Positions 1 to 64,000 of a stretch of DNA of 64,000 nt are shown piece by piece. The notes under the pieces are model-generated. The model ran no database searches. It worked only from the letters and a program-made list of their open reading frames with translations, and was not told where the DNA came from. Numbering within the stretch: the stretch's first letter is position 1; every line of letters begins with the position of its first letter. The DNA is from Dyadobacter sp. 50-39 (lineage in GTDB: Bacteria > Bacteroidota > Bacteroidia > Cytophagales > Spirosomataceae), in assembly GCA_001898145.1 (NCBI GenBank), contig MKSR01000048.1, positions 124,001-188,000 on the forward strand. The letters are read 5' to 3'. Made by a program: the position numbers and the translations under genes.

Positions 1-186
1 ATTGCAGGGAGCAAAAGCATGCACCAGAGTGAATAGATATTTTTCATGGTATGTATGGATTGGTAAAAAATAAGCAAGTAACGCCGGCGGAAGGACGCGG
101 CAGGAGGACGAAGCCATGCAATGGACATAATGCTTCCTTTCACCGGCTTTGCAGGCCGGTGCCGGAATGAATGAATGCGTTAATTT

Positions 187-1107
187 TTAACGAAACAGGC
201 TGACCTGCTCTGCAACGATCTTCCAGCCTTCGGGCCGGTGCTGCCACACGCGGGTAAAGAATCCCTCCACGGTTTTGCCGCCTTTGACGGCCTTCGCCTT
301 GCCATAACAATAAGCAAGGTCGCCCGCTTTGGAAATACCTTGTCCTGACCTGATAAATTGATATGATTGAATCGGCTGTTGTGCTACTGTCGCAAGCGCC
401 TCCGCTTTGGTTTTGCCGAATGGCCGGTCGCTTCGGAGCAGCACCACTTCGTCGGCTACGAACTGTTTGTAAGCGTGGCCCGGGTCCTTTCCGACGACGG
501 CCAGGAATGCATCTTCCACTTTCCAGGGCTGCGGGTTGCTGTCAGTGACCTTCGGAGTGGGCAAAATGTAGGCGTAAGCGGTGTTACTCTGCGGTTCCGG
601 ATCGCGCTGGAATGCCTCCGTGGCATTTTGGGAGTGTATTACCCCACCGTCGAGCATTACCTTGAATTGCCCGGCCGCGTTCTTCTTCCAAACTGAAAAG
701 AAATAGCCCGAAGCCACTGCATCCTGCGCCCGGTCGGCAAGGAACTGGAAAGGGCCGGACGTAAAGCCCATATCGCCTCCCTGTGAAACGTGACCGATGA
801 TCGGATACCATTTCAACAGATCCTTCCCTCCTTTGAGCGCTTTACTGTATTGCGCTATGCCGTTCACGGCACCTTCGCCATTGAATATCACACCCGAACT
901 GTCCAGGTAAGCGAGAAAAGCCGTCGGTACATCCGTTTCCACCGCCTTCGCAGCAAATGCCCTTTCTTCCCTGATCAACATCGCCAAATCCGGGTCGATC
1001 TGCTGTGACCATGCACTATATACGCAACCCAAGATCAACGAGGCACAGCAGGCCCACCGACGGAAAGGCCGGGCATTGCATGGGGTCACAGGTACAGGTT
1101 GGGACAT
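187..1107 (-). CDS. Secreted protein with two NTF2/SnoaL-like domains
   Basis: A 306-residue protein with an N-terminal signal segment (hydrophobic stretch around residues 18-32, likely cleaved after WSQQ). The mature part looks like two successive SnoaL/DUF4440-type alpha+beta folds: residues about 40-160, with a pattern ending in VMLDGGVIH, and residues about 190-306, ending in GWKIVAEQVSLFR, which is a typical NTF2-like C-terminus. Such domains bind small ligands or act as divergent hydrolases or isomerases. No catalytic residues can be assigned, so the function is unknown. It stands alone on the minus strand. A short hairpin (141-161) lies downstream but has no T-run. Confidence 0.75.
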   Translation of the reverse strand: MSQPVPVTPCNARPFRRWACCASLILGCVYSAWSQQIDPDLAMLIREERAFAAKAVETDVPTAFLAYLDSSGVIFNGEGAVNGIAQYSKALKGGKDLLKWYPIIGHVSQGGDMGFTSGPFQFLADRAQDAVASGYFFSVWKKNAAGQFKVMLDGGVIHSQNATEAFQRDPEPQSNTAYAYILPTPKVTDSNPQPWKVEDAFLAVVGKDPGHAYKQFVADEVVLLRSDRPFGKTKAEALATVAQQPIQSYQFIRSGQGISKAGDLAYCYGKAKAVKGGKTVEGFFTRVWQHRPEGWKIVAEQVSLFR

Positions 1108-1280
1108 CAGGAACGATCTAGTTAGGAGTTATAGCACAATGATACAGGATGTTACGGAATTGTAAAAGCATCCTACCGGCCTATCGACGAACGACCTTAA
1201 GTATCGTCCAAATGCATTTGTAGAATAAAATTGTCGTACAAATGCTTCATTACGCCGTTTGTCTGTTTTTCCAGTGCCTT

Positions 1281-1322
1281 TAAACAAACAATCCCGCCCC
1301 CGGAAACCGGAGAACGGGATTG
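1281..1322 (-). terminator. Rho-independent terminator of the CHRD gene
   Basis: On the minus strand the arms CAATCCCG (1322-1315) and CGGGATTG (1296-1289) pair, with an inner CCGG/CCGG stem, and are followed by the T-rich run TTTGTTTAAA. The hairpin begins 20 bases after the stop of the CHRD lipoprotein gene. Confidence 0.7.
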
Positions 1323-1342
1323 CATGCACTATTCTGACGCGA

Positions 1343-2191
1343 TCAGAACACGATCTGTGCGCGGATTTCTCCTCCCGGATGGAGGATATTATGGATATTG
1401 AAATAATACAGCCCGTTCAGCAGCTCCGTTTCCTTGATCTTTACACCGTCCACCATCACCGAATTAGAGAATTCACCCGACAAGGTTTTGGGGAAATTGG
1501 TGAAAAAGTCGTGCTGAATGGGTGCATTAGCCCCTGGTGCTGCCGTACCATGGATATGGGATCCCGTGGGCGTAGATTCAAGGTCTTTCCATTTAATGAA
1601 ATAGCTCAGCAAATGTGTCGACTTGTTGTACATCACATCCACCGTTCCTGTGGCAGCAGTCACTACCGGCGGCACCTGCTGCGATCCCTGAAGCATCAGG
1701 CCTTTGGCAACGACGATATGGGGCTGGTCGTAAAATTCGATTTGGCCCCGGATCTCACCACCCGGGTTAGTCGGTGTGTGGATGTTGAAATAGTACAGCC
1801 CATTCAGCAGATCACTTTCATTAATACTCGTTCCGTCTACCACTACCGAAGTCGAATACGAGCCAGTCGTGGTTTTGGGGATCGAGGAGAAGAAATCGAA
1901 CTTGACACTGGCATTCGTCCCGCGCGCCGCGGTGCCATGTATGTGCGCACCCGTGGGAATCCCGGTCAGGTTGGACCAGTTGAGCGTAAACGAGAGCAAA
2001 TGCGTCGATTTGTTGTACGACACGTCCGCCCAGCCGGTGGCGGGACTAATTTTTGCCGGCATTTCCTGCGAGCCGCTAAGCGGTAAACCATTCTGCCTCA
2101 CAACATCCTGAGGGGTCTCGTGATCTTCGCATGCTGCAAACAGCGCAACGAGCAACCATAGCAGTCCAAACTTGCATAGAATTTTCATCAT
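1343..2191 (-). CDS. CHRD domain lipoprotein, two CHRD repeats
   Basis: A 282-residue lipoprotein: a hydrophobic N-terminus ends in the lipobox LFAAC (Cys about residue 21). Two homologous CHRD domains follow (about residues 38-155 and 165-282). Each carries the pattern LSGSQ(E/Q)(M/V)P...ATG, a THLLS(F/Y) strand, the GSHIHG or GAHIHG loop and a closing GLYYFNIH...PGGEIR motif. CHRD domains were first described in chordin and are common in secreted bacterial proteins, but no biochemical role is established. The duplicated domain and lipid anchor suggest a surface or periplasmic binding or structural protein. It is transcribed alone and followed by a terminator. Confidence 0.88.
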   Translation of the reverse strand: MMKILCKFGLLWLLVALFAACEDHETPQDVVRQNGLPLSGSQEMPAKISPATGWADVSYNKSTHLLSFTLNWSNLTGIPTGAHIHGTAARGTNASVKFDFFSSIPKTTTGSYSTSVVVDGTSINESDLLNGLYYFNIHTPTNPGGEIRGQIEFYDQPHIVVAKGLMLQGSQQVPPVVTAATGTVDVMYNKSTHLLSYFIKWKDLESTPTGSHIHGTAAPGANAPIQHDFFTNFPKTLSGEFSNSVMVDGVKIKETELLNGLYYFNIHNILHPGGEIRAQIVF

Positions 2192-2358
2192 TTGGTTTTG
2201 TTGGGTTGAGTTGAAAGATTTATATAAACTATTCCTCTAAAATTACAATTAATTAAGCATAGTTGCAGGAAATTGAGATCAATAAAACATTAAGAACTTG
2301 TAAGCATTAATCCTGAAAAAGTCAGACCTTGACTTTTCCTATTCCCCGACTACGACGT

Positions 2359-2584
2359 ATGCTGCAATGCATGACCATCGACGACGAGCCTCCCGCAAGA
2401 GAAAAACCCATTTCCTATTCATTTCGACATCTTCCCGCCCGCACGCTTTCTGCGCGTGCACAACCCGTTCGTAGTCGCCATCGATAAAATACGGCGGATT
2501 GAAAGAAACCGGATCATGTGGGAAAGCCATCAGATCCCGATCGGGAGGAGCTACCGGGAGGAGGTGATGCGGGGGGTGGGTTAA
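2359..2584 (+). pseudogene. Remnant of a LytTR-family response regulator
   Basis: From the ATG at 2359 the frame encodes MLQCMTIDDEPPAREK, an excellent match to the first strand and acidic pocket of a LytR/AlgR-type receiver domain. It then loses similarity. From about 2423 another frame encodes RFLRVHNPFVVAIDKI followed by RRIERNRI and QIPIGRSYREEV up to a stop at 2582-2584, which is the C-terminal end of a LytTR DNA-binding domain. About 180 residues of receiver and linker are missing and the two ends are out of frame, so this is a deletion remnant. Which part of the junction at about 2405-2425 belongs to which end is not resolved. Confidence 0.75.
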
Positions 2585-2587
2585 AAA

Positions 2588-3046
2588 CTATTCGCCGGCC
2601 AACAAAAGTATTTGATCAAAGATCTTTTGAGAATATCGAAAATTAGTCTGTTGAATCTTTTCGAGTAATGGTCTGACGGACTGGATGACATTCAGATTCT
2701 TGGCTTTCAAAAACACGCCGAGCGTTCCCGATATGTCCAATCCTATTCTTTGTGCTACTTTCCTGGCCTTGTAGTCATCCAAAATAACCAGCGTTGAGTT
2801 GAGCTCCAATGCTAACGCAATCGCACTAGCCTCACCCGGATCGAGATCAAAGTTGTACGCGAGATTCTTCTTACTTGCCGAACGGACGACAACCCAGTCC
2901 GGCAAATCCCCTCCGAATTCCCGTGCGATTTCATCCGTGATCGTCACCTGTTCGAAAATCTTTCTCAGAAGGTCGAGCTCCTGTATTTTTTCCAAAAGAA
3001 TGAGACGACTAGTGTCTGCAATGATTACGTCATATTCTATCTGCAT
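2588..3046 (-). CDS. DUF3368 PIN-like protein, probable toxin
   Basis: A 152-residue protein with the features of the DUF3368 PIN-like family: an early Asp in VIIADTSRLILL, the acidic DPGEASAIALA helix in the middle, and VILDDYKAR(K)VA with paired acidic residues, followed by DISGTLGVFLKAK. In PIN nucleases these acidic residues hold the metal ion, so RNase activity is likely. Its start overlaps the end of the upstream UPF0175 gene by 17 bp. The UPF0175-DUF3368 pairing recurs in bacteria and archaea and is usually read as a toxin-antitoxin system. Toxicity is inferred, not shown. Confidence 0.82.
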   Translation of the reverse strand: MQIEYDVIIADTSRLILLEKIQELDLLRKIFEQVTITDEIAREFGGDLPDWVVVRSASKKNLAYNFDLDPGEASAIALALELNSTLVILDDYKARKVAQRIGLDISGTLGVFLKAKNLNVIQSVRPLLEKIQQTNFRYSQKIFDQILLLAGE

Positions 3047-3257
3047 CAGCGACCATTTCAGACACCGGATAATTCAATAAAGATACCCCGTAATCTTCCA
3101 AGAGCTCTGCAAACGTTCGCTTGGTAAGTCCGGCCATTTCAGCAGCCTGTCCTAATGAAAGCTTTCCAGATTCATACAGCTTTGCTGCTATAAACTGGAC
3201 CGTGTCGTTCTGATGTTCCCCGAGACTGTCGGGTACTTGGAGTGTGATAGTTGTCAT
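3030..3257 (-). CDS. UPF0175 family protein, probable antitoxin
   Basis: A 75-residue protein of the UPF0175 family. An N-terminal beta strand (TITLQVPDSL) precedes a helical region with the family signature AKLYESGKLSLGQAAEMAGL, a helix-turn-helix-like segment, then FAELLEDYGVSLLNYP. It overlaps the start of the DUF3368 gene by 17 bp, consistent with translational coupling and with the antitoxin being made first. The helix-turn-helix region suggests it may also bind its own promoter; no operator was identified. Confidence 0.82.
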   Translation of the reverse strand: MTTITLQVPDSLGEHQNDTVQFIAAKLYESGKLSLGQAAEMAGLTKRTFAELLEDYGVSLLNYPVSEMVADADRI

Positions 3258-3502
3258 GCTAGTAAAAATACGAAATTTGCCACAATTGGCAAGCCTGGTT
3301 CACAGGCCTAGCTGACATCTGTCAGTGGTTTGCCCTCAACTCCGCGATAAGCTGCAACGCCATCCTACCCCCGGGCATCCCGTTTCAACACCCCCATGCA
3401 CACAATAGCGCCCCGAAACGGTTATCCGTGCGGTCGGTGTATGGCCATTTTTTTCAAACAATTTCAATAAAAAACAGGCTATAAGTATTTAAATCCTGAT
3501 TA

Positions 3503-4867
3503 TCAGGGCTTTAAAAGCGTACCGTCGCTCTTGCGCACCGTCCACCGTGACTTCGTCCCGATCGGATATTTGGCCGCTTCTTTTTCGTTAATGTCGATGC
3601 CCAGGCCCGGTGTCTCGTTCACATAATAGTACCCATTCCTGATCGTCGGGCAGCCCGGGAATACCTCCTGCACTTTTTCGCTGAACCGCTGCGATTCCTG
3701 GATACCAAAGTTCCACACCGCGATATCGATATTGTTGTTTGCCGCATGCCCCACCGGCGAAGTATCGCCCGGCCCGTGCCACGCGGTTTTCACATTGAAC
3801 CACTCTCCCAGCCGTGCCACTTTCATAGCCGGGGTAATGCCGCCGATCTGTGAAATATGGCAGCGGATGTAGTCGAAAAGCTGGTTGGCCATCGGATCGC
3901 GGAACTCGTTGATGTTATTGAAAAGTTCACCCATCGCGATCGGCACCGTGGTGCTCTGCCGCAGCTGTTTGAACCAGCCCATGTTTTCAGGCGAGAATGG
4001 GTCTTCGATGAAATAGGGACGGTATTCCTCCAATCCTTTGATCATATTGATCGCATCCATCGGCTCCACGAGTTCATGCATGTCGTGCAGCAGCTCCACG
4101 TCCTCCCCGCACCTCTTGCGCACTATTTCGAACATCTTCGGCACGCGTTTGAGATAGGTACGCTGGTCGGAGAAATCATCGGTAGAGCGGCCGAAGCCTG
4201 CGGTCTTGAAATCGGGCTTGATTTCGTCCATGGCTCCCACTCCGCCATAGCCGCCCTGCTGAATTCGGACGTGGCGGAAGCCTTCGGCCATGTATTGCTG
4301 CACCTTGTCGGCAATGGCCTCCGGGGTAGGTCCGCTTGCGTGCGTGTAGGTATCCACGGCAATGCGGGCCTTTCCTCCGAGCAGCTGATGCACAGGCATT
4401 TTGGCACGTTTACCCTTGATATCCCAAAGTGCCTGGTCCAGGCCCGACAGTGCATTGTTCAGCACCGGCCCGTTGCGCCAGTACGAACTCACGTACGCCG
4501 ACTGCCACATATCCTCGATATTATCGACGTCCTTGCCGACGCAAAATTCATTCAGATAAATATTCACCGCCGGTATCACCACCATCGCACGCTGCGTGAA
4601 AGTGGCGCAGCCCAGTCCGTACAATCCCGGTTCCGAGGTTTCTACCTTGACGATCACGAGATTGGAACCGCCGGGCGCCGTGGTAATCGCGCTCACTTTG
4701 GTAATAGTCACCGGGGCCATGCCCTTGGCATATTGCGGCGTAACGTAGCGTTCTGCACGGGCTTTGGGGCTGTCGAAGAGCGACAGCAGGCCGGCTGCGG
4801 AGCCTGCCGCAAGCATTTTCATTGCATTCCTGCGGCTGTTTTCCGCAGGGTTTTCTTTGTTATTCAT
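3503..4867 (-). CDS. Tat-exported enolase-superfamily dehydratase (ManD/RspA-like)
   Basis: A 454-residue member of the mandelate racemase branch of the enolase superfamily. Predicted metal ligands Asp262 (in HDMHE), Glu288 (in FIEDP) and Glu314 (in MGELFN) are 26 residues apart each, the spacing of mannonate/gluconate dehydratases (ManD, RspA-like). His264 and His364 (in WHGPGD) complete the expected active site. The family dehydrates sugar acids to 2-keto-3-deoxy acids; many members have low activity. The N-terminus carries a twin-arginine motif (SRRNAMK) and a hydrophobic stretch ending near residue 37, so the enzyme is probably exported, which is unusual for sugar-acid catabolism. It lies 17 bp downstream of a PQQ dehydrogenase gene. 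Confidence 0.85.
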   Translation of the reverse strand: MNNKENPAENSRRNAMKMLAAGSAAGLLSLFDSPKARAERYVTPQYAKGMAPVTITKVSAITTAPGGSNLVIVKVETSEPGLYGLGCATFTQRAMVVIPAVNIYLNEFCVGKDVDNIEDMWQSAYVSSYWRNGPVLNNALSGLDQALWDIKGKRAKMPVHQLLGGKARIAVDTYTHASGPTPEAIADKVQQYMAEGFRHVRIQQGGYGGVGAMDEIKPDFKTAGFGRSTDDFSDQRTYLKRVPKMFEIVRKRCGEDVELLHDMHELVEPMDAINMIKGLEEYRPYFIEDPFSPENMGWFKQLRQSTTVPIAMGELFNNINEFRDPMANQLFDYIRCHISQIGGITPAMKVARLGEWFNVKTAWHGPGDTSPVGHAANNNIDIAVWNFGIQESQRFSEKVQEVFPGCPTIRNGYYYVNETPGLGIDINEKEAAKYPIGTKSRWTVRKSDGTLLKP

Positions 4868-4884
4868 GCTAATCAGGTTTAGTG

Positions 4885-7179
4885 TTATTTCAATGCAAAG
4901 GCAATATAATTCCCGCCGATTTTCTGCCCGCGGCCACCACCTGCCGCAATCACGACATATTGCTTACCCGCGACTTCGTAGCTGATCGGCGTAGCGAAAC
5001 CGCCGGCGGGTAATTGGTATTCCCAAACGGTTCTCCCCGTTTTCTTATCAAATGCGCGGATTTTCTCGTCTTTCGTGCCTGCTATGAATACCAGCCCTCC
5101 CGCTGTAACGAGCGGGCCACCATAGCTGTCGGTACCGGTGATCGGAATACCCTTTTGGGTTAATTCGGGATATTCGCCAAGCGGCACTCTCCAGAGATAT
5201 TCACCGGTATTCAAATCTATCGCATTCAATGTGCCCCAGGGCGGTTTTACACCCGGGTAGCCGTTCTGGTCGGTGAAGCGCTGCCAGGTTTTGCTCACGT
5301 AGGCGGGCATGTACGGGAAGCCGTCTTTCGAGGCCGGTTTAGCTGCTGCATTAGCGGTTTTCACCGGTACCGGACCTTTCTTTTCCCGATTTAAGAGAAA
5401 GTCAATCAATGCATTGTGCTCCTTGTCCGACAAATGCCCGAACGAAGGCATCCTGCCGCTACCCGTTTTGAGAATGCCCTTGATCTGCACGGGGCTGAGC
5501 TTTTTGCCGATGTCCACCAATGCAGGCAGTTCCGGCCCGCTGCCCTTCCGTTCCTGACCATGGCAGGCGGCGCAGTTGGCAAGGTAAAGTGAGTTGCCCA
5601 TTGTCCGCGGCGCCTCGGATTTCTTCTGGGCAGCATCCACCATGATCAGCTCCCACGGCTCTTCATTCACGTTCTGGTAGAAAACACCGTCGGGGTCCAC
5701 CGCATTGCCGCCCCATTCCGCACCACCGCTGTAACCAAACAGCAATGTGCCCGAAGTGCTGGGCGGCGCAAATTTGTTGTCGGTTTTGATTTTGAGGTAT
5801 CGCTCCTTCACATAGGCATGTGCTTCGGGAGAAATATCGGTAATGTCTGCCTCTGTAAACACCTGCCGGGATAGCGGTGCTGGCTTCAAAGGAAACTTCT
5901 GCGTGGGATACGGATGCTCGCCCGGCAGGCCGTTCACAGGCACTTTGCGTTCTTCAACCGGAAAAACAGAAGTTCCCTTATCGCGGTCCAGCACGTAAAC
6001 CAGTCCGTCTTTCGTACTTTGAACTACCACATCCACCCGTTTGCCGCTATGGGAAATGGTAGTCAGGTTGGGCGGGCTCGGATGATCGCGGTCCCAAAGG
6101 TCGTGGTGGATGGTCTGGTAATGCCATTTCCGCTTGCCCGTCTCAGCATCGAGTGCCATTATGCAGTTGGCAAAGAGATTACTCCCCTTGCGGGCACCGC
6201 CGTAGAAGTCGGATGCGGGTGATCCGGTCCCGAAATATACCACGCCCCTTTTTTCGTCGAGGCTCATGCCGCTCCAATTGTTGGTGGCGCCAATCTTCTT
6301 GTAAGCATCTTTTGGCCAGGTATCGTAGCCATATTCTCCGGGTTGGGGAATGGTGTGGAAAACCCATTTCAAATAGCCTGTCACAACATCGAATGCCCGG
6401 ATATGCCCCGGAGCGGCATCGCCGGATTCGGATACTGCGGAGCCTAATATGAACGTGTTTTTGAACACAATGCCCGGACTGGTCGCATTCACGGAAAGCT
6501 TGCTCACGTCATGGTCGAGGCCGGTCTGCAAACCGGCATGGATATCAACCCGACCTTCCCTTCCAAAAGTTTTGATAATCTCGCCGGTTGCCGCATTCAC
6601 CGCATACAAACTCGACCCAACCGTATAGAGTATACGTTTATCATTTCCGCTCTCCCAATACACCACGCCCCGGTTCGAGTTGAGCCGGTCGTCCTTGTAG
6701 GGCTCAAATTTCCACAACTGCTCGCCGGTACCGGCATTCAGAGCGAACAGTTTCAGCTCTGGCGTCGTGCCATACAATACCCCGTTCACCACAATCGGCT
6801 GACATTGAATGGCCCTGTTCCGCTGTCTGCCCGGATTGGCCGGGTCGGGTTTTTCGGAAGTGCCGTACATCCAAGCCACCTGCAAATCTTTTACATTATT
6901 GATATTGATCTGATCCAGCGGCGAGTAGCGGTTGCCGGCCTTGTTCCCCCCATAATTCGGCCAGTCGGTTCCGGGAGCGACGGCTCGTGGAGCGTCGGCT
7001 TCCAGAGTCGCTACTCCGGGAGTAGCGACTCGCGGAGTAGCGACTCCCGGAGCCTCGGCTCCCGGAACCGAAAAGGCACCTCCGAGCATCATCGCTACGC
7101 ACAATGTACACACTGACAAGCCAATGCCCTTTTTCCAAAGCGCGGATCGCAAAAACTGCTCGCTTCCCATAGAATTCAA
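4885..7179 (-). CDS. PQQ-dependent dehydrogenase with inserted cytochrome c domain
   Basis: A 764-residue exported quinoprotein of the glucose/alcohol dehydrogenase type. Tryptophan-docking propeller repeats are visible (GEQLWKFEPY, TGKRKWHYQTIHHDLWDRD, TGRTVWEYQLP). A heme c domain is inserted late in the propeller: Cys536-Ala-Ala-Cys539-His540 with a probable Met ligand in GRMPSFGHL. The propeller closes after it with GGLVFIAGTKDEKIRAFD. It would oxidise a sugar or alcohol in the periplasm and pass electrons to its heme. Residues about 37-70 form an odd VATP-rich tandem repeat linker. It is followed after 17 bp by the ManD-like gene and preceded after 20 bp by a second dehydrogenase gene, so an operon is likely. 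The substrate is unknown. Confidence 0.88.
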   Translation of the reverse strand: MNSMGSEQFLRSALWKKGIGLSVCTLCVAMMLGGAFSVPGAEAPGVATPRVATPGVATLEADAPRAVAPGTDWPNYGGNKAGNRYSPLDQININNVKDLQVAWMYGTSEKPDPANPGRQRNRAIQCQPIVVNGVLYGTTPELKLFALNAGTGEQLWKFEPYKDDRLNSNRGVVYWESGNDKRILYTVGSSLYAVNAATGEIIKTFGREGRVDIHAGLQTGLDHDVSKLSVNATSPGIVFKNTFILGSAVSESGDAAPGHIRAFDVVTGYLKWVFHTIPQPGEYGYDTWPKDAYKKIGATNNWSGMSLDEKRGVVYFGTGSPASDFYGGARKGSNLFANCIMALDAETGKRKWHYQTIHHDLWDRDHPSPPNLTTISHSGKRVDVVVQSTKDGLVYVLDRDKGTSVFPVEERKVPVNGLPGEHPYPTQKFPLKPAPLSRQVFTEADITDISPEAHAYVKERYLKIKTDNKFAPPSTSGTLLFGYSGGAEWGGNAVDPDGVFYQNVNEEPWELIMVDAAQKKSEAPRTMGNSLYLANCAACHGQERKGSGPELPALVDIGKKLSPVQIKGILKTGSGRMPSFGHLSDKEHNALIDFLLNREKKGPVPVKTANAAAKPASKDGFPYMPAYVSKTWQRFTDQNGYPGVKPPWGTLNAIDLNTGEYLWRVPLGEYPELTQKGIPITGTDSYGGPLVTAGGLVFIAGTKDEKIRAFDKKTGRTVWEYQLPAGGFATPISYEVAGKQYVVIAAGGGRGQKIGGNYIAFALK
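6972..7070 (-). repeat. Tandem 15-bp repeats in the PQQ dehydrogenase leader
   Basis: Imperfect copies of a 15-bp unit (GAGTAGCGACTC plus CGG or CCG) lie in the coding sequence just after the signal peptide and encode GVATP/RVATP-like pentapeptides (residues about 37-70). Because the unit is a multiple of three, gain or loss of copies would keep the frame. Many copies contain the self-complementary core CTCCGGGAG or CTCGCGGAG. Confidence 0.7.
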
Positions 7180-7199
7180 CGTTTCGGTTTAGTGTTCTG

Positions 7200-9431
7200 T
7201 TACTGGATCGACAGCTCGTCCAGCGTGTAAGCCTTGTCGCGGGAGACGGTCTGTTCCCGGATTGCTTTCACATCAGCCGGTCGAACGGGCGGAGAATTGG
7301 TGAACTCATACCGCACATAGCTGAGCACCGAGGCAATCCATTCGTCGTCGTTATCCTTCATCGAAGGCATTTCCGAAGGATAGCTGTTGCCCTCTATCGG
7401 ACCCGACAAGCCGTGCAGCAGGATCCGCACCGACGCCTGGGTGTTGTTCCGGTTCAATCTTCGCGAGCCTGCCAACGGAGGCGCAGTTTTGCTCATCAGG
7501 CCTTTTCCATCGGCACCGTGGCAGGTAGCGCACAACGATTTGTAGATCACCGACCCATTCATGACCAATGCCCTGTCCGGCGCGTCGAGCCGGCCCAGTT
7601 TCATCCCGAATCTTTTGGCATCCTCATTCTTCTCCACGCTCCGCTGCGCCCGTGCCAGTACTTCCGCGCCATTTGCATTCTTCACAATTTCGCCAGCCAG
7701 GGCTTTCGCTTTGGGCGAATCGCTATATGCCAGGGAGAATATCAGCTGCATGCGCACATCGGCTACGGGATCGGACTTCAATGCCGCCAGTGTTTCGACC
7801 ATGGCGTCGTTCTTTTTCAAATAAGGCTCCGTCATACGGACGGCAGCTTTCCGGATTTCGAAATCACTGTCTTTGAGCGCACGGGCAATGCTGTTCTGAT
7901 CCAGTGCATTCAACCCTTCGAGCGTCCACAATGCATGCAGGCGAGCCAGTGCCGACGGCGATTTGATTGCTTCATTACCCTCACCCGCCGCGATCGCTTT
8001 CAGCAGCGGCACTACCGACTGGTCATTTCGTACGACGAGCTCTTTCTGAGCATTGTCCCGCCACCAGCCATTGGGATGGCCGAGGTAACCGACCAGCTTT
8101 TTCGAAGTTTCGTCGAGCATTCTAGGTTTAGGGCCGGGCGTCATGCCATCGTGCACCAGGCGATAAATGCGGCCATGCTGGATGTTTTTATCCAAACCCA
8201 AACGCTTGATCTGCGGGCGCAGATAGCTTTTAGGCCCCGTCCAGTTGCCTTCCTGGATAATACCGCGGTTCATATCTACAATGTACAGACAACCATCCGG
8301 CCCGGTGTACATATTCACCGCACGGAAGTTCATGTCCGTGGAAGCGATGAATTCTTCTTTCTGATAGGCGTTTTCCAGCGTGATCTTACCATTCTTGTTG
8401 GTCACTTTCGCTCGCCGGATGAGCCTTCCTACCGGCTCGCTGATGAGCAAATCGCCTTGCAGATCTGCCGGAAGCTTATCGCCGCGAAATATCACCTGGC
8501 CACAGCTTGCAGTGAAATGGTTCAGCGTGGTATCGGGACGCAGGCGTTTCAAACCACCTTCCACATCCGGCGTTTTGATAATCGGCCACACCTCGTTGAA
8601 CTCTTCCTTGTACTGGTCCGCAAACTCCATCCGGCCGTACACGGGGTTAATCTGGAAGCCCAGCGCAGGCGTTTCACCCCCGGCAGAAGAGAAGTACAAC
8701 CGGCCATAGTCGTCATGGGTCAGTCCCCATTGCCCGCTAGACCCGCTGGGAATCGAGTCAGGTTTTAAAATACCATTGGCATACCTGAAACGCACGGCGT
8801 CAACGGCCATGTAAATCCAGTTATCGACGTTCCAGTCCAGACCGCTGCGCTGGTGTTCGAGGTTGCCCGGCGCTTTTTTGTCCGGTGTGTAAACCGGCCT
8901 TTTCTCGTCGGCCACGCCATCCTTGTTGTTATCCTTGTAGCCGTAAACATTGTAGGTATCCGTCTCATTCACAAGCAATTCATTCCCTACGCACAGCAGC
9001 ATCCTCGGCAGAAGCATTTTGTCGATAAACACCGAGCTTTTGTCCATTTTGCCATCATTATCGGTGTCTTCCAGCAACATAACCCGGCTGGTGGGCGCGT
9101 GCTCGTCCGTACCTTCCACGTCCTGCATGTAGGTATTGAGCTCGGCCACATACATCCTTGCATTGCCATCCCAGGCAATCGCAACCGGTTCGTGGATCAT
9201 CGGCTCGCTGGCCACCAGTTCGAGGTGATAGCCTTTGGGCAATTTGAAGGTTTTAATGCTCTGCTCGGGCGTGAGATGCGCCGGAGAAGGGTTGTCGGTG
9301 AATGCAGGAATGGCGCTCACCGACTCGTCGGTGGTACGCAGCATATCGCTTTTGGAGCCGCTCTGGCGCGATACCTGGCAGGTAACCAGGGTCGCAGCCA
9401 GCATTCCGGCAATCCATATTTTCTTGTTCAT
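7200..9431 (-). CDS. PVC-type membrane-bound dehydrogenase lipoprotein with HEAT repeats and cytochrome c
   Basis: A 743-residue lipoprotein (hydrophobic start, Cys at about residue 19 in LVTCQ). Residues about 45-420 form the PVC-type dehydrogenase N-terminal propeller, recognisable by ELVASEPMIHEPVAIAWD, the calcium-like loop DTDNDGKMDKS and GPDGCLYIVDMNRG. A helical HEAT-like region follows (about 450-610). The C-terminal cytochrome c domain has Cys634-Ala-Thr-Cys637-His638. Such proteins resemble L-sorbosone and soluble glucose dehydrogenases and are thought to oxidise sugars in the periplasm. It is located between the PQQ dehydrogenase and GH95 genes on the same strand, with gaps of 20 and 27 bp, which supports joint transcription. 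Confidence 0.85.
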   Translation of the reverse strand: MNKKIWIAGMLAATLVTCQVSRQSGSKSDMLRTTDESVSAIPAFTDNPSPAHLTPEQSIKTFKLPKGYHLELVASEPMIHEPVAIAWDGNARMYVAELNTYMQDVEGTDEHAPTSRVMLLEDTDNDGKMDKSSVFIDKMLLPRMLLCVGNELLVNETDTYNVYGYKDNNKDGVADEKRPVYTPDKKAPGNLEHQRSGLDWNVDNWIYMAVDAVRFRYANGILKPDSIPSGSSGQWGLTHDDYGRLYFSSAGGETPALGFQINPVYGRMEFADQYKEEFNEVWPIIKTPDVEGGLKRLRPDTTLNHFTASCGQVIFRGDKLPADLQGDLLISEPVGRLIRRAKVTNKNGKITLENAYQKEEFIASTDMNFRAVNMYTGPDGCLYIVDMNRGIIQEGNWTGPKSYLRPQIKRLGLDKNIQHGRIYRLVHDGMTPGPKPRMLDETSKKLVGYLGHPNGWWRDNAQKELVVRNDQSVVPLLKAIAAGEGNEAIKSPSALARLHALWTLEGLNALDQNSIARALKDSDFEIRKAAVRMTEPYLKKNDAMVETLAALKSDPVADVRMQLIFSLAYSDSPKAKALAGEIVKNANGAEVLARAQRSVEKNEDAKRFGMKLGRLDAPDRALVMNGSVIYKSLCATCHGADGKGLMSKTAPPLAGSRRLNRNNTQASVRILLHGLSGPIEGNSYPSEMPSMKDNDDEWIASVLSYVRYEFTNSPPVRPADVKAIREQTVSRDKAYTLDELSIQ

Positions 9432-9458
9432 GGTAATGGGTTTAATAAAGGGTTAGGT

Positions 9459-11936
9459 TTAGCGGGTAAATGTATAGGTCTTTCCTTTTTCGGTTTTGAA
9501 ATCGTACAAAGCCGTTTCGGGCAATTTCGAAGGGGTAATGCGAGCAGCCGGGGAAACAATTGGCTTCGGGATATCGAGCATATGGTAAAATGCATTACTG
9601 TTTGCACTGCCGTCGGCCACAGGCGCCAGAGCATAGCCTTTCAACACATTGGGTAGTCTTAACCGGCAGTTGCCGCCCAGGTTTGATTTTACCACCAGTT
9701 TCGAAACTTTGCCGTCTTTCCATTCCAATGTCACGATCTCGAAACCGCCGCGTGCCCTCAAACCGCTGATCGATCCGCTCTTCCAGCTGTCGGGGAGCGC
9801 GGGAAGCAGGTGAATGGCTCCGTCGTGGCTCTGCATCAGCATTTCGGCAATGCCAGCGGTGCAGCCGAAATTCCCATCGATCTGGAATGGCGGGTGAGCG
9901 TCGAAAAGGTTGGTATAAGTTCCTCCGCCACCTTTTTTGCCCGGCGCATTGACCGGTGAAAGCTGGTCGGTGATGAGTTTGTAAGCACGGTTACCATCCA
10001 GCAGGCGCGCCCACCAGTTTACCTTCCAACCCATTGACCAACCGGTAGAAACATCACCGCGATGTTCCAGCGAGGTTCTGGCAGCGCTGAAAAGCTCGGG
10101 GGTGCGGTAGGCCGAGAGCTGGTGCGAAGGATACAATCCATATAAATGCGAAATGTGGCGGTGCTTGTCTTCCGGGCTGTCCAGGTCTTCGAGCCACTCC
10201 TGCAATTGTCCGAACTTGCCCACCTGCATCGGCGGCAGCTGCGCGCGTTTGGCCTTCAATGTTTTTACAAAACCCGCATCCGTCCCCAATGCCTCTGCGG
10301 CGCGGATGGTGGCTGTAAAAATGTCGTACACGATCTGGTTATCCATCGTATTCCCGGCCCCGATGGTCGTTTTCGGACGGATCGACGGGGCATTTTCCGG
10401 CGACATCCCCGGCACTACCACCAGCCATTGGTGCGTAGGCTCGGGTACCAGGAAATCGACGAAGAATTGCGCCGAACCCTTCAAGGCAGGATACACCGAT
10501 TTCAGGAATTCTTTATCTCCCGAATAGCAGTATTTTTCCCACAAATGCGTGCTCAGCCACGCTCCGCCCATCGGCCACATGGCGTAGAATATCGGGTCAA
10601 CCGGCCCGGTAATGCGCCAAAGGTCGGTATTATGGTGTGCGAGCCAGCCTTTCGCGCCGTACATAACCCGGGCTGTTTCCTGCCCGGTCTCCGACAGTTC
10701 CTTGATCATCTGGACCAACGGCTCATGCAGTTCTGTCAGGTTAGTGACTTCGGCCGGCCAGTAGTTCATCTCGGTATTAATGTTGATGGTATACTTGCTA
10801 CCCCACGGAGGGCTCATCTGCTGGTTCCAGATGCCCTGCAAGTTGGCGGGCTGGCCCACCGGCATGCCATTACCACCGGGCTGCGAAGACGAGATCAGCA
10901 AGTACCGGCCAAACTGGAAGTACAATGCCACCAGCTGCGGGTCATGCCCCGACGCGAACTTCACAATACGCTCATCGGTGGGCCATTGCGCTGCCTCCGA
11001 GGTGCCCAGGTCGAGTTTTACACGGTTGAAATAATGCTGATAAGCAGCAATATGGCTTTTCAGGATGGTCGCGAATGGTTTGGCGGCTGCTTTATTGAGG
11101 TATTGGTTAGCCTTCGCCTGCGGATCGGCTGTCAACGTTTTGTAATCCACAAAATTGGTAGCAATGGAAATGTAGATGGTAGCGGCATTGGCCTTGCTGA
11201 CCGTCAGCGAAGTATCTCCTGCGCTCAGCTGCCCGCCCTCCGGTGCCACCAGCACATGGGCACGAAACGCGACCTGCCCCTTAACCCCTTCCCGATCACC
11301 ACTCACACCGGCAAATGCCATCCTTCCTCCCTCTTCCACCTTCCTTTCTCCCTTCTGCGGGCTGTTCAGAAACGAGGTAAAAGTCAATTTACCCAGTTTA
11401 TCGGCCGTCAGGCGAATGGCGACGATCTGGTCGGGTACGGACGCGATCACCTGCCGGGTATACTTCACACCATCCACCGTGTAGGAGGTGGTAGTCACCG
11501 CTTTCTCGATGTCGAGCTCGCGATAGTAATCCGTAAACTTCTCGTGGCCGGGGAAAGCGATATTCAGGTTTCCTACGGGCTGGTACATCATCCCGTTCGT
11601 CGTTTTCGACTCGATTTTCTCCGCGGCGAGTTTGGCGGCTTCGTCATGTTTCCCTTCAAAAATAAGCTTTCGCACCTCAGGCAATGCTGCGAGGGCGTTC
11701 GGGTTGTCGTTACGGTTGGGGCCACCCGACCACACCGTCGATTCGTTGAGTTTGACAACCTCTTTCTCCGGGTTGCCATACACCATCGCACCCAGCCGGC
11801 CGTTCCCGACCGGCAATGCGTCGGTCCAGGTTTTTCCGGCCGGTTGTTTGTACCAGAGCTTCAATGCGCCGGATGTCTGCGCGAAAATGGGATGGGCGAA
11901 AGTAAAAAGGGTCAGGCTTAGAAATAGGCGTTTCAT
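9459..11936 (-). CDS. Secreted GH95 alpha-L-fucosidase-type glycoside hydrolase
   Basis: An 825-residue secreted protein (signal ends near PIFAQ, residue 20) with the features of glycoside hydrolase family 95. These are the opening [19 protein letters not shown] and [20 protein letters not shown], the central [13 protein letters not shown] segment carrying the family Asn residues, [10 protein letters not shown] with the putative acid Glu, and [11 protein letters not shown] with the Asp. GH95 enzymes are inverting exo-hydrolases that release alpha-1,2-linked L-fucose, some acting on L-galactose. It is the first gene of the sugar-oxidation block, so the freed sugar could be oxidised by the dehydrogenases encoded downstream. 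The exact sugar is inferred only. Confidence 0.9.
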
Positions 11937-12154
11937 GAAAATGTATTGTTGTCCTTCGTGTTAAGAGGACACAAACCGTTTTTTTTAATGCTCTTCGCTG
12001 TTAAAGTTTGATTACCACCACAAAAACCGCCCCCGGAAGCTTCTTGAACCGCCGGCAGCGTAGCTTGTGGAATGGAGAGGCAAATTAGGCGGGCGGGATT
12101 AACAGGGGCATTAATAAAAGGTTAACACGGCAGGAAAAATCATTTTTGTCAGAT

Positions 12155-12613
12155 CTACCTGATTATTTCAGCTTCATCAAACTTCCCGTCCCGCTTCGTA
12201 ATTTTTGACTTCGACTGTCTGCCAAAATAGTAGCCACCAAGCGTCGTGAGAAGGTAGCCGGTAATCTGAATGAATTTGAGTACAAAATCCTCTTTACCCA
12301 GTTGAAGACAGTAGAGTATGAAGCCAAATATAATAGTGAGGATACCACTACCGATGTATGCATAACGTGTAACCGTCTTTCGCTTTTCACTTTACTGGTT
12401 TTTAATGAGATCAGCTTGGACGTCAATTATTTTTTCTGCCTGCTTGGCATTTAGATCAAGCTCTTTTTCCCGAATACGCAGTTCGGCGGCTTCGTTTTGT
12501 AAAGTCAGTCGTTGATTGTCGATAAACTGCTCTATGACGTGCATAGGCATCGGGGGTTCGGTTAGCTGACCGCCCTCTCCTTTTGGATTTACAGGGCTAT
12601 TTTCCTGGCTCAT
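12155..12613 (-). pseudogene. Coiled-coil, two-helix membrane protein split by an in-frame TAA
   Basis: The ATG at 12613 opens a 73-residue frame with a Pro-rich start and a charged coiled-coil (residues about 28-73, IDNQRLTLQNEAAELRIREK). It ends at a TAA at 12394-12392. The same frame then stays open for 78 more codons to a TAG at 12157-12155. It encodes a basic SEKRKTVTRY stretch, a membrane helix (IGSGILTIIFGFILYCLQL), a second helix (FIQITGYLLTTLGGYYFG) and a charged tail. No usable start lies between the stop and the first helix. The parts fit one protein of about 152 residues with one stop, for example CAA changed to TAA. Readthrough or a sequencing error are alternatives. The family is not recognised. 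Confidence 0.65.
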
Positions 12614-12794
12614 GTTTCAGCTCTACTACAAAGTAACCAAGGTCTCTGCTTCCGATTACAGGAGAGACAAAACGGCTCCGCGTAATCGATGATGCACTGG
12701 TTTTGGCCAACTCTGCAAATTCGTTAGCTGAGACCACCTTGATTATTTTCGGGGAAGATTTCCTGAATGGCCACACTAGGCTTTTTAGACTCAT
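12597..12794 (-). CDS. Small hypothetical protein upstream of the split membrane gene
   Basis: A 65-residue basic protein of unknown family, starting MSLKSLVWPFRKSSPK and containing ANEFAELAKTSASSITRSRF. No signal peptide or membrane helix is evident. It overlaps the start of the downstream coiled-coil gene by 17 bp, which argues that the two are translated together. A strand-like C-terminus (GYFVVELKH) is visible. No function can be assigned; its reality rests mainly on the overlap arrangement. Confidence 0.5.
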   Translation of the reverse strand: MSLKSLVWPFRKSSPKIIKVVSANEFAELAKTSASSITRSRFVSPVIGSRDLGYFVVELKHEPGK

Positions 12795-12946
12795 AATTCT
12801 GTAATTTTCGATATAAAACTCAGATTAAAGTGTCCGAAGTTAACACTTTCCTATACGATCAATATCGAATTTTAGCACCAATTTTCCTGCGGTAGCTCCT
12901 GCCTCCGACGCACCAGAACTGACAATCTCCCGGTAGCTCGTCTTAA

Positions 12947-14185
12947 TCATTTTTGTCCATACAGACGTCCGATTTTACCTTCGAGCAACTGCCGGTCGGC
13001 GCGGGACTTTGCCAGTGACAGCGCTGTTTTAAAACATTCCAAAGCCTTCCCGTCATCAATGCCCAGATACAACTCGCCCAGGAGTGAATGGTACAGATGG
13101 ATCTCCCCGAGGTTGAGTTTTTCGGCCTCGCGGATGGCCTCGCGTTTGGAACGGGCCTTCGCCAGGGCGTAGGTTCGGTTCAGGGCGGCGATGGGCGAAT
13201 ATTCGAGAATCAGAAGTTCATTGTAATATTGAAGAATATGTTCCCACTTTTCGGGCGTATCAGCTTTGATGGTATGCCAGTAGCCGATGGCTGCTTCGAG
13301 ATGGTAGCGGGAAAGCTGCCGTCCGACAGATGCACGATTGAGATAATACTCGCCCCGGCTGATCAGCGTCGCGTCCCAGAGGCTGTCGTCCTGGTCTTCG
13401 TAAAGCACGGTTTCGCCCTGCGTATTGGTCCTGGCTTCGAACCGTGAGGCGTGGAAACACATCAGCGCCAGCAATGCATTCACCGGCGGACGGTCGGTAC
13501 CGGGGTTCTCGGTCAGCATTTTCGTGAGCCACATTGCTTCGATGCAAACATCCTTCCGCAGGGTAACGTCCTTTCCGGCTGAATAATACCCCTCGTTAAA
13601 AAGCAGGTACAAAGTCTTCAAAACCGCCTCCAACCTGGACTCAATGTCGGCTTCCGCCGGAAATTCCATTTTAACCTGTTCGGCGCGCAACTTCTCGCGT
13701 GCACGGTAAAGGCGCTTATTGATCGTCTCCTTGCTGGTCAGAAACGCGCTGGCGATCTCGTTGATCCCGAACCCGCACAGCACATTCAATGCGAGGCCGA
13801 TCTGCGATTCAATCGGCAGCGCCGGGTGGCAAATGGCGAACATCATCTGCAACTGGCTGTCGGTAATGTTTTGGGACGACAGATCGAGGCTGACCTCCTT
13901 ACCCGCAGAACTGTCCCTGACGACCTGGCCCCTGACTTTTTCCTTGAAAAGCTTGTCACGACGCAGATAATCGAGTGTCTTGTTCCGTGCGACGGTGTAT
14001 AGCCACGCCACCGGGTTGTCGGGCACGCCTTTGATCCCCCACATTTCGGAAGCCTGCAAAAAGGTATCGCTCGCAATGTCTTGGGCGATTTCGATATGTT
14101 CCAAGCCGAACGTCTTGCTCAATACCGCGGTGATTTTCCGGTATTCGGTCCTGAACAAATGGGGTATCAATTCCTGGCTTTCCAT
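12947..14185 (-). CDS. ECF42-type RNA polymerase sigma factor with TPR-like extension
   Basis: A 412-residue ECF sigma factor when started at the ATG at 14185 (MESQELIPHLF); an upstream in-frame ATG at 14230 would add 15 unrelated residues. Region 2 is visible as QDIASDTFLQASEMW and GVPDNPVAWLYTVARNKTLDYLRRD, and region 4 as CGFGINEIASAFLTSKETINKRLYRAREKL (read as separate motifs). A long C-terminal domain (DUF6596 and TPR-like, about residues 180-412) follows, with LYLLFNEGYYS and SPIAALNRTYALA. This layout defines the ECF42 group, usually encoded next to DGPF/YCII genes, as here. No anti-sigma gene is adjacent; the extension is thought to control activity. Confidence 0.9.
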   Translation of the reverse strand: MESQELIPHLFRTEYRKITAVLSKTFGLEHIEIAQDIASDTFLQASEMWGIKGVPDNPVAWLYTVARNKTLDYLRRDKLFKEKVRGQVVRDSSAGKEVSLDLSSQNITDSQLQMMFAICHPALPIESQIGLALNVLCGFGINEIASAFLTSKETINKRLYRAREKLRAEQVKMEFPAEADIESRLEAVLKTLYLLFNEGYYSAGKDVTLRKDVCIEAMWLTKMLTENPGTDRPPVNALLALMCFHASRFEARTNTQGETVLYEDQDDSLWDATLISRGEYYLNRASVGRQLSRYHLEAAIGYWHTIKADTPEKWEHILQYYNELLILEYSPIAALNRTYALAKARSKREAIREAEKLNLGEIHLYHSLLGELYLGIDDGKALECFKTALSLAKSRADRQLLEGKIGRLYGQK

Positions 14186-14247
14186 GGCTGTAAAGTAAAT
14201 AAGCCTTTGCGGGTTACAAAGGCTTATCAATTTTTCAAACTAAAAAA

Positions 14248-14589
14248 CTACATGCGGATGATGGGCCTGACCTCCACATTACCACCCGCTAGCAGAATCG
14301 GGCAGCCTTTCGCCATTTCGCTGGCTTCGCTCAGCGTCTCGGCCCGCACCATAATGAAACCGCCGACAGATTCCTTGGTTTCAATGTAAGGCCCGTCCGT
14401 AATGACCTTGCCCGGCCGTATCACATTACCTTCATTGGCAAGCCGGTTGCCGCGGTCCACCAGCTTACCCTGGGCCGCGATACCGCCTATCCAGTCCATC
14501 CATTTCTGCATGCTGGTCTGCAACTCTTCGGGCGACATGTCCGCCATTACCGAAGGATCATTTCTAAAAACAAACAGGAAGTCATTCAT
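14248..14589 (-). CDS. DGPF/YCII-related protein, ECF42 partner
   Basis: A 113-residue YCII-related protein when started at the ATG at 14589 (MNDFLFVFRNDP); a longer frame from 14649 adds a non-family leader. The DGP(Y/F) signature is present as TDGPYIETKESVGGF, after a helix with WMDWIGGIAAQGKLVDRG. YCII domains have a ferredoxin-like fold with a possible His/Asp catalytic pair; the function of DGPF proteins is unknown. It is encoded 62 bp upstream of the ECF42 sigma factor on the same strand, the typical pairing, and is probably a target or partner of it. Confidence 0.88.
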   Translation of the reverse strand: MNDFLFVFRNDPSVMADMSPEELQTSMQKWMDWIGGIAAQGKLVDRGNRLANEGNVIRPGKVITDGPYIETKESVGGFIMVRAETLSEASEMAKGCPILLAGGNVEVRPIIRM

Positions 14590-14768
14590 TTCGATATTAG
14601 GTTTAAGTTTTAAAGCCTGTTGACGAACGGCTGGCGCCGGACTGGACAAAAGTTTGGATCTTTTTTCAGGAAAATTACAAAACCTGCGAATGCGCCTATT
14701 CCCTTTGGTACGATTGTTTAAATAACCGGCATGGAAATCAAACCGTTACTATCACCAATCCTCCTGGA

Positions 14769-15950
14769 ATGACCACCCAACGCGCGCATTCAAAAAAGGC
14801 ACGTACGGCCAAGATCCTGCTCGGGCTGCTGATCGCCATCGTCGTGATCAGGCTGGTATTGCCCTATATTGTCCTCCATTTGGCAAATAAAAGTCTGGCG
14901 AATATGAACGGCTACTACGGGCATATCAACGACATCGACCTGTCCATTATCCGTGGAGCCTACAAAGTCGACAGTATTTACATCAACAAGCAGGACTCGG
15001 TCACCCAAAAGCAAACTCCTTTTTTCGCTTCCAGGGAGGTAGACCTTTCGGTGGAATGGAAGGCATTGATCAAGGGCTCCCTCGTGGGAGAACTTGTGTT
15101 CCAGCGTCCCTACCTACTTTTTACCAAAGACAAGGTGGAGCCGAAGGAAATCGTGAAAGACTCCGCAGACTTCCGCAAGATTCTCGACAAATTCATGCCG
15201 CTGAATATCAACCGCTGCGAGCTGCGGGGCGGGGCGATCGAATACAAGGATTTCAGCTCTACACCGAATGTCTCCATCGCTATGACGAATATGAACCTCG
15301 TCGCCCAGAACCTTCGCAACAGCTATGATTCATCGGCGGTACTGCCTGCGAGCATTCATGCCACCGCAGAGGTGTACGAAGGCAAGCTCCGCTTCGACGC
15401 CCGGCTCAACCCGCTGGCCGATGCACCGACTTTCGATATGAGTGCCGAACTGAACAATACCAACCTCGTGAAACTAAACGATTTTTTCCAGGCATATGCC
15501 AAATTGGATGTCAACGACGGCCGCTTCGGGTTGTACACGGAGGTGGCCGCCAGGGACGAGGAATTCAAGGGCTACGTGAAACCGTTGATCAAGGACCTGG
15601 ATGTGCTGGGTAAGGAAGACCGGAAGGACAACCTGTTGCAAAAGCTGTGGGAGGCCTTGGCGGGCGGGGCGGGTAAGCTCTTTGAAAATAAAAACAAAGA
15701 TCAGGTGGCGACCAAAATCCCTTTCCAGGGCCGGCTCGACGACCCGAAGACGAATATCTGGGTCGCGATCACGAATATCCTGCAAAACGCATTCATCCAC
15801 GCTATTCAGCCATCCATCGACAACGAGATCAGCATTGCGTCGGTGAAGGTGGATAAAAAAGAGAAGAAGACCTTTTTTCAAAAGATCTTCTCCAAGGATG
15901 ACGACAAAGGCCAGAAAGGCAAAAAGGATAAGAAAGATAAGCAGGACTAA
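14769..15950 (+). CDS. DUF748/AsmA-like inner-membrane-anchored protein
   Basis: A 393-residue protein with a basic N-terminus, one membrane helix (residues about 14-36, ILLGLLIAIVVIRLVLPYIV) and a large exported domain. The start of the domain (LANKSLANMNGYYGHINDIDLSIIRGAYKV) matches the DUF748 subgroup of AsmA-like proteins, which line bridge-like lipid transport paths between the membranes. The C-terminus is very lysine-rich (DDDKGQKGKKDKKDKQD). It is convergent with the iron-permease-like gene, with a gap of only 3 bp. A role in envelope lipid homeostasis is an inference from the family. Confidence 0.8.
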   Translation: MTTQRAHSKKARTAKILLGLLIAIVVIRLVLPYIVLHLANKSLANMNGYYGHINDIDLSIIRGAYKVDSIYINKQDSVTQKQTPFFASREVDLSVEWKALIKGSLVGELVFQRPYLLFTKDKVEPKEIVKDSADFRKILDKFMPLNINRCELRGGAIEYKDFSSTPNVSIAMTNMNLVAQNLRNSYDSSAVLPASIHATAEVYEGKLRFDARLNPLADAPTFDMSAELNNTNLVKLNDFFQAYAKLDVNDGRFGLYTEVAARDEEFKGYVKPLIKDLDVLGKEDRKDNLLQKLWEALAGGAGKLFENKNKDQVATKIPFQGRLDDPKTNIWVAITNILQNAFIHAIQPSIDNEISIASVKVDKKEKKTFFQKIFSKDDDKGQKGKKDKKDKQD

Positions 15951-15953
15951 TGG

Positions 15954-16436
15954 CTATTCCTGTGACCCGGTGTCGCCATGCGTCAGTCCGGAAAATGCCC
16001 CTCTCTTATTCTTGTGCAGCCTCTGGGCCGCGTCAATAGAATGGGATGTATGAATGTCATTATCAACTTCCGACATATCAGCCAGTTTCTGATAGAATTT
16101 TCGCAGCACATCGAGTTCTGATTCGCTCAGGTCCTCGATATCCACCATCCTGTTGCTGGCAAACCGGCTGGCGGCGATGAGTTCGTTTAATTTCAGCTGA
16201 ATGGCCTTTGAATCCTTGTTCTGTGATTTCTGAATGAGAAAAACCATCAGAAACGTCACGACCGTCGTGCCTGTATTGATCACGAGTTGCCAGGTGTCGG
16301 AGTACCCGAAGATAGGGCCGGTAATGCCCCAAACCAGTATGATACCAAATGCCACCGCGAATGCCATTGAACTTCCCGTCCAGGCCGTAATCCGGGTGGC
16401 CATTTTTTCAAAGAAATTGATTTTTGCCCTTTTCAT
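15954..16436 (-). CDS. Low-affinity iron permease family membrane protein
   Basis: A 160-residue protein of the Fet4-like low-affinity iron permease family as found in bacteria. Two membrane helices are clear: residues about 20-42 (MAFAVAFGIILVWGITG) and 48-68 (WQLVINTGTTVVTFLMVFLI). They are followed by the family motif QKSQNKDSKAIQLKLNEL and a cytoplasmic coiled helix with EDLSESELDVL. Bacterial members are short and transport has not been proven, so the name is by similarity. It overlaps nothing and faces the DUF748 gene tail to tail. Confidence 0.85.
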   Translation of the reverse strand: MKRAKINFFEKMATRITAWTGSSMAFAVAFGIILVWGITGPIFGYSDTWQLVINTGTTVVTFLMVFLIQKSQNKDSKAIQLKLNELIAASRFASNRMVDIEDLSESELDVLRKFYQKLADMSEVDNDIHTSHSIDAAQRLHKNKRGAFSGLTHGDTGSQE

Positions 16437-16795
16437 ATTTAAAACTAATTGAGATCAGCAATCTCCGGTGTTTGCCGATGAAATGCTACTTCTTCATCCG
16501 ATTTTCCGACAAAAAACAGCGATTTTTATCGACTGCCACGAAATCCAACAAGTAATTGCAAGTTATGCCAGGAAGTATTTTGATGCGTTTAATACATCCC
16601 AGGGTTTGTAGAAAATAAAAATTAAAATTATCCAAGTAATAATATTAATATTACACATGATTATGATCATTTGAAATTAGTCTGCCACGATTTTCGAGCT
16701 GTACAAAATTTACGAATATGACTTTCGTCATGTTTTCAAATAAATTTATTCGCGTACTTTGTAGAAGTATTTCAATATTTTACTCAACGTTGTTT
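16437..16795. other. AT-rich intergenic region without a gene
   Basis: About 360 bp that are clearly more AT-rich than the surroundings. No convincing reading frame was found. It holds the upstream region of the iron-permease-like gene on the minus strand, small palindromes (for example around 16658-16672) and, at the right end, one side of the terminator of the cupredoxin-dehydrogenase gene. Confidence 0.6.
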
Positions 16796-16827
16796 AAAAA
16801 AGGGCTTCTACAAGAAGCCCTTTTTTT
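16796..16827 (-). terminator. Strong Rho-independent terminator
   Basis: A perfect 7-bp GC-rich stem, GGGCTTC (16802-16808) with GAAGCCC (16814-16820), has a TACAA loop and is extended by A6/T6 flanks. It therefore works in both directions. It starts at the stop codon of the cupredoxin-dehydrogenase gene on the minus strand. Confidence 0.9.
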
Positions 16828-19687
16828 AATGATTCATTGCCGTTCCCGTAGCATGATCGCCGTGATCGTGCGGCTTGTCGGTCTTACCTACTTTTTGATA
16901 GTCTTTCAGCACCTTTTTTGACTCCTCGGTACCGATGGCTTCCACCCGTTGGATCATGTAAGGGAGCATTTTGGGAAATTTAGATTTCTCTGCCAGCTGC
17001 AACGCACGTTTCGTGTCAACTACTGCCAGCGGTTCCGCCGCGTACCATTCCAGAAGCGGCAGGTTATGATCGTCTTTGTCTTCGGCCTTCTGCACCAGGG
17101 CGTCAAGCACATCCCACCGCTGCGACGGGTCCAGGCGAAGCATTCCGGACGTCAGGTAAAGTCTTACCAGCTTCGAGTTGTCCTTTTGAGCCATTTCAGC
17201 AAACTTTTTCAGCGTTTCGGGCGAAACGGATTTGTTCTCCGTCAAAAGCTGCACCGACCAGCTGCGGAGGTACTCGCTTTCGCTGGATAACAGGGCTGCA
17301 AGCTCCTTTTCGGTGAGGCCTCCCGTTACGTGGAGCGTCCATAGCGCACGGAGCTTTCTGGTTTCGTCCGGGTTCCTGGCCAGTATATCCTTCAATGCCT
17401 TATGTACCTTTTTGTTGGGCCCGCGTTCCTGCAAAAGCGTGCGCGACTGGCGGACATACCACTCATTTGGATTCAGCTGGTAATTCACCAGTTCCATATC
17501 CGAAGCTTTGGATAAATCCACCTGCACCCATTTGTCGTTGTCGTGGCTAATTTTGAAGATCCGGCCCATCGTTTTGTTGTGCACATCGGGGTTAGGGCTG
17601 TGGCATTGGTTTTTGTCGTACCAGTCGATTGCCCAGACGGAGCCGCTTGCGTCGTATTTGAAGTTCAGCCACTGCGACCAGGAGTCATTCATCGCCATGA
17701 AGTCGTTCTTGTGGGTAGCCTCGTAGCCGGACCCCGAGCGGGTCAGGTGATCGATATTGAGGCGGGCGCCGTTGATATTGTTCATGAAAATATCATTTCG
17801 GTATTCCTTCGGCCAGCTGTTGCCGAGGTAAATCATCGCCCCCGCATGCGCATGCCCGCCGCCTGCCGAAGCGGAACGGAAATTGCCCGCGTGCGGGCCG
17901 CGCTCTCCTACCCAATGCACGTGGTCGGCGATGGTTTTGATATCGTCATAAGTATAGGGATTGAAATGCTTCCCGGCCTGGCGCTGGTAGCGGGCACCCT
18001 GGATCACATGGTACATATGCGGGATCACGCACACCGTGATAAACGGGTGCCCGTAGTCGTTGAAATCGATCCCCCAAGGGTTGCTCGACCCTTCCGCAAA
18101 CACCTCGAATTTGTGAGAGGTAGGATGGTAACGCCACACACCCGCATTGATTTTAGTCCGTTCGGAATCGGGCGCGCCGGGCTTGCCGACATTGGAATGC
18201 GTAAACACGCCATGCGTACCGTAAAGCCAGCCGTCAGGCCCCCAGCGCAGGTTGTTGAGCACCTCGTGGGTGTCTTCCAGGCCCCAGCCGTCGAGCAGTA
18301 TCTGCGGAGGGCCCGTGGGTTTGTCATTCTTAAAATCCGCAGGGATAAACAGCAAATGTGGGGCCGAACCGAGCCACACGCCCCCCATTCCTACTTCGAT
18401 ACCGCTGATGAGGTTGAGGTTTTCCGCAAATACCTTGCGCTTGTCAAGCGTACCGTCGCCATTCGTATCTTCAAAAATCAGGATCTTGTCCCTACCCTGC
18501 CCTTCCGGCGCACGCAAAGGATAGGTATGCCCTTCCACGACCCAAAGCCTTCCCCGGTAATCCACAGTGAAACTGATGGGACGGATAATATCCGGCTCCG
18601 CAGCGGCGAGGGTGATCTTGAAGCCCGGCGGCGGGGTCATCGCCTTGGCGGCTTCTGTACCGGAGAGCCCGGCATTCAGCACCGGGTCCAGCGGCGGAAG
18701 AATGATAATATCCCTTTGTTTCAACTCATTGGGAAATTCCGGACGACTTGGATAGAAGCGAAAATCGTCGAAATTGATATGCGCCCATTTATCATTGGGA
18801 ATGTAGGGGATCTGCGAAATGCCCGTTTCATTGTCGACGATGCGGATGAATATTTCCTTGTTCAAATAGGGCTGCAGATCGACTACGGCAGGCTGCAAGG
18901 TGGCCCTGCCCTGGCCTGTAATATGATAGACAACCTTGTTATCGGCCGCCGTTACGATTTCTACGCGTGTGTCCTGTAATGCGCCGCCCGACACCCGGAA
19001 CGCCGCAAACGGCTGCGTGACCCGGAAAGGCACCGACGTGAGCGTACCTGTCTGTTTGTAATTGAGCGTACCGCCGCTGCTGAGGAAATATTTTCCTTCG
19101 TACCCGATATTCATGTCTTTTTCATGCACCGGCGAGGGATCGGAGCTGAAAAGCGCACTCGTGAATGCATCGCCCGTCGCGGTCCAGTTTTTCAGATCCC
19201 CCGTTTCAAAGCCTAGATTGAGCGGCTGACCGTCTTTCATAGGAAACTGCCCCGCTACCGTCTCATTTGAAATAACTCCTTCCACCACTTCGAAGCTTCC
19301 CACCATCCCCGCGGCACGGTGACCGGGCACGGAGCAGAAATAGGTATCGCTTTGCTCGGCTTTAAATGTGATACTGGTGCTGGTGCCTTTTTCGATGATC
19401 ACTTTGCTCTTGATACCCAGTTTTTCAAGGGCGATGTCGTGCGTCATGAGCTCTCCGTTGGTGATCGTGATCCTCACACGGTCGCCTTTGTTGGCCTTTA
19501 ACGTCGGGTTGCGCGACCCGTCCTTGGCGAAAAATCCGAGCATGGTCGCTTCGAGCGCATAATCGCGGTCGAATTTTTCGGCGGGTTGGGTGGTTGTAGT
19601 TGTCTGCGCGAATGTGTCCTGCGCCGGGACTGTCACCATGGCCAGCGCCAGCGGGACGAGCATGTGTGTCAACCTGATCATATTCAT
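16826..19687 (-). CDS. Cupredoxin fused to PVC-type dehydrogenase
   Basis: A 953-residue secreted protein (signal ends near FAQ, residue 28). Residues about 42-135 are a plastocyanin-like cupredoxin with type 1 copper ligands His83, Cys118, His123 and Met128 (C-x4-H-x4-M). A beta-sandwich domain follows (about 145-315, FETGDLKNWTATGDAF), then a PVC-type dehydrogenase propeller (about 340-700) with DTNGDGTLDKRKVFA, GPDGWLYGTHG and a HEAT-like tail (about 735-920). Unlike the relatives at 4885 and 7200, it has no CxxCH heme motif; the copper domain could accept the electrons instead. It is transcribed alone and ends in a strong terminator. The substrate is unknown, probably a sugar or polyol. 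Confidence 0.87.
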   Translation of the reverse strand: MNMIRLTHMLVPLALAMVTVPAQDTFAQTTTTTQPAEKFDRDYALEATMLGFFAKDGSRNPTLKANKGDRVRITITNGELMTHDIALEKLGIKSKVIIEKGTSTSITFKAEQSDTYFCSVPGHRAAGMVGSFEVVEGVISNETVAGQFPMKDGQPLNLGFETGDLKNWTATGDAFTSALFSSDPSPVHEKDMNIGYEGKYFLSSGGTLNYKQTGTLTSVPFRVTQPFAAFRVSGGALQDTRVEIVTAADNKVVYHITGQGRATLQPAVVDLQPYLNKEIFIRIVDNETGISQIPYIPNDKWAHINFDDFRFYPSRPEFPNELKQRDIIILPPLDPVLNAGLSGTEAAKAMTPPPGFKITLAAAEPDIIRPISFTVDYRGRLWVVEGHTYPLRAPEGQGRDKILIFEDTNGDGTLDKRKVFAENLNLISGIEVGMGGVWLGSAPHLLFIPADFKNDKPTGPPQILLDGWGLEDTHEVLNNLRWGPDGWLYGTHGVFTHSNVGKPGAPDSERTKINAGVWRYHPTSHKFEVFAEGSSNPWGIDFNDYGHPFITVCVIPHMYHVIQGARYQRQAGKHFNPYTYDDIKTIADHVHWVGERGPHAGNFRSASAGGGHAHAGAMIYLGNSWPKEYRNDIFMNNINGARLNIDHLTRSGSGYEATHKNDFMAMNDSWSQWLNFKYDASGSVWAIDWYDKNQCHSPNPDVHNKTMGRIFKISHDNDKWVQVDLSKASDMELVNYQLNPNEWYVRQSRTLLQERGPNKKVHKALKDILARNPDETRKLRALWTLHVTGGLTEKELAALLSSESEYLRSWSVQLLTENKSVSPETLKKFAEMAQKDNSKLVRLYLTSGMLRLDPSQRWDVLDALVQKAEDKDDHNLPLLEWYAAEPLAVVDTKRALQLAEKSKFPKMLPYMIQRVEAIGTEESKKVLKDYQKVGKTDKPHDHGDHATGTAMNH

Positions 19688-19788
19688 TTGTTTAGGAATT
19701 CCTGTTTCAAAAGCTGAGGAATAAAGCAGGGCGACACCTCTTTTATACTTATATGGGCTTTTTTAGCAGGAAAACGGGAATATGACCG

Positions 19789-20160
19789 CTATTCTGCCTT
19801 CGCAGAAGCCTTGTTTTCCCTGATCCGCCATTCGGTAATCTTCCTAATCAGGTCCAACGGTATGGGCTTGTCCAACGGGAAATACACCGACCCTTTGGTT
19901 CCCTTGTAGCCCGAAAGCTCCGCCGAAAGAGCCCCTGCGATCCCGGCGCTGACGGGGTAGAGTGCCACATGCTTTTTCCATCCGGCAAAGTAAACAAGGT
20001 ATGTGCCATTCAAATTGAAAGTAGGCATATCGTAAGAAATCGTCTCAATTGCATCGGGTGCGGTTTCCCGGATAACCAAACGGATCTCCTGCAATACCTT
20101 TTGTACATCCTCCGGAAAATTGGCGATGTATTCATCTATTGAGCTGGTCTTTGCGGCCAT
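19789..20160 (-). CDS. DUF1801 / YdhG-like protein
   Basis: A 123-residue DUF1801 protein. The family pattern is visible as IDEYIANFPEDVQKVLQEIR, then ETISYDMPTFNLNG, YFAGWKKHVALYPVS, and a C-terminal GSVYFPLDKPIPLDLIRKI. Homologues include Bacillus YdhG, called an iron chaperone for frataxin-like activity, but most members are uncharacterised. It lies 68 bp downstream of the response regulator gene on the same strand and could be cotranscribed with it. No metal ligands can be assigned with confidence. Confidence 0.8.
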   Translation of the reverse strand: MAAKTSSIDEYIANFPEDVQKVLQEIRLVIRETAPDAIETISYDMPTFNLNGTYLVYFAGWKKHVALYPVSAGIAGALSAELSGYKGTKGSVYFPLDKPIPLDLIRKITEWRIRENKASAKAE

Positions 20161-20228
20161 GTTCCTGACATTTAGTGAGGAGAGAAGTTAGTAAAAAATA
20201 CTTTACGTTCGAAAAACGACCTGCGGCC

Positions 20229-20903
20229 TCAAAGCACCAGCTTATATCCTCTCCCACGGATATTGATGATCTGGATTTTAGGGTCCTCGCGCAGGTGGCG
20301 GCGGAGTTTGGTAATAAAAACGTCGAGGCTCCGGCCATTGAAAAAGGAATCGTCGCCCCATAGTTCGGTGAGGACTTCGCTCCGGCCGAGGACTTCGTTG
20401 CGCTGCTGGTATAGGCGGCGCAAGAGCTCGGATTCACGATGTGACAGCGTCACCTCCCGGTCCTCGACGGAGAGCTTTTGCTTGGCGGGATCGAAGAGGT
20501 AGCGGCCGATCCGGAGTGTTCCGCCCGCATTCGGGCGCGATGCCCCTACCCGCAGGAGCGCATTGATCCGCACGACCAGTTCGTCGAGACTGAAAGGCTT
20601 TTTGAGATAATCATTCCCACCCAACTCGAAACCCCGCACCACATCAGCCGTTTGGGAACGCGCGGTAAGGAACATGATCGGTGTGTGCGGGTCGTCGCGA
20701 CGGATGTGCTCGGCCATGGTGAACCCATCCATGTCGGGCATCATAATGTCGGCGACGACAATATCGGGCTGATGCAGCCGGAATTGTTCAAGCCCCTCGG
20801 CACCGTTGGCAGCGTAGAGCACCTCAAACCCGCGGTAAACCAGGCTATCTTTCACGATCATGCCCAGCGCCGGTTCGTCCTCGATGAAAAGTACCGTAGC
20901 CAT
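20229..20903 (-). CDS. OmpR-family response regulator
   Basis: A 224-residue response regulator. The receiver domain (1-118) has the acidic pair Glu8-Asp9, phosphoacceptor Asp52 (VVADIMMPDMDG), Thr80 and Lys101/102 (YLKKPFSLDEL). The winged-helix effector domain (about 128-224) ends in ITKLRRHLREDPKIQIINIRGRGYKL. It is encoded 2 bp after the sensor kinase gene, so the two form one unit. A probable target site is the TTAACA-N4-TTAACA direct repeat found upstream of the kinase gene and upstream of the GLPGLI gene. Confidence 0.93.
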   Translation of the reverse strand: MATVLFIEDEPALGMIVKDSLVYRGFEVLYAANGAEGLEQFRLHQPDIVVADIMMPDMDGFTMAEHIRRDDPHTPIMFLTARSQTADVVRGFELGGNDYLKKPFSLDELVVRINALLRVGASRPNAGGTLRIGRYLFDPAKQKLSVEDREVTLSHRESELLRRLYQQRNEVLGRSEVLTELWGDDSFFNGRSLDVFITKLRRHLREDPKIQIINIRGRGYKLVL

Positions 20904-20905
20904 TT

Positions 20906-22366
20906 TCAGAATTTTAAGACAAATGCGCTCCCCTTTCCCGGTTCGCTGTTCAGACTAATGCTTCCGCCATGCTTTTCGACAACCTGACGGACGTAGGCGA
21001 GCCCCAGACCGAAACCTTTCACCTGGTGCAGGTCGCCAGTAGGAACGCGGAAGAAGCGATCAAAAACCGACGCCTGGTAGGCTTTGGGAATGCCGATGCC
21101 ATTGTCGGCGACCGTCAGTTGCCAGCCATGTGACTCCTGCTCGTAGTTGAATGAAATGGTCACCCGGTCGTAGGAGTACTTGATCGCATTGTCGATGAGG
21201 TTATTGATCACATTTCCGAAATGCATACGGTCCACCTGCACCATTGTCCCGAACGGGATATGCATATCAAATACCACGGTTTTGGCTGCCTTGATCCGGT
21301 GGCTGGCGGCGAGCTCGCATAAAATTTCGGCGAGGCTGACCGGTTCGGTTTGAAATTCGAAATCCTGCTTCTCTTCGACGGCCAGGTTCAATACCTTTTC
21401 CACGAGGTCCGAGAGCCTTTGAAGGTTATTCTGCGAAATATGCAGGTATTCTTCTGTCTTGCGCGGGTCGTTCAGCACCCCGAAATTGAGTAACGCATCC
21501 ACGGCCGCGGTCACCGTGGCGATGGGCGTTTTGAGCTCGTGGGTCATATTATTGATGAAATCATTCTTGATGTCGGAAAGCCTTTTCTGCCGCAGGATGG
21601 TCCTGAGCATGAACACAAAGCAGCCGGTAGTAAGCAGTAAAAGCAACAGTGAACAACCCAGCAGCCAGCCCATTCTTCTCAGCAGGTAGGGAACCGGCGT
21701 TTCAAAAGTAGCCTGGACAAACAAATGGCGCACGGGATTGATCGGCAACGGCAGCGTCCTGAACCGGTCGTCACTTTGCCTTCTCAAACCATTAAAAATG
21801 ATGACATTATTAGCTCCCGCCTTCGGGCGAATGTAGAGCGTGTCGAGCAGGAATGCTGCGTGGATATCCCGCCTTGCCAATTCGGCCTGATAGGCCGCGT
21901 AGATCTTTTTCAGGTCCACCTGCCCGCCTTCTTTCCATCCCTGCACCACAAATTTCGAAATGCGGCGAGCGAGCGTGTCAGCCGGTGCGACGATGGCGCT
22001 GTCGTTGTTGAACTGGTAGTAAAAACGCGAGCTTTCGCCCCCACGCACGCCCAGCCGCCGGACTACCACCCGCGCATCCTTTCCGGGCTGCCCGGGTGCT
22101 TTTTTCGAGGCATTACCGCCGGAAGCCTCCCTGGGAATGTCGCCGCCGGGAGGATCGGGCGGAATCCCCTTTTCGCTCATCAAAATGCGGGCATCGTCGA
22201 GCTGCTGCCCCTCCACAACCCGGAACAATGCATCCTGGACCACGTTTCCGAATTGCTGGCGATTGATCCGGTAAGTCGCTAACAGCCAATATCCCTGAAA
22301 TGCATTAATGGCGACAATGCAGGCGGTCATGAGCCAGAAAATGATGCGGATACGGCGGTTCGTCAT
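20906..22366 (-). CDS. Sensor histidine kinase
   Basis: A 486-residue membrane kinase. Two membrane helices (about residues 6-30 and 235-258) flank a periplasmic sensor region of about 200 residues of unrecognised type with a Gly/Pro/Lys-rich stretch. No HAMP domain is seen. The cytoplasmic part has the H-box MTHELKTPIATV, N-box NVINNLIDNAIKYS, G1 VADNGIGIP and G2 GFGLGLAYV. It is the first gene of the two-component unit. A 28-bp motif (22406-22433) with two TTAACA repeats lies 40-68 bp upstream of its start and may mediate autoregulation. The signal is unknown. Confidence 0.93.
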   Translation of the reverse strand: MTNRRIRIIFWLMTACIVAINAFQGYWLLATYRINRQQFGNVVQDALFRVVEGQQLDDARILMSEKGIPPDPPGGDIPREASGGNASKKAPGQPGKDARVVVRRLGVRGGESSRFYYQFNNDSAIVAPADTLARRISKFVVQGWKEGGQVDLKKIYAAYQAELARRDIHAAFLLDTLYIRPKAGANNVIIFNGLRRQSDDRFRTLPLPINPVRHLFVQATFETPVPYLLRRMGWLLGCSLLLLLLTTGCFVFMLRTILRQKRLSDIKNDFINNMTHELKTPIATVTAAVDALLNFGVLNDPRKTEEYLHISQNNLQRLSDLVEKVLNLAVEEKQDFEFQTEPVSLAEILCELAASHRIKAAKTVVFDMHIPFGTMVQVDRMHFGNVINNLIDNAIKYSYDRVTISFNYEQESHGWQLTVADNGIGIPKAYQASVFDRFFRVPTGDLHQVKGFGLGLAYVRQVVEKHGGSISLNSEPGKGSAFVLKF

Positions 22367-22405
22367 ATCGCAAAGCTAAGCTTTCCGGGTAAATGATTTC
22401 CGGAA

Positions 22406-22433
22406 CCTTAACACTATTTAACACAAAATAGCA
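22406..22433 (+). promoter_or_regulatory. TTAACA direct-repeat box upstream of the two-component operon
   Basis: A 28-bp block with TTAACA at 22408-22413 and again at 22418-22423 (10-bp period, one helical turn), then AAATAGCA. It is 25/28 identical to the block at 24241-24268. Tandem half-sites at a helical-turn spacing are typical of OmpR-family regulators, so this is a candidate binding site of the neighbouring response regulator, placed for autoregulation. Confidence 0.6.
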
Positions 22434-22449
22434 TTGGTTAATAGGGCTC

Positions 22450-24093
22450 TCAGCGCAGCAGCGAGATGGCGGGCATTTCTTTGCGGTGGAAAATTTTAAC
22501 GCCGTCCAGCTCCCTTACGAGGCGGTAATGCCGGCGCACATATTCCCGCACCACGGGTACTTTGTCGTGCTGAAGAAAAAGGTGGCCCCGCTCGGAATAT
22601 TCGGGGATCATCGCCTCGACGAAGATTTTAGGCTTGTTTTCTTCCATATCATCCAGAAAATCCTGCGTCCAGTTTGGCACAAGCGGCGAATTCATGGAGA
22701 AATGGAATGTGTGCACGTCCCGGTAACCCATCGGTCGCTGCGCGCTCACGAGCAAGCCGTCGCGCCAGCCCCATACCACTATCGGGTCTGATGGGTCGGT
22801 GTATTTCACGATATGCCCTACTACCTTTTTGTCAATATCCGTTCGCCGGTCGTAAGCGACTGCCCCGTCGAGGTATTTCAAGCTGACGGCCGTTTGAACG
22901 ATCCCGCCAAGCAGCAGCAAACCCACCGCATATTTCCGCACCGAGGGGCTGCTCACCGACAAAAACAACGCATTGAAAATCAACAGCGGGACGAACAGAA
23001 AGAGTTTATAATGCTCGAAATTATTACCCGATTGCAATACGGCGTAAATGCTCAGCAGCAAGAGCAGAAAGGTAAAAACGAACGGCATCCAGTTGACTTT
23101 AAAACCGGAGCTCCATCTTTTGAAAGACAAAACCGGTAATGCGACCGCCAGCGCGGCAAGCGTGAGCACATATACCCCCGAGCTGGTAGCGTAAAAGATG
23201 AACCGCAACACCCGGCCCGGGCTGAACCGCTCGGCGATGGGCATGGAAGAAAACTGCGTGGTGAAGGAATAATAGAAGTAATTCCAAAAATAGTTGTTCC
23301 AGAAAACATCCACTTTCCCCCTCATTCCATAGAATACATTGACAAGAATGGTAGGTAAAACACAGCCGGCAAACAGGGCCGCCATGTTGCGCCAATCCTT
23401 GCGCTGCGCCATGGCCAGCAACAAAAATGCGCCCGTGAGCAAACCCATGGGCGCATTTTGAAACTTGGCGTAAATGAGGCTGCCGAGCAATATCCCGGTG
23501 GCCCCGGCAACGACCGGACTTGTCCACCTGCGATAGAAATACATCAGAAACAATGCTACACCGGCTGTGACCATGAATATGCTGTTATGCTCGGAGTTGT
23601 AAGCCGCGAAAATATGGCAAATGATTCCCAGGAAAAGCGCCAGGCTCCACGTCATGACCAGGCTCAGGCTTTTGCCGGCCAAAAGCTTGCATATCTGGTA
23701 GAGGCACAACACAGTACCGGTCCACAATATAAGTCCGATGATTTCGGCGCTGGTGTAATTGACGGGCATACCCAACCAGGAACCGGCGACTAGCGGAAAT
23801 ACCGTCAACGGACGGGCGTCGGTGTAATTGAGCAATGTCCAGAGCTTATCGGGATAGTGGTTAATGGCGAGTACGGCGCTAAGCCAGGTACTCGTATCGA
23901 TATCGTATTCCCGGTCGCGCAGGAACGGGATTCTCGCAGCCCACACCAGCGCGAGCATGATGGCCATCACCACCGCCGCGTCTCTGCCGGAGCGCTTGCG
24001 TTGGGATTCGGTGATGTACATCCTGTATACCCACAAGGTTGACAGGAAGAAGACAACAAACAAAAATAGCTTAAAGTAGAAGCTGTAAATCAT
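22450..24093 (-). CDS. Multi-spanning membrane protein, GT-C glycosyltransferase-like
   Basis: A 547-residue integral membrane protein with about ten or more hydrophobic helices up to residue 400 and a soluble C-terminal domain (about 410-547). The first extracytoplasmic loop, RDREYDIDTSTWLSAV, has the acidic pattern of GT-C/GT39-like enzymes that use lipid-linked sugars. This supports, but does not prove, a glycosyltransferase role. The C-terminal segment (PIVVWGWRDGLLVSAQRPMGYRD, then VPVVREYVRRHYRLV) resembles periplasmic tails of such proteins. It lies upstream of the kinase gene on the same strand with an 83-bp gap that contains the TTAACA box. The acceptor and donor are unknown. Confidence 0.7.
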   Translation of the reverse strand: MIYSFYFKLFLFVVFFLSTLWVYRMYITESQRKRSGRDAAVVMAIMLALVWAARIPFLRDREYDIDTSTWLSAVLAINHYPDKLWTLLNYTDARPLTVFPLVAGSWLGMPVNYTSAEIIGLILWTGTVLCLYQICKLLAGKSLSLVMTWSLALFLGIICHIFAAYNSEHNSIFMVTAGVALFLMYFYRRWTSPVVAGATGILLGSLIYAKFQNAPMGLLTGAFLLLAMAQRKDWRNMAALFAGCVLPTILVNVFYGMRGKVDVFWNNYFWNYFYYSFTTQFSSMPIAERFSPGRVLRFIFYATSSGVYVLTLAALAVALPVLSFKRWSSGFKVNWMPFVFTFLLLLLSIYAVLQSGNNFEHYKLFLFVPLLIFNALFLSVSSPSVRKYAVGLLLLGGIVQTAVSLKYLDGAVAYDRRTDIDKKVVGHIVKYTDPSDPIVVWGWRDGLLVSAQRPMGYRDVHTFHFSMNSPLVPNWTQDFLDDMEENKPKIFVEAMIPEYSERGHLFLQHDKVPVVREYVRRHYRLVRELDGVKIFHRKEMPAISLLR

Positions 24094-24240
24094 TAGCTAA
24101 CAGAGGGTTGCTTGGCTGAGTTTATGGAACCAATATAGGACGAGCCCCCTGAAAGTGCACCATCGAATGTGACTTTTTTTAGTTTCCGGCTCAAAATCCC
24201 GGGCCAGGAAGCGTTTCGTTGACCGCCGGCGGGATTTTAC

Positions 24241-24268
24241 CCTTAACACTACTTAACATTAAATAGCA
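24241..24268 (+). promoter_or_regulatory. TTAACA direct-repeat box in the GLPGLI/GT-C divergent promoter region
   Basis: The second copy of the 28-bp motif: TTAACA at 24243-24248 and 24253-24258, then AAATAGCA. It ends 58 bp before the GLPGLI start codon on the plus strand and lies about 150 bp upstream of the divergent GT-C gene. Only three positions differ from the copy at 22406. It is a candidate site for the OmpR-type regulator encoded at 20229. Confidence 0.6.
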
Positions 24269-24326
24269 GAACCTTACAAACCGTCACCTGACCTTTGAAC
24301 CGTTCAATCAAAACCACGGTGACATT

Positions 24327-25103
24327 ATGAAAAAGCTTATTTCAATGATTGCGCTGCTGTTGGCAGCCACCCCACACATTTTCGCCCAAAGTTCCGGACA
24401 GATTAACTACGAGGTCGTGCGCAAGATCGACCAATCCCGATTGCGCTTCATGGTCAACGGAGAAGAAGTGAAACAGGGCGACCCCAATTTCCCCACCGAC
24501 GTGCCCGACTCCCGCACGATCGGCCAGAAAATAATCTTCGCCGGAAACTACGTGCGTGAAAGCCGCGATGAAGAGAACATGATGTTGAGGATGACCCGAG
24601 AACCGGGCGGCGTTCCCCAAACCATCCAGGCCGGACGTCCGTTCGAGGAATATGCGCTCATAGACATTGCCGGACAGAAATTACTGACGTTCGTGACGGT
24701 CGGCAAAGACAAAGAGGCCCGTACCTACAAAACCGAGGCACCAATCGAAGCGACCGGTGGTTGGCAGCTTACGCAACAAACCAGGAAAATTGCCGGCTAT
24801 TCCTGCCAGAAAGCCGTGGTCAACTATCATAAAGAACCCTACACCGTGTGGTTTACGACCGAACTTCCGTTCCGCTATTCGCCTGTGCCGGCACTTACAC
24901 CCGAAAAAGGGGTTGTACTGCTGGTAGAAGGAAGTAAGGAGCAGTTCAGGGCCACGAAGGTAAGCCTGGGCAAGGTTGACGAAAAATCGGTTATGCCGAA
25001 TGCGGAGGCCGAAACCGTGAGCCAGGAGCAGATGACGGATATCCGCCAGAAAGCGATGGCCGATTTCCACCAAAAAATGGGACCGGGCGGTGGAGGCATT
25101 TAA
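24327..25103 (+). CDS. GLPGLI family secreted protein
   Basis: A 258-residue secreted protein (signal ends near IFAQ, residue 21) of the GLPGLI family found in Bacteroidetes. Family features include a start SGQINYEVVRKID, the central TGGWQLTQQTRKIAGYSCQKAVV and the YTVWFTTELPFRYSP strand pair. The Gly-Leu-Pro-Gly-like turn is degenerate here. The C-terminus is Met/Gln-rich and ends in GPGGGGI. The role of the family is unknown, though it nearly always accompanies an outer-membrane barrel gene, as here: the next gene starts 14 bp inside this one. A TTAACA-repeat box precedes it. Confidence 0.88.
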   Translation: MKKLISMIALLLAATPHIFAQSSGQINYEVVRKIDQSRLRFMVNGEEVKQGDPNFPTDVPDSRTIGQKIIFAGNYVRESRDEENMMLRMTREPGGVPQTIQAGRPFEEYALIDIAGQKLLTFVTVGKDKEARTYKTEAPIEATGGWQLTQQTRKIAGYSCQKAVVNYHKEPYTVWFTTELPFRYSPVPALTPEKGVVLLVEGSKEQFRATKVSLGKVDEKSVMPNAEAETVSQEQMTDIRQKAMADFHQKMGPGGGGI

Positions 25104-27861
25104 ACTGATCGTTTGCCTGCTGCTGCTTTCGCTATCCACCCCGTTACTTGCACAAAAAGCTGCTCCGGTCGGCGAAATCAGCGGTATCGTGCTGGACTCG
25201 GCTTCGCGGAAACCCCTGCGAATGGCATCCGTGTCGCTCCTGCACGAACGTGACTCTGCATACGTAACCGCCACGACCACCGGAGGTGAGGGAGACTTCC
25301 GCTTCCGGAAGCTCGCCCCCGGCGCGTACCGGCTGCTGGTCACGTTTGTAGGATACAAAAATATATCGCTGCCCGTAACGGTACATCGCGACACGTCGGC
25401 TGACGTCGGCACGCTGCTCATGAACGAACAGGGTACGCAGCTCAATGAGGTGGTGATCCGCCAGGAAGCCGCACCGATTACTATCAAGCAGGATACGGTC
25501 GAATTCAATGCGGGTTCATTCAAAACACAGCCTAATGCGCAGGTGGAGGAGCTGCTGCGCAAATTGCCCGGTGTGGAGGTCGCCCGCGACGGCTCTATCA
25601 AGGCCAACGGCCAGACTGTGCACAAGGTGCTCGTCGATGGCAAGCCGTTTTTTGGTAACGATCCTAAAATGGCGACGCGAAACCTGCCGGCAGACATCGT
25701 AGATAAGGTCCAGATGTACGATCAGTCGTCCGACCAGTCCCAGTTTTCCGGTGTCGATGACGGCGACCGCGAGCGCACCATTAACATTACCATTAAAAAA
25801 GACAAAGGAAAGGGCTATTTCGGACAGAATGCGCTGGGAGCCGGGCCGAGCGCCGGCGAACAATCGGCGCGGTACGAGGCCAGGCTGAATGTGAACCGTT
25901 TCAACAACCACAATGGCGGGCCCAACAGGCAGATATCGGTGGTGGGACAGGCCAATAACCTCAACCAGCAGAACTTCACCCTGGCCGAAGGCGGCGGGCC
26001 GCAGTTTGTAGGCCTGCCCGGCAGCGGGGAAGGCGGACCGGCGGCGCCTTCGAACATTACCGAGGTAGCCGCATTGGGAGCCAACTACCGCACCGAGAGC
26101 AATGCCGTGAAATGGGGCAAACGTTCCGAAATGGCGGCCAGCTACTTTGCCAGCCGGGCGGCCGTCACTACCGACCAGCAAAGCCATCGTAAAAACGTCC
26201 TCCCCGGCCAGTCTTTCCAGACCGACCAGCGGAACTATTCCAAAAATACGACGCTTACCCACCGCATTAACGGCCGCTTCGACCTGCCGATCGATTCCCT
26301 TACGAGCCTGCGGTTTACCCCTAACATCAGCTTCCAGACGAAAGATCTGCTCACCCAAAGCAGCAGCTATTCTTACCGGTCGCTGACCGATTCCCTCAAC
26401 AAGGGCCTCACGCAATACGATCTTCACGGAAATGGGCTGAACGGGTACAACAACCTGCTGCTCATGCGAAAATTCAGCAAAGAAGGACGTTCGCTGTCCG
26501 CAGATCTCAACTCAACCCTGACTACCGGCAACACCACCGCCTACAACCGGTCGGACAATACCTTTTTCGATACGCTCAGTACGGAGTCCCGCCAAAAGAT
26601 CGACCAGCGCAATGCGCAGAACCAATTTGCCATGCAGAATACGGTAAATGTTTCTTTTACGGAGCCTGTTTCATTTACCCAAAAACTGGAATTACGGTAT
26701 GCTTACAGCAACAGTTTTGGAAAATTACTTAGAAACGTGGCGAATAAAAGCGGGGAAACGAACCAGTATGACCAGTCCGATGGATCGTTAAGCCGAAATT
26801 TCGCCAGTACCTTTGAAACCAACCGCCTGGGCGCCACTTTTCAGACGCGGCGCCTGCGGTACACCATCGCGGTGGGCGCGGATGCACAGCTCGCTTCCCT
26901 GCGGCCCGTAGACAGGTCAACCGACGCGGGTTACCGCTCGCGATACGGGTATTTCATGCCTAATGCGCTTTTTTCCTACACTTTTCGCGGAAACAAAAAC
27001 CTGCGCCTGCAATACCGGACGCGCGTGGCGGCACCCGGCGTTACCCAGCTGATTCCCGTTGCCGACAATTCCAATCCGCTGAATATCAGCATTGGAAACC
27101 CGGATTTACGGCCTGAGTATTACAACAACCTGACGCTCTCTTTCAGCATATCGTCCCGTGGCGGCGCAGATAACCTATTCATGTTCAGTAGCTTCAACCA
27201 AAGCAACAACCGAATCGGCATGTCCACCCGCACCAACGAGTCTGGCGTACAGGTTACCACGCCGATCAACACGCGGGGCTATATGGGCGCAACAGGGTTT
27301 GTTTCTGTGGGGAAAAAACTAGATCCTTTGCACCTGACGGTCAATGTGAGTACGCAGGGAAGCGTCGCCAGAAATACAAACATCATCAACGAATCGGATA
27401 ACGTGACGACATCGACTTCCATCGGTCCGGGTATCCGCCTTCAATCCGACTACAACGGCCGGATCGATTACGGGCTGAGCGCCCGCATTACCTATCAGCA
27501 GGCGCGTTACTCGCTGCTCTCCCAGCAAAATCTGCAATACTGGTCGCAGTACGCCACCGCCGATGTGCACTGGCATCTGCCCGGACATACGGTATTTACG
27601 ACAGAGCTCACCTACAACGGCAATACCGGCCGCGCCGAGGGGTATAACCAGCGTTTCCTGCTCTGGAATGCCTCGGTTTCCAAACAATTCCTGAGGACGC
27701 GGCAGGCTGAGGTCCGCGTGCAGGTGTTCGACCTGCTCAACCGGAACCGGAGCCTTATCCGGAACGCGGGCGATGCTTACGTGGAAGACGTCCGAAGCCG
27801 GGTCTTGAAACGGTACTTCCTGATCAGCCTGGTGTATAATCTGAGAAAATTTGGGGTTTGA
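25090..27861 (+). CDS. TonB-dependent-receptor-like outer membrane barrel protein
   Basis: A 923-residue outer membrane protein starting with GTG inside the GLPGLI gene (14-bp overlap, translational coupling). After the signal (to about residue 21) comes a carboxypeptidase-regulatory-like beta-sandwich (about 25-105, GEISGIVLDSASRKPLRMAS). A plug domain follows (about 110-225, AQVEELLRKLPGVEV and KVLVDGKPFFGNDPKMATRNLP), and the rest is an OMP beta-barrel type 3, ending in YFLISLVYNLRKFGV with an aromatic-rich last strand. The cargo is unknown; export of, or sensing by, a peptide has been proposed for similar modules. No adjacent TonB gene is present. Confidence 0.88.
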   Translation: MEAFKLIVCLLLLSLSTPLLAQKAAPVGEISGIVLDSASRKPLRMASVSLLHERDSAYVTATTTGGEGDFRFRKLAPGAYRLLVTFVGYKNISLPVTVHRDTSADVGTLLMNEQGTQLNEVVIRQEAAPITIKQDTVEFNAGSFKTQPNAQVEELLRKLPGVEVARDGSIKANGQTVHKVLVDGKPFFGNDPKMATRNLPADIVDKVQMYDQSSDQSQFSGVDDGDRERTINITIKKDKGKGYFGQNALGAGPSAGEQSARYEARLNVNRFNNHNGGPNRQISVVGQANNLNQQNFTLAEGGGPQFVGLPGSGEGGPAAPSNITEVAALGANYRTESNAVKWGKRSEMAASYFASRAAVTTDQQSHRKNVLPGQSFQTDQRNYSKNTTLTHRINGRFDLPIDSLTSLRFTPNISFQTKDLLTQSSSYSYRSLTDSLNKGLTQYDLHGNGLNGYNNLLLMRKFSKEGRSLSADLNSTLTTGNTTAYNRSDNTFFDTLSTESRQKIDQRNAQNQFAMQNTVNVSFTEPVSFTQKLELRYAYSNSFGKLLRNVANKSGETNQYDQSDGSLSRNFASTFETNRLGATFQTRRLRYTIAVGADAQLASLRPVDRSTDAGYRSRYGYFMPNALFSYTFRGNKNLRLQYRTRVAAPGVTQLIPVADNSNPLNISIGNPDLRPEYYNNLTLSFSISSRGGADNLFMFSSFNQSNNRIGMSTRTNESGVQVTTPINTRGYMGATGFVSVGKKLDPLHLTVNVSTQGSVARNTNIINESDNVTTSTSIGPGIRLQSDYNGRIDYGLSARITYQQARYSLLSQQNLQYWSQYATADVHWHLPGHTVFTTELTYNGNTGRAEGYNQRFLLWNASVSKQFLRTRQAEVRVQVFDLLNRNRSLIRNAGDAYVEDVRSRVLKRYFLISLVYNLRKFGV

Positions 27862-27884
27862 GGCCCGGCGAAGCAGGGAGTGGT

Positions 27885-27922
27885 TAAAACAAAAAGCGTG
27901 TCATGGCACACATGACACGCTT
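27885..27922 (-). terminator. Terminator between convergent TonB receptor genes
   Basis: A perfect 12-bp stem (27894-27905 with 27911-27922, AAGCGTGTCATG and its complement) has a 5-nt loop. On the minus strand it is followed by TTTTTGTTTT, so it is oriented to stop transcription from the receptor gene at 28102; on the plus strand it lies 33 bp beyond the stop of the barrel gene and has no T-run. Confidence 0.8.
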
Positions 27923-28101
27923 CTACACTACTGTTCGTTTATCGGCTTATTATTCTTTCAAGATCTGTCCAGCTATTCACCTCTATTTCAATGAAGTAAG
28001 GCTATATCGTAAGCCGGAGCGTAAAATTAGTTCTATAAAATGAATAACAAATATTTCGCATCGTTTTTTTTTATCGGAAGTGCTTTTTCCCGCAAATACA
28101 A

Positions 28102-30288
28102 TCAGATGCTGTACTTCAAACTAACCAGCATATTCCTGCCGGCACCGGGCGAAAACTGGTTCGCGTAAATGGCATTGGCATAGTAGCGCACGTTGAAAAC
28201 ATTGCTAATGTTCCATCGGATCCCCACGCGGCCAATCCGGTAGCCTATTGCCAGGTCGGCAATGGTGTAGGCCGGCATCACATACGTGTTGGCGCTGTTG
28301 GTAAATGTTTCATCCATGTAATTGACGCCCGCGCCAACGCTGGCACCTTTCAACTCGCCGCCCTGCGCCTCGTAGTTCAGCCAGACATTCGCCATATGCT
28401 GCGGCGCAAATGCCACCTGTTTTCCAGCCACCGGATTGGCTTCATTCGTTTTGTATGCCAGGTACTGAGCTTTCGAAAAAGTATAACCCGCATTCACGTC
28501 GAGGCCGGGCGCCAATGATCCGTTGATTTCCGCCTCAAACCCTTTCGATTCAGCGGAGCCGATGCGCTTGTAAATGCCCCCCGGCAATGCTTCGAGCTGA
28601 TTGTTTTTACGCATATAATATAATGAAACCTGAGCACCCCATTTCGGATTTACGTCCAGCCGAGAACCTACTTCACCCTGGTAGCCCGTTTCCGGATCGA
28701 ACGTTTCGCCGTTCGGAGCAACACGGCGGGCGGGTTTGAAATAGGTGGAATACGAGCCATAGACCGAAAGTGCCTCAAACGGCTGATACACCAGTCCCGC
28801 CCGGTAGGTAAATGCAGATTTGTTGATCTTAGCCTCCGGCCCTTCTTCGGTCACATTCCGTTCGGCATCGACCTGATCGGTAAAATAAGTACCGCGAAAA
28901 ATATCATAGCGCAACCCCACCAGGCCTTTCAGCTTTTCACTGATTTTAATCCAATCCTGCACATAAATACCATGCACATGCTCCATGGTAGCGCGGTAAT
29001 AGGTATCCCTGAATGCAATATAACCCTGGTTGAGAACCGGGTTGCGTACGGCAATAGTGGCATTCCAGCCTGGCCCGAAAACGTCGCCGTTATACGTTCT
29101 GCGGTCGAGCAGGCTAAGCGAGTAACCTCCCAGCAGTTTATGGGAAATACCCTTGGTGTCAAACTCATAGGTCAGTTCCAGCTGGTTCTGCAATGGTTTG
29201 GTAAGATGGTTGAAATAGAACGGCGACGATCGTCTGAGTGAATCCCGGGTAGCGTTAAAAGTCAGCTCCTCGGTCGAGAAGTAATTGATATTGTCGTCGT
29301 AATAGGAAAGCTGGTCCGACAGCGTCAGGCCGGATGAGAACCGGTGCACATATTTGAGCTGGTAATCGTACCGCGTATGTTTCAGGAAATCAGCGGGATC
29401 GTTGTAACGCGTATCGCGGTCCATGCCCGGCGCCAGCTTACTGCCATCGAGCATCGGCAGCCCGGTATCGGTGTCATAGATATCCTTGTTCGCACCGATT
29501 GTCAGGTAAAACAGGTCGCGTTGCGTAGGGGTGTACTCCAATGCGAGGTAGCCGTTGTTGGTATTCGAGCCCGAATGCCGGTAACCGTCCGTATCCGACA
29601 TGCCGAAATCGAAGCGGTACCGCAGCTTGTCGTTCACCGGCCCGCCTGCCCCTGCACGGATGCGGCGGGTGTTGTAGGTGCCATAAGCGGCCGAAAAATC
29701 GGCCTTGAAATCCGCAGAAGGCCTTTTACGGGCAATGTTGATCACCCCGCCCAGAGCCGAGTGCCCGAAAAGAACGGATGCCGGCCCTTTCAGGACTTCG
29801 ACGCGCTCCACATGCGCGAGATTGGTGCTGGGAGCGCTGGTAGAGATGTTGTGCCGCTCATCGCGAACGCCGTCGACCATCAGTACAAAATTGGAAAAAC
29901 CGCGGATGGTGAAATGCTGAAAACCGCCGTAGGTATTGTTGGCGCGCACCCCGGTGGTATTTTTCATAGCCTCCTGCAAATCGTCGATCCCGCGCTGCTC
30001 GATCGTCCGTACCGATACGGCCGAGGTCGTCAGCGGCAGGTCCCGCAATCCCACATCGATTTTGTTGATGGCTGAAAATGCAGCCCGGTGTGCGCCCGAA
30101 ACCTTTACTTCCTCCAAATGATGGGTTCGCGCCACGTCTGCACGTGAGGTGCTGTCGGGCGCATTTACAGGGGCGGTTTGTGCCAACGCACTACTGAAAG
30201 GAGTTACCAGTACCGCTGCCAGCAGGGCACATAGAGAGGCCTCCCCGAGTCTGCCATACCGCGGGCAGCGGGTCGTAAAACTGAACAT
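28102..30288 (-). CDS. TonB-dependent siderophore-type receptor
   Basis: A 728-residue outer membrane receptor. The signal ends near ALAQ (residue 37), a linker carries LEEVKVSGAHR, and the plug (about 65-185) shows the siderophore-receptor pattern NTTGVRANNTYGGFQHFTIRGFSNF, LMVDGVRDERH and VERVEVLKGPASVLFG. The 22-strand barrel ends in SPGAGRNMLVSLKYSI with the typical C-terminal aromatic-hydrophobic strand. It resembles the FhuA/FhuE class by sequence. However, its mRNA leader is a cobalamin riboswitch, so the cargo could be a corrinoid or a metal complex linked to B12 status. It is transcribed alone, with a terminator 180 bp downstream. Confidence 0.9.
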   Translation of the reverse strand: MFSFTTRCPRYGRLGEASLCALLAAVLVTPFSSALAQTAPVNAPDSTSRADVARTHHLEEVKVSGAHRAAFSAINKIDVGLRDLPLTTSAVSVRTIEQRGIDDLQEAMKNTTGVRANNTYGGFQHFTIRGFSNFVLMVDGVRDERHNISTSAPSTNLAHVERVEVLKGPASVLFGHSALGGVINIARKRPSADFKADFSAAYGTYNTRRIRAGAGGPVNDKLRYRFDFGMSDTDGYRHSGSNTNNGYLALEYTPTQRDLFYLTIGANKDIYDTDTGLPMLDGSKLAPGMDRDTRYNDPADFLKHTRYDYQLKYVHRFSSGLTLSDQLSYYDDNINYFSTEELTFNATRDSLRRSSPFYFNHLTKPLQNQLELTYEFDTKGISHKLLGGYSLSLLDRRTYNGDVFGPGWNATIAVRNPVLNQGYIAFRDTYYRATMEHVHGIYVQDWIKISEKLKGLVGLRYDIFRGTYFTDQVDAERNVTEEGPEAKINKSAFTYRAGLVYQPFEALSVYGSYSTYFKPARRVAPNGETFDPETGYQGEVGSRLDVNPKWGAQVSLYYMRKNNQLEALPGGIYKRIGSAESKGFEAEINGSLAPGLDVNAGYTFSKAQYLAYKTNEANPVAGKQVAFAPQHMANVWLNYEAQGGELKGASVGAGVNYMDETFTNSANTYVMPAYTIADLAIGYRIGRVGIRWNISNVFNVRYYANAIYANQFSPGAGRNMLVSLKYSI

Positions 30289-30320
30289 ACTTTTAACCGT
30301 TTAAGGTGAGTGATGGTCTT

Positions 30321-30569
30321 GGAAAAGGCAGGTCTCCTGACTTGTAACATTTACGCCGTCCTTCCCGGTAATGAGTGAATGAGTCAATGAGCGAATGAGT
30401 GAATGTCCTTTTGTATTGAAAACATTCACTCATTCACACATTCTCACATTCACTCATTGAATTCCAGTGGACATAACCCCGGCATAAACCGCTCGTTACT
30501 TACAGTTGCGCGACAGTTCGTGATTCACACACGATTCCCTATTAATTCACTCAACGTGAAACCTTTTCC
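30321..30569 (-). promoter_or_regulatory. Cobalamin (AdoCbl) riboswitch with an enlarged variable arm
   Basis: On the minus strand, the P1 arms GGAAAAGG (30569-30562) and CCTTTTCC (30328-30321) pair. Between them are the conserved core elements AATAGGGAA (about 30544-30536), GCGCAACTGTAA, GTCCACTGG, GGGAAGGACGGCG and the 3' box AAGTCAGGAGACCTGCC. This layout is the class I cobalamin riboswitch. It precedes the receptor gene at 28102-30288 by 32 bp, so B12 most likely represses the receptor by closing its translation start. The segment between the CACTG and GGAAGG boxes contains an inserted 89-bp hairpin repeat (30370-30458). Confidence 0.9.
30370..30458. repeat. GAATGAGT hairpin repeat inside the riboswitch
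   Basis: Two 36-nt arms (30370-30405 and 30423-30458) are complementary at 31 of 36 positions around a 17-nt loop. Each arm is built from imperfect copies of the 8-mer GAATGAGT (plus strand) or ACTCATTC. The element sits exactly in the variable arm of the cobalamin riboswitch. Two related elements are at 45211-45304 and 58334-58510. Confidence 0.85.
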
Positions 30570-30673
30570 TGTTAGAAAATAAATTAAAGAACTTCTTGGG
30601 GGCGCAAAGTTATGATTTAATGATAGTTTGCGGCATTGAAACGAAAAGATTAAACAATTCAAAAAACTGCTGT

Positions 30674-31018
30674 ATGGAAAGAAAGGTAGAGATCCGGCTC
30701 CGGCATTGGGTGTTTGTGGACGAGGTCAAATTTTTCGGCCCGGGACGCTATGAACTGCTCGAACGAATCGCTGAAACCGGGTCTATCTCGCAGGCTGCGA
30801 AGGAGATGGGGTTGTCGTACAAAAAAGCATGGGCGATGGTCGATGCGATGAACACATTGGGTAAAGGCCCCTACGTGGTCACCCAAAAAGGGGGTACCAA
30901 AGGCGGAGGCACAGTGCTCACCGACACCGCACGCAATGTGATGGCCGCCTATAAACGCCTCAACGACAAGCTGAACGCCGCACTCGCCGAAGAACCGGAG
31001 CTTTTATCACTCATTTGA
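30674..31018 (+). CDS. ModE-like winged helix regulator (DNA-binding domain only)
   Basis: A 114-residue regulator started at ATG 30674 (MERKVEIRLRHWVF); a longer frame from 30596 has an unlikely leader that runs into the riboswitch promoter area. It matches the N-terminal domain of ModE: FFGPGRYELLERIAETGSI, the helix-turn-helix SQAAKEMGLSYKKAWAMVDAMN, and the wing TQKGGTKGGGTVLTDTA. The C-terminal molybdate-binding (TOBE/Mop) domains of E. coli ModE are absent, so how it would sense the oxyanion is unclear. The adjacent receptor gene carries a ModE-like palindrome at its promoter, which supports local regulation. Confidence 0.85.
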   Translation: MERKVEIRLRHWVFVDEVKFFGPGRYELLERIAETGSISQAAKEMGLSYKKAWAMVDAMNTLGKGPYVVTQKGGTKGGGTVLTDTARNVMAAYKRLNDKLNAALAEEPELLSLI

Positions 31019-31060
31019 CGCAACTCGTCAAACTTTTCAGCACTATTGGCAGGTACTCTT

Positions 31061-31093
31061 TATATTTGCGATATATCCATTCATACATATCGC
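31061..31093 (+). promoter_or_regulatory. Promoter element overlapped by a ModE-like operator
   Basis: TATATTTG (31061-31068) fits the Bacteroidetes -7 consensus TAnnTTTG; no clear -33 element was seen. Immediately after it lies the palindrome CGATAT-N12-ATATCG (31069-31092, extended by G/C to 31068-31093). E. coli ModE operators, as remembered, have the form CGTTAT-N12-ATAACG with the same inner AT...AC bases. A regulator bound here would cover the transcription start, so repression is expected. The receptor ATG is at 31100. Confidence 0.65.
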
Positions 31094-31099
31094 TTTTTG

Positions 31100-33073
31100 A
31101 TGAGAAAATATCTCCTGCCGTTATTCAGTAACCTTGCCTTCACGGCGATCGCACAGCAAACCCCTTCGCTCACCGACCGCACTTTTGAGCTTGGCGAGGT
31201 ACGCGTGTCGGGGGTCAGCACCAGCGACAGCATTGCCTCCCGCCTCTCCTACCACACTATTGAAAAGTTCAACCGTAACGACCTTTCCAATGCATTGAAT
31301 ATCCTTCCCGGCGTGAGCATCGCCAACGTGGGGCCGCGGAATGAGTCGGTCGTGTATGTACGCGGCTTCGACCTGCGCCAGGTGCCCGTGTACATCGACG
31401 GCGTGCCCGTATACGTGCCTTATGACGGTTACGTGGATATGGGCCGCTTCACCACTTTCGATCTGGCCGAGGTAAACGTGTCCAAAGGTTTCGCCTCCAT
31501 TTTGTACGGTGCCAACACCATGGGCGGGGCGATCAATCTGGTATCGCGGAAGCCGGAGGGCAAGTTGGAGGTCAATGGCCGCGCAGGCGTTTTCAGCGGC
31601 GGTGGTTACCGCTGGAATGTGAATGCAGGATCGAGGCTGGGTAAATTCTTTTATCAGGTCGGTGCTTCGCAGCTCAAACAGGACACGTATCCGCTTTCCG
31701 GTGATTTTAAACCCAGAAAATACCAGCAAACCGATGACCGGGAAAATGCCTACCGGGACGATTTGAAATTCAGTGCAAAAGCCGGCTTTACGCCCAATGC
31801 GACCGACGAATATGTGATCGGTTATATCAACCAGCAAGGTGAAAAAGGTACGCCGCCTTACGTGGGCGACGACGCTAAAATCACTACCCGTTTCTGGAAA
31901 TGGCCGAAATGGAACAAGCAGAGCCTGTATTTCATTTCAAATACCGCGGTGGGCGAGAAAAGCAAAGTAAAAACGCGGCTGTATTACGATACTTTCGTGA
32001 ATGCGCTGTTCAGTTACGACGATACGACTTACACCGCCCAAACCAAGGGTTATGCATTCCAAAGCTTTTACGACGACTACACGCTCGGCGGCAATGCGGA
32101 ATTCGAATCGCGGGCGTGGGACAATAATGTGTTCAAACTCAATGTGCAATACAAGCGCGACATTCACCGCGAGCACGACAAAGGCGAACCCGTGCAGTCC
32201 TACATCGACAATACCATTTCAGTTGGCATCGAAAACAGGTACCAGATTACCTCTGCGCTTGCCGTTGTGCCAGGCATCAGTTTCAATACGCGCAACGCAA
32301 GCAAGGCACAGGAATACAATGCGACTACCAAAGAACTGACCGATTTTGCCGATAGTAAAAACAATGCGGTCAATGCGCAGATCGGACTGTTTTGGGACAT
32401 CACCGCCCACCATACATTGCGTGGTACCGTAGCCCGGAAAACCCGTTTCGCAACCATCAAGGACCGCTACTCCTACCGTATGGGCCAGGCCATTCCCAAC
32501 CCCGACCTGCACGCCGAAGCAGCATTGAACTACGACCTCAGCTACTCGGGCAAAGTCGCCGAAAGGCTCGCATTACAAGCCAGTGTTTTCCAAAGCAATA
32601 TCGACGACATTATCCAGCAAGTGGACAATGTGCAACCCAATCGTTTCCAGTTACAGAATGCCGGAAAGGCCCGTTTTTATGGCGCGGAAGCTGGTTTTGA
32701 TTACCAGGTTATCCAAGGCCTGAAACTCGGGTCGAACTATTCGTTTATCAAACGGAAAAACAAAACCAACCCGGCCATCCTCTTTACCAATGTGCCGGAA
32801 CACAAGGTATTCGCCTATGCCGACTTCTCGTTCCTGAAAGTAGCCAACCTGCTCACCAGCGTGGAAAGCAACAGCAGCCGGTACAGCACGAGCTACGGCA
32901 CCAAAGCCGGCGCGTATACGCTGGTGAATGTCAAAGCTTCCGTGAAGCTGTATAAATTCATCTCCGCAGAAGCAGGTATCAACAACATTTTCGACAAGAA
33001 TTACAGTCTCGTGGAAGGCTTCCCCGAAGCGGGCAGAAATTTCTTCGTAAACCTGGTTTTCAACCATTTTTAA
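31100..33073 (+). CDS. TonB-dependent receptor, candidate molybdate/tungstate-related
   Basis: A 657-residue outer membrane receptor started at ATG 31100 (MRKYLLPLFSN), which gives a clean signal peptide ending near AIAQQ. The plug (about 35-150) shows NALNILPGVSIANVGPRNESVVYVRGF (as motif parts), PVYIDGVPVYVPYDG and VNVSKGFASILYGANTMGGAIN. The barrel ends in GRNFFVNLVFNHF. It lacks an N-terminal signalling (STN) or carboxypeptidase-like domain. It lies 81 bp after the ModE-like gene, has a ModE-like operator at its promoter, and is followed by a molybdopterin-fold protein, so uptake of molybdenum or tungsten complexes is a reasonable but unproven role. Confidence 0.88.
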   Translation: MRKYLLPLFSNLAFTAIAQQTPSLTDRTFELGEVRVSGVSTSDSIASRLSYHTIEKFNRNDLSNALNILPGVSIANVGPRNESVVYVRGFDLRQVPVYIDGVPVYVPYDGYVDMGRFTTFDLAEVNVSKGFASILYGANTMGGAINLVSRKPEGKLEVNGRAGVFSGGGYRWNVNAGSRLGKFFYQVGASQLKQDTYPLSGDFKPRKYQQTDDRENAYRDDLKFSAKAGFTPNATDEYVIGYINQQGEKGTPPYVGDDAKITTRFWKWPKWNKQSLYFISNTAVGEKSKVKTRLYYDTFVNALFSYDDTTYTAQTKGYAFQSFYDDYTLGGNAEFESRAWDNNVFKLNVQYKRDIHREHDKGEPVQSYIDNTISVGIENRYQITSALAVVPGISFNTRNASKAQEYNATTKELTDFADSKNNAVNAQIGLFWDITAHHTLRGTVARKTRFATIKDRYSYRMGQAIPNPDLHAEAALNYDLSYSGKVAERLALQASVFQSNIDDIIQQVDNVQPNRFQLQNAGKARFYGAEAGFDYQVIQGLKLGSNYSFIKRKNKTNPAILFTNVPEHKVFAYADFSFLKVANLLTSVESNSSRYSTSYGTKAGAYTLVNVKASVKLYKFISAEAGINNIFDKNYSLVEGFPEAGRNFFVNLVFNHF

Positions 33074-33189
33074 AGCGATGTCGGGAAGCGGTTGGCACAT
33101 TATCGCATTCCCCGGTATGCTCACCGACTCGACATTTATTACCAATCCCGCGTTTTCAAACCCGCATTCCATTTCAAAATCCCGATAAC

Positions 33190-33702
33190 ATGCAAGGAAT
33201 CAATTCATTCAGAAGCAAAATGCTATTATGCGCGATGCTCGTGTGCGCACTCGTGATGCAAGTCCATGCGCAAAGCGCGGCCACGCTGACCGTCTCCGGT
33301 GAAGTGACTACTCCCCTGGAACTGAAAGCGCAAGACCTGGCCGCGATGAAGCAGATCAGCCACAAGGTGAAAGACCGCGATGGTAAAGAGCACGAGTTCA
33401 AAGGCGTCGCGCTGATTGAAATCCTCGAAAAGGCAGGCGTGACCACCGGTGCGAAACTGCGAGGCGAAAACCTCGCTAAATATGCATTGATCACCGCCGC
33501 GGACGGCTATGAAGTACTCTATGCACTCGCGGAAATCGATCCGGAATTTACAGATCAGGTGATATTGCTTGCGACAGAAAAAGACGGACAGCCATTACCG
33601 GCCGGCGAAGGGCCGTTCCGCATTATTACGCCCAAAGACAAGAAACCTGCCCGCTGGATCCGTGAGGTCAGAAGCATTAAGATCGCATTTGCCAAAAACT
33701 GA
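33190..33702 (+). CDS. Secreted molybdopterin-oxidoreductase-fold protein lacking the Mo-ligand cysteine
   Basis: A 170-residue secreted protein (signal ends near VHAQ, residue 28). The mature part resembles a reduced sulfite-oxidase-type molybdopterin-binding fold: LTVSGEVTTPLELKAQDLAAM, then VALIEILEKAGV, AADGYEVLYALAEID and a C-terminal GPFRIITPKDKKPARWIREV. The only cysteines are in the signal peptide, so the Cys that coordinates molybdenum in the true enzymes is missing. It may bind a ligand rather than catalyse. It follows the ModE-regulated receptor gene with a 116-bp gap and precedes a bidirectional terminator. Confidence 0.8.
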   Translation: MQGINSFRSKMLLCAMLVCALVMQVHAQSAATLTVSGEVTTPLELKAQDLAAMKQISHKVKDRDGKEHEFKGVALIEILEKAGVTTGAKLRGENLAKYALITAADGYEVLYALAEIDPEFTDQVILLATEKDGQPLPAGEGPFRIITPKDKKPARWIREVRSIKIAFAKN

Positions 33703-33725
33703 TTCTTTTTTGGAATGCACATTCC

Positions 33726-33760
33726 AGAACGCCAGCCCTCAGCGGGCTGGCGTTCTTTCG
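33726..33760. terminator. Bidirectional terminator overlapping a stop codon
   Basis: A 13-bp perfect stem (33726-33738 with 33744-33756, AGAACGCCAGCCC and its complement) has a TCAGC loop and is followed by TTTCGGTTTT on the plus strand. It serves the gene ending at 33702. For the convergent minus-strand gene, the stop codon (33739-33741) lies in the loop, so its last five or so codons are encoded in the stem. Confidence 0.75.
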
Positions 33761-35295
33761 GTTTTGGCGTAGTTGAAATAGCGCGCCGCCCCTTTGATTA
33801 CCGACATTCCCGCAGACAGCCGGTAGGTACCCCAGGGATATTTCGCAACGGCATTGACTACCCGCTTTCTGAGTTTCGGCACATGCCTCCGTAACACGCG
33901 AGGGGGATAGTCGCTTACCAGCTCATAAATCACCCGCCCGTCCATTCCCACCGGCCGCGGCAAGTCGTACATCGCCAGAATGGAAGGCACTATATCGATA
34001 TTGGAAGTAGGAAGTGCCGTGCTCTGGCCGTTGGCAATGTAGGGCCCGGATGCCATTAGTTCAATATTGATCTCGTAGGGACTCGCGCCGCCGTGCCCCG
34101 CTACACCGCTAGAATAGTCGGTACCTGCATAACCCCTGTTGTTTTTGGCATCATTCCAATTGGGCGCTACCAGAATATCGCCCGATCGCTTCGAATGGTC
34201 GTAATGGATGAGATCGAAAGAGAGCGTGCCCTTCACCCAGCCTTGTGCGTCGTCCTTTTTCTTTGCTTTGGTAAAAACAGCGCCTACCCATTCCTGCTTG
34301 TGCAATGCGGCGACAATGTCTTCTATCACCTTCTGGTCGTGGTTTTTGACATAGATAGCACCTTCCGCAACCACTATATCGTCCGATTCTCTATTTTTTT
34401 TTAGTCCTTCGCTAATCAGGAAATCGGCCAGGCCCGGTTTTTCTTTATGGGTTACGAAGCCGTGGTCGGTGGAAATGATCACATTGTACTGCTCGTCGGC
34501 ACCTTTCGCCTGTAATGCTTCCATGATGCGTCCAAACTGCCGGTCTACATACTTAATGGCGGTCACAGCCTGCTCCGAACCGATGCCATGCTCGTGCGCA
34601 GCGCCGTCGGGGTCCGAGAACCAGATGGCGCTCACCAGCGGGCCGTCCTTAACCAGCCCATATTTCAAAAGTGCGTCAGTGATCCATTTATGACGGCCCA
34701 GGTCTTCGTGCTCCGATTTCGATGCCTCCCCTATTTCCTGCAACACCTGCGGTTTGAAAGATTCGGGTAGAATTAAATCGGGGTTTACTACTGCGCCATT
34801 TACCGTATGGTTTTGCAAAAAGGCTTGTCCGGTCGTTCCCGAACTGAAAACCATCATTTTTTCTCCCGCGTCCGCCAGTACCTCTCCCAGCGATTTGGCC
34901 GTAAGCAACGGCCCGGAAGTCGCCGGCGGAATCTTGCTCAGATCGCCGTAGCTGGTCCCGATAGGCTTGTTGGCAGCTACCTCGGGAATGTAAATCGAGT
35001 TTCCCAGCAACCCATGCGTACCCGGATACGAACCCGTGGCATAAGAAGCGGAATTTACCCGCGTTACCGTCGGGAATACGCTATGGTGATGCGTGCCCCG
35101 CGCCGCCGATTTCCGGAATGCAAAAAGGTTCGGCATTTGTTCTTCGGTAATGTAGTCCGGTCGCAGGCCGTCGAAAAAGACAATCAGCGTCTTCACCTTA
35201 CCGCGGACTTTCAGCCCGAAAGGAGTTTGCGCACGGGCACAAAAAAGGTTATTCAACAATAAAATAATCGACAACAGGTAAATGCGGACGCTCAT
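33739..35295 (-). CDS. Secreted alkaline phosphatase superfamily phosphodiesterase
   Basis: A 518-residue protein of the type I phosphodiesterase/nucleotide pyrophosphatase (NPP) group. The signal ends near ARAQ (residue 23). Metal and nucleophile motifs are visible: the first Asp in VFFDGLRPDY, the nucleophile Thr in FPTVTRVNSASYATGSYPG, the second site in WFSDPDGAAHEHG, and the third in ISTDHGFVTH, with a late His in GVAGHGGASP. It would hydrolyse phosphodiester or phosphate bonds in the periplasm. It is encoded 14 bp downstream of the propeller-like gene on the same strand. The substrate is unknown. Confidence 0.88.
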   Translation of the reverse strand: MSVRIYLLSIILLLNNLFCARAQTPFGLKVRGKVKTLIVFFDGLRPDYITEEQMPNLFAFRKSAARGTHHHSVFPTVTRVNSASYATGSYPGTHGLLGNSIYIPEVAANKPIGTSYGDLSKIPPATSGPLLTAKSLGEVLADAGEKMMVFSSGTTGQAFLQNHTVNGAVVNPDLILPESFKPQVLQEIGEASKSEHEDLGRHKWITDALLKYGLVKDGPLVSAIWFSDPDGAAHEHGIGSEQAVTAIKYVDRQFGRIMEALQAKGADEQYNVIISTDHGFVTHKEKPGLADFLISEGLKKNRESDDIVVAEGAIYVKNHDQKVIEDIVAALHKQEWVGAVFTKAKKKDDAQGWVKGTLSFDLIHYDHSKRSGDILVAPNWNDAKNNRGYAGTDYSSGVAGHGGASPYEINIELMASGPYIANGQSTALPTSNIDIVPSILAMYDLPRPVGMDGRVIYELVSDYPPRVLRRHVPKLRKRVVNAVAKYPWGTYRLSAGMSVIKGAARYFNYAKTERTPAR

Positions 35296-35309
35296 CGGCT
35301 ACAACGGAT

Positions 35310-36128
35310 TTATCGGATTTCGGAAACGGTAACAGTGTGCTTGCTCCGCTGAATACCGTACAGCAACGTTTTACCTGCCACGGAGCGGTCTATGGCAATG
35401 CCCTGGCCTTCGATTGGAGCAGCTAATGTATTGATATGCTGCAAAGTGTAGCCCGACTTCGGGAGTTTTAAAACGTACACTTCTCCCCGGTCGTGCCCGG
35501 TGCAGTACAGCAAGCCATCTGCACCCCAGCCACCGCCAGAATTGCTCTTAGGCGTAAACAGGTCAATCAGGTTTTTCGGAAAAACCCACGCCTCCACCTG
35601 CCGCCATTCCAGGTCGTACTTCACCAGCGATGTCCACCGCACATCGCGGCCCTCGCTCGCTTCCTTGCCTGCATAATGTGCGAACCCAATGTACCAATGC
35701 CCGTCCTTCTGGTCGAGCCAGGTCAGCGATCCGTGCTGGGCAATCCCGAAGCTGTGCGTATCGACGTGCGTCAGGGTTTTGACATCAAAAATCTCCACCG
35801 AACTGGTCATCGGGATTTCGGGGTAGTTTGAATTTGCACAATACAGCCTGCCTTTGATCACCACGCCGCTGTTCAAATGGACGATCCCATCGCTGGTGCC
35901 GTCCCAGGTAGCGACGAGCTTGCCGTCGGTTTTCAGGTGCTTGGTGATGGTACTATTATTAATCACATAAAAATGCTGCGCGTCCACAGCAACCGCCTGT
36001 TTTACCTCTTTCACATCGAATGTTTTTACAGGTGTAAGCGTCTGGGAGGCTGCCGGTCGCAAGGTGAGGAATAGCAGCACGGATATACAGCATAGCAGTG
36101 GTTTAGAAAGCATCATAAGGGTTAACAT
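35310..36128 (-). CDS. Secreted beta-propeller-like protein of unknown function
   Basis: A 272-residue secreted protein with a signal peptide ending near AASQ (residue 29); ATGs at codons 1, 5 and 6 are all possible starts. The mature sequence has propeller-like strand repeats (DGIVHLNSGVVIKGRLYCANS, SVEIFDVKTLTHVDTHSF, WGADGLLYCTGHDRGEVYVLKL as separate segments). It matches no family I can name with confidence. It overlaps no other gene and is followed after 14 bp by the phosphodiesterase gene, so the two probably form an operon. Confidence 0.7.
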   Translation of the reverse strand: MLTLMMLSKPLLCCISVLLFLTLRPAASQTLTPVKTFDVKEVKQAVAVDAQHFYVINNSTITKHLKTDGKLVATWDGTSDGIVHLNSGVVIKGRLYCANSNYPEIPMTSSVEIFDVKTLTHVDTHSFGIAQHGSLTWLDQKDGHWYIGFAHYAGKEASEGRDVRWTSLVKYDLEWRQVEAWVFPKNLIDLFTPKSNSGGGWGADGLLYCTGHDRGEVYVLKLPKSGYTLQHINTLAAPIEGQGIAIDRSVAGKTLLYGIQRSKHTVTVSEIR

Positions 36129-36314
36129 CAGTTTACAAATCCTAAAAGTATCGAAAGCAGCCGTTTTCTACTTTAAGCGAATGTTACAAATCGCTTCATG
36201 GCCAATTCCGAGGCCGATCGTTCGAACGTTTTCATACGGGTGCGCTACGCGCATATTAGCCTGAAATACCCCAAACGCAGTAATGCAGCTACAACACATC
36301 GATTTGTACCAACC

Positions 36315-38678
36315 ATGCATTCCCCAACCCGCTTCAAGCTGTTCATTACCACCCTGCTTTTCCTGGCTACCTATTTCCCATGCGGCGCGCAGCCCATCGA
36401 TCTGAAAACCGCAACCTGGATCATCTCCCCCGCCATTTCCTCACCCATGAAGGAGACGGCCCCCGCGATCCTGACCGAGGAAATAGGGAAACGGACGGGT
36501 ATCACGCTCAAAAACGCCGCCACATGGCCAAAGGGCAATGTACCCGTGATTGCATGGGTCCTGGCTTCGGACAAGACGTTGCTATCGCGCAATGTGCCTG
36601 CGGGAGACGGGCCGGAGTTAAAACCGGAAGGCTACCGGATCGTGACGGAAATGGCAGGCGGGAATAAAACGATCTGGATCATCGGTGCAGACGCACGCGG
36701 GGTACTTTTCGGGACGGGCTATTTGCTGCGCCATTTGAATATGAGCAAGGCTTTTATGGGCAAACCGCTCCTCCAACTGACAGCACCGGTAAACATCGCT
36801 TCTTCACCCGCCTACCCGATTCGCGGCCATCAGCTGGGCTACCGCTCCACGGCCAATACCTATGACGCCTGGACGGTCGGGCAGTTCGACCAGTACATTC
36901 GCGAGCTCGCTATTTTCGGCAGTAATGCGGTGGAAGGCATTCCGTTCCATGAAGACGACAAGCCGAGCCCCCACTTTAAAATCCCGGCGAGGGAAATGCG
37001 CATTAAAGTGAGTGAAATATGCCGGAAGTACGACATGGATTACTGGGTTTGGACGCCGGCCACATTTGAGCTGACCGACAAATCGAAACGCCAGGAAGAG
37101 CTGGATATGCACGAGCAATTTTACAAGGAATGCCCACGCCTCGACCATATCTTTTTCCCGGGCGGCGACCCCGGCGACAACCATCCCTCGGAAGTGCTGC
37201 CTTTCCTGAAAGAGCTGCAAAGCAGGTTGGTGAAGCACCATCCCAAAGCTAAAATGTGGATTTCCCTTCAAGGCTTCGACACCGAGCAGATCGATTATTT
37301 TTACAAATACCTGGAAACCGAAAAGCCGACCTGGCTGCAAGGGGTCGTATCGGGCCCGGGGAGTCCGCCGATGGCCGAAACGCGCTACCGCCTGCCGAAA
37401 CAATACCAGCACCGCCAATATCCCGACATCACGCATTCGGTACGCTGCGAATTTCCTGTCGAGCATTTCGATCAGGCATTTGCATTGACGCTCGGCAGGG
37501 AATCCGTCAATCCAAGGCCATTTGCATTTGCAAAAATCCATGCGAAATACGCGCCCTTTACGGACGGCTTTGTTTCCTACTCCGACGGCAGCCACGACGA
37601 CGTGAACAAGGTATTGTGGAGCATGCGCGCCTGGGACCCGCAAGCGGATGTGCATGGGATTATGGAAGAGTATTGTAATTTTTTCTTTAATCATGTAATC
37701 GCATCGTCAGCTGCAAGCATAATCGAGGGGCTGGAACAGAACTGGAAAGGCCCATTGGCGGAAAATGGCGGTGTGGAAATGACCTACCTCAATGCGAGAT
37801 TTTTCAGGAGAATGGAAGAAGAGCGGTTGAAAAAAAACTGGCGCTGGCAAATGCTGATTTTCAGGGCATTTTACGATCAATATACCCGCGCCCGCGTCAT
37901 TCGTGAGCAGCAATTGGAAAAACAAGCCAATGCCATTCTTGCCGCGGCCGACAAAACCAACCTGAGAAAAGCGATGGACGAAGCGTTGGCTATTGTAAAT
38001 AAAGCCGATACCGACCCGATAGAAAGTGATTTACGCAAAGAACTTACGGAATTGAGCGATGCATTGTACACCACCATCGGCCTGCAAACCAGCACCGAAA
38101 AGCACAAACCCCGTAACCCGGAGCGCGGCGTGGTCATGGATTTTGTGAACTACCCGCTCAACAACCGCTGGTGGCTGGCCGACGAGTTTGACAAAATCAA
38201 AAAAATGACTGACCCTGAACAGCAGCTGGCCCGGCTGAAAACCATCGCATTATGGGAAAATCCAGGTCCGGGAAGCTACTACGATGATATTTCGAGCGTA
38301 GCGAAGGGGCCGCGCGTCAAAACCATTTCCGACGACGCCACCGATGTTGCCTGGTGGGACAATGGCATGAGCCGTAAGCGCCTGTCGTTCCAGCTGTTCC
38401 AGCGAGAGCCGGCACTGGATTACGAAAACCTCGATCCGCACGCCCGCTACATCATACGCGTGGCTGGCGAGGGCGATGCGCTCCTGCGCGTAGACGGGCG
38501 AAGACTTTCGCCGGTGGTTTACAACAAGGAGCCCGAAACGTTCAAAGAATGGATTGTGCCATTGAGCCTCACACAGGACGGCAAGATTTCCGTCACCTTC
38601 GACGGCCCGGAAGAATCGCACCTGAACTGGCGCAAACAGTCGAAGATTTCGGATATATGGTTGCTGAAACAGCCGTAG
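36315..38678 (+). CDS. Alpha-glucuronidase-like (GH67-related) secreted enzyme
   Basis: A 787-residue protein when started at ATG 36315 (MHSPTRFKLFITT), which provides a signal peptide ending near CGAQ; the longer frame from 36198 adds a polar leader. The N-terminal domain (about 25-155, APAILTEEIGKRTGI, then GVLFGTGYLLRHL) resembles the hexosaminidase-like domain before GH67 and GH20 barrels. The central part (FFPGGDPGDNHPSE, KMWISLQGFD, WLQGVVSGPGSPP) looks like a TIM barrel. A beta-sandwich closes it. Catalytic residues cannot be assigned from sequence alone, so alpha-glucuronidase is a best guess. It converges with the ROK regulator gene of the sugar locus. Confidence 0.6.
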   Translation: MHSPTRFKLFITTLLFLATYFPCGAQPIDLKTATWIISPAISSPMKETAPAILTEEIGKRTGITLKNAATWPKGNVPVIAWVLASDKTLLSRNVPAGDGPELKPEGYRIVTEMAGGNKTIWIIGADARGVLFGTGYLLRHLNMSKAFMGKPLLQLTAPVNIASSPAYPIRGHQLGYRSTANTYDAWTVGQFDQYIRELAIFGSNAVEGIPFHEDDKPSPHFKIPAREMRIKVSEICRKYDMDYWVWTPATFELTDKSKRQEELDMHEQFYKECPRLDHIFFPGGDPGDNHPSEVLPFLKELQSRLVKHHPKAKMWISLQGFDTEQIDYFYKYLETEKPTWLQGVVSGPGSPPMAETRYRLPKQYQHRQYPDITHSVRCEFPVEHFDQAFALTLGRESVNPRPFAFAKIHAKYAPFTDGFVSYSDGSHDDVNKVLWSMRAWDPQADVHGIMEEYCNFFFNHVIASSAASIIEGLEQNWKGPLAENGGVEMTYLNARFFRRMEEERLKKNWRWQMLIFRAFYDQYTRARVIREQQLEKQANAILAAADKTNLRKAMDEALAIVNKADTDPIESDLRKELTELSDALYTTIGLQTSTEKHKPRNPERGVVMDFVNYPLNNRWWLADEFDKIKKMTDPEQQLARLKTIALWENPGPGSYYDDISSVAKGPRVKTISDDATDVAWWDNGMSRKRLSFQLFQREPALDYENLDPHARYIIRVAGEGDALLRVDGRRLSPVVYNKEPETFKEWIVPLSLTQDGKISVTFDGPEESHLNWRKQSKISDIWLLKQP

Positions 38679-38724
38679 CTAACGCTCCGAAAGAAGTTCT
38701 GTTTACAGGAAAGCTGGTCGCAGT

Positions 38725-39930
38725 TTAATCGTGAATGCCCAGAAAACGGTTCCTCACAAGCAAACATGCGCCCAGCAGCCCGGCATCCTCACCTAATCTG
38801 GAATGTACCAACCGCGTATCGTTGTTGACAAGGCTCAGGGAATATTTGTTGATGGCCGTTTTAATGGGTAACCCAATGTAATCTCCGGTGGCGAGCAAGC
38901 CGCCTCCAAGGATCACCAGTTCGGGGTTGAAGACGTTGATCAGCGAGGCAATACCCCGGCCGATATTATCCCCCAGCCGGGCGATCAGCTCGATCGCCAG
39001 TACATCGTCGGCAATGGCCGCGTCGATAATGTCGTCCATCGTGATCTGGTCGGGGTCCGGGATTTTTGCAGTAATGAGCGAGGAGGACCCTTCGCGGATT
39101 TTGTCGCGGAACATCCTTTCCAATGCCCAGCCGGCTGCTTCGGTTTCCAGGCAGCCTTTTTTTCCGCAACGGCAGATGTACTCGTTGCTAAATACCGGCA
39201 TATGTCCGAATTCACCCGCATATCCCGATCTGCCGTAATATAACTCGCCGCCGATCAGGATACCTACCGCAATGCCGTAGTCGAGGTTGAGGAATAGCAC
39301 ATCCTGCTCGCCATCGACCTCCCCAAGGCAAAATTCCCCATAAGCCATTGCCCGGGAGTCATTTTCCAGGAACACCGGAAAGCCTATTTTTTCTTCCACG
39401 ATCTCGCTTAGCGGCCGGTCGTCGAAATGGAAATAGCTGTAACTATGCCCTGTGCGGTAATTTACACGCCCGGAGAGGTTGATCCCTACTCCTTTGATCC
39501 TGTCTTTGGGGATGGAGAGGGTATTGATAAAATTCAGGATAAGGGCGCACAAAGTATCGCGTGATCCGACCGTATTCGTCAGTTCGAAATCCATCTTGCC
39601 CGAATTCCTGACAAGTACCTTATCCAGGTTCAGCAATCCGATCGTCAAATGGCTTTGTTTCACGTCGACGCCGATAAAATAGGCCGCATCCGGCGCAACG
39701 CCGTACAGATTGGGCTTGCGCCCGCCCGAAGATTCTACCTTGCCATAATCCTGGACCAGGCCTTCATTGCGCAGGTCGTTCACGAGCACCGTCACCTTCG
39801 GGACACTGATGTTCAGCCGCTTGCCCAGTTCCGGTAATGTCATGCTGCCATGGTTGGCCATATACCCCAGGATAATCCCGGCAGGGTCTTTGGTTTTATA
39901 ATTGGCTGCAACGCGAAGTGGTCTGCTCAT
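38725..39930 (-). CDS. ROK family transcriptional regulator
   Basis: A 401-residue ROK protein of the NagC/Mlc/XylR type. The N-terminal winged helix (about 15-75) reads GSMTLPELGKRLNISVPKV, followed by the sugar-kinase-like fold with GVDVKQSHLTIGLLN. The zinc motif is intact as CRCGKKGCLETEAAG, and the C-terminal ILGGGLLATGDY strand is present. Such proteins repress sugar genes until a sugar or sugar phosphate binds. It is the last gene of a minus-strand series with the MFS transporter and epimerase, 42 bp after the transporter, so it likely controls this locus. A separate kinase role is possible but less likely given the HTH. Confidence 0.92.
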   Translation of the reverse strand: MSRPLRVAANYKTKDPAGIILGYMANHGSMTLPELGKRLNISVPKVTVLVNDLRNEGLVQDYGKVESSGGRKPNLYGVAPDAAYFIGVDVKQSHLTIGLLNLDKVLVRNSGKMDFELTNTVGSRDTLCALILNFINTLSIPKDRIKGVGINLSGRVNYRTGHSYSYFHFDDRPLSEIVEEKIGFPVFLENDSRAMAYGEFCLGEVDGEQDVLFLNLDYGIAVGILIGGELYYGRSGYAGEFGHMPVFSNEYICRCGKKGCLETEAAGWALERMFRDKIREGSSSLITAKIPDPDQITMDDIIDAAIADDVLAIELIARLGDNIGRGIASLINVFNPELVILGGGLLATGDYIGLPIKTAINKYSLSLVNNDTRLVHSRLGEDAGLLGACLLVRNRFLGIHD

Positions 39931-39972
39931 GGGCTGTCGAAAACAAATGGGGCGGCTAAATTAAGGACATAT

Positions 39973-41196
39973 TTACTTTGTTTTATAACCGTTCAGGCCA
40001 AAAAAGAGGATGAAAACATAGCATACCAGCGGCAGCATAAAGGCTACCTGCCAGTTGAAATGATCGATCAGCAGACCTTGCAGAAAGGAAATGACGGCTC
40101 CTCCTACGATGGCGGTCGACAACCAGCCCGAAGCCCTCGTGGCATGCTCTTCCAGCCCGGCTACTGACAAAGAGAAAATCGTTGCGAACATGATCGAATT
40201 GCATAATCCGACTGTCACCATGGTCCAGGCAGCCAGCATCCCGCTGCTCGCCACCGATACGGCGATGAGCACCACAGCTGCAACGGCGCAAATGCTCAGT
40301 ACCAGGGGTGCCCTCACGATTTTGAGCACGCCGGCACCGATGAAACGCCCTACCAGCATACTTCCCCAGTATAATGCCACGTACGTAACGGCATCTCGCT
40401 CGTCGATAGCCGCCGTGTCGGCGATGTAGTTGGTGAGAAAAGAGCCGATCGAAACCTCCGCGCCGACGTAGCAGAATAATGCCACGAGCCCGAACCTGAG
40501 GTTGCGAAAACCAAAAATTCCGGATTGCACTGCGCCCGCATCCTGAGCTTGCGCCACCGGCACAGGCAGCTTCAACTGGCTGATTACGAATGCAATCACC
40601 ATCACGAGTGCTGTAATGCACAGGTAAGGAAGCCGCACCGCCTCGCTGGATTGCGCCCCGCTGCTGGTCTCCGAAAGGATATACCAGGCGCCCAGCAGCG
40701 GTGCCACCGTGGTCCCCAACGAGCCCAGCGCCTGAATGAGGTTGAACCGGGAAGAAGCAGTTTCGGGCGGCCCGAGTAATGTAATGTAGGGATTGGCAGC
40801 CACTTGCAGGATTACAATGCCGATGGCCAATATAAAAAGCGCCGCCAGAAAGAGGTAGTACTGGTGCATCAGCGAAGCAGGAAAGAACAGGAACGTGCCG
40901 ACTGCCGCAACTGCAAAACCGGCCACCATGCTCTGTTTGAATCCGAACTTGCTCACAAGCACCCCCGCAGGGATGGACATGATCCCGTAGGTGACGAAGA
41001 AATAAAACTGAACCAGCGCCGACTGCGTGTAGGTGAGCTGGAAACTGTTCTTGAAAAATGGCACAAGGGTATCGTTGAGGCAGGTGATGAGCCCCATCAT
41101 AAAGTATAGCACGGCAAGCGTCACCAGTGCGGGCCGGTAACCGCTGCCTTCGGCAGTGTCGGCAGATTGGGCGGTAGCAACGGGGATCTGGGCCAT
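39973..41196 (-). CDS. MFS sugar transporter (FucP/GluP type)
   Basis: A 407-residue inner membrane transporter when started at ATG 41196 (MAQIPVATAQ), 2 bp after the epimerase stop; a longer frame overlapping that gene is less likely. About 12 membrane helices are visible. Family motifs include YFMMGLITCLNDTLVPFFK in helix 1, NPYITLLGPPETASSRFNLIQALGSLGT (parts), and YVGAEVSIGSFLTNYI in the second half. These match the fucose/glucose-galactose H+ symporter group. It would carry the sugar released in the periplasm into the cell. The sugar is undetermined. Confidence 0.9.
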   Translation of the reverse strand: MAQIPVATAQSADTAEGSGYRPALVTLAVLYFMMGLITCLNDTLVPFFKNSFQLTYTQSALVQFYFFVTYGIMSIPAGVLVSKFGFKQSMVAGFAVAAVGTFLFFPASLMHQYYLFLAALFILAIGIVILQVAANPYITLLGPPETASSRFNLIQALGSLGTTVAPLLGAWYILSETSSGAQSSEAVRLPYLCITALVMVIAFVISQLKLPVPVAQAQDAGAVQSGIFGFRNLRFGLVALFCYVGAEVSIGSFLTNYIADTAAIDERDAVTYVALYWGSMLVGRFIGAGVLKIVRAPLVLSICAVAAVVLIAVSVASSGMLAAWTMVTVGLCNSIMFATIFSLSVAGLEEHATRASGWLSTAIVGGAVISFLQGLLIDHFNWQVAFMLPLVCYVFILFFGLNGYKTK

Positions 41197-41198
41197 AA

Positions 41199-42386
41199 TC
41201 AGACGTTTAGGGGTACTTTGGCCTGAATCGCTTCGAGCGTCTTCCAGCATTGGTACAAACCGCGCGGGACGTGAAAGCAGCCCTTCCATTTACCGCCCTT
41301 CAAAGTGAGCAAGGGCTCACCCTGCCGGTTGAGATAGCCAAACCACTCCCCGTGCGCGGGATCGGAAAAATGGCTCCATGTATAGGCGTGCACGCGCTCG
41401 AACCAGTATGCGCAACGCTCGTCGCCCGTGTGCAGGTAACCTTTCAGGAGCGTGATGAGCGTTTCCATATGTACCCACCAGAGTTTCTGGTCCCACTCGA
41501 GCTGCTGCGGCGGATTGCCTTTCACATCCAGGAAATAGAAAATCCCGCCATGTTCGTGGTCCCAGCCGTATTCGATCAGTTGAATGGCGATATCCACCGC
41601 CCTCTGCGCCAGTTGCTCGTCTGAATTCCGTTCGGCAAGGTCCATCATGAACCACATCGCTTCAAGACCGTGCCCCGGATTGACCAGCCGGCCTTCGAAA
41701 GAATCGGAAAATGTGCCGTCCGGACTGATATTTTCAAGGATCACACCCAGCTCAGGCCGGTAAAATTTATTCATCACCGTGTCGATGCCATGTCCGATCA
41801 CCTCGTTTACCAAAGCCGGTTCCAGCAGCGATTCAATTTCCAGTACCAGGTTGCAGAGGATCATCGGCAGCGCAAAGCTTTCCAGCGGCCGTGCACCGGG
41901 TACGGCCTTACTATAAACGCCCTTAGGATTGTCCTGCCTTTTCAGAATATTGTAAAATGTATCCGTGGCGATGGTTTTGAATGCTTCATCGCCCGTAGCC
42001 TTGTATAACTGCCCGAACGCCATCGTAGCAAAACAGTCGGAAAAAATGCTGTGCGGCTGGGTGAGCGGGTTGCCATATCGGTCCAGAGAAAAATACCAGT
42101 TGCCGGATTGATCGTCGCGTCCGTGTTTCTGCAAAAACTTTGCACCCGTAAGCGCCATATTCAGCCACTCCCGGCGCGGTTCCACCTGGTTGTACAGCAT
42201 GGCAAAGCACCATACCTGCCTGCATTGCAGCCATAGGAACTTATCGGTGTCAAACACCTTCCCTTCGCGGTCAAGACAGGTAAAAAAGCCGCCTGATTCG
42301 AGGTCAGGCGAGTTTTTCATCCAGAAAGGAATCACGTCGTTCAGCAGTGCGTGGCGGTACTGGTCAATATACTTTTCGGGTTGCAT
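41199..42386 (-). CDS. N-acylglucosamine 2-epimerase (AGE) family enzyme
   Basis: A 395-residue member of the AGE/cellobiose 2-epimerase superfamily with an (alpha/alpha)6 barrel. Recognisable parts are WLQCRQVWCFAMLYNQVE, GNWYFSLDRYGNP, the His-containing NPGHGLEAMWFMMDLA, WDHEHGGIFYFLD and the late KGCFHVPRGLYQC with a catalytic-type His. Members interconvert C2 epimers such as GlcNAc/ManNAc, mannose/glucose or disaccharides. No signal peptide is seen, so it is cytoplasmic and follows uptake. It is 2 bp upstream of the transporter gene. Confidence 0.9.
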   Translation of the reverse strand: MQPEKYIDQYRHALLNDVIPFWMKNSPDLESGGFFTCLDREGKVFDTDKFLWLQCRQVWCFAMLYNQVEPRREWLNMALTGAKFLQKHGRDDQSGNWYFSLDRYGNPLTQPHSIFSDCFATMAFGQLYKATGDEAFKTIATDTFYNILKRQDNPKGVYSKAVPGARPLESFALPMILCNLVLEIESLLEPALVNEVIGHGIDTVMNKFYRPELGVILENISPDGTFSDSFEGRLVNPGHGLEAMWFMMDLAERNSDEQLAQRAVDIAIQLIEYGWDHEHGGIFYFLDVKGNPPQQLEWDQKLWWVHMETLITLLKGYLHTGDERCAYWFERVHAYTWSHFSDPAHGEWFGYLNRQGEPLLTLKGGKWKGCFHVPRGLYQCWKTLEAIQAKVPLNV

Positions 42387-42431
42387 GAAAGGTTAGGTTA
42401 GGGTTCAGGAATAGTCCTGCGTAATAAAAGG

Positions 42432-45149
42432 TCAGGGATTGTAATCGTTTTCAAAATACATCCAGTCGATATGGAACATCGGGCTCTTGACCTGTTCATT
42501 CTTAAATACAAGATACAGGTCATGGACACCGCGACCGGCATTGACGGGGAGCAGCACTTCCTTCCAGCCGCCTTTGAGGTCGTCGAGCCGTCCGGCCGGA
42601 ATGTCAATTTTCCCCAGCAGCTGCCCTTCCCGGCCGTCCTGCCGCAGTTCTATCGTACCGCCGGCACCATGTTCCTGAATGCGCAAGCGGATATTCCTGA
42701 TATGCGAAAGGTCGATCTGGTTAAAGCGGGTGTACTTGCCATGGGTAATGTTGGTGATGTAGGACACGAAGCCGGTGTTTTGCGTAGCGATCACCACGCC
42801 CACATTGCCTTCCTGGTAATCCTCCATCTGGATCAGCGGATTGCGCAGCACGATATGGCTGGCGGTCCGCTGCGGCCCAATGCCGTTCGCCCCTTTATCC
42901 GTATACGAAGCCTGCACCACGTAGGCACCTTCGTTGCCTTTGCCGATGTGCTCGGTTAGTTTCCGTTGGGCCGAAAGCGGCGTCTGCTCCTCAGTTTTAC
43001 CCAATGAAAGAATATAACCCGCTATATCCTTCGCGTCTTTTTCGGGGAGGTCCGCGTGCGGCGGCATCGGGTAAGAGCCCCAGTTACCGCTTCCGCCGGT
43101 GATGATCTTGCGTGCGAGCATATCCTGTGCGACCGCATTCCCCGCGTACTTTTTTGAAATATCCTTCAATGCCGGCCCTATGGACTTGGTTTCCATTGTG
43201 TGGCAGGCCTTGCAATCGAGCAACGTGTAGAGTTTTGCCGTGGCAGCGTAGCGGATATTCTCCGACCCGGAGCCCGACAGCGCCCCTGCCAGGTCTTTCC
43301 CGAAGGCCAGGTAATGGAAGCCCGCTTGAATCCTGGCACGCCCGATCTGGCCGTCTTCTTTGTCGGTTACTTTAATGTTGTAATCAAATGGCGCATTATC
43401 CCAATAAAAACTACGGTTCGCCTTCGTCTCGATCTTCACTTCAGGCGGCGTATTGCCGATCTTGAATTCGGTGGTGGCAGTACCCTTGCCGCCGTGCGGG
43501 TCGGAAACGGTGAGCACCACATTGTAAATGCCGGGTTTGGTGAAAGTATGCTTGATTTCCTCCCCTGCCAGTTTTTTCGTCCCGATCTTCCACTCGTAGG
43601 TCAGCTTGTCGCCGGTGTCGTAATCTCTGGAACCTTTGGCCGAAAGTGTGGCGGTAAAAGGTGCCGCGCCGATGGTCTTGCCGGTGGTAACGGCCGCAAT
43701 CGGGTTGCGGTTACCTTCGGCATACTCGACCCGGATAATACCGGAATCGGTATTGCGGGCAAACCAGTTGGTACCATAAGCCAGCAGGTAAATGGCCCCG
43801 TCGGGCGCAATCTGCATGTCGATGGGCGCTACTACTTTCAATTGCGGCAAAAAAGGCTCCATGCTGACATAGTTCCCATTGGCATCCATCGTCACAGCCA
43901 TGATCCACTTCCGGATCCATTCAAAAATGAAGAGTTTGCCATTGTAGTATTCCGGAAGTTTATAGGGAGCATTCGGATACAAATCACTGTAATACACCGG
44001 CCCGGCCATCGCGCTCGCGCCGCCTTTTCCTACCAGCGGGTATTTCTTCGAAGGTCCTTTTCCGTACCAGATGAATGCCGGCTGCGCAGGCGGCAGTTCG
44101 CGGATACCGGTATTGTGCGGCGAATCGTTAATGGGCTTTTGCGGATCTTTTCCCGGCCCTTCCTTTTTGGTAGCGAAATCGTAATCCGGGAACACCTCGT
44201 TGTCGCCGAGGAAGTAAGGATAGCCAAAAAAGCCGGGTTTGCGCGCCTGGTTGATCTCATCATAACTCATTTTCCCCTCGCTGCCCGGCACCTCCGTATC
44301 GGGGCCTACATCGCCCCAATAAAGGTATTTGGTCTTCGGGTCGACGGAAATCCGGAACGGGTTCCGCACGCCCATGGCATAAATTTCAGGTTTGCCCTGC
44401 GAACCGTCTTTCGGGAAAAGGTTGCCATCCGGAATGCTGTAAGTGCCGTCTGCTTCGGGCCTGATCCGCAGAATTTTGCCGCGGTAGTCATTGCTGTTGG
44501 CGGTTGCAGCCTGATCGTCCGACAATTCACGACCGGGACGTTCGTCGATCGGCGTATGCCCCTCGATTTCCTCCGCATTGGTATTATCGCCGATCGAGAG
44601 GTAAAGCAATCCATCCGAAAATGTAAGGTACCCCGCCGAATGGCAGCAATATTTGCGCTGGGTAGGGACTTCCAGGAGCACCTTTTTGGAATCCTGGATC
44701 AGTTTCTGTCCTTTCAGCTCGAAGCGCGCCAGATGACTGACGCTCTTCTCGCCGCCAACGCCATAATAAAAGTAAATCCAGTTGTTATTCCTGAAATCCG
44801 GGTCGGCCGCTACGCCGAGCAATCCATCTTCGATGCCGCTAAAAACGTTGAACTGCGCAATCGTAGAAAGCTCTTTGGTGGCATTGTTAAAATACCTTAC
44901 CGCACCTTTCCGCTCGGCGATCACCATGTCGTAATTCGGCAGAATGGCCATTTCCATGGGCTCATCGAGCCCCGACACCAGCCTCGTGTAGGTAAACCGG
45001 CTCGAATCCGGCCCTTCCGAGACAGGGCTCAGACGAAGTGAAGGCGTATGTTCCACATCGCGGAACAATGGCTTTTCATGCCGGCTCACGGAAGCCATGC
45101 AAAGTGCCCCGGCGAGCAACAGACCTATGGAAGATTTCATTTTTTTCAC
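42432..45149 (-). CDS. PQQ-dependent sugar dehydrogenase with PKD, cytochrome c and CBM6-like domains
   Basis: A 905-residue secreted modular enzyme. After the signal come the soluble glucose dehydrogenase-type propeller (about 50-480, PMEMAILPNYDMVIAERKG, DGLLGVAADPDF, PDGAIYLLAYGTNW), a PKD domain (about 490-590, ending VLTVSDPHGGKGTATTEF), and a cytochrome c domain with Cys646-Lys-Ala-Cys649-His650 and GNWGSYPMPPH. A carbohydrate-binding beta-sandwich (about 770-905, IQMEDYQEGNVGVVI) closes it. It would oxidise a sugar bound at the cell surface and transfer electrons to its heme. It lies between SusD and the AGE epimerase, with a GAATGAGT hairpin element in the gap before it. Confidence 0.88.
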   Translation of the reverse strand: MKKMKSSIGLLLAGALCMASVSRHEKPLFRDVEHTPSLRLSPVSEGPDSSRFTYTRLVSGLDEPMEMAILPNYDMVIAERKGAVRYFNNATKELSTIAQFNVFSGIEDGLLGVAADPDFRNNNWIYFYYGVGGEKSVSHLARFELKGQKLIQDSKKVLLEVPTQRKYCCHSAGYLTFSDGLLYLSIGDNTNAEEIEGHTPIDERPGRELSDDQAATANSNDYRGKILRIRPEADGTYSIPDGNLFPKDGSQGKPEIYAMGVRNPFRISVDPKTKYLYWGDVGPDTEVPGSEGKMSYDEINQARKPGFFGYPYFLGDNEVFPDYDFATKKEGPGKDPQKPINDSPHNTGIRELPPAQPAFIWYGKGPSKKYPLVGKGGASAMAGPVYYSDLYPNAPYKLPEYYNGKLFIFEWIRKWIMAVTMDANGNYVSMEPFLPQLKVVAPIDMQIAPDGAIYLLAYGTNWFARNTDSGIIRVEYAEGNRNPIAAVTTGKTIGAAPFTATLSAKGSRDYDTGDKLTYEWKIGTKKLAGEEIKHTFTKPGIYNVVLTVSDPHGGKGTATTEFKIGNTPPEVKIETKANRSFYWDNAPFDYNIKVTDKEDGQIGRARIQAGFHYLAFGKDLAGALSGSGSENIRYAATAKLYTLLDCKACHTMETKSIGPALKDISKKYAGNAVAQDMLARKIITGGSGNWGSYPMPPHADLPEKDAKDIAGYILSLGKTEEQTPLSAQRKLTEHIGKGNEGAYVVQASYTDKGANGIGPQRTASHIVLRNPLIQMEDYQEGNVGVVIATQNTGFVSYITNITHGKYTRFNQIDLSHIRNIRLRIQEHGAGGTIELRQDGREGQLLGKIDIPAGRLDDLKGGWKEVLLPVNAGRGVHDLYLVFKNEQVKSPMFHIDWMYFENDYNP

Positions 45150-45210
45150 CCAATAAACTTAATAAAATGGTTTAGGAAATATAGCGTTAAGTGAAATTTA
45201 ATTTTGAATT

Positions 45211-45304
45211 AATGAATGAGTGAATGAGTGAATAAAAATGCTGCTGTTAAATAATCATTCAATCATTCACTCATTCACTCACTCACTCACTCATTCACTC
45301 ATTC
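45211..45304. repeat. GAATGAGT hairpin repeat after the SusD gene
   Basis: The left arm (45211-45233) consists of GAATGAGT-type units and the right arm (45256-45304) of ACTCATTC-type units, including a run of CACT tetramers; the middle is AT-rich. The arms can pair. The element starts directly beside the SusD stop codon and ends 62 bp from the dehydrogenase start, so it separates the two transcribed genes. It is related to the elements at 30370 and 58334. Confidence 0.8.
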
Positions 45305-45305
45305 T

Positions 45306-46910
45306 TCAATAATTGGGATTCTGCGCGATCGAACCGCCGGAACGGTCTATCTCCACCTGCGGGATGGGAAATACCTCATTCTTTCCGGCTGTAAAATTCC
45401 CGCCTTTACCATTGGAGAGCGGTTTCGCCGAATAGGCTTTCATGGTCGGCACGAGGGTATTCCAGCGCATCAGGTCAAACAACCGGTGGTATTCCATCGC
45501 AAGCTCCACGCGGCGCTCGTGCCGTACGGCCTTGCGCAAGTCGTCACTCGCTTTGACGTCGGGAAGCTGTTTTTCAGCTACTTTCAACACCCGCGAAGCG
45601 GCTTCCACATCTTTCCGGGAGGATGCTGACGCCCGTTTGCGCACCTGATTGATGTAGCTCGCTGCCTCCGCTTTATCACCGCCGCTTTCGATCAGCGCCT
45701 CGGCGTACATCAGCAACACGTCGGCATAGCGGATCGGGTGGTAGGTCCAGGCGTCATTGCCCCAGCCCTGCCCGCGCCGTGATTCCGGCAAATACACCTT
45801 GCGGCTGTGGTAACCCGTATTCGGGTATGTTGAAAAGTCGAGTACTTCCTTCGTGCCGTTCGATTTCGGGAATTGGTCGCCAGATTGCAGGATCGTATAC
45901 AGCAAGCGCGGATCGCCCTCTTCGAACTCGTTGACAAGATCCTGGGTAGGCAAATCAAAGCCCCAGCCGCCGGTGGCACCCCGGGGCGAGCAATACACAT
46001 TGATGGTGCTGCCGTATATCGGTATCGCCGGATCATCGCCCATGATGACAGAAAACACTGCCTCCTTGGTCTTATACCCGTTTTCCAGGAAAATCTCCTG
46101 AAACTGAGGATGTAATGCAAATGCACCCGAGTCGATCACCTTCTTGGCGGCGTCCCGTGCCTTGGCAAAGAGCGCCGGGTCGTCTTTGGCAAAAAACAGG
46201 TAAGTCCGGGCCAGCAATGCCCAAGCCGCCTCCCTGGTAGCGCGTCCCACCTCGGAAGCCTGCAATGTGGCAGCCGAAAGCATGGCCGGATCGTTGGCTA
46301 CGGCTGTGAGTTCGCTTTCTATGAACTGAAATACCTCCTGGGTCTTCGCGCGGTTCAGTTTGGTGCGGTCGTCCACGGTAAGCGTCTTGGTCACGAGCGG
46401 CACTCCGCCGAAAACCTCAGCAAGTTCAAAATAGAAAAATGCCCTCAAAAAGCGTATTTCTGCCAGATAACGGCTTTTTTGTGTCGCATCGAGCGGGGCG
46501 CCGGCCGCGTCGATCAGACTGGCTTCCGGCAGACGTTCCAATGCCACATTGCAATTTCCGATGGCACTGTAACGGGCTGTCCAGTAACCTGCCAGCGTTT
46601 CGTTGGATGAAAGCGCACGGCCAAAACCGAGGTCGGTCACAAACGGTCGGTCGCCCGCATCTGAACCACCCTTGTCGGCGTCGTCCGTGGCCATATTGCC
46701 CAGCTCGGCGCGGGCTGCCTCGTACCCCCAGAAGTTGCTCACGAAACCGCGATAGCAAGTTACCAGCGACTTAAACCCGGCATCGGGCGATTTATAGAAT
46801 GTTTCATCGGTGAGGTTCCCCGGCGGCGTGCGGTCGAGAAATTCGTCGGAACAGGACGTCCCGCCCAGCACCAGGCACGACGCGAGCATGATGATCGATA
46901 ACTTTTTCAT
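45306..46910 (-). CDS. SusD/RagB-family surface glycan-binding lipoprotein
   Basis: A 534-residue lipoprotein when started at ATG 46910 (MKKLSIIMLAS), 10 bp after SusC; the longer frame from 46943 overlaps SusC. The lipobox is GGTSC (about residue 21) followed by DEFLDRTPPGNLTDETFYK, the typical SusD start. Further marks are YWTARYSAIGNCNVALERL, AEIRFLRAFFYFEL, WALLARTYLFFA and the closing PIRYADVLLMYAEAL and RHERRVELAMEYHRLFDLMRW. It caps the SusC barrel at the outer membrane and binds the glycan or sugar to be imported. Confidence 0.95.
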   Translation of the reverse strand: MKKLSIIMLASCLVLGGTSCSDEFLDRTPPGNLTDETFYKSPDAGFKSLVTCYRGFVSNFWGYEAARAELGNMATDDADKGGSDAGDRPFVTDLGFGRALSSNETLAGYWTARYSAIGNCNVALERLPEASLIDAAGAPLDATQKSRYLAEIRFLRAFFYFELAEVFGGVPLVTKTLTVDDRTKLNRAKTQEVFQFIESELTAVANDPAMLSAATLQASEVGRATREAAWALLARTYLFFAKDDPALFAKARDAAKKVIDSGAFALHPQFQEIFLENGYKTKEAVFSVIMGDDPAIPIYGSTINVYCSPRGATGGWGFDLPTQDLVNEFEEGDPRLLYTILQSGDQFPKSNGTKEVLDFSTYPNTGYHSRKVYLPESRRGQGWGNDAWTYHPIRYADVLLMYAEALIESGGDKAEAASYINQVRKRASASSRKDVEAASRVLKVAEKQLPDVKASDDLRKAVRHERRVELAMEYHRLFDLMRWNTLVPTMKAYSAKPLSNGKGGNFTAGKNEVFPIPQVEIDRSGGSIAQNPNY

Positions 46911-46920
46911 AGTGAATATT

Positions 46921-49900
46921 TTAGAATTTTGCATTGATACCAAACATCCATGTGCGCGCCTGCGGGAAATACCCCTGGTCGATCCCCGTCAGCTTGGGGT
47001 CCGCCGAACCCATCTCCGGGTCGAGGCCGCTGTATTTGGTGACCGTGAACAAGTTTTGCGCACCTACGTAGAATCTTACCTGTTTAATTTTCGCCTTTTG
47101 AAGCAATCCGCCAGGCAAGCTGTAACCGAGCTGGATATTCTTCATGCGCAGGTATGAACCGTCCTCCACGAAGTACTGGGAGACATTGGTATTCAAACCG
47201 GCATTCTGCGAGATTTTGTAATACTCGTTCGTACTGCCCGGCCCATTCCACGCTTTTTCCAGAAATCCTTTCGGCGCATTGTACCAGCCGGTACCCGCCT
47301 CGGTATCGTAGCGGAGAATGTTCATCACGTCGTTCCCCTGCGATCCCTGCACAAATGCACTGATATCGAAACCCTTGTAGGCGGCGTTTACGGTGAGTCC
47401 GTAAATGAAGTCCGGCCATGGATTACCTATTTTCGTACGGTCGTCCGCGTTGAGCAACTGATCACCGTTGATATTTTTGAAACGAATATCTCCCGGCGAC
47501 GAAAGCCCTTTTTGCGCACTCGCATCGACCTCATCCTGCGTCTGGAAAATACCGTTGGTCTGCCATCCGAAATAATAACCCACCGGCATCCCTTCTTCGG
47601 TTTTGGTGATGGTTTCACCCAAATGCGCCGTAGAGTAAATCGGCTCACCGCCGCCAAGCGTGGTTACGCGGTTCGTAAAAGTGGAAAGCGTAGCCTTGAC
47701 GCCATACTGAAAACCAGCCACTTCATCATCATACCCGATCGCAAAATCCCAGCCTTTGTTCACCATTTTACCCGCATTCGACCACGGGAAATTAGGATAC
47801 CCCAGGGTGGTCGGCAAAGGCACGATGAGCAGCATATTATCGACGGATTTTTTGAAATAATCCGCGGTGAGCGTCAGCTTGTTGTTCAAAAAAGCGAGGT
47901 CGACACCGATATCGGTCTGGTTGGAAGTTTCCCATTGCAGGATCGGGTTACCGATGCTGCTGCGGCCCGCCCCCATGTACCAGGTCTTGTTGTCACCGAA
48001 AAGATAGCGGCTGTTATTCCCATAGGTCGACAAATAGGCGCCGTTGGCGACATTCTGGTTGCCGATCTGCCCGTAACTGGCCCGCAGTTTACCCTCTGAA
48101 AGCCATTTCAGACCTGCATTCTTGAAAAACTCCTCATTGGTGAAATTCCAGGCTGCCGACACGGATGGGAATGTCCCCCAGCGGTAATCCTTCGCAAACC
48201 GGGAAGTGCCGTCGCGACGCACGTTGGCCGTCAGCACATATTTGCCCCCGAACGAGTAACTAACCCGACCGAAATAGGAATTCAGGGCGTTCGAATAAGT
48301 GTAGCCCGATGCTCCGGGATTAATCGTCGCGGCATTAATGATCCGCATATCCTCCTCATTATTAACCACCCCCTGTTTGGAAGCGCCATATTCCAGCCCA
48401 TTTGTTAGCTCGGCGGAAGTACCGGCAAGCACATTCAGGCGATGCTGGCCCCAAACCTCATCGAATGCGAGCGTATTTTCCCAAACGAAGTAGTTGGACC
48501 AGTAAGAATAGTTACTGACTGTGTTGTAGGTCGCATAGTCGTAGCCATTGAGGTAATATTGCGGGGTAAAACCTTTGGAAAGGCTCCTCTGAATATCCAG
48601 GCCAAAGTTGCTGCGGAATTTGAGGGGTTCCAGAATCTTCACTTCCAGGTTGGCACCGCCTTTCATACTGATCCCTTCCCAAATACTCTGCCGCATGCGC
48701 TCGATCTGGCCCACGGGGTTTGGCTTATTGGAATACAACACGCCTGCATAGCGCGAAAACGGATTGCTGGCGTCGTAACCCTGCATGATAGTCTGATAAA
48801 ACGAAGGGATATCACGGAGGTTGTCACGGTAAACCGGCGTGATCGGATCGGCGGTCATTGCGCTGAAAATCGTACCGGAATATGGGTTGTTTTCATCGAT
48901 ATTGCGGCGACTTTCATACACCACGGCAATGTTGCTGCCCAGGCGAACGCGTTCGTTGATATCGGCATTCACATTGTTCCTCCACGAAATGCGGCGGTAA
49001 TCCGAGCCGCGCACAATGCCCTTCTGGTCCATATACCCCAATGCCGAAGCGAAATCGACCTTCTTGCTACCTCCCGACACGGTTATGTTGTAACTCTGGA
49101 CGGGCGCGTTTTCATGGATGATCTGCTTCCACCAGTCGGTTCCGCCGGGGCCGGTATTGGCGCGCACAAAATTGAGCGCCTGCGTTTTCATGTCCGGCGA
49201 AATCGGCGGGGTAACGCCTACCGCCTGGGCCGCGCGGTTCTTATAATCGATAAACTCTTCCGCATTGAGCATGTGCGGCCGCTTCCAGGGCGATTGCAAG
49301 CCATAGTAGCTGTCGAACGAAACGCTCATCGCTTCCGATTTCGAACCTTTTTTGGTAGTAATGATCACCAGACCATTCGAAGCCCTCGAACCGTAGATAG
49401 CTGCTGCAGAAGCGTCCTTGTGAATATCCATCGTCTCGATATCGTTCGGATTGAGCCACCCGATGCCCGTTTGCGGCAGACCGTCGACAATGTAAAGCGG
49501 CTCGTTGGAATTATTGATCGAACCGATCCCGCGTATACGTACCACGCCCGCGGAACCCGGGCTTCCGCTCGACTGCGTCACCATCACGCCCGCAGCCTTG
49601 CCCTGCAATGCATCCGCCGCCGAGCGCACTGGCATATTCCGGATCTCGTCGCCTCCGATTGAAGCTACCGAGCCGGTGACGTCCTTTTTAGAAACCGTGC
49701 CATAGCCGACTACCACTACCTCCGAAAGGGATTTGGAATCGGCTGTAAGCTTCATGTCGATCACCGAGCGGTTTTCGACCGGTGCTTCGGCTGACAAATA
49801 GCCAATGAATGAAAACACCAATGTCGCATTCTCAGGCACATTGGGCAGCTCATATCGCCCTTCCCCATTAGTGGTTGTGCCTGTACCCGAGCCTTTTACG

Positions 49901-50532
49901 ATAACGCTCGCGCCGGGCAGAGGTTCGCCCGAGACCGCATCGGCCACCGTTCCGGAAACCGTAAGTGCTGCACTTGCGGCTTTACGTTCCGCAGTGCCTT
50001 TGAACAACGACGCCAGGGCATTCACCGGCTGCGCCATGGGCAATTGCCCGGTAGACTGCTGCTCCGGCGAGAGTTTCCGATCCTCATCGGCGCGTTCGCT
50101 GTCTTTCTCCGTTGTTTCGTCTTTAATGTAAATCACATAGAAATTGTCGCGCAGCTTCTTGAATGCCAGATTATTGGGCTCCAAGATCTTTCGCAGCGAA
50201 TGTTCCAGCGACCCGGCCTGACGCGATCCGGCCTGGCCCGACACGCTCCGGCCGGGTTCCTTGACGGTCTTACCATTGACATAGCCCGAGTTGTACAAAA
50301 ACGAGACATTAAACTGCTTTTCGAGCTCACGGAGCTTCGATTCCAGGCTCACCGCCTGGCGTGGCCGGGCATCGCTGCCCGGGCCCGGCCGGACTGGCGC
50401 GCGCCCTTCCGGCGCGATCTCGTCGAGCCTGGAACGGGCCACGCTGGACAGCGCGACGGTCTGCGCCTGTACCGCAGGGGCAGCACCGTAGCAAAGGGTG
50501 ATCAGGTTAAGGGTAGTGATCAGTCGTTTCAT
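46921..50532 (-). CDS. SusC/RagA TonB-linked receptor with STN signalling domain
   Basis: A 1203-residue outer membrane importer. After the signal (to about residue 24) it has an STN domain (about 62-140, LESKLRELEKQFNVSFLYNSG, then LEHSLRKILEPNNLAF). A carboxypeptidase-like domain (about 190-265) precedes a plug with GYGTVSKKDVTGSVASI, VRIRGIGSINNSNEPLYIVDG and the classic DIHKDASAAAIYGSRASNG. The large barrel ends in RTWMFGINAKF. The STN domain signals to a FecR anti-sigma factor; FecR and ECF sigma genes lie just upstream. It is therefore both transporter and sensor of the locus. Confidence 0.95.
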   Translation of the reverse strand: MKRLITTLNLITLCYGAAPAVQAQTVALSSVARSRLDEIAPEGRAPVRPGPGSDARPRQAVSLESKLRELEKQFNVSFLYNSGYVNGKTVKEPGRSVSGQAGSRQAGSLEHSLRKILEPNNLAFKKLRDNFYVIYIKDETTEKDSERADEDRKLSPEQQSTGQLPMAQPVNALASLFKGTAERKAASAALTVSGTVADAVSGEPLPGASVIVKGSGTGTTTNGEGRYELPNVPENATLVFSFIGYLSAEAPVENRSVIDMKLTADSKSLSEVVVVGYGTVSKKDVTGSVASIGGDEIRNMPVRSAADALQGKAAGVMVTQSSGSPGSAGVVRIRGIGSINNSNEPLYIVDGLPQTGIGWLNPNDIETMDIHKDASAAAIYGSRASNGLVIITTKKGSKSEAMSVSFDSYYGLQSPWKRPHMLNAEEFIDYKNRAAQAVGVTPPISPDMKTQALNFVRANTGPGGTDWWKQIIHENAPVQSYNITVSGGSKKVDFASALGYMDQKGIVRGSDYRRISWRNNVNADINERVRLGSNIAVVYESRRNIDENNPYSGTIFSAMTADPITPVYRDNLRDIPSFYQTIMQGYDASNPFSRYAGVLYSNKPNPVGQIERMRQSIWEGISMKGGANLEVKILEPLKFRSNFGLDIQRSLSKGFTPQYYLNGYDYATYNTVSNYSYWSNYFVWENTLAFDEVWGQHRLNVLAGTSAELTNGLEYGASKQGVVNNEEDMRIINAATINPGASGYTYSNALNSYFGRVSYSFGGKYVLTANVRRDGTSRFAKDYRWGTFPSVSAAWNFTNEEFFKNAGLKWLSEGKLRASYGQIGNQNVANGAYLSTYGNNSRYLFGDNKTWYMGAGRSSIGNPILQWETSNQTDIGVDLAFLNNKLTLTADYFKKSVDNMLLIVPLPTTLGYPNFPWSNAGKMVNKGWDFAIGYDDEVAGFQYGVKATLSTFTNRVTTLGGGEPIYSTAHLGETITKTEEGMPVGYYFGWQTNGIFQTQDEVDASAQKGLSSPGDIRFKNINGDQLLNADDRTKIGNPWPDFIYGLTVNAAYKGFDISAFVQGSQGNDVMNILRYDTEAGTGWYNAPKGFLEKAWNGPGSTNEYYKISQNAGLNTNVSQYFVEDGSYLRMKNIQLGYSLPGGLLQKAKIKQVRFYVGAQNLFTVTKYSGLDPEMGSADPKLTGIDQGYFPQARTWMFGINAKF

Positions 50533-50894
50533 AGGCGAAAGCGCTTTAACAGGTTTAGTTTAAATGGCCAGATTCCGAACGCGGATCATATTATTCCGCG
50601 ATTCTGAACATAGAGTACCATTTCATTCGGCCTACCGCCATGCAGCCGGCAACTTTTTTACTAAAATTTTTAAAAGAGGGAATTCAGGGGATCAAAAAAT
50701 GGTCATTTGCTATCAATACAAATACAAAATTCAATTCAAAAGATAGTTAATAAATTAAATTACAAATCAAACCCTAAGGAAAAGCGGACTGTGTGCCGCT
50801 GCATACCACTACCATTCCTGATTACTTTTCTGATTTAACGACTCCCCTGACCAATGATTTCCCCGACCCAATGACCAAGATCAGTCCGCCTGGC
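50533..50894. other. Intergenic region between FecR and SusC
   Basis: About 360 bp, AT-rich in the middle (about 50690-50770), with no convincing gene. It should hold the promoter of the SusC operon on the minus strand. Elements similar to TTTG and TATCTTTTG occur there (about 50723-50784), but their spacing does not match the consensus well enough to call. Confidence 0.5.
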
Positions 50895-51857
50895 CTATTT
50901 CGGCGTCATCATCAATTGGTCGCCGTCGCGTGTGATGGTTACCGAAGATGCTTCGGCAATGCCTTCGAGGAGTAGCTCGACATTGTCGGTCGGGACCGAG
51001 CCGGAGATCTGGCGGTCTAACAATTCGGGCTGGCTGGCTTCTGTTTCCAGGCCGTACGTATCCTGCAACATGGCGGACACTTCCCTTAATGAAGTATTTT
51101 TGAACACGAGTTTGTGGTCTTTCCACGCGGAGTAAAGTCCGGTTTCCACGCGCTCCCGCCGGTAATCGGCTGGCGTCTTCCTGAACTGGACCATTTCACC
51201 CGGCCTGAGAACCAGCGTATCGCCCGCGGGGCTGCCGAGGTTGCATTGTACCTTTCCCTCGTCGAGCACGATCCGCGTACCGCGTTCGCGTTTGCTGATA
51301 TTGAACTGGGTACCCAGTACATCCAGGCTGAAATCATCTCCCGTGCGCACCCGGAATTTCCGGTGGTCGGCCGTATGCACTACTTTAAAATACCCTTCCC
51401 CTTCAAGCCGCACTTCGCGCATTTCGGACCAGCCCGCATCATACGAAAGTACCGAGTTACCATTGAGCGTCACCTCGGAGCCGTCCGGTAAGGTCAGCAC
51501 CCGCGTCTCCCCGAAGCCAGTCCTTTCCACAATGCGGCCGCCCTGGCGCTGAAATACATATATGCCGATCCCGGCGACCACCAAGAGTAGTATGGCGGCT
51601 GCCATTTTACCCCAGTTAAACCAACCGGCCGTGTTGCCCAACGGCACCACCGGTTCCGTGCGCTCCGGCGCTTCCGTCAGGATCCGCGCAAACATCTTAT
51701 CCTCCAAAGCCGACAAACCTTCAACCGAAAGTCCTTCCGTGAATGCCGGACGATGGTCCGCCGAGCGGTACCACGCTTCTAGCTCAGCAGCCTCTTCGGG
51801 TGAGTTAAGCCCCTTTTTATCGTTTTCCAGTAAATACAGCAAGCGATCTTTCTCCAT
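50895..51857 (-). CDS. FecR-type anti-sigma factor
   Basis: A 320-residue FecR family protein. A cytoplasmic N-terminus (MEKDRLLYLLENDKKGLNSPEEAAELEAW in parts) precedes one membrane helix (about 84-105, MAAAILLLVVAGIGIYVF). The periplasmic FecR domain (about 115-215) has TRVLTLPDGSEVTLNGNSVL and VLGTQFNISKRERGTRIVL, and a C-terminal STN-like part (KLVFKNTSLREVSAMLQDTY) follows. It holds the sigma factor until SusC with its STN domain signals substrate. It is located 77 bp after the ECF sigma gene on the same strand. Confidence 0.95.
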   Translation of the reverse strand: MEKDRLLYLLENDKKGLNSPEEAAELEAWYRSADHRPAFTEGLSVEGLSALEDKMFARILTEAPERTEPVVPLGNTAGWFNWGKMAAAILLLVVAGIGIYVFQRQGGRIVERTGFGETRVLTLPDGSEVTLNGNSVLSYDAGWSEMREVRLEGEGYFKVVHTADHRKFRVRTGDDFSLDVLGTQFNISKRERGTRIVLDEGKVQCNLGSPAGDTLVLRPGEMVQFRKTPADYRRERVETGLYSAWKDHKLVFKNTSLREVSAMLQDTYGLETEASQPELLDRQISGSVPTDNVELLLEGIAEASSVTITRDGDQLMMTPK

Positions 51858-51934
51858 TCGTCAGTATACTTCTCCCCTTTTGATATAGTACCGTTCCCGC
51901 GTGGTCACCGCCACGCAGTACGTGATTTTTTTTA

Positions 51935-52498
51935 TTATGGATACAAATCCCATATTTCCAGCACGATCCACGCCCAGGCAAACTCTTTCAGGTTCTCACG
52001 CAGGATTTTCAGGGCGCGGCCCATCTGCTTTTCAACCGTGTCTACCGGAATATTTTCCTGCTCGGCAATTTCCTTGTAAGTAAGATGTTCCTTCCTGCTG
52101 AGCTGGTACACTTTCCGGAGTTTCTCGGGCAGCTTCTGAATGCTGTTTTCCAGCGCCAGCGCAAGTTCTTCGTAGTGCAGGCGGTCTTCAATGTAGTTAC
52201 TGTCCTCGCCCGGCATTTGCAGCAGGTAATCAAAATAGGCCTCCCTGACTTTCCGCGAACGTATCATATTATAGATGCTGTACCGCAATGCACCGAAAAG
52301 GTAGGCTTCGAGCGAGACCGATATCAAAAGCGTCTCCCGCTTCGTCCAGAGATCGGTAAAAATCTCCTGAATAATTTCCTCACATTCTTCCCGCAACAGA
52401 ATCCGGCGGTAGGCGGCATCGAAAAGCCGGCGCCAATATTTGCGGTACAATGCGGCAAATGCGTCGCCGTCGCCCGTCTGCAAGCGGGCAAGCAACAT
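51935..52498 (-). CDS. ECF sigma factor (FecI-like, Bacteroidetes type)
   Basis: A 187-residue ECF sigma factor. Region 2 is seen in DAFAALYRKYWRRLFDAAYRR, EIIQEIFTDLWTKRETL and AYLFGALRYSIYNMIRSRKV (as parts). Region 4 is in LPEKLRKVYQLSRKEHLTYKEIA and EQENIPVDTVEKQMGRAL. It is encoded upstream of the FecR gene and is expected to direct transcription of the SusC/SusD operon when the sugar is sensed. Its promoter motif was not identified. Confidence 0.95.
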   Translation of the reverse strand: MLLARLQTGDGDAFAALYRKYWRRLFDAAYRRILLREECEEIIQEIFTDLWTKRETLLISVSLEAYLFGALRYSIYNMIRSRKVREAYFDYLLQMPGEDSNYIEDRLHYEELALALENSIQKLPEKLRKVYQLSRKEHLTYKEIAEQENIPVDTVEKQMGRALKILRENLKEFAWAWIVLEIWDLYP

Positions 52499-52688
52499 AT
52501 CGTCGGTACTATTTGGGTTTTCGGGAACGATGGCCGGAGGCGTTTAGAAACCGCAAGTTCGGTGATCTGTTGCTTAAAACCGACGAGGGGCCGCGCGAAT
52601 CGGTCAGATTTTTTAACATTTTTTAAGACAACAGATTCTCTATGTAACCGTTGTTGAGATATTGAAAACATCAAACAAACCTTTCAAA

Positions 52689-53282
52689 ATGAGAACATTA
52701 TCTGTACTTTTTCTGATGGTACTGAGCTGTACCGCAGCCAGCTTTGCACAATCGACCGACCAGAAAATCGGGTACGTCGACCAGCAGTATATTCTTGAAA
52801 ATATGCCCGAATTCAAGAAACTAAATGAAGAGATCGTGGTCAAGAGCGACCAGTACGACAAAATCCTGAAAGGAAAGTTTGAGGAATTCCGGCTGAAATC
52901 CGACGCATTCGACAAGCTCGTCGCCAGCAAGGCCGACCAGGCTATCCTGCGCGACAAGGCGAATGAACTGGAAAGCCTGAAAAAGTCGTATGAGGATTTC
53001 GAGACCAATTCCATGGCCCAGCTCCGCGATTACTACGCCAAAAAGTTTGAGCCTATCAAGCAGAAAGTAAATGAAGCCATCATCTTCGCGGGCCGTCAGA
53101 AAGGCTACGCATTCCTGCTCCGCATGGATCTCAACCCCAACGGCGGCGACTTGTGGCCCGTCGTCCTCTACGCCCACGACTCCACTTCAAACCTCACTTC
53201 CGACATTCTGAGAAACCTCGGCATCAACGCCGCCGCCGCATCAACCCGGAAAGTGGGGCTGCCGCAGCTTTTGAAGCGGTGA
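52689..53282 (+). CDS. OmpH/Skp family periplasmic chaperone
   Basis: A 197-residue protein started at ATG 52689 (MRTLSVLFLMVLSC), which gives a signal peptide ending near SFAQ; the upstream in-frame start at 52662 adds nine residues before it. The mature part shows KIGYVDQQYILENMPEFKKL, the conserved OmpH start, followed by long coiled-coil helices (about 45-135) and then a beta-rich closing part. Skp-like trimers hold unfolded outer membrane proteins in the periplasm. It is single and ends in a good terminator. It is longer at the C-terminus than E. coli Skp. Confidence 0.88.
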   Translation: MRTLSVLFLMVLSCTAASFAQSTDQKIGYVDQQYILENMPEFKKLNEEIVVKSDQYDKILKGKFEEFRLKSDAFDKLVASKADQAILRDKANELESLKKSYEDFETNSMAQLRDYYAKKFEPIKQKVNEAIIFAGRQKGYAFLLRMDLNPNGGDLWPVVLYAHDSTSNLTSDILRNLGINAAAASTRKVGLPQLLKR

Positions 53283-53310
53283 TAAAGCGTTGCAGTTTCC
53301 TCTACATCAT

Positions 53311-53336
53311 GGCCTCCTTTAACGGAGGCCGTTTTT
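53311..53336 (+). terminator. Rho-independent terminator after the OmpH gene
   Basis: The stem GGCCTCC (53311-53317) and GGAGGCC (53324-53330) with a 6-nt loop is followed by GTTTTT, 28 bp after the stop codon. Confidence 0.88.
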
Positions 53337-53357
53337 AATGCCGGTAGACAACAATTC

Positions 53358-53371
53358 CTGACCAAAGTCAG
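53358..53371 (+). promoter_or_regulatory. FNR-type box upstream of ccoI
   Basis: The perfect palindrome CTGAC-CAAA-GTCAG has the TGA-N6-TCA core and 5-4-5 architecture of CRP/FNR-family operators. It ends 73 bp before the ccoI start codon. A similar, less perfect site precedes hemN. Oxygen control of the oxidase genes is the natural reading. Confidence 0.6.
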
Positions 53372-53444
53372 TTTTTGCCACGCCGTTTCATCATCCGTAA
53401 CGCTGGTCGTATGCTCCAATTTTGGGTACGGTTTAATCCAGACC

Positions 53445-55919
53445 ATGACCATGAGCATATTGACGGCCCCCGAGGCTACTCCCGATACAAAGCATGTGTG
53501 CTACCACTGCGGCGAAGACTGCCGCGACGAGGTGCTGCATGCGGACGAACACGATTTTTGCTGCGACGGCTGCGTAACGGTTTACAGCCTGCTGAAAGAG
53601 AGCGACCTTTGCCAGTATTACGCGATCGACGGCGCGCAGGGCATTTCACCGGACCCTACTTTCTATAAAGGCAAGTACGATCACCTCGACCAGCCGGAAG
53701 TGCACGACAAGATGATCGAGTTTACGGACGGACGACTGACCACCGTTTACTGGTATCTTCCCAAAATGCATTGCAGCTCGTGCATCTGGCTGCTGGAACA
53801 CCTCTACCGCCTCAACCCGGCTGTGCGCAGCTCGGTGGTGAATTTTCCGGAGAAAAAGGTAAGGATCACTTTTGACGCCGCAGATTTGCGGCTTAGCGAG
53901 CTCGCGGCATTGCTGACGGGCATTGGGTATGAGCCCTATCTGAGCATGGATGATTTGTCGGGTAAGAAGGCAGGAAAATGGAACCGTACGCGGCTTTACA
54001 AGATCGGAATTGCCGGTTTTGCATTCGGGAACATTATGATGCTGAGTTTTCCCGAATACTTTCATCTGGGGCAAAATACTTCCGACCAGAACCTCCGCAC
54101 GCTTTTCGGTGTCCTGAACCTCGCATTGAGCCTGCCGGTGCTGTTCTACTGCGCTGCAGATTTTTACAAATCGGCCTGGTCGGCGCTGAAAGGGCGTTAC
54201 TTGAACATCGACGCGCCTATTGCCCTTGCATTGAGCTGCGTCTTCCTGATCAGCATTTACCAACTTGCCACACAAACCGGCCCCGGCTATCTCGACTCTT
54301 TCGCCGGAGCGGTATTTTTCATGCTCGTGGGCCGGTATTTTCAGGATAAAACTTACGCCGGCGTTTCTTTCGACCGCGACTACAAATCCTATTTCCCGAT
54401 CGCCATTTCGGTGCTAAGCGACGGTAGTGAAATGCGCAAACCCATTACCGACCTGCAAAAAGGCGACCATATGCTGGTCCGCAATGAAGAACTTATCCCC
54501 GCCGACGCAGTACTGCAAAGCGCGGTGGCAATGATCGATTACAGCTTCGTTTCCGGCGAATCGCAACCGGTGGAAAGACGAAAAGGAGACACTATTTATG
54601 CCGGCGGCAAGCAAAAGGGCGCCGCGATAGAACTGGAAGTGCTTCGGGAAGTTTCGCAAAGCTACCTGACGCAGCTTTGGAACAACGAGGCGTTTGCACG
54701 CGAGAAGGATGATGCCAATAAATCGCTGGCGGCCCGCATTAACCGCTATTTTTCACTGATTGTGCTCGGTATCGCGGCGGTCACTTTTGCGATCTGGTTT
54801 TTTGTTAACAAAAGCCCGGAGACTGCATTTCTGGCATTCACTACTACCCTGCTCGTGGCTTGCCCGTGTGCGCTGCTGCTTTCGTCGACTTTCACGAACG
54901 GCAACCTGCTGAGCGTTTTCAGCCGCAACCGGTTTTATCCCAAAAATGCACACAGTATTGAAAGACTGGCGCAGATAGACGCGGTCGTTTTTGACAAAAC
55001 GGGCACCATTACCCTGCCCGACGACGCCGAGGTGGATTTTACAGGCGAACCGTCGACCCGCGAGGAGCTGGTGATGATTAAAACCCTGGTAGGGCAATCG
55101 TCGCACCCGTTGAGCAGGCTTATCGCGAGGCATTTGACCGAAGTGGCGGCCAGCCGGCGCGTACTGACCGGCTTTTCCGAAACAAGCGGCAAGGGAATGG
55201 TCGCGCAATGGGGCGCCAGGACCGTGAGAGTGGGCTCGGCAAGCTGGGTCGGAGCGGCCGGTATTGATGATAATAACGAACAGTCGAGCCGGGTGTACGT
55301 AGCGGTTGATGAAGTGGTCAAAGGCTATTTCACGATCCGGAGCAAATACCGTCCCGAATTACCAGAAACGCTGGCTGCATTACGCCAGGCGGGCATCAGT
55401 ACCTACCTCCTTTCCGGCGACCGCCCCACCGACCGCGACCTTCTGACCCCGCTTTTCGGACCGGGCGCATTGCTTCTTTTCAACCAAAAGCCTGAACAGA
55501 AACTGGACTTCGTACGTGAACTTCAAGGCCAGGGCCGCCACGTGCTGATGGTCGGTGACGGGCTGAACGACGCCGGCGCATTACGCCAAAGCGACGTCGG
55601 GCTGGCTGTCTCCGATGACATCAATAATTTTTCGCCCTCCTGCGATGCGATTGTGGAGGGAAACCAGCTCAGCCTCCTTCCGGGCTACATCAGCCTTGCC
55701 CGGAGCGGCCAGCGCATTATCCGCCAAAGCTTCACTATTTCATTGATATACAACATCCTGGGGCTTTCATTTGCTGTCACAGGCCATCTTTCTCCGGTCA
55801 TTGCGGCGATCCTGATGCCGGTCAGCTCCATTACCATCGTGGCTTTCACCACCCTGGCCAGCAATGCTGCCGCGCGGCGGTATCTCAAAAAACTGACCAA
55901 TGTCATAAACGAACCATAG
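53445..55919 (+). CDS. ccoI: CcoI copper-exporting P-type ATPase for cbb3 oxidase assembly
   Basis: An 824-residue P1B-type ATPase. The N-terminus has the CcoI-type cysteine-rich domain (CYHCGEDC, then FCCDGCVTVYSLL), followed by a heavy-metal domain with MHCSSC. Membrane helices start near residue 180. The ion site is CPC in TTLLVACPCALLL, the phosphorylation site DKTGTITLP, and the actuator loop VSGESQPV. The ATP-binding HP motif is SHPLSRLIARHL and the hinge is GDGLNDAGAL. It supplies copper to the cbb3 oxidase (CtpA/FixI group). It is the first gene of the cco cluster and is preceded by an FNR-type box. Confidence 0.95.
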   Translation: MTMSILTAPEATPDTKHVCYHCGEDCRDEVLHADEHDFCCDGCVTVYSLLKESDLCQYYAIDGAQGISPDPTFYKGKYDHLDQPEVHDKMIEFTDGRLTTVYWYLPKMHCSSCIWLLEHLYRLNPAVRSSVVNFPEKKVRITFDAADLRLSELAALLTGIGYEPYLSMDDLSGKKAGKWNRTRLYKIGIAGFAFGNIMMLSFPEYFHLGQNTSDQNLRTLFGVLNLALSLPVLFYCAADFYKSAWSALKGRYLNIDAPIALALSCVFLISIYQLATQTGPGYLDSFAGAVFFMLVGRYFQDKTYAGVSFDRDYKSYFPIAISVLSDGSEMRKPITDLQKGDHMLVRNEELIPADAVLQSAVAMIDYSFVSGESQPVERRKGDTIYAGGKQKGAAIELEVLREVSQSYLTQLWNNEAFAREKDDANKSLAARINRYFSLIVLGIAAVTFAIWFFVNKSPETAFLAFTTTLLVACPCALLLSSTFTNGNLLSVFSRNRFYPKNAHSIERLAQIDAVVFDKTGTITLPDDAEVDFTGEPSTREELVMIKTLVGQSSHPLSRLIARHLTEVAASRRVLTGFSETSGKGMVAQWGARTVRVGSASWVGAAGIDDNNEQSSRVYVAVDEVVKGYFTIRSKYRPELPETLAALRQAGISTYLLSGDRPTDRDLLTPLFGPGALLLFNQKPEQKLDFVRELQGQGRHVLMVGDGLNDAGALRQSDVGLAVSDDINNFSPSCDAIVEGNQLSLLPGYISLARSGQRIIRQSFTISLIYNILGLSFAVTGHLSPVIAAILMPVSSITIVAFTTLASNAAARRYLKKLTNVINEP

Positions 55920-55990
55920 TACCGGTCATCCTTTGCCAGGCGTGCCGCGGGTAGTTTTGGCCTATCAAAAAATCCTAATCGATCCTCATC

Positions 55991-56143
55991 ATGAGCGCAT
56001 TATATCTGCTGATCATCGCCAGTTTGCTGGTGGCGCTGGGATTCCTGGGCGCATTTATCTGGTCGGTACGGAAAGGGCATTACGACGACGATTATACGCC
56101 CTCCGTCCGCATCCTGCTCGACGATTCCGAAAAACAGCCCTAA
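55991..56143 (+). CDS. ccoS: CcoS cbb3 oxidase maturation protein
   Basis: A 50-residue protein starting MSALYLLIIASLLVALGF, with one membrane helix (residues 3-25), the conserved FIWSVRKGHYDDD motif and a charged C-terminus. This is the CcoS pattern (FixS). CcoS is needed to load heme and copper into the oxidase. It lies between ccoI and ccoNO, its usual position. Confidence 0.95.
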   Translation: MSALYLLIIASLLVALGFLGAFIWSVRKGHYDDDYTPSVRILLDDSEKQP

Positions 56144-56192
56144 CTGACGCCACTCATCTGAACTGATTTTTACCATTTATCCTCACTAAGTT

Positions 56193-58337
56193 ATGTCAAA
56201 CGTTCCCCATCCCGAGCTCGCCTCCGTTGAGTTGGATGAATTTCAATACGACAACCGCATTGTCCGGGACTTCGCTATCGCCACCATCCTGTTCGGGCTC
56301 ATCGGTATGCTCGTGGGCTTGCTGGCCGCATTGCAGCTGGTTTTCCCGAACCTGAATTTTGACCTGCCGTTCCTGACATTCAGCCGTATCAGACCGCTGC
56401 ATACCAACGCGGTGATCTTCGCATTTGTCGGAAACGGCTTTTTTACAGGACTTTACTACTCCGTTCCGCGGGTGCTGCGGACGCCTATCTGGAGCCCGGC
56501 GCTGAGCCGCTTTCATTTCTGGGCGTGGCAGGCTATAATCCTCGGCGCGGCCATTTCGCTGCCGATGGGTTTCACCACTTCCAAGGAATACGCCGAGCTG
56601 GAATGGCCGTTCGACATTGCCATTGCCGTCGTGTGGGTTTCAGCTTTGGTGAACATTATCATGACCACCATCAACCGTCGCGTAGAGCATATTTATGCCG
56701 CGGTATGGTTCTACATCGCCTCATTCGTAACCGTTGCGATGCTGCACGTGGTCAACAGCGTGGAACTGCCGATATCTTTCATGAAAAGCTACTCGGTGTA
56801 CGCAGGGGTGCAGGACGCCCTCGTGCAATGGTGGTACGGGCATAATGCGGTGGCCTTTTTCCTTACCACACCTTACCTGGGCCTGATGTACTACTTCCTG
56901 CCCAAAGCCGCCAACCGGCCCATTTATTCTTACCGGCTGTCGATTGTTCACTTCTGGGCGCTGATATTCCTGTATATCTGGGCCGGGCCGCACCACTTGC
57001 TCTATACGGCATTGCCCGAATGGGCGCAAACGCTCGGTACCGTGTTCTCCGTGATGCTCATTGCACCTTCATGGGGCGGTATGATGAACGGTTTGATGAC
57101 GTTGCGCGGCGCCTGGGACAAGGTACGGGAAGATGTAGTGCTGAAATTTATGGTGGTTGCGATTACCGCTTACGGTATGGCCACCTTCGAAGGGCCTATG
57201 CTGTCCCTCAAAAACGTAAACGCCATCGCCCACTACACCGACTGGATCGTGGCACACGTACACGTAGGTGCGCTCGGCTGGAATGGCTTCCTTACTTTCG
57301 GTATCCTTTACTGGTTGTTCCCAAGGTTGTACAACCGCCCGCTATATTCTACCAAGGCCGCTAATTTCCACTTCTGGATCGGTACGCTGGGTATCATCTT
57401 CTATACCATCCCCATGTATTGGGCCGGATGGGTACAGAGCTCGATGTGGAAGGAGTTTACACAGGAAGGTCTATTGAAATACCCTAACTTCCTTGAAACT
57501 GTAACTGCACTCAAACCACTGTATTTCCTTCGCGGCGTGGGCGGTTCGCTATACCTGGTGGGCTTCGTGGTGATGATCTATAACCTGTGGATGACCGCCA
57601 TCAAAGGCAAGCTCGTAGCCACTGAAACCGCGAAAGCCATGCCGCTGAATGCGATCTGGCATGCAGAAAAGAGCGAATACTGGCACCGCCGGTTGCTGGA
57701 ACGCAAACCGTTGGCACTCACCATATTCTCGCTGATTGCCGTCGCTATCGGCGGAATGATCGAAATGATCCCTACGTTCCTGGTCGAATCCAACGTGCCG
57801 ACCATCGCCAGCGTGAAACCTTACACGCCGCTGGAATTACAGGGCCGTGATATTTATGTCCGCGAAGGCTGCTACGTGTGCCATACGCAGATGATCCGTC
57901 CGTTCAGGTCCGAGATAGAGCGGTTCGGGGAGTATTCCAAATCAGGGGAATTCGTATATGACCACCCGCACCAATGGGGCTCCAAACGCACCGGCCCGGA
58001 TTTGCAGCGTGTAGGCGGCAAGTACCCCGACTCCTGGCATTACAACCACATGGAAGATCCTACCAGTATGTCGCCCGGCTCCATTATGCCGCGCTACGGC
58101 TGGCTGCTCGAAAACGACCTGGATACGACTACTACCGTGGCGAAAATCAAGGCGATGCAAACGCTCGGCGTGCCATACGAAAAAGGTTACGAGCACCAGG
58201 CTAATACCGACCTCGTGAAGCAGGAAAAGGAAATCCAGGAGCGCTTGAAGCAAAGCGGCATCAAAACGGCAGCCAACAAAGAGATCATCGCATTGATTGC
58301 CTATATGCAGCGGCTTGGTACTGATATAAAAAAATGA
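56193..58337 (+). CDS. ccoN: Fused CcoN-CcoO, cbb3-type cytochrome c oxidase subunits I and II
   Basis: A 714-residue fusion. The CcoN part (about 1-480) has about 12 membrane helices with heme and copper His ligands in LHTNAVIFAF, VQWWYGHNAVAFFLT, WAGPHHLLYTALPEW and DWIVAHVHVGALGWNGF. After a helix (LTIFSLIAVAIGGMIEM), the CcoO part (about 540-714) has the heme c site REGCYVCHTQMIRPFRSE, HQWGSKRTGPDL and the axial Met region SPGSIMPRYGW. The complex reduces oxygen to water at high affinity. The fusion is common in Bacteroidetes. The stop codon coincides with the first unit of a GAATGAGT hairpin element. Confidence 0.95.
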   Translation: MSNVPHPELASVELDEFQYDNRIVRDFAIATILFGLIGMLVGLLAALQLVFPNLNFDLPFLTFSRIRPLHTNAVIFAFVGNGFFTGLYYSVPRVLRTPIWSPALSRFHFWAWQAIILGAAISLPMGFTTSKEYAELEWPFDIAIAVVWVSALVNIIMTTINRRVEHIYAAVWFYIASFVTVAMLHVVNSVELPISFMKSYSVYAGVQDALVQWWYGHNAVAFFLTTPYLGLMYYFLPKAANRPIYSYRLSIVHFWALIFLYIWAGPHHLLYTALPEWAQTLGTVFSVMLIAPSWGGMMNGLMTLRGAWDKVREDVVLKFMVVAITAYGMATFEGPMLSLKNVNAIAHYTDWIVAHVHVGALGWNGFLTFGILYWLFPRLYNRPLYSTKAANFHFWIGTLGIIFYTIPMYWAGWVQSSMWKEFTQEGLLKYPNFLETVTALKPLYFLRGVGGSLYLVGFVVMIYNLWMTAIKGKLVATETAKAMPLNAIWHAEKSEYWHRRLLERKPLALTIFSLIAVAIGGMIEMIPTFLVESNVPTIASVKPYTPLELQGRDIYVREGCYVCHTQMIRPFRSEIERFGEYSKSGEFVYDHPHQWGSKRTGPDLQRVGGKYPDSWHYNHMEDPTSMSPGSIMPRYGWLLENDLDTTTTVAKIKAMQTLGVPYEKGYEHQANTDLVKQEKEIQERLKQSGIKTAANKEIIALIAYMQRLGTDIKK

Positions 58338-58510
58338 GTGAATGAGTGAATTGTGAATGATTGAATGAGTGAATGACTGAATAATTAGTCCTCCATTTCT
58401 AACCTATTGAAACGACACCCGATTCCTATTGACTATTCATTCAATCATTCAATCATTCACTCATTCACTCATTCACTCATTCATTCGGTCATCCAGTCAT
58501 TCAATTATTC
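58334..58510. repeat. GAATGAGT hairpin repeat between ccoNO and ccoP
   Basis: The left arm (58334-58383) has GAATGAGT-type units with variants such as GAATGACT and GAATGATT. The right arm (about 58437-58510) has ACTCATTC-type units. About 50 bp of unrelated sequence lie between. The arms can form a very long imperfect hairpin in the transcript between the two oxidase genes. The left arm includes the ccoNO stop codon. Confidence 0.85.
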
Positions 58511-58524
58511 AAAATTGACCTCTC

Positions 58525-59547
58525 ATGAAATTCCGCAACTACCTCGAAACCATAGCCGGTGTGGGCATTTATCCGCTCATATCACTCCTGATATTCTTCG
58601 CTTTCTTCGTCGGCCTGCTCATCTACGTGTGGGGGCTGGATAAAAGGAAGCTCGACAAAATGCGCAGCATCCCGCTGAACGACGGCGTTGCGAAAAAGGC
58701 CCTACTGTCATTGCTTCTGCTCGGGGTGATCGCATTACCTGCGTCTGCACAGGAAGCCACAGACAAAGTGCGCGCGGTGACCGAGCTGGACCTGATCCTG
58801 TACGTGCTGCTGGGCGCATTGGTCTTTATCATTATCCAGTTGGGAATCCTGCTGGCCTCGGCCATGAATGTGCTCAACAAAACGGCGCATGCTTCCCAGC
58901 AAGAGCCTACCCACATTTTCAGCGCGCATTGGTGGAAAAAGTTCAGGGGTATCGGCGTAGCATTGAAGGATGAAAAAGATATCCTCATCGACGGTCACGA
59001 CTACGACGGAATCCAGGAGCTCGACAACCGCATGCCGCCGTGGCTGCAATTCCTTTTCTACACGACCATCTTTTTTGCAGTCGTTTACGCAGCTTACTAT
59101 TTCAGTGGCCTGGGCGATCTGCAAATCGCCGAGCTCGACAAGGAAATAGCGACTGCCGAAGTCGAGAAAAAAGCTTACATGGAAAAAGTAGGTGCCAGCA
59201 TGGATGAAAACTCCGTGACGCTGCTTACCGACAAAGCGGGCGTGGACGCAGGGATGAAGATCTTCCAGGAAAAATGTACGGCCTGCCATGGCACGGAAGG
59301 CGGCGGTGCTGTGGGCCCTAACCTGACAGACGCATATTGGCTGCACGGCGGCGGCATTCACAATGTATTCAAGGTGATCAAATATGGTGTGCCTGAAAAA
59401 GGGATGATTTCCTGGGAGAAACAGCTTTCCCCCACCGACATTCAGAAGGTAGCGAGCTTCGTGCTTTCAATCAAAGGCACCAAACCGGCCAATGCGAAGG
59501 AACCGCAAGGTGAACTGGTTAGCGAAGAGACTGTGGCAAAGCAATAA
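58525..59547 (+). CDS. ccoP: CcoQ-CcoP-like subunit III, single heme c
   Basis: A 340-residue membrane protein. The N-terminus (MKFRNYLETIAGVGIYPLISLLIFFAFF in parts, then YVWGLDKRKLDKMRSIPL) looks like CcoQ. A second hydrophobic segment ending in LPASAQ resembles an internal signal peptide. Helices near residues 90-115 and 172-192 follow, and then a cytochrome c domain with EKCTACHGTEGGG and GPNLTDAYW. Only one CxxCH is present, while proteobacterial CcoP has two, so this is a single-heme version. It passes electrons from soluble cytochrome to CcoO. It is separated from ccoNO by a hairpin repeat. Confidence 0.92.
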   Translation: MKFRNYLETIAGVGIYPLISLLIFFAFFVGLLIYVWGLDKRKLDKMRSIPLNDGVAKKALLSLLLLGVIALPASAQEATDKVRAVTELDLILYVLLGALVFIIIQLGILLASAMNVLNKTAHASQQEPTHIFSAHWWKKFRGIGVALKDEKDILIDGHDYDGIQELDNRMPPWLQFLFYTTIFFAVVYAAYYFSGLGDLQIAELDKEIATAEVEKKAYMEKVGASMDENSVTLLTDKAGVDAGMKIFQEKCTACHGTEGGGAVGPNLTDAYWLHGGGIHNVFKVIKYGVPEKGMISWEKQLSPTDIQKVASFVLSIKGTKPANAKEPQGELVSEETVAKQ

Positions 59548-59553
59548 CCGATC

Positions 59554-60903
59554 ATGAAAGCGAGTAACGAAACACGTCCCCTTTACCCCCAGCGCCCGGA
59601 AGGCAAATGGCATAACCGCCGCGTGGTATTCAGTATTGCCATTATTGCATTGTTGTTCGTTACGCCTTTCATCCGGATCGGTGGGCAGCCGCTGGTGCTG
59701 CTGAATGTGATTGAGCGAAAAATCATGCTTTTCGGCATATTCATCGGGCCACAGGATTACTGGCTCTTCGGGCTTACGATGCTTTCGTTTTTTGTGTTCA
59801 TTGTATTGTTTACGACAGTTTTCGGGAGGCTGTGGTGCGGCTGGGCCTGCCCGCAGACGGTTTTCATGGAGATGGTTTTCCGTAAAATCGAATATGCTAT
59901 CGAAGGCGACGCCGGGAAGCAGAAACTGCTGGACAAAGCTCCATGGACGGCCGACAAGGTTCTGAAAAAGGGATTGAAATACACCATTTTCCTGATCATT
60001 TCCTTCGCCATTGCCAACCTGCTGCTGGCCTACGTACTCGGCACCGATGCGCTTTACAAGATCATTTCCGAACCGATCGAAGATCATATGGCGCTGTTTT
60101 CCGGCATTGTGATTTTCACCGCGGTATTCTATTGGAACTTCGCCTGGCTGCGCGAGCAGGCATGCACCGTGGTGTGCCCGTATGGCCGCCTGCAAAGCGT
60201 GCTCCTCGACAGGAACTCCATCAATGTGGCCTACGATCACGAGCGTGGCGAACCCAGGGGCAAGCTCCATAAAGGAACAGACCGCACGGAAGGTGACTGC
60301 ATCAGCTGTTTCCAATGTGTAGCCGTGTGCCCTACCGGCATCGACATCCGAAACGGGACCCAAATGGAATGTGTGAATTGCACCGCCTGCATTGATGCCT
60401 GTGATGCCATTATGGATAAAGTAGGTTTTCAGAAAGGCCTTATCCGCTACACTTCCGAAAATGCGATCATGAAAAAGACCGCGAAAGTAATAACCCTCCG
60501 GACGTGGGGTTATGCGGCGGTGCTGGTACTGCTATGGTCGGCATTGGGCTTTGTGGTAGCGACGCGCACCGATACGCAAACCACGCTTTTCCGTGCGCCG
60601 GGCAGCCGTTACATCGAGAACAGCGACGGAACCATCAGCAACCTGTACACTTTCAAGATATTCAACAAAACGAACCGCATCATCAAACCCTCCCTGCACC
60701 TCGACACCCCGCAAGGTAAGCTTCTGTTCGCCGGATCACCCGATCTGACGCTCGAAGCAGCGGGGATGTCTGAGGGTACGGTGTTCATCATCATTCCAAA
60801 GTCTGAATTGAAGAGCCGCAAAACGGTGCTGAAACTGTCCGTATCTCAGGATAACCAGCCACTCGAAACGTTCGAAACCACCTTCATTGCGCCGGAAGAA
60901 TAA
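59554..60903 (+). CDS. ccoG: CcoG cbb3 oxidase accessory ferredoxin-like protein
   Basis: A 449-residue protein (RdxA/FixG family) with membrane helices near 28-50, 75-97, 145-165, 180-200 and 310-335. It has the motif FGRLWCGWACPQTVFME and two 4Fe-4S clusters in CISCFQCVAVCPTGID and MECVNCTACIDACD. A C-terminal Ig-like FixG domain (about 345-449) is present. CcoG acts as a copper reductase in cbb3 assembly. It starts 6 bp after ccoP. Confidence 0.95.
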   Translation: MKASNETRPLYPQRPEGKWHNRRVVFSIAIIALLFVTPFIRIGGQPLVLLNVIERKIMLFGIFIGPQDYWLFGLTMLSFFVFIVLFTTVFGRLWCGWACPQTVFMEMVFRKIEYAIEGDAGKQKLLDKAPWTADKVLKKGLKYTIFLIISFAIANLLLAYVLGTDALYKIISEPIEDHMALFSGIVIFTAVFYWNFAWLREQACTVVCPYGRLQSVLLDRNSINVAYDHERGEPRGKLHKGTDRTEGDCISCFQCVAVCPTGIDIRNGTQMECVNCTACIDACDAIMDKVGFQKGLIRYTSENAIMKKTAKVITLRTWGYAAVLVLLWSALGFVVATRTDTQTTLFRAPGSRYIENSDGTISNLYTFKIFNKTNRIIKPSLHLDTPQGKLLFAGSPDLTLEAAGMSEGTVFIIIPKSELKSRKTVLKLSVSQDNQPLETFETTFIAPEE

Positions 60904-60929
60904 TGTATTAACCTATTATTTAAAACATT

Positions 60930-61382
60930 ATGAAACTCAATTGGAAAGCACTCATTGCCGCTGTTTACGTCAGTTTCGTATCCATGATCCTGCTGCTGGT
61001 GGGAATGAGCGCAGGGCAGAAAATAGACCTCGTGACCGACCACTATTACGAGGAAGAACTCAAATTCCAGGGCAAGATAGACAAGGCGCAACGCGCCGCC
61101 GAACTGCCCGAGCCGCTATCTTGGCAGATTACCGAAAGCGGATTACTGGTCCACTACCCTGCCGGGTTCAGGGACGGGGATATTTCCGGCGAAATCCGCC
61201 TGTACTGCCCGTCGGACGACCGTAACGACCGGCAGTTCGCCATCCGTTCGAACAACAACGGGCAGACAGTCGCTTTATCGCAAATCCCCGCCGGCCGGTA
61301 CAAAATCCAGGTCGACTGGAAAAATGGCGACAAGACTTATTGGAATGAGGGCGTGGTGGTTATCGGTCCTAAAAAGATTTAA
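60930..61382 (+). CDS. ccoH: CcoH/FixH family cbb3 oxidase assembly protein
   Basis: A 150-residue protein with one N-terminal membrane helix (about 8-30, IAAVYVSFVSMILLLVGM) and an exported FixH domain: DLVTDHYYEEELKFQGKIDK, then AGRYKIQVDWKNGDKTYWNEG. FixH is required for a stable cbb3 complex. It lies 26 bp after ccoG and 3 bp before the SafE-like gene. Confidence 0.92.
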   Translation: MKLNWKALIAAVYVSFVSMILLLVGMSAGQKIDLVTDHYYEEELKFQGKIDKAQRAAELPEPLSWQITESGLLVHYPAGFRDGDISGEIRLYCPSDDRNDRQFAIRSNNNGQTVALSQIPAGRYKIQVDWKNGDKTYWNEGVVVIGPKKI

Positions 61383-61385
61383 GCC

Positions 61386-62084
61386 GTGGTTACTGTCCTG
61401 CCTTACCTCGCTATTTCGATGGGGCTGATCGCCAGCTTCCACTGCGTGGGCATGTGCGGGCCCATTACGCTTGCGTTGCCTGTGCATAAGGGTACGCGCA
61501 TGCGGCAGATCGCGGGCGTACTTGCCTACAATGCGGGACGCGCGCTTACGTACGCGACGTTTGGCGTGGTATTAGGCACACTTGGTGCTTCGCTGGCGTG
61601 GCTGGGGGTGCTACGGTACGCCTCCGTTGCCGTGGGCGCGGCCATGCTGGCTTACGTGTTTTGGCCCGCAGGACTGGAACAGCGGCTGCATATGCCGTTA
61701 TTCTGGCAAAAAACAGTGGGACGGCTGAGGCAAAGAATGGCCATTTACCTGAAAAGAAACGATTTGCCCGGTATGTTGCTGCTCGGTATGCTCAACGGGG
61801 CGATCCCCTGCGGCATGGTGTACATGGCGCTTATGAGTTCGGTCGCCACGGGCAGCGCCTGGGGTGGCGGCGCATTTATGGCGCTTTTCGGGCTGGGTAC
61901 CCTCCCGGCTATGCTGGCTTTGGGCATTGCGAGGCAGCAGTTAACGCCCGCCCTGAGGACCCGCATTCGCAAACTTACACCGGTGCTCGTCGCTATTGCG
62001 GGCATCTGGCTCGTGGCACGGGGCGTCATGACTTCCTACCCTGCCCCTTCCAGGGCGTCCGCGGGCATTACCATTTGCCGCTAG
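61386..62084 (+). CDS. SafE/TauE-family membrane protein of the cco cluster
   Basis: A 232-residue polytopic protein starting with GTG. About six helices are visible. The first helix carries SFHCVGMCGPITLAL, the conserved Cys/His pattern of the UPF0014/SafE subgroup that travels with cbb3 oxidase genes (called CcoH2 or SenC-linked in some genomes). The later LLGMLNGAIPCGMVYMAL is conserved with a Pro-Cys motif. The His and Cys residues suggest metal handling, likely copper, rather than sulfite export, but this is inferred. It is 3 bp after ccoH, so it is part of the operon. Confidence 0.82.
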   Translation: MVTVLPYLAISMGLIASFHCVGMCGPITLALPVHKGTRMRQIAGVLAYNAGRALTYATFGVVLGTLGASLAWLGVLRYASVAVGAAMLAYVFWPAGLEQRLHMPLFWQKTVGRLRQRMAIYLKRNDLPGMLLLGMLNGAIPCGMVYMALMSSVATGSAWGGGAFMALFGLGTLPAMLALGIARQQLTPALRTRIRKLTPVLVAIAGIWLVARGVMTSYPAPSRASAGITICR

Positions 62085-62106
62085 CAGGCCCGAAAGTCTG
62101 TTTTTT

Positions 62107-62124
62107 ACATGACATAAATCATGT
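62107..62124 (+). promoter_or_regulatory. FNR-type box upstream of hemN
   Basis: ACATGACATAAATCATGT is a perfect 6-6-6 inverted repeat whose core TGA-N6-TCA has the spacing of CRP/FNR operators. It ends 56 bp before the hemN ATG. TAGTTTTG (62145-62152), a TAnnTTTG promoter element, lies between the two, so the box is upstream of the promoter, in an activator position. Confidence 0.55.
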
Positions 62125-62180
62125 TTTTCCCCTCGGCAGCTGGGTAGTTTTGATCAATCATCTACATCAAAACTTTGACC

Positions 62181-63545
62181 ATGGATAAGGACCTGCTCTT
62201 TAAATACAACATCCCGGGACCGCGTTACACGAGCTACCCGACCGTTCCCTACTGGCAGAAAACACCTCCCGCCGTGAGCAAGTGGAAAGAGCTGGTGCAG
62301 GATGCATTTACGGTTTCAAACCGGAAGGAAGGGATCAGCCTGTACGTTCACCTGCCATTTTGCGAAAGCCTTTGCACCTATTGCGGCTGCAACACACGCA
62401 TCACGATTAACCATGCAGTGGAAAACAAGTACATCCAGGCGGTATTGAAGGAATGGAAAATGTATGTCGAACTCTTTGGTGAGGAAAAGCCGGTCATTCG
62501 CGAATTGCACCTCGGAGGCGGTACACCCACTTTTTTCAGCCCGGGTAACCTGGTAAAACTGGTGAACGGCCTGCTCGAAAATTCAGAAGTCCATCCCGAT
62601 GCGCGCTTCGGCTTCGAGGCCCATCCGGGAAATACGACGGACGCGCATTTGGAAGCATTGTATTCGGTCGGATTCAGAAGGATAAGCATTGGCGTACAGG
62701 ATTTCAATCCGGTCGTACTGGCGATCATCAACAGGCACCAGACTTTTGAACAGGTGAAACACCTGACCCTGAAAGCCCGCGAAATCGGCTACACGTCCGT
62801 CAACTATGACATTGTATACGGCTTGCCGCAGCAGAAGAATTGCTCCATGATGGAAACCATGCTGCGGGTGATCAAGCTTCGCCCCGACCGCATTGCATTT
62901 TACAGTTATGCCCATGTGCCCTGGATCAAGCCCGGCCAGCGCAGCTACACCGAAAGAGACCTGCCCGATGCCGACCACAAAATGGCGATCTACGAGGCTG
63001 GCCGCAATGCGCTGGAACTGGCAGGTTATGAAGATATCGGCATGGACCATTTTGCCCTCCAATCCGACGAACTCTATAAAGCGGCTACCCAGGAACGCCT
63101 GCACCGGAATTTCATGGGCTACACCGACACCCGTACCCAACTGCTGATCGGCCTTGGCGCGTCCTCGATCTCCGATTCGTGGTGGGGCTATGCGCAGAAT
63201 GAGAAGAAAGTAGAAGATTATTACAAAAAGCTCGCTGCAAACGAGCTGCCGATATTCCGCGGTCACGAGCTGAGCCGCGAAGACCTGATCCTGAGAAAGC
63301 ATATCCTGCGCCTGATGACCTCGTTCGAAACTTCCTGGGCCAATACGACCGAAGTTTGTGCGGAGGTGTACCAGGCCCTCGAAAAACTCTCCGAAATGGA
63401 GTTCGACGAACTCGTGGAAGTAGAGCCTTTCCGCCTGAGGATCACCGAGAAAGGTAAGGCATTCGTACGTAATGTGTGCATGGCTTTCGACGCGCGTCTC
63501 TGGGCCGATTTACCCCAAACGACCCTTTTTAGTCAAACAGTTTAA
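62181..63545 (+). CDS. hemN: Oxygen-independent coproporphyrinogen III oxidase
   Basis: A 454-residue radical SAM enzyme started at ATG 62181 (MDKDLLFKYN); an in-frame TTG two codons upstream is less likely. The 4Fe-4S cysteines are Cys61, Cys65 and Cys68 in CESLCTYCGC, with Cys70 as in HemN proper. Further marks are ELHLGGGTPTFF, RISIGVQDFNP and NYDIVYGLPQQ. It makes protoporphyrinogen for heme synthesis at low oxygen, matching the high-affinity oxidase next to it. An FNR-type box precedes it. Confidence 0.95.
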   Translation: MDKDLLFKYNIPGPRYTSYPTVPYWQKTPPAVSKWKELVQDAFTVSNRKEGISLYVHLPFCESLCTYCGCNTRITINHAVENKYIQAVLKEWKMYVELFGEEKPVIRELHLGGGTPTFFSPGNLVKLVNGLLENSEVHPDARFGFEAHPGNTTDAHLEALYSVGFRRISIGVQDFNPVVLAIINRHQTFEQVKHLTLKAREIGYTSVNYDIVYGLPQQKNCSMMETMLRVIKLRPDRIAFYSYAHVPWIKPGQRSYTERDLPDADHKMAIYEAGRNALELAGYEDIGMDHFALQSDELYKAATQERLHRNFMGYTDTRTQLLIGLGASSISDSWWGYAQNEKKVEDYYKKLAANELPIFRGHELSREDLILRKHILRLMTSFETSWANTTEVCAEVYQALEKLSEMEFDELVEVEPFRLRITEKGKAFVRNVCMAFDARLWADLPQTTLFSQTV

Positions 63546-63587
63546 TGATGAATTCTTGCGGTGTTCACTTGTGTCCTGTACTTTGGT

Positions 63588-64000
63588 ATGTTTGATACGG
63601 ATATTTTAATTCATACGCAGGTGATGACACGGCACATCGAGATGCTGGATGCCCTGTTCAAACACGCGACCGAGGGGATCGTGGTGGTGGACAAACAGGC
63701 GAACATTGTAATGCTTAACCCGAAGGCGAAAGAACTTTTCGGCTACACCGACCGCGAGCTGATCGGCAAGAAAGTCGAGACGCTGATACCCCAACGGTTC
63801 AACAGGAACCACGTGGGTTACCGCGACGAGTACCTCGAAGCGCCGCGTGCCCGTGGTATGGGGCATATGATGGATCTTTTCGCCCGGCGTAAGGACGGCA
63901 GCGAGTTTCCCGTGGAGGTCAGCCTCAGCCCTTTCAAAACCAGCGACGGCGAATTTGTGGTGAGTTTCGTCATCGACATCACCGAGCGCAAGAAACAGGA
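63588..64000 (+). CDS. PAS-domain sensor protein, partial at the window edge
   Basis: The first 137 codons of a gene that runs past the window. From ATG 63588 (MFDTDILIHTQVMTRHIEM) comes one PAS domain (about 15-137): EGIVVVDKQANIVMLNPKAKELFGYTDRELIGK (parts), then PQRFNRNHVGYRDEYL and RKDGSEFPVEVSLS, ending VIDITERKKQ. The His in RNHVGYRDEYL aligns with the heme-ligand position of FixL, but similar His residues also occur in non-heme PAS domains. The location beside cbb3 and hemN genes suggests an oxygen or redox sensor kinase. The output domain is not visible. Confidence 0.8.
   Translation, partial: MFDTDILIHTQVMTRHIEMLDALFKHATEGIVVVDKQANIVMLNPKAKELFGYTDRELIGKKVETLIPQRFNRNHVGYRDEYLEAPRARGMGHMMDLFARRKDGSEFPVEVSLSPFKTSDGEFVVSFVIDITERKKQ

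Follow-up and report, generated by a model that had tools for sequence, protein, structure and literature searches.

Genes and predicted operator at the locus

The window, a stretch of 64,000 nt from Dyadobacter sp. 50-39, contains on its forward strand a ModE-family regulator gene, a gene for a TonB-dependent receptor and a small PF00174 gene, together with a palindrome. Profile scores bore out the original prediction of three neighbouring genes for a ModE-type protein, a TonB-dependent receptor and a small molybdopterin-fold protein.

The mechanical ORF of the regulator (30596-31018) begins with TTG, and its homologous part starts at ATG 30674, which gives a protein of 114 aa (30674-31018) whose residues 1-114 align with the D. 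beijingensis homologue. This protein scored 89.5 bits against TIGR00637 (ModE_repress), below the cut-off of 98.5, and 28.1 bits against Pfam HTH_1, above the cut-off of 26.6; a profile of 31 homologues matched PDB 2ijl (7.1e-30) and E. coli ModE 1b9m (5.2e-23). A Pfam/NCBIfam profile search revealed no C-terminal molybdate-binding (Mop/TOBE) domains in the protein. Judging from these matches, the regulator is an HTH-only ModE-like protein, not a full ModE. No TOBE domain was found genome-wide in the host at E 1e-3 either (the control was present in 12 of 14 genomes), and a TOBE-protein partner was consequently dropped as a candidate. The lack of a molybdate-binding domain in the regulator and of any TOBE match in the genome speaks against the molybdenum or tungsten reading given below.

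The receptor gene probably starts at ATG 31100 (the mechanical ORF runs from TTG 31046) and stops at 33073, encoding 657 aa, the predicted importer of a Mo or W ligand. Both the Plug domain (PF07715, 75.4 bits) and the TonB_dep_Rec barrel (PF00593, 104.4 bits) scored above cut-off, and relatives were 90, 82, 50 and 52% identical. By sequence, this plug and barrel architecture is common to BtuB, ZnuD, CntO and other TonB-dependent receptors. The nearest solved sequence to the family profile was BtuB (3e-18), over the plug region only. This family and a second receptor family, described below, remained under every NCBIfam cut-off listed, the best models being those of siderophore, haem and B12 receptors. 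An AlphaFold model of the receptor (pLDDT 30.6) was unusable. The small PF00174 gene (33190-33702, forward strand) is flanked by the receptor gene and by a Phosphodiest-family gene of opposite orientation.

Downstream of the ModE-family gene, a 26-bp palindrome (31068-31093, GCGATAT-N12-ATATCGC) stops 6 bases 5' of the receptor ATG and constitutes a predicted ModE-type operator. Its arms, CGATAT (31069-31074) and ATATCG (31087-31092), are flanked by an extra outer G:C pair (31068/31093). In agreement with the expectation that CGATAT-N12-ATATCG would lie over the receptor promoter, TATATTTG is found at 31061-31068 on the forward strand; we take it to be a -7-like promoter element of the Bacteroidota type. 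Five aligned Dyadobacter promoters contained TATATTTG or TATCTTTG, and in all five the palindrome arms were kept and the spacer varied. A matrix built from 44 operator sites outside the genus, pre-chosen as matching at 9-10 of 10 positions, scored 25.6 bits at 31068-31093 and 6.5 at the next-best place in the window; in 20 mononucleotide shuffles of the window, the peaks ranged from 3.6 to 20.0 (forward strand only).

Genome-wide palindrome counts showed no enrichment in the host or in five other Dyadobacter genomes, so the argument for an operator rests on position and conservation. In the 7.7-Mb host genome the bare 10-base pattern occurred five times, against four for the reversed control; three of these places were within mechanical ORFs and two directly 5' of receptor genes, a second receptor with the motif being present in this genome. 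The corresponding counts (pattern/control) were 7/4 in G073, 5/9 in G139, 7/4 in G184, 2/3 in G127 and 8/1 in G159, and the places looked at individually numbered one of eight in G159, one of seven in G073, two of five in G139 and one of seven in G184. One match in G159, a ModE-less genome, was a longer perfect inverted repeat within a mechanical ORF (L257).

Conservation of the operator at receptor genes

The original prediction would fail if the palindrome were not conserved upstream of orthologous receptors. Conserved it was, including upstream of receptors far from the regulator gene. We compared 33 distinct loci in which no more than 7 kb separates a receptor gene from ModE; the receptors belong to two families whose mutual alignment is confined to a part of the plug. 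The motif headed the receptor at 28 of these loci and its operon at the other 5. In the family of the window's receptor, the operator (at least 9 of 10) preceded 6/6 receptors, one of them a remnant. In the second family it stood directly before 22 of 27 at the same threshold, and the other five receptors followed a PF00174 gene whose operator matched at 10 of 10 positions. Controls with spacers of 10, 11, 13 or 14 or with swapped arms gave 0/33; the reversed pattern reached 9 at three of the 33 loci, in the window through overlap with the operator itself. This set had been deduplicated by the last 60 ModE residues (TBDR1 from 29 to 27, ModA from 28 to 24). To be included, receptors had to reach 150 bits and transporter and PF00174 hits 35 bits, and no gene could be farther than 7 kb from ModE.

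Receptors unlinked to the regulator behaved similarly. In genomes with ModE (seven genera) the motif was present at 10 of 11, the exception (G045:C6) reaching 8 of 10. It was present at neither of the two same-clade receptors from ModE-less genomes (G100 and G156, the only two such genomes); the contrast gave a Fisher value of 0.038 by hand, ignoring the relatedness of the genomes. Outside the clade, the motif was found at 0/20 receptors. The operator clade (26 rows, G156 being a long branch) had a support of 94/95. Counting the ModE-less G072 as a clade member would change the figures to 0/3 and 0.011, but in the tree G072 falls together with G024:C55 and G040:C5 outside the operator clade. 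The latter two (877-880 bits to the query, 51% identity; G072 scored 902 bits) were counted among the 20 outsiders, and if taken as family members they would bring the unlinked figure to 10/13. Related genomes are non-independent samples, and all Fisher values given here ignore kinship.

The unlinked scan covered 34 loci which, besides the test rows, were ModE-linked loci or more distant receptors. The receptors of L203, L206, L207 and L210 scored 7 because the operator precedes the PF00174 gene in front of them, and the distant receptors of L212 and L213 scored 6 and 7. L202 is the same locus as L077, and its contig begins 656 bases before the match. In the congeners G139 and G184, the operator preceded receptor and PF00174 genes unlinked to ModE. 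All four elements (regulator, operator, receptor gene and PF00174 gene) are present in D. beijingensis DSM 21582.

Regulator and operator at molybdate genes

In relatives, ModE-family genes adjoin modA or modABC, MOT1 and Moco genes, and the family of the Dyadobacter regulator adjoins molybdate genes in many of 80 named loci. The operator was found before 11 of 24 modA genes and both MOT1 genes of these relatives, as well as before modABC operons far from ModE (L173, L174 and L180). ModA genes of Variovorax and Comamonas matched the operator at just 6-8 of 10 positions. In relatives, then, modABC and MOT1-type genes are associated with this regulator family and motif, which supports the molybdenum or tungsten theme proposed for the locus.

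The host genome itself has modA, moaA and five MoCoBD_1 matches. A motif scan found no operator before modABC in the host or in five congeners, nor at five modABC loci of genus g19 (judged to be Hymenobacter) or that of G024. The names modB and modC reflect phmmer similarity to the genes of L050; these in turn were named from their order and their resemblance to the L078 fusion, a protein with ABC_tran and BPD_transp_1.

The small PF00174 protein

The small protein matched PF00174 (SUOX fold) with 43.7 bits. Its only two cysteines (residues 14 and 19) fall inside the presumed signal peptide, leaving the mature part Cys-less, and there was no conserved Cys column among 21 homologues. Molybdoenzyme activity was rejected, as the Mo-ligating Cys is missing. 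The closest PDB folds to the AlphaFold2 model (pLDDT 89.7) were those of PruR, 7kom (5.1e-8) and 7kos (1.1e-7). PruR is described in the accessible text of PMC13259868 as a secreted, pterin-binding SUOX-fold protein of ~170 aa without the Mo-ligating Cys; the small protein has the same fold, approximate length, signal sequence (secretion being judged from the N-terminus) and missing Cys. The small secreted molybdopterin-fold protein of the original description is most akin to a Cys-less pterin binder and not to a Moco enzyme. Unlike PruR, the small protein is linked to Mo uptake genes, and its pterin binding is putative, by analogy. An operon shared with a DcpA or DTB regulator is a further mark of PruR. 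A single Variovorax PF00174 homologue gave no match when searched against PDB sequences.

PF00174 genes carried the operator in 14 of 17 cases in genomes with ModE and in 0/8 in ModE-less genomes (Fisher 1.5e-4, kinship ignored); those of Variovorax scored just 6-8 of 10. Within Dyadobacter the protein was found in all four genomes with ModE, in one case as a fragment; the two genomes lacking ModE gave no match.

Proposed function of the locus

In our judgment, the three genes probably form the core of a repressible ModE-family regulon for TonB-dependent acquisition of Mo or W at the outer membrane. As long as Mo or W is plentiful, the HTH-only ModE-like protein would occupy the palindrome that overlaps the receptor promoter and prevent expression of both the receptor and the small protein; upon depletion, it would release the palindrome. 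The receptor would draw a Mo- or W-bearing ligand into the periplasm, possibly the oxyanion or, more likely, a chelate, and the PruR-like protein may act there as a carrier or sensor. After a presumed hand-over, ModABC, encoded elsewhere and outside the switch, would move the metal over the inner membrane for Moco enzymes. One may also imagine, though we think it unlikely, a form of Mo/W piracy in Bacteroidota, whereby at least two receptor families import pterin-bound or chelated Mo/W for a PruR-like receiver, and what the HTH-only ModE repressor detects is not molybdate but a small molecule related to Moco.

A doubtful alternative is that the regulon is real and the receptor carries an organic ligand of Mo metabolism (for instance a pterin, or a product of Moco breakdown), with the PruR-like protein as its periplasmic binder. 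This would fit a small protein that folds most like the pterin-binding PruR (PMC13259868, accessible text) and lacks the Mo-ligating Cys, and a regulator with no molybdate-binding domain; PruR, however, can probably not hold Moco, according to the same part of that review. Moreover, PF00174 genes also occur in modABC operons without an adjoining receptor (L050, L091, L181) and some receptor genomes have no PF00174 protein (G152, G012, G128, G074, G030), which ties the family to Mo uptake generally and not to the receptor. Somewhat less probable still is that the receptor imports a siderophore or some other ligand with no link to Mo, and that Bacteroidota have rewired the ModE-like regulator. 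The siderophore, haem and B12 models (all under cut-off), the HTH-only regulator and a host modABC outside the switch would suit such rewiring, but other Bacteroidota carry the same regulator and operator on modA, PF00174-modABC and MOT1, and the operator is common to two receptor families. That an ordinary receptor just happens to adjoin a ModE gene, and that the palindrome arose by chance, is highly improbable: the bare count of 5 against 4 would allow it, but as far as sequence comparison goes it is already contradicted by the conservation of the operator, by the way its occurrence at unlinked loci depends on whether the genome has ModE, and by arms that are kept around a variable spacer.

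Relation to known systems

The proposed Mo/W regulon shares with that of E. coli ModE the HTH fold and the outer operator layout. A predicted operator of the form CGNTAT-N12-ATANCG lies before the target promoters, and the resemblance to the known ModE layout holds against the E. coli consensus, ATCGNTATATA-N6-TATATANCGAT, given in the accessible text of PMC545781. The Dyadobacter regulator differs in having no molybdate-binding domains, the host modABC is unmarked, and the predicted targets are outer-membrane receptors and the PruR-like protein. A single DNA-binding domain is also seen in PDB 2ijl and in the HTH-only ModE of Desulfovibrio, whose site, CGGTCACG-N14-CGTGACCG, is unlike the Dyadobacter operator and for which the accessible text of PMC545781 describes no receptor target. 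The window's receptor would differ from BtuB, ZnuD and CntO in its predicted substrate, Mo or W, and in its predicted ModE-type switch.

Molybdate is generally assumed to cross the outer membrane via porins. In the literature searched, with most subscription journals outside its scope, we found no TonB-dependent receptor described as taking up molybdate or tungstate. To that extent the original view that no characterised example exists held, but an outer-membrane step for molybdate is described for P. aeruginosa, in the form of a ModA/IcmP type VI route (PMC11734730, accessible text). This route relies on a type VI system and on the secretion of ModA, and a TonB-dependent receptor is not mentioned in that text; the accessible text of PMC5343134 contains nothing on ModE.

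The predicted regulon points to an undescribed route of active Mo or W intake. If this is true, Mo or W would be a further metal with active outer-membrane uptake, under a ModE-type switch; the operator would be a ready marker for such receptors in environmental genomes, and a role would be suggested for the small Cys-less SUOX-fold family. It would also pose the sharp question of metal sensing by an HTH-only ModE in a genome where no TOBE domain was found. As a separate observation, the modABC operon of L050 does contain a TOBE protein.

The receptor locus and its operator

The three neighbouring genes of the original prediction are all present at 30674–33702 on the plus strand: an HTH-only ModE-like regulator (30674–31018), which shares 89% identity with its D. 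beijingensis DSM 21582 counterpart, a TonB-dependent receptor (31100–33073) and a gene (33190–33702) for a small PF00174 protein bearing a presumed signal peptide. A palindrome, GCGATAT-N12-ATATCGC (31068–31093), lies 6 bases upstream of the receptor's ATG and adjoins TATATTTG (31061–31068), which we take to be a -7-like box of the Bacteroidota type; inspection by eye revealed no good -33 box upstream of this receptor. When five Dyadobacter promoters were aligned (window, D. beijingensis, strain LHD-138, and genomes G073 and G139), both the TTTGCGATAT block and the arm ATACATATCG were kept and the mid-spacer varied, which is the pattern expected of a predicted dimeric binding site. As had been proposed, the palindrome has the same outer layout as the E. 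coli ModE consensus given in PMC545781. Its place, on or next to the promoter and the start of the gene, would fit repression by the ModE-like regulator.

Neighbours of ModE-like genes

A search of 194 genomes of the order detected ModE-like genes in 39. We fetched 39 of the 41 listed ModE places (all except the window's own and a G142 copy with internal stops) and clustered their neighbours. A receptor stands alongside in 20/40 ModE loci. The TB1 family (850–900 aa) occurs in 16 of the 40, with 17 cluster members because one gene is in two pieces, and TB8, the family of the window, in four, the G073 member being a remnant; the two families can be aligned over part of the plug only. PF00174 genes are found in 9/40 loci and ModA-type (SBP_bac_11) genes in 5/40.

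A second set, sharing some genomes with the first, comprised the best 80 of 593 confirmed loci from a ModE alignment search. Among these 80, receptors accompany ModE in Dyadobacter, Hymenobacter, Spirosoma, Arsenicibacter, Chitinophaga, Flavihumibacter and Ferruginibacter, the regulator family lies beside modABC in many Pseudomonadota, and PF00174 genes go with modABC in L091, from a Cyclobacteriaceae genome, and in three Variovorax (L118, L147, L148).

The operator in front of linked and unlinked genes

For genes within 7 kb of ModE, CGNTAT-N12-ATANCG was scored from -250 to +100 around the called start, and at least 9 of its 10 fixed bases counted as an operator. The palindrome proved to be kept upstream of homologous receptors, namely 6/6 of TB8 (one a remnant) and 22/27 of TB1; all five TB1 misses (L055, L057, L059, L063, L103) sit downstream of a PF00174 gene with a 10-of-10 site. 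Within the same distance, operators precede MOT1 (2/2), PF00174 (12/19), modA (11/24), moaA (3/20), thiF (1/14), the modBC fusion (1/3) and ModE itself (5/113), and none precedes modB (0/19), modC (0/21) or mobA (0/15). The Variovorax PF00174 and modA genes scored 6–8 of 10. Controls with a shifted spacer or swapped arms matched 0/33 receptors; the reversed pattern matched three of the 33, all TB8, and in the window the matching bases are those of the operator, shifted by one position.

Genes away from ModE test this most stringently, since closeness to ModE played no part in choosing them. In genomes of the order with a ModE-like gene, 10 of 11 such TB1/TB8 receptors, from seven genera, carry the operator, the sole miss (G045:C6) scoring 8 of 10; in G004 the site lies 354 bases upstream of the matched part. 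The window's own 7.7-Mb genome holds four further matches to the pattern, three of them within mechanical ORFs and one (L183 8695–8718, contig C47, far from the window) 14 bases upstream of the start codon (ATG) of a second, TB1-family receptor (8733–11270).

In a tree of 38 TB1-type receptors, all 23 operator-headed members fall within one group of 26 (support 94/95), together with G045:C6 and two receptors from genomes in which no ModE was found, G100 (6 of 10) and G156 (7 of 10); the operator label changes 4 times, compared with 12.1 when labels are shuffled. Of the receptors outside this group, 20 (19 assigned there by similarity rank, all from genomes with ModE; seven in the tree) were scored over 1.4–1.5 kb and reached 8 of 10 at most. 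Fisher tests, which ignore kinship, gave 2.5e-7 for the unlinked receptors against these 20 and, by hand, 0.038 against the two ModE-less members of the group. We are nearly certain that the window's receptor belongs to a ModE-type regulon.

The PF00174 protein

Where ModE is present, 14 of 17 PF00174 genes of this type carry the operator; the three without it are a fragment in G073 and the genes of the window and G089, both of which lie behind an operator-headed receptor. None of eight in genomes without a detected ModE has it, one of these genomes being only 75% complete. Over the 194 genomes, ModE occurs in 17/25 with PF00174 versus 22/169 without, using a search profile built mostly from ModE-linked loci. 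The congener G139 has operators upstream of its TB8 receptor and, 27 kb off, of its PF00174 gene, with ModE on a different contig; in G184, another congener, ModE and an operator-headed PF00174 gene share a contig but lie about 976 kb apart. G073 has only broken remnants of the receptor (residues 1–140, in two frames) and of the PF00174 gene (residues 100–169) (L043 8150–8666, minus strand; L285), with an open ModE frame and a retained operator, as if the receptor/PF00174 set were decaying together.

The predicted structure of the window's PF00174 protein (pLDDT 89.7) best matched PruR of Vibrio vulnificus and Agrobacterium, followed by sulfite dehydrogenases. The review PMC13259868 describes PruR as secreted, about 170 aa long, of SUOX fold and lacking the Mo-ligating Cys, and as a binder of reduced pterins and probably not of Moco; size, fold and absence of the Cys are common to the window's protein. 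Because the family is also found in modABC operons that have no receptor, we take it as a candidate general periplasmic factor for Mo uptake or sensing, which may bind an oxyanion or a pterin.

Probable relation to molybdenum or tungsten

Operator and ModE-like regulator are common to modA and MOT1 in relatives. Gene orders include ModE-PF00174-ModA-TOBE-ModB (L050), ModE-ModA-ModBC fusion (L078), ModE-MOT1 (L079) and ModE-PF00174-receptor with ThiF and MoaA genes next (L055, L057, L059) or cut off there by the contig end (L063). Far from ModE, PF00174-modABC operons carry the operator at L173 and L180, and at L174 it lies at the start of modA; the PF00174-modABC operon of G114, where no ModE was found, has none. 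A 10-of-10 site also precedes moaA at L057. The same switch may control a molybdoenzyme in some genomes: a 9-of-10 site (L060 12832) lies 270 bases upstream of a 2Fe-2S gene with a MoCoBD enzyme gene behind it, and a gene of the same cluster has a 9-of-10 operator-like site at L065 13823. In G064, which has no detected ModE, a weaker PF00174 homologue directly follows moaA (C13:183603–185093), another tie of the family to Mo metabolism.

The host probably needs Mo, as it has matches to ModA (197.9 bits), MoaA (341.2 bits) and, five times, MoCoBD_1. Its modABC and those of five congeners lack the operator, which counts against a simple story; in the host, only the two receptors were found to be headed by an operator, and the PF00174 gene follows the first of them. 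The main gap is the putative sensing of Mo/W by the regulator, which lacks a molybdate-binding domain; a search of the window's genome detected no TOBE protein either (a control search found TOBE in 12/14 genomes). The original prediction of Mo/W uptake under a ModE-like switch is upheld, more strongly than could then be known, and we consider Mo/W-related uptake likely; import of a chelate or pterin form is speculative.

Divergent from the locus, a cobalamin riboswitch (30310–30581, minus strand; RF00174, 88.2 bits) lies upstream of another TonB-dependent receptor (28102–30288, minus strand), which is probably B12- or cobalt-related, although its best score is against a siderophore receptor model (TIGR01783, 280.4 bits); the pair looks like a system separate from the ModE locus. 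Within the riboswitch span, at 30370–30460, imperfect GAATGAGT-like repeats were seen by eye opposite their own complement with a short loop between, suggesting a long extra stem.
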